Assembly (NCBI GenBank): GCA_947468785.1
Contig: CANIMS010000021.1
Location: 1-12,617 of the forward strand
DNA: 12,617 bases
Direction of reading: 5' to 3'
DNA from: Betaproteobacteria bacterium
GTDB lineage: Bacteria; Pseudomonadota; Gammaproteobacteria; Burkholderiales; Burkholderiaceae
The position numbers and the translations under genes were made by a program. Under the pieces are notes generated by a model. The model saw only the letters and a program-made list of their open reading frames with translations, did no database searches and was not told the DNA's origin. Of this stretch, positions 1-12,617 are shown in pieces. Within the stretch, counting starts at the first letter, position 1; every line of letters starts with the position of its first letter.

Positions 1-1
1 A

Positions 2-730
2 ACTCCTTTATTAGGGCTATTTAAATCGAGTAAACCGAGTCATCCTCTCGGGGCCAAAGCTTTAGAAATCGTTCAAAATTTTGATGGTGATATGAAAGTG
101 AACAGTGCTGCCGCTTTAATTTTTAATGCATGGGCTGATCAACTCACGCGCAATCTCTTTTCTAGATTGAGTTATTTATTCACTGAAAATTATGGTGCCC
201 GTCATTTCAGGCTTCCACTGATCACCCAATTACAAAACCCGAATAGCCCTTGGTGTGATAATCCTCAATCTGTAGCAGTAGAAAGCTGTCAAGACTCGTC
301 TAATCATGCATTTAATAAGGCGCTTGACTACTTGAGTAAAGAATATGGAAATGACCCTGCTAAATGGTCTTGGGGCACTGCGCATACCGCCCTGTCTGAA
401 CACCGCCCCCTCACTAAAGTCCCTTTCTTAGGCTCACTCTTTAATCTCAAGACACCATTTGCTGGAGATAGCTTTTCAGTCAACGTGGGGAGATTGCAGT
501 TATTGAGATCTAGCAATCCTTATGAAACTTTGCAGGCGGCAAGCCTGAGGACAGTTTATGACCTATCTGACTTAGAAAATTCAGTATTCATTTATCAAAC
601 GGGTCAATCTGGCTGGGTGCAGAGCAACTTGTATCGCAACATGAATCCTCTATGGGCAAAAAATGAGTATTTGCCACTCAAAATGAAACCAGAACGCGTT
701 ACTCGGCAGCTCACACTCAACACCAAATAA
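2..730 (+). CDS. Penicillin acylase family protein, C-terminal part (5' end outside window)
   Basis: The reading frame is open from base 2 to the TAA at 728-730, giving about 242 residues. The first in-frame ATG (92) falls inside homologous sequence, since residues upstream of it (LGLFKSSKPSHPLGAKALEI) read as ordinary protein, so this is a gene cut by the window edge and not a gene starting at 92. The block around FDGDMKVNSAAALIFNAW, the WSWGTAHTALSEHRPL segment and the later GQSGWVQSNLYRN stretch resemble the end of the beta chain of penicillin G acylase-type Ntn hydrolases. Those enzymes are usually exported, self-cleaved into alpha and beta chains, and hydrolyse amides such as beta-lactam side chains or N-acyl homoserine lactones. 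The catalytic beta-chain N-terminal Ser and the signal peptide lie upstream and cannot be checked. The substrate is unknown. The family call is fairly sure. Confidence 0.85.
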   Translation, partial: TPLLGLFKSSKPSHPLGAKALEIVQNFDGDMKVNSAAALIFNAWADQLTRNLFSRLSYLFTENYGARHFRLPLITQLQNPNSPWCDNPQSVAVESCQDSSNHAFNKALDYLSKEYGNDPAKWSWGTAHTALSEHRPLTKVPFLGSLFNLKTPFAGDSFSVNVGRLQLLRSSNPYETLQAASLRTVYDLSDLENSVFIYQTGQSGWVQSNLYRNMNPLWAKNEYLPLKMKPERVTRQLTLNTK

Positions 731-735
731 ACAAA

Positions 736-779
736 GCGCCGTGCTTGGCGTATAGAATGATGGGGTATAAGCTACCCCA
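736..779 (+). other. Two tandem stem-loops between the acylase gene and the next gene
   Basis: Two short inverted repeats follow the acylase stop codon. The first is CGCC (737-740) pairing with GGCG (747-750) across a 6-nt loop. The second is a perfect 7-bp stem, TGGGGTA (761-767) with TACCCCA (773-779), and a 5-nt loop. Neither is followed by a T-run, so a standard intrinsic terminator is not supported. The second hairpin ends just before the AAGGA ribosome binding site (782-786) of the gene at 797, so it could act as a transcript 3' end, an mRNA-stability hairpin or a leader structure. Confidence 0.35.
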
Positions 780-796
780 CCAAGGAAATAAGATCA

Positions 797-1237
797 ATGA
801 AAAAAATGATTAGCCACCTCTCAATCGCCGTAGTCTCCATTTTCCTATCGGGGAATGTCTTAGCTGCCTGGCAAGAAATTGGTCAAAATGAGCAAACAGT
901 TGTCTTGGTGGATGTAGTTACCCTAAAAGTAGAAGGCAATAAAGCGCAAATCATGTCCATGCTCAGTTTTAAGAAAACGGGTAAGGATCCAAAAACCGGG
1001 GAATTTGTAAACTCGATCGTGGGATTAAATGAATATGATTGCTCCACTGCGCAATATCGTCCTTTAGAGGTCAAAATGTATCCCAGCAGAGATGGCAAGG
1101 ATGCCAAAGTTGCTGCTACTGTCACTCCAAAACCGTATATCTTCGAATCCGTAAAAACACCTGATAGTGCTTTTGAACCAATTGAAAATGGATCATGGGC
1201 CGCAGGAGTATTTAATGTTGCGTGCCGAAGTAAATAA
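797..1237 (+). CDS. Exported small protein, surface-adhesin protein E-like
   Basis: This 146-residue protein has a clear Sec signal peptide: a basic start (MKK), a hydrophobic core, and a likely cleavage near residue 23 (VLA before AW). The mature part begins with a short WQEIGQNEQTVVLVD block typical of the small betaproteobacterial proteins grouped with surface-adhesin protein E. In these the N-terminal strand reads like 'W..ig.....yvD..ti...g....v....'. Cys82 and Cys143 are the only cysteines and could form a disulfide across the fold. The start is supported by AAGGA at 782-786. It probably acts in the periplasm or at the surface, and its molecular role is unknown. The 3' end overlaps the next gene by 23 bases, so the two may be translationally coupled. 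The fold assignment is moderate, export is confident. Confidence 0.75.
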   Translation: MKKMISHLSIAVVSIFLSGNVLAAWQEIGQNEQTVVLVDVVTLKVEGNKAQIMSMLSFKKTGKDPKTGEFVNSIVGLNEYDCSTAQYRPLEVKMYPSRDGKDAKVAATVTPKPYIFESVKTPDSAFEPIENGSWAAGVFNVACRSK

Positions 1238-1607
1238 ATCCAGGGATTTTTCATCTTCTGCTCTCAAATTGGGAGCGGTTTTTATTTCTACCCTATTACT
1301 CAATGCTTGCGCGGCACCTCTAGCTGCATTAGGTAGCGTAGGAACTGCATCTGCTAGCACTGCAGGAACTGCGGCTACTACCGCTGCAGTTGCCAATCCC
1401 GGTACGGCGGCAAGCGTAGCTTCTACTGTCACTACTGGTAAATCTCCACTAGAGCATGCAACCTCCGCGGCAACCAAGAAGGATTGTAGTTTTTTTAATC
1501 TGATTGGCGGCAAGGCAATCTGTGTAGATGTTGCTATGCCGGGAATTACTGATAAAAGTGAACCCTATCCTGGCCTTGCAGATCAAGTGACTACCAATAC
1601 AAAGTAA
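1215..1607 (+). CDS. Putative Ala/Thr-rich lipoprotein of unknown function
   Basis: I choose the ATG at 1215 because AGGAG lies at 1204-1208 with a 6-nt spacer, and because it places a signal sequence ending in the lipobox LLNAC (Cys32 of 130) near the N-terminus. An in-frame ATG at 1167 would add 16 residues lying wholly inside the previous gene and is less likely. After the lipidated Cys, roughly residues 33-75 are a low-complexity Ala/Thr/Ser/Gly linker. A small C-terminal segment follows with two cysteines (KKDCSFFNLIGGKAICVD), which may form a disulfide. It is expected to be membrane-anchored in the periplasm or outer membrane. The overlap with the preceding exported protein suggests co-expression. 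I recognise no domain and assign no function. Confidence 0.65.
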   Translation: MLRAEVNKSRDFSSSALKLGAVFISTLLLNACAAPLAALGSVGTASASTAGTAATTAAVANPGTAASVASTVTTGKSPLEHATSAATKKDCSFFNLIGGKAICVDVAMPGITDKSEPYPGLADQVTTNTK

Positions 1608-1651
1608 GTCTAAAATCTCCCTTTTATCCGCATTCGTTTAATACTGAAGCC

Positions 1652-2506
1652 ATGGCCACAGAAAACTATTACCTTACCCTTACCTGCCTTAATAAGCCCG
1701 GTATTGTTGCCGCTGTTTCCACCTATATTTTTAATGCTGGTGGCGATATCGAAGAAGCGCAACAATTTGATGACAAAGCATCAAAACGTTTTTTTATGCG
1801 GGTTAGCTTTAGCTGTCCAGGTGATACCCAATCCTTAAAAAAGGGTTTTGCAGAGATTGCCAAACAATTTGAATTGACCTGGGAATTACGAGCAGTCAAA
1901 GATCTGAAGCGTGTGCTCATCATGGCTTCAAAACTAGATCATTGCTTAGTTGACTTACTGTATCGCTGGCGCATAGGCGAGTTGCCGATGATTATTAGCG
2001 GCATTGTTTCTAATCATCCACGTGAAGTCTATGCCAGCATCGATTTTGCTGATATCCCCTTTTATCACCTTCCAGTAACACCAGAAACAAAGCCTGTTCA
2101 AGAAGCAAAACTCTTAGAAATCGTTGCTCAATCCAAAGTGGATATGGTGATATTGGCGCGTTACATGCAAATTCTGTCCGATGATTTATCTACTCAGCTA
2201 TCTGGTCGCTGCATTAACGTCCACCACTCATTCTTGCCCAGCTTTAAAGGGGCAAAGCCCTACCATCAGGCTCATGCACGTGGAATTAAATTGATTGGTG
2301 CCACTGCTCACTTTGTTACTAGTGATTTAGATGAGGGACCTATTATTGAACAGGACGTTACACGAGTTACTCATGGCGATACGCCAGAGGATTTAGTGCG
2401 TAAAGGTCGTGATTTGGAACGTACCGTACTCTCTAGAGCCTTACGCTACTACTTGCATGATCGGGTGCTGATTAACGGCGCTACTTCAGTAGTGTTTTCT
2501 GATTAA
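1652..2506 (+). CDS. purU: Formyltetrahydrofolate deformylase (PurU)
   Basis: PurU hydrolyses 10-formyltetrahydrofolate to formate and tetrahydrofolate, balancing the one-carbon pool and supplying formate for PurT-dependent purine synthesis. The 284 residues match the usual family length of about 280. An N-terminal ACT domain (about residues 6-85, starting YLTLTCLNKPGIVAAVS) is followed by a formyltransferase-fold domain (about 88-284). The family block ARYMQIL is at 169-175. The catalytic triad equivalent to Asn-His-Asp of GAR transformylase is visible as Asn189 and His191 in INVHHSFLPSFKGAKPY and Asp227 in SDLDEGPII. In E. coli the ACT domain senses glycine and methionine, so similar control is plausible. 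No strong Shine-Dalgarno precedes the ATG (only GAAG very close to it), so initiation may be weak. It is convergent with soxA, with 20 bases between their stop codons. Confidence 0.95.
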   Translation: MATENYYLTLTCLNKPGIVAAVSTYIFNAGGDIEEAQQFDDKASKRFFMRVSFSCPGDTQSLKKGFAEIAKQFELTWELRAVKDLKRVLIMASKLDHCLVDLLYRWRIGELPMIISGIVSNHPREVYASIDFADIPFYHLPVTPETKPVQEAKLLEIVAQSKVDMVILARYMQILSDDLSTQLSGRCINVHHSFLPSFKGAKPYHQAHARGIKLIGATAHFVTSDLDEGPIIEQDVTRVTHGDTPEDLVRKGRDLERTVLSRALRYYLHDRVLINGATSVVFSD

Positions 2507-2526
2507 GTAGATTACGCTGTATTGAA

Positions 2527-3315
2527 TTAAGGCCTCACCCCTGGAGATTCCAGGGGCATACCTCGGGCTCGCCACATTAAGAATAGTTCTAGCTGAGCCA
2601 TTTCTGGTGAGCCGTAATCGAATTGTTGAGCTCGCACCCCACTCATGCAATTTCGTAAACGCCTTTGTAAAGATCCTAGCGTTTGCCACTCCAAACGATA
2701 GATAGGGTAGGCATTTGGGTGACCTTGAGGAATCAAACTTCCCCCCAACTTCAGTCCTGCTCTCTCTTCATGACATTGAGCGCAAGATAAATTGAGTTGA
2801 CCCATACGCTGATTAAACCAATCGCGCCCTTTTTGTAAAGATTCTTTATTCGCTGGCGTTTCTTTTACGGAAATCGGCATCCCTTTTGATTGGATGGCAA
2901 TTGCAGCTGTTAATGCCAAGAGATCTTTACTTTCATAGGCAAGCTTTAGTGCACCTTGTTGACCTTCTCGACATTGATTAATTTGTCCCTCGAGGGTTTG
3001 CAGTTTTCCATGGATTATTTTAGGAAATTGCGTTGCGACTCTACGCATTGATTTTTTAATATCGCCATGACAGCTTGCACAACTCTTATTTTTTGAGCCT
3101 GTCTGGGCGTGCCAAAGACTTTCTCCATCCCCAACCCAAAATAATGCAGGATTTAAGCTAGGATCATCCTGCATGGCCTTATTCTCGGCCGACATGAGTT
3201 CGTAACTAGATTGTTGTTTACTGGATTTAGTATCCGGCGCAGCATGAACAGTTACCTGCAGTAATAGTGGAGCGTATATAACGCCAAAGAGATAACGAGC
3301 TAGCTGCTGTTTCAC
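2527..3315 (-). CDS. soxA: SoxA, diheme c-type cytochrome of the SoxXA complex
   Basis: SoxA pairs with SoxX and oxidatively joins thiosulfate (or a related sulfur compound) to the carrier cysteine of SoxY in the periplasm. The 262-residue product has a signal peptide ending near HAA (24-26). It has two c-type heme motifs, CASCH (79-83) and CAQCH (178-182), so it is the diheme form; some SoxA proteins keep only one. Cys223 in RNCMSGVRAQ matches the conserved cysteine that becomes the persulfide ligand of the active-site heme. The C-terminus (LELFLMWRARGMPLESPGVRP, about 242-262) is typical of SoxA. Translation starts with GTG at 3315, overlapping the soxZ TGA, so the two are probably coupled. 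It is the last gene of the six-gene minus-strand operon. Given the variant SoxY encoded beside it, its physiological substrate need not be thiosulfate. Confidence 0.92.
   Translation of the reverse strand: MKQQLARYLFGVIYAPLLLQVTVHAAPDTKSSKQQSSYELMSAENKAMQDDPSLNPALFWVGDGESLWHAQTGSKNKSCASCHGDIKKSMRRVATQFPKIIHGKLQTLEGQINQCREGQQGALKLAYESKDLLALTAAIAIQSKGMPISVKETPANKESLQKGRDWFNQRMGQLNLSCAQCHEERAGLKLGGSLIPQGHPNAYPIYRLEWQTLGSLQRRLRNCMSGVRAQQFDYGSPEMAQLELFLMWRARGMPLESPGVRP
2538..2556. other. Perfect 7-bp stem-loop inside the 3' end of soxA
   Basis: CCCCTGG (2538-2544) and CCAGGGG (2550-2556) form a perfect stem with a 5-nt loop, within the last codons of soxA and at the junction where purU and soxA converge. 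It is the strongest inverted repeat at this junction and could slow or end transcription from either side. No T-run follows on either strand, and the bases are constrained by coding, so a terminator role is only a possibility. Confidence 0.3.
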
Positions 3316-3641
3316 GAAACGGTAATGCGCGCCTGATTCGTTGCCTCATACCCATCATCGCCCACCCACTTAAACTCCAGCACACCCGATTCAGCTGCAA
3401 TCGTCGTGAAGATCACTAATGGATTAGCGCCAATGCCTGCAAAAAAGTCTGCCTTGAACACTTCCACATTGTTATAAGTGCAGGTAAATTCACGAATGAT
3501 GTCACGGGGAATCAACTTTCCACTTTCGGTATACCGAAAGCCAGACTCCATATCGTGTTGCGCAATAGCTCGGATCTCAATGATGGAACCCTTCCTTGCC
3601 TTAGCCGGCATCGTAATAGAAGTACGTGATGTTTTACTCAT
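3312..3641 (-). CDS. soxZ: SoxZ, partner subunit of the SoxYZ sulfur carrier
   Basis: SoxZ is the immunoglobulin-like partner that dimerises with SoxY, so that SoxY's C-terminal cysteine arm can move between Sox enzymes in the periplasm. The protein is 109 residues, the normal SoxZ length. It shows the family blocks HDMESGFRYTESGKLIPRDII, FTCTYNNVEVFKADFFAGI and ANPLVIF, ending in a beta-strand core (LEFKWVGDDGYEAT). I start it at the ATG at 3641, not at the in-frame ATG at 3656. The 3641 start has GGAG 5 nt upstream, overlaps the SoxY stop in the classic ATGA arrangement, and gives the usual MSK-type N-terminus. There is no signal peptide, as expected, since SoxZ is exported together with Tat-targeted SoxY. 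Its stop overlaps the soxA GTG. Confidence 0.93.
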   Translation of the reverse strand: MSKTSRTSITMPAKARKGSIIEIRAIAQHDMESGFRYTESGKLIPRDIIREFTCTYNNVEVFKADFFAGIGANPLVIFTTIAAESGVLEFKWVGDDGYEATNQARITVS

Positions 3642-4126
3642 ACCATCTCCGTACATGCCGATAAGGTTACTAAAGTTTCAGCTGATCCTTGCCAAAAACT
3701 ACCATCGCTCATTTGCGCAATTGCCCAGACTGTTTGGCTATCAGCAAGACGAACACGTGTAGTCAGAGTGGCTGTTCCAGAGCGCGGGGTTAGAAATGCA
3801 CTAAAGATATTCGGCAAAGGATTACCTTCTGCTACTACATGAATCGCCTTGACGTAGTCATTACTTGTCATAGGGCTTTGTACGCTAACACTTAAAACCA
3901 CTAGATTGCCGTTTTCAACTAATGGTGGAATAACTAACTTGACTCGACCTTCTTTAATTGGTGAGCCACCAGTAATGGTTTTGATTGCTGCAGCAGCCTC
4001 TTCTGGTTTCGCGAAAACCAACCCAGGACTAAACCATGCTCCAACCGTGAGCATGCCAATGTTTTGGATACGCTTTAACCATTGACGCCGATTGAATGCA
4101 ATAGGAATATTCAATTTCATTTTCAT
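3638..4126 (-). CDS. SoxY-like carrier protein with a variant (AACIE-type) cysteine arm
   Basis: In true SoxY the protein ends in GGCGG and the arm cysteine carries the sulfur substrate through the Sox cycle. This 162-residue protein has the SoxY fold region (about 45-157), including GRVKLVIPPLVENGNLV and SPMTSNDYVKAIHVVAEGNPLPN. It also has a Tat-like signal with twin arginines (RRQWLK, 13-18). Its C-terminus, however, reads TLSACTEMV: the single cysteine (Cys158) is kept, but the four arm glycines are replaced and the tail runs four residues past the Cys. From memory, SoxY relatives with an 'AACIE' arm are recognised as a separate subfamily, and SACTE fits that pattern. I therefore do not give it the symbol soxY. 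It lies 8 nt after soxX and overlaps soxZ by 4 nt. The cargo is probably a sulfur compound on Cys158, but its identity is unknown. Confidence 0.87.
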   Translation of the reverse strand: MKMKLNIPIAFNRRQWLKRIQNIGMLTVGAWFSPGLVFAKPEEAAAAIKTITGGSPIKEGRVKLVIPPLVENGNLVVLSVSVQSPMTSNDYVKAIHVVAEGNPLPNIFSAFLTPRSGTATLTTRVRLADSQTVWAIAQMSDGSFWQGSAETLVTLSACTEMV

Positions 4127-4134
4127 TACATGCT

Positions 4135-4569
4135 CTATTTATTTAAGCTTACCAAGAATGCCACCACATCTTCAATCTCTTGCTCATTCAATAAAGATTG
4201 CCCGATGAACTTAGGCGCAACCCGCTGGAGATTCTGAGCTTTGTAATACGTTGGCATGATAGTGCCTGGATTAAAACGACTCGCATCCATGATACGCGCC
4301 CTTAATTGTGGAGCACTTAGACGTCCCGCGCTGATGCTTAACTCAGGCGCCAAATTCCCCTGAAAACGTTCCTCGGGAAATGGGCCGCTATGACATAGTA
4401 GACATAGTCCAGTTTGACGACTTGCAACAATTGCTCTCCCTCTTAAAGGATCGCCAGGAGATGCAGAAAGGGATTCAATCACTGAATCCCCACCTGATGT
4501 TTGAGCGTTTACTATCTCAAGATTGAGGATGACTAGCAATAATGCCGCTAGTACATGCCTCATTCTCAT
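4135..4569 (-). CDS. soxX: SoxX, monoheme c-type cytochrome of the SoxXA complex
   Basis: SoxX accepts the electrons released when SoxA conjugates its substrate to SoxY and passes them to small periplasmic cytochromes. The 144-residue protein has a signal peptide ending near VNA (20-22) and one heme c motif, CLLCH (56-60). The downstream blocks NLAPELS, RARIMDASRFNPGTIMPTYYK, with Met105 as the likely axial ligand, and LNEQEIEDVVAFLVSL are hallmarks of SoxX. The size fits the family. The ATG at 4569 is followed two codons later by another ATG (4563). Neither has a strong Shine-Dalgarno, so the exact start is uncertain by two residues. It lies 24 nt after the molybdenum subunit gene and is separated from soxA by two genes, an X-Y-Z-A order. 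Confidence 0.9.
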   Translation of the reverse strand: MRMRHVLAALLLVILNLEIVNAQTSGGDSVIESLSASPGDPLRGRAIVASRQTGLCLLCHSGPFPEERFQGNLAPELSISAGRLSAPQLRARIMDASRFNPGTIMPTYYKAQNLQRVAPKFIGQSLLNEQEIEDVVAFLVSLNK

Positions 4570-4593
4570 CGTAGTAGTGTCACGAGATGGTCG

Positions 4594-6810
4594 TTAAACC
4601 AACTTAAAGCCGCTGTTTTTCAAAGGCACAGTACGCAGGCGCTTACCGGTCGCCCGGTAAATAGCGTTGAGCACTGCTGGTGCGGCTACAGCAATAGTGG
4701 GTTCACCAACACCACCCCAGTCTTTACCGCCGCCTTGAATCAGAATGGTCTCTACCTTTGGCATTTGGTACAAACGAATCGAACCGAAAGTATCAAAATT
4801 CTTCTGCACTACAGCGCCTTTTTCAATCGTGATCTCTTCTTCGAACAGCGCTGATAAGCCATACATGAATGAGCCAGAAACCTGTCGTGCAACCTGAGCA
4901 GGATTGACTACATATCCAGGATCAGTTGCAGCAACAAAGCGATGAATTTTCACCTCATTACCATTGGTCACTGAAAGCTCACAAGCTGCGGCAACATAAC
5001 TACCAAAAGAGCGCATTTGTGCTACCCCACGGAAGACTCCAGGAGGGGCTGGCTTGGTCCAACCAATACCGTCAGCAACTGCTTTGAGGACTGCAATGGA
5101 ACGTGGATGCTTACCCATATGCTTAATACGTAACTCAACTGCATCTTCGCCAGTAGCTTCTGCAATCTCATCCATAAAGGTTTCAATAAACACTGCGTTT
5201 TGATTTACGTTCACACCCCGCCAGAAGCCAGGAGGCACGTGCGTATTTCGCATTGCGTGATCAATAGTGATATTGGGGAAATTGTAGTTAAAGCCATGTT
5301 CACCAGAGTCCTCAAGACCTTGATAGACCAATGGATCCTTACCTTTATTTGTCGCTACTACTGCTGGACGCACTGCAGCCAAAATAGACTGCCCCGATAA
5401 GCGCATGTTAATGCCGGTCACATTCTTTTTATTATCCATCGATGCAGTCAATCGGCACATCATGACGGGGTGATAACGACCTTGGGTCATATCTTCTTCA
5501 CGCGTCCAAATTAATTTAACGTGAGTACCAGGCATTTGCTTGGCAATATTCACCGCTTGAGTGGTGTAATCCTGGAATGCTCCACGACGACCAAATCCAC
5601 CGCCCAGATTAACCTTATAAGCACGGCACTTTTCTGCAGGCAATCCCGAGGCAGCAATCACTGCTGCCAAAGAAGCTTCACCGTCTTGCGTTGGCACCCA
5701 TGCTTCACAGAGTTCAGGAGACCAACGTGCAGTTGCTGTTTGTGGCTCTAGAGTTGCATGATTTAAGAATGGATAGAAATAAGTTGCCTCTATCGCTTTG
5801 TGCGCGCCCGATATAGCCGCTTTGATATCACCAAAAGAAGTGTGCACAAATCCATCAGGATGGGCAAGTCCATCTTCCAGCATCTTTTTGATCGATTCGC
5901 TAGAAACGTTTACGTTAGCACCACTATCCCAAACAATATTGACCTGGTCCATAGCGGTTTTGGCTTGCCAAAAAGTATCTGCAACTACGGCTACTGCAGT
6001 GTCGCCAACCTGGACAACCTTCTTAACGCCCTTCATTGACATGGCCTTAGCAGCATCAAAGCTTTTCACTTTGCCGCCAAAGACAGGAGATTCTTTAATG
6101 GTCGCTACTAGCATGCCAGGAAACTTTAGGTCGATAGCATAGATCTGTTTGCCAGTAACCTTATCAGCCACTCCATCAATTCGATCAACGGATTTACCAA
6201 TGATCTTCCAATCCTTAGGATCTTTTAATACGATATCCTTAGGCACTTCTAGTTGTGATGCTGCAACAGATACTTTTCCGAATGTGACCTTGCGTCCAGT
6301 TGGAACGTGGGTAATCACACTATCTTTTGCCACACATTCTAATACGGGCACATTCCACTGAGTAGCCGCTGCCTGAACTAACATCATGCGCGCTGCTGCA
6401 CCACCTTTGCGAACATATTGCTCTGAGGTCCGAATACCACGACTGCCGCCTGTTGAGAAACTACCCCACGCTAGTTTGCGCTTTAAATTTTCAGAAGGGG
6501 ATGGATACTCATAACTAACTTTTTTCCAATCGCACTCGAGTTCTTCGGCAACCATCTGGGCTAAGCCAGTGATAGTGCCTTGGCCCATTTCTGAGCGAGC
6601 GATACGCACGACCACATCATCGTTGGGCTTCACAACAACCCAAATGCCAATCTCTGGATTTTCGAGTGGCGTCATTGACGTGGTGTTATTGCCCATAGCG
6701 GCTTGAGCACTAGACATTAATGAAAAATCAAAACCAATCGCTAAGCCTGTAGCGATTGCGCTAGAGCCTACGATAAATTGGCGGCGTGAAGTATTTGTAT
6801 TTGTTGTCAT
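4594..6810 (-). CDS. Tat-exported molybdenum-binding subunit, isoquinoline 1-oxidoreductase beta-like (xanthine dehydrogenase superfamily)
   Basis: This is the large molybdenum-cytosine-dinucleotide-type subunit of a two-component periplasmic hydroxylase or dehydrogenase. I use the ATG at 6810 (AAGGGA about 6 nt upstream), which gives 738 residues and places a Tat motif SRRQF (8-12) and hydrophobic stretch at the very N-terminus. An upstream in-frame ATG at 6873 lies inside the small-subunit gene. Visible family motifs are SEMGQG (73-78), the GGGFGRR cofactor loop (403-409), PPGFWRGVNVNQNAVFIE (526-543) and GVGEP (700-704), whose Glu703 matches the catalytic glutamate of the superfamily. The length, the Tat signal and the absence of a FAD subunit gene fit the IorAB or membrane-bound aldehyde-dehydrogenase branch, which passes electrons to cytochrome c. 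The substrate cannot be read from sequence. It is followed directly by soxX. Confidence 0.9.
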   Translation of the reverse strand: MTTNTNTSRRQFIVGSSAIATGLAIGFDFSLMSSAQAAMGNNTTSMTPLENPEIGIWVVVKPNDDVVVRIARSEMGQGTITGLAQMVAEELECDWKKVSYEYPSPSENLKRKLAWGSFSTGGSRGIRTSEQYVRKGGAAARMMLVQAAATQWNVPVLECVAKDSVITHVPTGRKVTFGKVSVAASQLEVPKDIVLKDPKDWKIIGKSVDRIDGVADKVTGKQIYAIDLKFPGMLVATIKESPVFGGKVKSFDAAKAMSMKGVKKVVQVGDTAVAVVADTFWQAKTAMDQVNIVWDSGANVNVSSESIKKMLEDGLAHPDGFVHTSFGDIKAAISGAHKAIEATYFYPFLNHATLEPQTATARWSPELCEAWVPTQDGEASLAAVIAASGLPAEKCRAYKVNLGGGFGRRGAFQDYTTQAVNIAKQMPGTHVKLIWTREEDMTQGRYHPVMMCRLTASMDNKKNVTGINMRLSGQSILAAVRPAVVATNKGKDPLVYQGLEDSGEHGFNYNFPNITIDHAMRNTHVPPGFWRGVNVNQNAVFIETFMDEIAEATGEDAVELRIKHMGKHPRSIAVLKAVADGIGWTKPAPPGVFRGVAQMRSFGSYVAAACELSVTNGNEVKIHRFVAATDPGYVVNPAQVARQVSGSFMYGLSALFEEEITIEKGAVVQKNFDTFGSIRLYQMPKVETILIQGGGKDWGGVGEPTIAVAAPAVLNAIYRATGKRLRTVPLKNSGFKLV

Positions 6811-6820
6811 GTCTATTCCC

Positions 6821-7270
6821 TTATGCTTTGCTGACAGCATGAATCGCGGCGCGTACTTCTTGGAAAGTTCCACAACGACAGATGTTGGTTACCGCAGCAT
6901 CAATCTGTGCATCAGTAGGCTTAGGGGTATTACGCAATAATGCAGTGGTGGCCATCACCATTCCGGATTGGCAGTAACCGCACTGTGGTACTTGGTTATC
7001 AACCCAGGCTTTTTGTACTTTAGAAAGCTGGCCGTTTTTCTCCAGACTTTCGATTGTTTCGATTTTCTTACCTGCAGCGGCAGATACTGGAATAGCGCAG
7101 CTTCGGAGGGCCTGGCCATCAAATAAGACAGTGCAAGCGCCGCAGACACCAATACCGCATCCATATTTAGTGCCAGTTAAACCTACCTGCTCACGAATCA
7201 CCCAAAGCAAGGGAGTATCGGGATCTACATTAATCTTGTACTTCTTGCCGTTGATATTTAAATCGGCCAT
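6821..7270 (-). CDS. [2Fe-2S] small subunit of the molybdenum hydroxylase (IorA-like)
   Basis: The 149-residue protein carries two [2Fe-2S] clusters that move electrons away from the molybdenum site of the partner subunit encoded 10 nt downstream. The N-terminal plant-ferredoxin-like cluster is bound by Cys38, Cys43, Cys46 and Cys58 (YGCGIGVCGACTVL). The second, in the helical C-terminal domain, is bound by Cys97, Cys100, Cys131 and Cys133 (CGYCQSGM and ICRCGT). All eight ligands are present. It has no signal peptide, so it is probably co-exported with its Tat-tagged partner, as usual for this family. The ATG at 7270 has a strong AGAGGAG Shine-Dalgarno (7284-7278) 7 nt upstream. As first gene of the minus-strand operon it should lie next to the promoter. 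Confidence 0.94.
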   Translation of the reverse strand: MADLNINGKKYKINVDPDTPLLWVIREQVGLTGTKYGCGIGVCGACTVLFDGQALRSCAIPVSAAAGKKIETIESLEKNGQLSKVQKAWVDNQVPQCGYCQSGMVMATTALLRNTPKPTDAQIDAAVTNICRCGTFQEVRAAIHAVSKA

Positions 7271-7401
7271 GAATTCTCTCCTCTAGGCATTTCTTATAGT
7301 TGAGGCTTATTTGATAAAGCCCCTGCTTTTGGTGTGCTTATCTTAACGAAGAATTCAATTATTGCTATGCAACATAAATGTGGGGGCAGTAAGATCAATG
7401 C
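7271..7401. promoter_or_regulatory. Divergent intergenic region between the Mo/Sox operon and the LrgAB-like pair
   Basis: This 131-base gap is AT-rich and must hold start signals for both directions. For the minus-strand operon I see a good Shine-Dalgarno and a possible -10-like TATAAG in the leader, but no convincing -35. For the plus strand there is TTGATA (7311-7316), but no -10 box at the right distance. Two inverted repeats stand out. One is GGCTT (7304-7308) with AAGCC (7317-7321). The other is the compact TTGC-TAT-GCAA (7362-7372), which could be an operator for a shared regulator. No regulator gene is in the window. Exact promoters are not assigned. Confidence 0.5.
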
Positions 7402-7749
7402 ATGATTTCTGGTCTGGTCCAAATCCTACTTTTCCAAAGCATTGGAGAGTTAATCTCTCAATTTTTACTACCCACTCTTCCGGGGCCTGTTATAGGGCTA
7501 GTTCTCTTGGTTTTATGGCTAGTGCTGCGTAAGGGCGTCAATGCCGAGCTAGCCATGGTGGCTGATGGCTTTAGTCAATATCTTGGTCTTCTTTTCGTAC
7601 CAGCTGCTGTTGGTGTAGTGCTGTTTTTACCCCAGCTTAAGGCGAATGCCGTTGCCATTCTTGGCGCCTTGATTGGCAGCGTAGTCTTAACGATTGCGTC
7701 AAGCGCATTAGTAGTGCGCCTTCTCAGCAAAGAATCTGTGAATGAGTGA
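7402..7749 (+). CDS. CidA/LrgA family membrane protein
   Basis: The 115-residue product is a small integral inner-membrane protein with about four hydrophobic helices. It carries the family signature around LPTLPGPVIGLVLLVLWLVL (24-43), then FVPAAVGVVLF (65-75) after a short loop. CidA/LrgA proteins were first described as holin-like regulators of autolysis. With LrgB/CidB-type partners, relatives in Bacillus and streptococci have been linked to pyruvate uptake, which may fit the pyruvate-dependent aminotransferase encoded downstream. The ATG at 7402 has no good Shine-Dalgarno; a GGGGG run (7382-7386) is rather distant. The gene overlaps the next by 8 bases, so both subunits are likely made together. 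Confidence 0.9.
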   Translation: MISGLVQILLFQSIGELISQFLLPTLPGPVIGLVLLVLWLVLRKGVNAELAMVADGFSQYLGLLFVPAAVGVVLFLPQLKANAVAILGALIGSVVLTIASSALVVRLLSKESVNE

Positions 7750-8470
7750 AAAACATTCCATCGTTGAGATTTGGGTCTACCTATCTGGAAGCCCCCTATT
7801 CGCCTTATTTATTACTCTGGCAGCGTTTCAGATCGGTCTTTCGATTTACAAAGCTAGCAAACAAAATCCTTTAGCTAATCCTGTAGCAATCGCTATTCTT
7901 CTGGTGGCCTGCATTATTCAGGGTATTGAGATGCCCTATTCCACTTACTTTGAGGGCGCTCAATTTATTCACTTTTTATTAGGCTCCGCAACTGTATCTT
8001 TAGCTATCCCCATTTACCGCGGCTTAAGTAGCCTGAAAGGTCGCTCTATTCCCCTGGTGTTTTCTTTGGCAACTGGCGGTCTGGTGTCCATTATTAGTGC
8101 GGTTGGAATTGCACAGCTACTGGGCGCTGATTCCAGCATTACCGGTGCGATGTACCCTAAATCAGTCACGGCACCGATTGCGATGGGTATCGCTGAGCGC
8201 ATTGGTGTTTCACCAACCCTCACTGCCATCTTTGCAGTCAGCACCGGCATCATGGGGGCAATTTTGGCGCCCTTTGTTCTCAATGCCCTTGGAATGAAGG
8301 CTTGGTGGCAAAGAGGCTTTGCAATTGGCATTGGCGCTCATGGAATCGGCACTTCCCGGGCCTTTAGTATTCACCCTGAAGCGGGTACTTATGCCAGCCT
8401 GGCTATGGGTTTAAATGGCGTGATCAGCGCGGTAGCGATCCCAGTGATTTATCACCTCTTTAATCAGTGA
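7742..8470 (+). CDS. LrgB/CidB family membrane protein
   Basis: This 242-residue polytopic membrane protein is the normal LrgB length. Conserved blocks visible are AIYRGL-like AIPIYRGLSSLKG (88-100), the PKSVTAPIAMGIAERIG segment (139-155), the GIMGAILAP turn (168-176) and GIGAHGIGTSRAFSI (195-209), which is strongly diagnostic of LrgB. It begins inside the last codons of the CidA/LrgA gene, showing that the two form one transcription and translation unit. They likely form a complex in the inner membrane, either a holin-like modulator of cell lysis or a transporter of small oxoacids such as pyruvate. The sequence alone does not decide between these. Confidence 0.92.
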   Translation: MSEKHSIVEIWVYLSGSPLFALFITLAAFQIGLSIYKASKQNPLANPVAIAILLVACIIQGIEMPYSTYFEGAQFIHFLLGSATVSLAIPIYRGLSSLKGRSIPLVFSLATGGLVSIISAVGIAQLLGADSSITGAMYPKSVTAPIAMGIAERIGVSPTLTAIFAVSTGIMGAILAPFVLNALGMKAWWQRGFAIGIGAHGIGTSRAFSIHPEAGTYASLAMGLNGVISAVAIPVIYHLFNQ

Positions 8471-8519
8471 CTTACTATACTGAGTCATCAGCAGAAATAC
8501 ATTAGAGACTAGTTAATTT

Positions 8520-9656
8520 ATGAATATTCCAGATCCAATCAAGCTAACCCAAGATCTCATTCGCTTTAATACGATCAATCCACCAGGCAATGAAGATGAG
8601 CTTTGCGATTACTTAACGCAACTATTAGAGTCTGCTCATTTTGAATGCATGAATGTCGACTTTGCCCCCAGACGACGCAGTGTCGTAGCGCGCATTCCCG
8701 GCAAACCGGGTAAAGCCAATATTTGTTTTACTGGCCACGTTGATGTAGTTCCTCTTGGAGATCGTCAATGGGACTTTGATCCATTTGGCGGTGAAATTTT
8801 GGATGGCAAGCTTTATGGACGTGGTTCGAGTGATATGAAAAGTGGCATTGCGGCATTTGTGGTGGCCGTTATGCGAACCGCTGAGCTCTCCAAAAATGGT
8901 AATGGGGTAAGTCTCATCATTACCGCGGGCGAGGAGACGGGCTGTGAAGGCGCGTTTTTTATCGCCGCACAAAAACAGGTGATCGATTTCATTGGCAATG
9001 TGGGCTGCTTCATCGTTGCAGAGCCAACTGCGAATGAGCCCATCATTGGTCATAAGGGAGCTTATTGGCTCAGAGCAAAAGCAGAAGGCATTACAGCGCA
9101 TGGCTCAATGCCTGAACGTGGTGATAACGCATTCTTTAAAATTGCTAAAGGTGCACTGGTGATGGAGCAGTTTACGTTTGATACTCCGCCTCACGATTTA
9201 ATGGGTCAAGGAACGATTAATGTAGGCACTGCTAAAGCAGGCCTCAATATCAACTCCGTACCCGATGCAGCTGAAATGACTTTAGATATTCGTACCGTAC
9301 CTGGACAAAGTCACAAACACATTTACGGCTGCTTATGTAAGGCGCTTGGCCCCAATATCACACTAGAGACCATCATGGATGTTGAGGGTATTTACACCCC
9401 GCCAGACCATCCTTGGATCAAAACCGTATTTGCTCAATGCCAGGAGATCAATGGCGTAGAAGCAAGTCCTAAATCAATCTCTTACTTTACGGATGCATCG
9501 GCGCTAAAGGGCCTCATTGGAGATCCTCCAACAGTGGTCTTGGGCCCAGGGCAACCCGAAATGGCTCATCAAACCAACGAATTTTGCTATACCGAGAAGA
9601 TTAGCCAAGCCACTACCCTTTTTGAAAGGCTTATCATTGATTGGCACAAACATTGA
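8520..9656 (+). CDS. M20 family metallohydrolase, ArgE/DapE-type deacylase
   Basis: This cytoplasmic dizinc amidohydrolase has 378 residues, the usual size for ArgE/DapE proteins. All key residues by analogy with DapE are present: His73 and Asp75 in FTGHVDVVP, bridging Asp105 in GRGSSDMKSG, base Glu138 and ligand Glu139 in TAGEETGCEGA, Glu168 in VAEPT, and His350 in PEMAHQTNE. His194 (TAHGSMP) in the dimerisation domain completes the active site. Such enzymes remove acyl groups (acetyl, succinyl, formyl) from amino acids or diamines. A true DapE for lysine synthesis would usually sit in a biosynthetic setting. Here it heads a catabolic run, so an N-acyl amino acid deacylase role is more likely. 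No clear Shine-Dalgarno is seen, and it follows the LrgB gene by 49 bases. Confidence 0.9.
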   Translation: MNIPDPIKLTQDLIRFNTINPPGNEDELCDYLTQLLESAHFECMNVDFAPRRRSVVARIPGKPGKANICFTGHVDVVPLGDRQWDFDPFGGEILDGKLYGRGSSDMKSGIAAFVVAVMRTAELSKNGNGVSLIITAGEETGCEGAFFIAAQKQVIDFIGNVGCFIVAEPTANEPIIGHKGAYWLRAKAEGITAHGSMPERGDNAFFKIAKGALVMEQFTFDTPPHDLMGQGTINVGTAKAGLNINSVPDAAEMTLDIRTVPGQSHKHIYGCLCKALGPNITLETIMDVEGIYTPPDHPWIKTVFAQCQEINGVEASPKSISYFTDASALKGLIGDPPTVVLGPGQPEMAHQTNEFCYTEKISQATTLFERLIIDWHKH

Positions 9657-9677
9657 TCACACAGAGGTACACCTAAT

Positions 9678-11039
9678 ATGAAAATTGAGACATCCCAATT
9701 CAAAGATTCTGACTCAGCAGCCAATGCCATCAATATGGATGCTTATTGGATGCCCTACACACCTAATCGTTACTTTAAAAGTAAACCCAAGATTATGGTG
9801 GCCGCTAAAGGGATTTACTACACAGATGATCATGGACGTCAATTATTTGATGGCGCATCTGGTCTTTGGACTTCGCCTTTAGGTCATGGTGACCCACGCA
9901 TTATCGAAGCCATTCAAAAGCAGTACCAAAAAATGGATTATGTTCCCGCCTTTCAAATGGCTGGGCCAGAGACGTTTCGCCTCGCCGAAAGAATTACTCA
10001 GTACGCACCAGCAGGTTTAAACAAAGTATTTTTTGTGAACTCAGGTTCTGAGGCAGTTGATACTGCACTTAAAATGGCCATTGCCTATCATCGCGCCAAA
10101 GGCGAAGCGAGTCGCGTTCGCTTTATAGGTCGTGAACGTGCCTATCATGGTGGCTGTATTGGCGGCATCTCGGTTGGCGGAATTCCTACCAATAGAAAAT
10201 CCTTTGGTGCCATGATGGTCCCCGGAGTTGATCACCTCCCCCACACCCTCAATCTTTCTCAGATGGCTTTTTCAAAAGGGATGCCCACTTGGGGCGCTCA
10301 CTTAGCCGATGAATTAGAGCGCATTGTGGCGCTGCACGATGCCAGCAATATTGCTGCCGTCATTTTGGAGCCCGTTCAAGGCTCTACTGGTGTGATTGTT
10401 CCACCGGTTGGCTACTTACAAAAAATACGTGAGATCTGTGACAAACATGGCATGCTCTTGATTTTTGATGAAGTCATTACTGGCTTTGGTCGCCTGGCTG
10501 CCAATTTTGGCGCAGATCGTTTTGGCGTTAAACCAGACATGATCACTTTTGCTAAAGCCATTACCAATGGCGTCATCCCCATGGGTGGCGTTATCGTGCG
10601 TCAAGATATTTATGACACGATCGTCAATGCTGGTGGCCAAGAACAACTCGTTGAGTTTTTCCATGGCTTTACCTACTCGGGTCATCCGATTGCTACTGCC
10701 GCAGCACACGCCGCACTAGATATCTTTGAGAACGACGGCATCATGGAAAAAACCAAAGTATTGGAAAAGGTTTTGGAGGATGGAGTTCACTCTTTCAAAG
10801 GTATGAACGGAATACTAGACATTCGTAACTGCGGCCTAGCAGCAGGATTGGATTTAGAGCCAGTTGCTGGAAAACCTGGACTGCGAGGTATGCAAGTCCT
10901 TGAAAGCTGTATAGAGAATGGCATCTTGGTTCGCATCACTGGGGATACCATTGCACTTGGGCCACCCTTTGTTGCTACACCTGCTGAACTCCAATCTTTC
11001 CTTGAGACCTTTAACAAGGTTCTCAAGAAGGCATTTTAG
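9678..11039 (+). CDS. Class III aminotransferase, omega-amino acid (beta-alanine):pyruvate type
   Basis: This is a PLP-dependent fold-type I transaminase of 453 residues. The N-terminal WMPYTPNRYFKSKPKIM block (24-40) and LFDGASGLWTSPLGHG (56-71) resemble BauA-type beta-alanine:pyruvate aminotransferases. The PLP phosphate region NSGSEAVDTALKMA is at 121-134 and AYHGG at 155-159. Asp264 in LIFDEVITGFGR contacts the pyridine nitrogen, and Lys293 in TFAKAITNG is the Schiff-base lysine. It likely moves the amino group of an omega- or beta-amino acid, or an amine, onto pyruvate. AGAGGT at 9663-9668 serves as ribosome binding site, 21 bases after the deacylase gene. The carbamoylase-like gene starts two bases after its stop. 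Together they fit deprotection of an amino compound followed by deamination. Exact substrate unknown. Confidence 0.9.
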   Translation: MKIETSQFKDSDSAANAINMDAYWMPYTPNRYFKSKPKIMVAAKGIYYTDDHGRQLFDGASGLWTSPLGHGDPRIIEAIQKQYQKMDYVPAFQMAGPETFRLAERITQYAPAGLNKVFFVNSGSEAVDTALKMAIAYHRAKGEASRVRFIGRERAYHGGCIGGISVGGIPTNRKSFGAMMVPGVDHLPHTLNLSQMAFSKGMPTWGAHLADELERIVALHDASNIAAVILEPVQGSTGVIVPPVGYLQKIREICDKHGMLLIFDEVITGFGRLAANFGADRFGVKPDMITFAKAITNGVIPMGGVIVRQDIYDTIVNAGGQEQLVEFFHGFTYSGHPIATAAAHAALDIFENDGIMEKTKVLEKVLEDGVHSFKGMNGILDIRNCGLAAGLDLEPVAGKPGLRGMQVLESCIENGILVRITGDTIALGPPFVATPAELQSFLETFNKVLKKAF

Positions 11040-11041
11040 TT

Positions 11042-12301
11042 TTGAGCAGCGCAAGCCCATTACGCGATCTTCGAGTACGCGGAGACAGACTCTGTCACTC
11101 GCTGCTTGAGCTTGCTCAAATTGGAGCTACTAAAAAAGGTGGTGTTTGCCGACTTGCACTGACAGATCTGGATCAACAAGGTCGTCTATGGGTGGTAGAT
11201 AAAGCTCTTCGCTTAGGTTTGGAGATCACTACCGACCAAATTGGCAATACCTTTATGCGTCGTCCAGGAAAGAATACGCAGCTTGCTCCCATCATGACTG
11301 GCAGCCATATCGATACACAACCTACCGGCGGTAAATATGATGGCAATTATGGTGTACTTGCCGGTCTAGAGGTCATTGAAACACTCAATGATCACGGAAT
11401 TGAAACTGAGGCTCCGATTGAAGTGGTGTTTTGGACGAATGAAGAAGGTTCCCGCTTTACTCCCGTAATGATGGGCTCAGGAGTTTTTGCGGGAGTGGTC
11501 AGTCTAGAACATGCTTATGAAGCATCCGATATCGCTGGCAAAAAAGTGAAAGAAGAATTGCAACGTATTGGTTTTCTTGGAGAGCAAGTACCTGGTGAAC
11601 ATCCTTGTGGCGCTTACTTTGAGGCCCATATTGAACAAGGCCCCGTGCTTGAAAATAAAGACAAAGTCATTGGCGTAGTACCTGCTGTTATGGGTTTACG
11701 TTGGTTTGATTGCACGGTACAAGGCTTTGAGGCTCACGCGGGCCCAACACCTATGGATATTCGCATTGATGCTCTACAACATGCGACAAGCATTATGCAA
11801 AGGGTCGTGGCCATAGCCAACGAATTTAAGCCCCATGGTAGAGGTACGGTTGGCATGGTTCAGGTATTTCCGAACAGCCGAAATGTGATTCCCGGCCAAG
11901 TGCAATTTTCAATTGATATACGGCATCCCGATGCTGCAACACTAGAAAAGATGACTTCCCTATTGAAGGAATACATTGCACAAGTATCGAAGGAAAAATC
12001 CATTGCCATCGATTTAAAGGAAGTGTCGTACTTTCCGCCATGTAATTTTGATGCCAATTGCGTTGATACGATTCGGCAAGCAGCCATTGACTTGGGCTAC
12101 TCTCAAATGGATGTGGTATCGGGAGCTGGCCATGATGCTATCTACATGAATCGTTTAGCGCCTACCGGAATGATTTTCATACCCTGTAAAGATGGTGTTA
12201 GCCATAACGAAATTGAAGATGCTAAGGCCGAACATCTCGAAGCTGGGGCCAATGTTCTACTCCACTCCATGCTGGCATTTGCTAAGCCAATTCATCGCTA
12301 A
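11042..12301 (+). CDS. Zn-dependent M20 amidohydrolase, hydantoinase/carbamoylase family (TTG start)
   Basis: The 419-residue protein belongs to the group of N-carbamoyl-L-amino acid hydrolase, beta-ureidopropionase and allantoate amidohydrolase. Metal ligands are all visible: His89 (TGSHIDTQPTGGKYDG), Asp100, Glu135 (NEEGSRF), His196 (AHIEQGP) and His388 (DGVSHNE). The dimer-domain block FEAHAGPTPMDIR (229-241) and GAGHDA (361-366) are also typical. The most likely reaction is release of CO2 and NH3 from an N-carbamoyl amino acid. With the beta-alanine-type transaminase beside it, beta-ureidopropionate is an attractive substrate, but allantoate or another ureide is possible. No ATG or GTG lies upstream or near the N-terminus in frame, so TTG at 11042 is the best start, with AAGAAGG (11025-11031) 10 nt upstream. 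It begins two bases after the aminotransferase stop. Confidence 0.9.
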   Translation: MSSASPLRDLRVRGDRLCHSLLELAQIGATKKGGVCRLALTDLDQQGRLWVVDKALRLGLEITTDQIGNTFMRRPGKNTQLAPIMTGSHIDTQPTGGKYDGNYGVLAGLEVIETLNDHGIETEAPIEVVFWTNEEGSRFTPVMMGSGVFAGVVSLEHAYEASDIAGKKVKEELQRIGFLGEQVPGEHPCGAYFEAHIEQGPVLENKDKVIGVVPAVMGLRWFDCTVQGFEAHAGPTPMDIRIDALQHATSIMQRVVAIANEFKPHGRGTVGMVQVFPNSRNVIPGQVQFSIDIRHPDAATLEKMTSLLKEYIAQVSKEKSIAIDLKEVSYFPPCNFDANCVDTIRQAAIDLGYSQMDVVSGAGHDAIYMNRLAPTGMIFIPCKDGVSHNEIEDAKAEHLEAGANVLLHSMLAFAKPIHR

Positions 12302-12318
12302 TTGATACGGTAGGACCA

Positions 12319-12617
12319 ATGCAAGATAAAAAGAGCTTAGGTAAATGGGTCATCGCGCGCTTTCAGCATGAGACCAATACCTTCTCACCCATTGCCTCAC
12401 CACTCGAAGCATTTAATCCCTATTGGGGCAATGATGCCTTTCTAGATCAAGAGCATGCCAGAACTGCAATGGGTGCATTCATCCAAATAGCTCAACAAGA
12501 AAATGTTGAAATTATTACCCCCGTCTGCGCCTTTTCAAATCCAAGTGGGACAGTAGATGGAAAGGCGTATGAGCGTATTTGCAATAGCATCGTAGAAGCA
12601 GTCAAACAGGGTTGCGA
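12319..12617 (+). CDS. M81 family metallopeptidase (MlrC-like), 5' part only
   Basis: The frame is open from the ATG at 12319 to the window edge, giving about 99 residues of a longer gene (family members are usually near 500). AGGA (12312-12315) sits very close upstream. The N-terminal block VIARFQHETNTFSP (11-24) is the diagnostic start of MlrC-type proteins, with His17 and Glu18 as likely first metal ligands. The SGTVDGKAYERI segment (79-90) is also typical. MlrC is known from microcystin breakdown, where it processes linear peptide fragments. Most family members in soil and water bacteria have unknown substrates. It follows the carbamoylase-like gene by 17 bases and is probably in the same operon, acting on a small peptide or amide. 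Confidence 0.85.
   Translation, partial: MQDKKSLGKWVIARFQHETNTFSPIASPLEAFNPYWGNDAFLDQEHARTAMGAFIQIAQQENVEIITPVCAFSNPSGTVDGKAYERICNSIVEAVKQGC

Follow-up and report, generated by a model that had tools for sequence, protein, structure and literature searches.

A molybdenum hydroxylase gene pair linked to a variant SoxYZ carrier suggests an uncharacterised system for carrier-bound oxidation

Introduction

What does a molybdenum hydroxylase do at the head of a set of sox genes? The question is raised by a window of 12,617 nucleotides, the whole stretch of Burkholderiaceae DNA analysed here, in which six close-packed minus-strand genes span positions 2527-7270 and encode IorA, a Tat-exported IorB, SoxX, a variant SoxY (SoxY'), SoxZ and SoxA. 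Like the Sox thiosulfate-oxidising system (SoxXA, SoxYZ, SoxB, SoxCD), the locus has SoxXA and SoxYZ homologues, a carrier-arm cysteine, periplasmic export and, probably, electrons passing to cytochrome c. Its differences are equally plain. The carrier arm reads SACTEMV rather than GGCGG, and the locus has no soxB or soxCD, holding a molybdenum enzyme of the xanthine dehydrogenase family instead. Such a neighbourhood suggests an oxidation system, as yet uncharacterised, that works on carrier-bound compounds. Among the papers listed by literature searches, no title or abstract opening described an IorAB-SoxY' module.

Results

Coordinates and domains bear out the gene set, order and spacing of the original prediction, which placed all six genes on one strand. 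From iorA to soxA the intergenic gaps are 10, 24, 8, -4 and -4 nt; the iorB frame (4594-6873) is open from a GTG at 6873, and relatives begin at a position equivalent to an ATG at 6810, a start that leaves 10 nt between iorA and iorB. Scanned for terminators, the minus strand shows no candidate site between any two of the six genes, and its three matches all lie within coding sequence. Upstream, ORF coordinates define a 131-nt divergent spacer (7271-7401) between iorA and the plus-strand lrgAB, presumed to be the promoter region of the operon; a sigma-70-like match was sought in this spacer and none was found. The dN/dS ratio is at most 0.32 for each of the six genes wherever it could be computed, with synonymous sites saturated for pairs involving the window and the soxZ and soxA values coming from pairs of relatives only. 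The six-gene module is very probably a real functional unit.

The first two genes encode a molybdenum hydroxylase. iorA (6821-7270, minus strand) specifies the [2Fe-2S] subunit, with Pfam Fer2 and Fer2_2 domains and a C-x4-C-x2-C-x11-C motif, and iorB (4594-6810, minus strand) the exported Mo-cofactor subunit, with MoCoBD_1 and MoCoBD_2 domains, an RRQFI Tat motif, GGGFGRR and GVGEP. The hallmarks of the xanthine dehydrogenase family are thus present (both MoCoBD domains, GGGFGRR, GxGEP and two [2Fe-2S] domains), and IorB keeps its molybdenum-cofactor and catalytic-glutamate motifs. No named equivalog fits: the NCBIfam cut-offs for XdhA, 4-hydroxybenzoyl-CoA reductase, PaoC and CO dehydrogenase were not reached, the best score being 158.6 bits for XdhA against a cut-off of 780. 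By sequence and by fold, the nearest solved structure is 8gy3_C, which ranked first in the fold search (TM 0.81, 27% identity over the fold match) with a model of mean pLDDT 76.7, built from 14 sequences, that served this search only. The Mo-subunit fold and motifs of the window IorB are those of IorAB-type enzymes and of 8gy3, the membrane-bound aldehyde dehydrogenase of Gluconobacter oxydans, and the window also encodes an IorA-type iron-sulfur subunit. Unlike 8gy3-type enzymes, the window operon has no gene for a multi-haem cytochrome subunit, and Sox genes occupy its place. A multi-haem cytochrome c subunit defines the AldFGH-type cytochrome-linked aldehyde dehydrogenases, of which the window operon shows the Mo-subunit fold and not the cytochrome. 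In some relatives a one-haem cytochrome lies 3' of iorB, below the Pfam cut-off in both cases tested.

The cytochromes of the locus are recognisable Sox proteins. soxX (4135-4569, minus strand) encodes a mono-heme c-type cytochrome with a CLLCH motif, 72.7 bits to TIGR04485 (cut-off 61) and no Pfam match. soxA (2527-3315, minus strand) encodes a diheme SoxA scoring 223 bits to TIGR04484 (cut-off 110); aligned to 1h31_A, it retains CASCH, CAQCH and the conserved cysteine, which we take to be a haem ligand. Judged by these residues, SoxXA looks catalytically complete. Since the operon also has no FAD-subunit gene, cytochrome c is the likely electron acceptor, in keeping with the predicted flow of electrons to c-type cytochromes.

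The carrier, in contrast, departs from its canonical counterpart. SoxY' (3638-4126, minus strand) scores 214.9 bits to TIGR04487 (cut-off 172) and so belongs to the NCBIfam family named 'SoxY-related AACIE arm protein'; that name covers the carrier alone, and the family cut-off is not reached by several relatives linked to IorAB. Against the true-SoxY model TIGR04488 it reaches 91.1 bits, short of the cut-off of 125, and its arm cysteine is invariant in a 14-sequence alignment. The SoxZ-like subunit (3312-3641, minus strand; the frame first reported starts at 3656) passes the Pfam SoxZ threshold with 77.6 bits and falls below that of the true-SoxZ model TIGR04490 (72.0 bits, cut-off 76). A pattern scan for SoxY' relatives on viral contigs found none.

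A six-frame search with a SoxB profile found no SoxB in the window. Of the canonical Sox components, the window holds SoxX and SoxA (TIGR04485, TIGR04484), and lacks a GGCGG SoxY, a SoxZ above cut-off, SoxB and SoxCD, for which the search covered SoxC. The predicted absence of soxB and soxCD holds for the locus and fails for the genome, where the proposed check for a separate canonical set was positive: SoxB adjoins a SoxY with a GGCGG arm on one other contig (C87), and the sole SoxC over cut-off lies on another (C232). Across the 96 loci tabulated, iorB and soxB never occur jointly within 5 kb of a soxY, and all six soxB loci have GGCGG arms and no iorB. In the genome G387 a single contig carries both SoxB and SoxY', some 12.7 kb apart. 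SoxB was not found (E 1e-130) in 23 of 76 carrier-variant genomes, some of the 23 being incomplete (16 of 63 when only good-quality genomes are counted); G274 and G333, in which a SoxY with a GGCGG arm is encoded beside soxB, were excluded from the 76. The product of the module thus need not be sulfate released by SoxB, and a dependence of the module on SoxB is unsupported. In Bradyrhizobium diazoefficiens, the available text of one study reports that only soxY1 of sox locus I is essential for thiosulfate oxidation and soxY2 is not (PMC5748708); from locus L293 we infer that soxY2 is the SoxY' gene.

The pairing of the two gene sets is widely conserved. Across 399 genomes of the order, IorB lies within 6 kb at 67 of 78 SoxY' sites, 64 times upstream on the same strand. 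In a phylum-wide sample the pairing occurs at all 15 strong sites outside the genus and at none of 32 weaker ones, and it is present on 75 of 80 named contigs, the remaining five cases running off the contig. Within the genus, 24 of 26 genomes with SoxY' have it. The same pair turns up in different families and classes and, judged by contig title, in a second phylum; its genes may share a strand or be divergent (G038, G171, G209) or convergent (L046, L049). The original prediction would have fallen had the genes been adjacent in this strain only; instead, recurrence across lineages and arrangements supports a dedicated link between the hydroxylase and a SoxYZ-type carrier.

In the reverse direction, SoxY' is nearby at 63 of 87 IorB sites and missing from 24, and among the 399 genomes 66 have both genes, seven IorB only and four SoxY' only. 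An IorB clade exclusive to SoxY' was ruled out by these 24 sites and by the IorB tree, on which the 'linked' label needs 14 changes, with L055, a contig-edge case that has soxZ and soxA beside it, counted as solo. Loci with soxXYZA and no adjacent iorB also occur: G030, of the same genus, has soxXYZA intact and has lost iorAB, and G415, G326 and G131 are further cases. In G023, soxA, soxZ, soxX and iorB are each fragmented and no iorA was detected; the breaks could be assembly faults.

Comparison of these loci shows an invariant core of IorAB and SoxYZ, to which SoxXA and FccB are frequent additions. SoxXA, which the original prediction made part of the module and which is often present, is not part of this core: 26 of the 96 loci have iorAB-soxYZ with no SoxXA in the locus. 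A few of the 26 end close to the edge of a contig, so that a SoxA may have escaped detection, but nothing occupies the position between iorB and soxY where soxX normally lies. FccB, the flavoprotein of sulfide dehydrogenase, joins the module in Bradyrhizobium, some Burkholderiales and Rokuibacteriota and is absent from the window. Each of three FccB proteins tested has both FCSD Pfam domains, linking the extended module with sulfur. No constant further neighbour pointing to a thiol source was seen. Once a list of eight truncated loci had been set aside, CG arms occur at 14 of 22 iorAB-soxYZ-only loci and at 0 of 50 loci with SoxXA; this split was rejected as proof that SoxXA and the arm coevolved, since it amounts to one change on the IorB tree and gives no independent evidence.

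Discussion

The best overall explanation, tentative and somewhat short of an even chance, is a periplasmic oxidation module whose core of IorAB and a SoxYZ-type carrier with a non-canonical arm acts on a carrier-bound, sulfur-containing organic compound. The chemistry we propose is a more doubtful step. SoxXA would form a mixed disulfide between the arm cysteine of SoxY and a sulfur compound, for which we infer an organic thiol as the most likely candidate, and IorAB, by its usual C-H chemistry, would hydroxylate the carbon next to the sulfur. The C-S bond would then break to give an aldehyde or acid and leave a persulfide on the arm. Where FccB and its cytochrome are present they would remove this sulfane sulfur; where the locus has no FccB, as in the window's own genome, separate Sox enzymes or thiol exchange might do so. 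Electrons from IorA, SoxXA and FccB would pass to c-type cytochromes. In favour of the explanation we count the conserved pairing in its different arrangements, the FCSD domains of FccB, the motifs and nearest structure of IorB, the XdhC-MobA fusion of locus L107, the fragmented genes of G023, the genomes in which no SoxB was found and the non-essential soxY2 of B. diazoefficiens. The 26 loci without SoxXA show that a linked SoxXA cannot be the loading enzyme everywhere, and we know of no established case of C-S cleavage by a molybdenum enzyme of the xanthine dehydrogenase family. Set against the mechanism are also the soxXYZA loci without adjacent iorB (G030, G415, G326, G131), the common occurrence of IorAB with no SoxY' nearby, and the SoxB of G387.

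An unlikely alternative assigns the module to carbon metabolism: IorAB would be an aldehyde dehydrogenase, and SoxY'Z' would hold or deliver the aldehyde as a thiohemiacetal or protect the enzyme. The nearest structure is such a dehydrogenase, and iorAB-soxYZ-only loci exist. A parallel comes from the SoxYZ-S2 and SoxYZ-S4 variants, which, in the available text of PMC11237559, adjoin PQQ-alcohol and XoxF methanol dehydrogenases and are proposed to have a role in carbon metabolism. They resemble the window in linking a divergent SoxYZ to a dehydrogenase of another family, and differ from it in being SoxYZ fusions with other dehydrogenases. According to the same text, SoxY sequences without a 'GGC' motif were removed, a filter by which arms like that of the window would be dropped. 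The presence in many loci of SoxXA, with its thiol-disulfide chemistry, and of FccB, a sulfide dehydrogenase component, points instead to sulfur.

It is improbable that the hydroxylase replaces SoxCD and oxidises sulfane sulfur on the SoxY arm, as the comparison with SoxCD in the original prediction suggested. Both molybdenum enzymes adjoin a SoxYZ carrier, soxCD is missing from the locus, and three genomes with the operon (G007, G011, G016) have no SoxC over cut-off. IorAB, however, belongs to another molybdenum-enzyme family, one that hydroxylates carbon, and SoxC is present in the window's own genome; a SoxC over cut-off is as frequent among the 26 genus genomes with SoxY' (21) as among the 11 without it (9). 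Furthermore, the known cycle relies on SoxB to release sulfate, and the 23 genomes described above yielded none.

Molybdenum enzymes of the xanthine dehydrogenase family need a sulfido ligand, and SoxY'Z' could be a periplasmic sulfur donor that restores this terminal ligand, with SoxXA and FccB loading sulfane from thiosulfate or sulfide. Such a service would explain a constant core of sulfido-Mo enzyme and sulfur carrier with optional SoxXA and FccB. It is very unlikely, and against it stand the 24 IorAB sites with no SoxY' nearby and locus L107, where a maturation gene of the XdhC type, an XdhC-MobA fusion, lies two genes beyond soxA. Least probable of all is co-regulation of neighbours with no joint chemistry, which would fit the existence of solo IorAB and of soxXYZA without IorAB and is opposed by conservation over classes in several arrangements and by the presence of both genes in 66 of the 77 genomes with either.

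Sox genes are often taken as a sign of thiosulfate oxidation. Here a large, conserved sox set carries another arm and another molybdenum enzyme, sometimes in genomes where no SoxB was found, and counts of soxA, soxX, soxY and soxZ in metagenomes may overstate thiosulfate oxidation. If the proposed carrier-bound organosulfur pathway is true, it would give organic sulfur a new route and SoxYZ a new role, that of a tether, and its hydroxylase would be, to our knowledge, the first of its family known to act on a protein-tethered substrate. It would also reveal a hidden organosulfur trait in many heterotrophs, including Polynucleobacter-like bacteria, Bradyrhizobium and Rokuibacteriota.

The Six-Gene Operon and Its Proteins

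The operon occupies positions 7270 to 2527 on the minus strand and consists of six genes in the order iorA, iorB, soxX, soxY-like, soxZ and soxA. Taking the ATG at 6810 as the iorB start, which was chosen to match relatives, the genes are separated by gaps of 10, 24, 8, −4 and −4 nt, and a terminator scan revealed no terminator-like site on the minus strand in any gap of the run. Elsewhere in the window, positions 92–730 hold the C-terminal end only of a penicillin-amidase family gene, cut at the window start, and positions 7402–12301 hold lrgAB followed by genes for an M20 deacylase, an omega-aminotransferase and a carbamoylase-type hydrolase, which may be an unrelated operon for nitrogen compounds.

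The SoxY-like protein is a member of TIGR04487, the "SoxY-related AACIE arm protein" (214.9 bits, cut-off 172), and falls below the cut-off of the true-SoxY model (91.1 bits vs 125). SACTEMV lies at the end of its arm, and the arm cysteine is invariant across 14 aligned sequences from diverse relatives. SoxA is a diheme protein (CASCH and CAQCH) that keeps a cysteine aligning with the haem-ligand cysteine of 1h31. IorB carries a Tat motif, GGGFGRR and GVGEP.

Conservation of the IorB–SoxY Linkage

Within the genus, the SoxY variant is present at 150 bits or more in 26 of 37 genomes, and in 24 of these 26 IorB is adjacent, upstream and on the same strand. In G022 the variant has no adjacent IorB and the contig stops there; G030 has lost iorAB, which leaves soxX facing lrgA. 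None of the 11 genus genomes without the variant has IorB at 70% identity or more, and 8 of them have none at E 1e-60; G017 and G032 have a distant IorB only, and G015 carries a divergent IorB with its own divergent SoxY. G023 holds soxA, soxZ, soxX and iorB in pieces with soxY open, and iorA was not found; these breaks may be assembly faults. The six genes have different neighbours in G003 and G025. A second version in the same genus, with iorAB convergent to soxXYZA, was seen in two loci (L046, 6001–10811; L049, 6816–12738), the latter including FccB, the flavoprotein of sulfide dehydrogenase.

In the order sample, 70 of 399 genomes contain the variant at E 1e-25 or better, giving 78 sites spread over 27 of the 158 genera. 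At 67 of these sites an IorB gene is found no more than 6 kb away (64 upstream on the same strand, 3 divergent). Among the 11 sites that lack it, a GGCGG arm marks three as canonical SoxY (L118, L119, L179), and one (G275) sits at the edge of its contig. Four more (G165, G203, G296, G382) are second copies, their genomes carrying an iorAB-soxYZ locus elsewhere, which leaves three genuine exceptions (G326, G415, G131). In the reverse test, which was limited to two IorB candidates per genome and included related, non-independent genomes, 63 of 87 IorB sites (E 1e-185) have the variant within about 6 kb. Both genes occur in 66 order genomes, IorB only in 7, SoxY only in 4 and neither in 322. Four loci (L117, L175, L176, L177) hold soxXYZA but no iorB, with a gene ahead of it for a small protein resembling SAM-dependent methyltransferases; their genomes have another iorAB-soxYZ locus.

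The class sample yielded matches at E 1e-25 in 7 of 369 genomes, own genome included; the remaining six show no nearby IorB, and their arms read GGCGG, GAGGCG or GAGACG. In the phylum sample (398 genomes, SoxY places compared with IorB matches at E 1e-120), an IorB at 53% or more lies upstream, no further than about 2.2 kb away, at each of the 15 extra-genus sites that reach 150 bits; all 15 have ACxx arms and 14 have FccB. None of the 32 weaker sites has IorB within 6 kb, and the three inspected (L109, L113, L114) have GGCGG arms, two of them adjoining soxB. At another locus (L111, 8481–11431), SoxYZ with a GAGGCG arm adjoins an eight-haem cytochrome, a context resembling that of SoxY-S3 in PMC11237559.

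A pattern scan of GTDB contigs found 454 relatives, and the 80 best were retained. Because the query drew on IorB-linked sequences, this set leans towards close relatives; 6 of its members duplicate the DNA of loci from the compared genomes. Of these best 80 named contigs, 75 have iorB in the locus, and the remaining five have less than 1.7 kb of DNA ahead of soxY. The record titles name many Bradyrhizobium, along with Telmatospirillum siberiense and three Candidatus Rokuibacteriota MAGs. Two plasmid records, from Neorhizobium galegae and Methylobacterium sp., also have iorB in the locus, and SoxB is found in none of the 82 stretches fetched.

On the IorB tree, SoxY-linked sequences are spread across one clade with solo IorB scattered among them, except for one linked row (L169) that groups with the outgroup. 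By a quick method, the "linked" label requires 14 changes, compared with a mean of 21.8 in shuffles. We read this as an old linkage that was repeatedly lost or gained.

A Common Core with Variable Additions

Features within 5 kb of soxY were counted at 96 SoxY-like loci: 78 have iorB, 6 have soxB, 12 have neither and none has both. The GGCGG arm is present in all soxB loci and in no iorB locus. In G387, SoxB lies about 12.7 kb from the SoxY variant on the same contig. The module takes three forms, namely iorAB-soxXYZA as in the window, iorAB-(cytochrome)-FccB-soxXYZA, and iorAB-soxYZ alone; the constant core is therefore IorAB with SoxYZ, to which SoxXA and FccB are additions. Both FCSD Pfam domains are recognised in each of the three FccB proteins that were tested, and the small cytochrome ahead of FccB scores under the Pfam threshold. 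Within two genes past soxA, L107 has an XdhC-MobA fusion, and both there and in L106 further genes, which we take from their sequence starts to be Mo-cofactor genes, seem to follow.

All seven iorAB-soxYZ-only genomes inspected have a second sox cluster (soxX, soxY, soxA) elsewhere (L294–L300). Its arm is of the GGC type wherever the gene call is unambiguous, and the stretches examined contain no soxB. Genes resembling moaC adjoin these clusters, some of which also have a TusA-like protein.

Relationship to SoxB and SoxC

The original prediction described a module without soxB or soxCD. This holds for soxB and soxC at the locus and does not extend to the organism, since its genome (74.8% complete, 1.72 Mb; probably Polynucleobacter, judging from gene content and size) encodes SoxB adjoining GGCGG SoxY, SoxZ, SoxA and SoxX on contig C87, and SoxC on contig C232. 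A second IorAB, whose IorB is 49% identical, lies on the 6.8-kb contig C88 (L048, 1986–4265) with no sox genes beside it on that contig; IorB at 48–50% identity is present in many genomes of the genus.

SoxB appears not to be needed with the SoxY variant: at E 1e-130 it was not found in 23 of 76 variant genomes outside the genus, nor in 16 of 63 of good quality. The SoxB-less set includes 7/7 genomes of g13, 3/3 of g6 and 4/4 of family f265.

Mechanism and Biological Context

Full-text literature searches, covering titles and the beginnings of abstracts, revealed no apparent published account of the module. A 2024 SoxY phylogeny (PMC11237559) deleted sequences without the GGC motif; lacking this motif, the window-type group would have dropped out under that stated filter. 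The same study ties other SoxYZ variants to alcohol and methanol dehydrogenases.

Carrier-bound oxidation by the Mo hydroxylase, as originally proposed, seems right in outline. Both the sequence of IorB and its modelled fold (mean pLDDT 76.7) lie closest to the Mo subunit of the membrane-bound aldehyde dehydrogenase of Gluconobacter. For loci without SoxXA, the rival view of SoxYZ as a partner of an aldehyde dehydrogenase is almost equally strong. Oxidation at carbon is the chemistry of IorAB's enzyme family, and for this reason we prefer a model where IorAB would oxidise, at carbon, a putative sulfur-compound substrate carried by the SoxY arm.

PMC5748708 describes B. diazoefficiens as having two soxY genes and soxY1 as the only one that thiosulfate oxidation strictly requires. 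The module is present in B. diazoefficiens strain SZCCT0423 (L293), and soxY2 is therefore probably its carrier.
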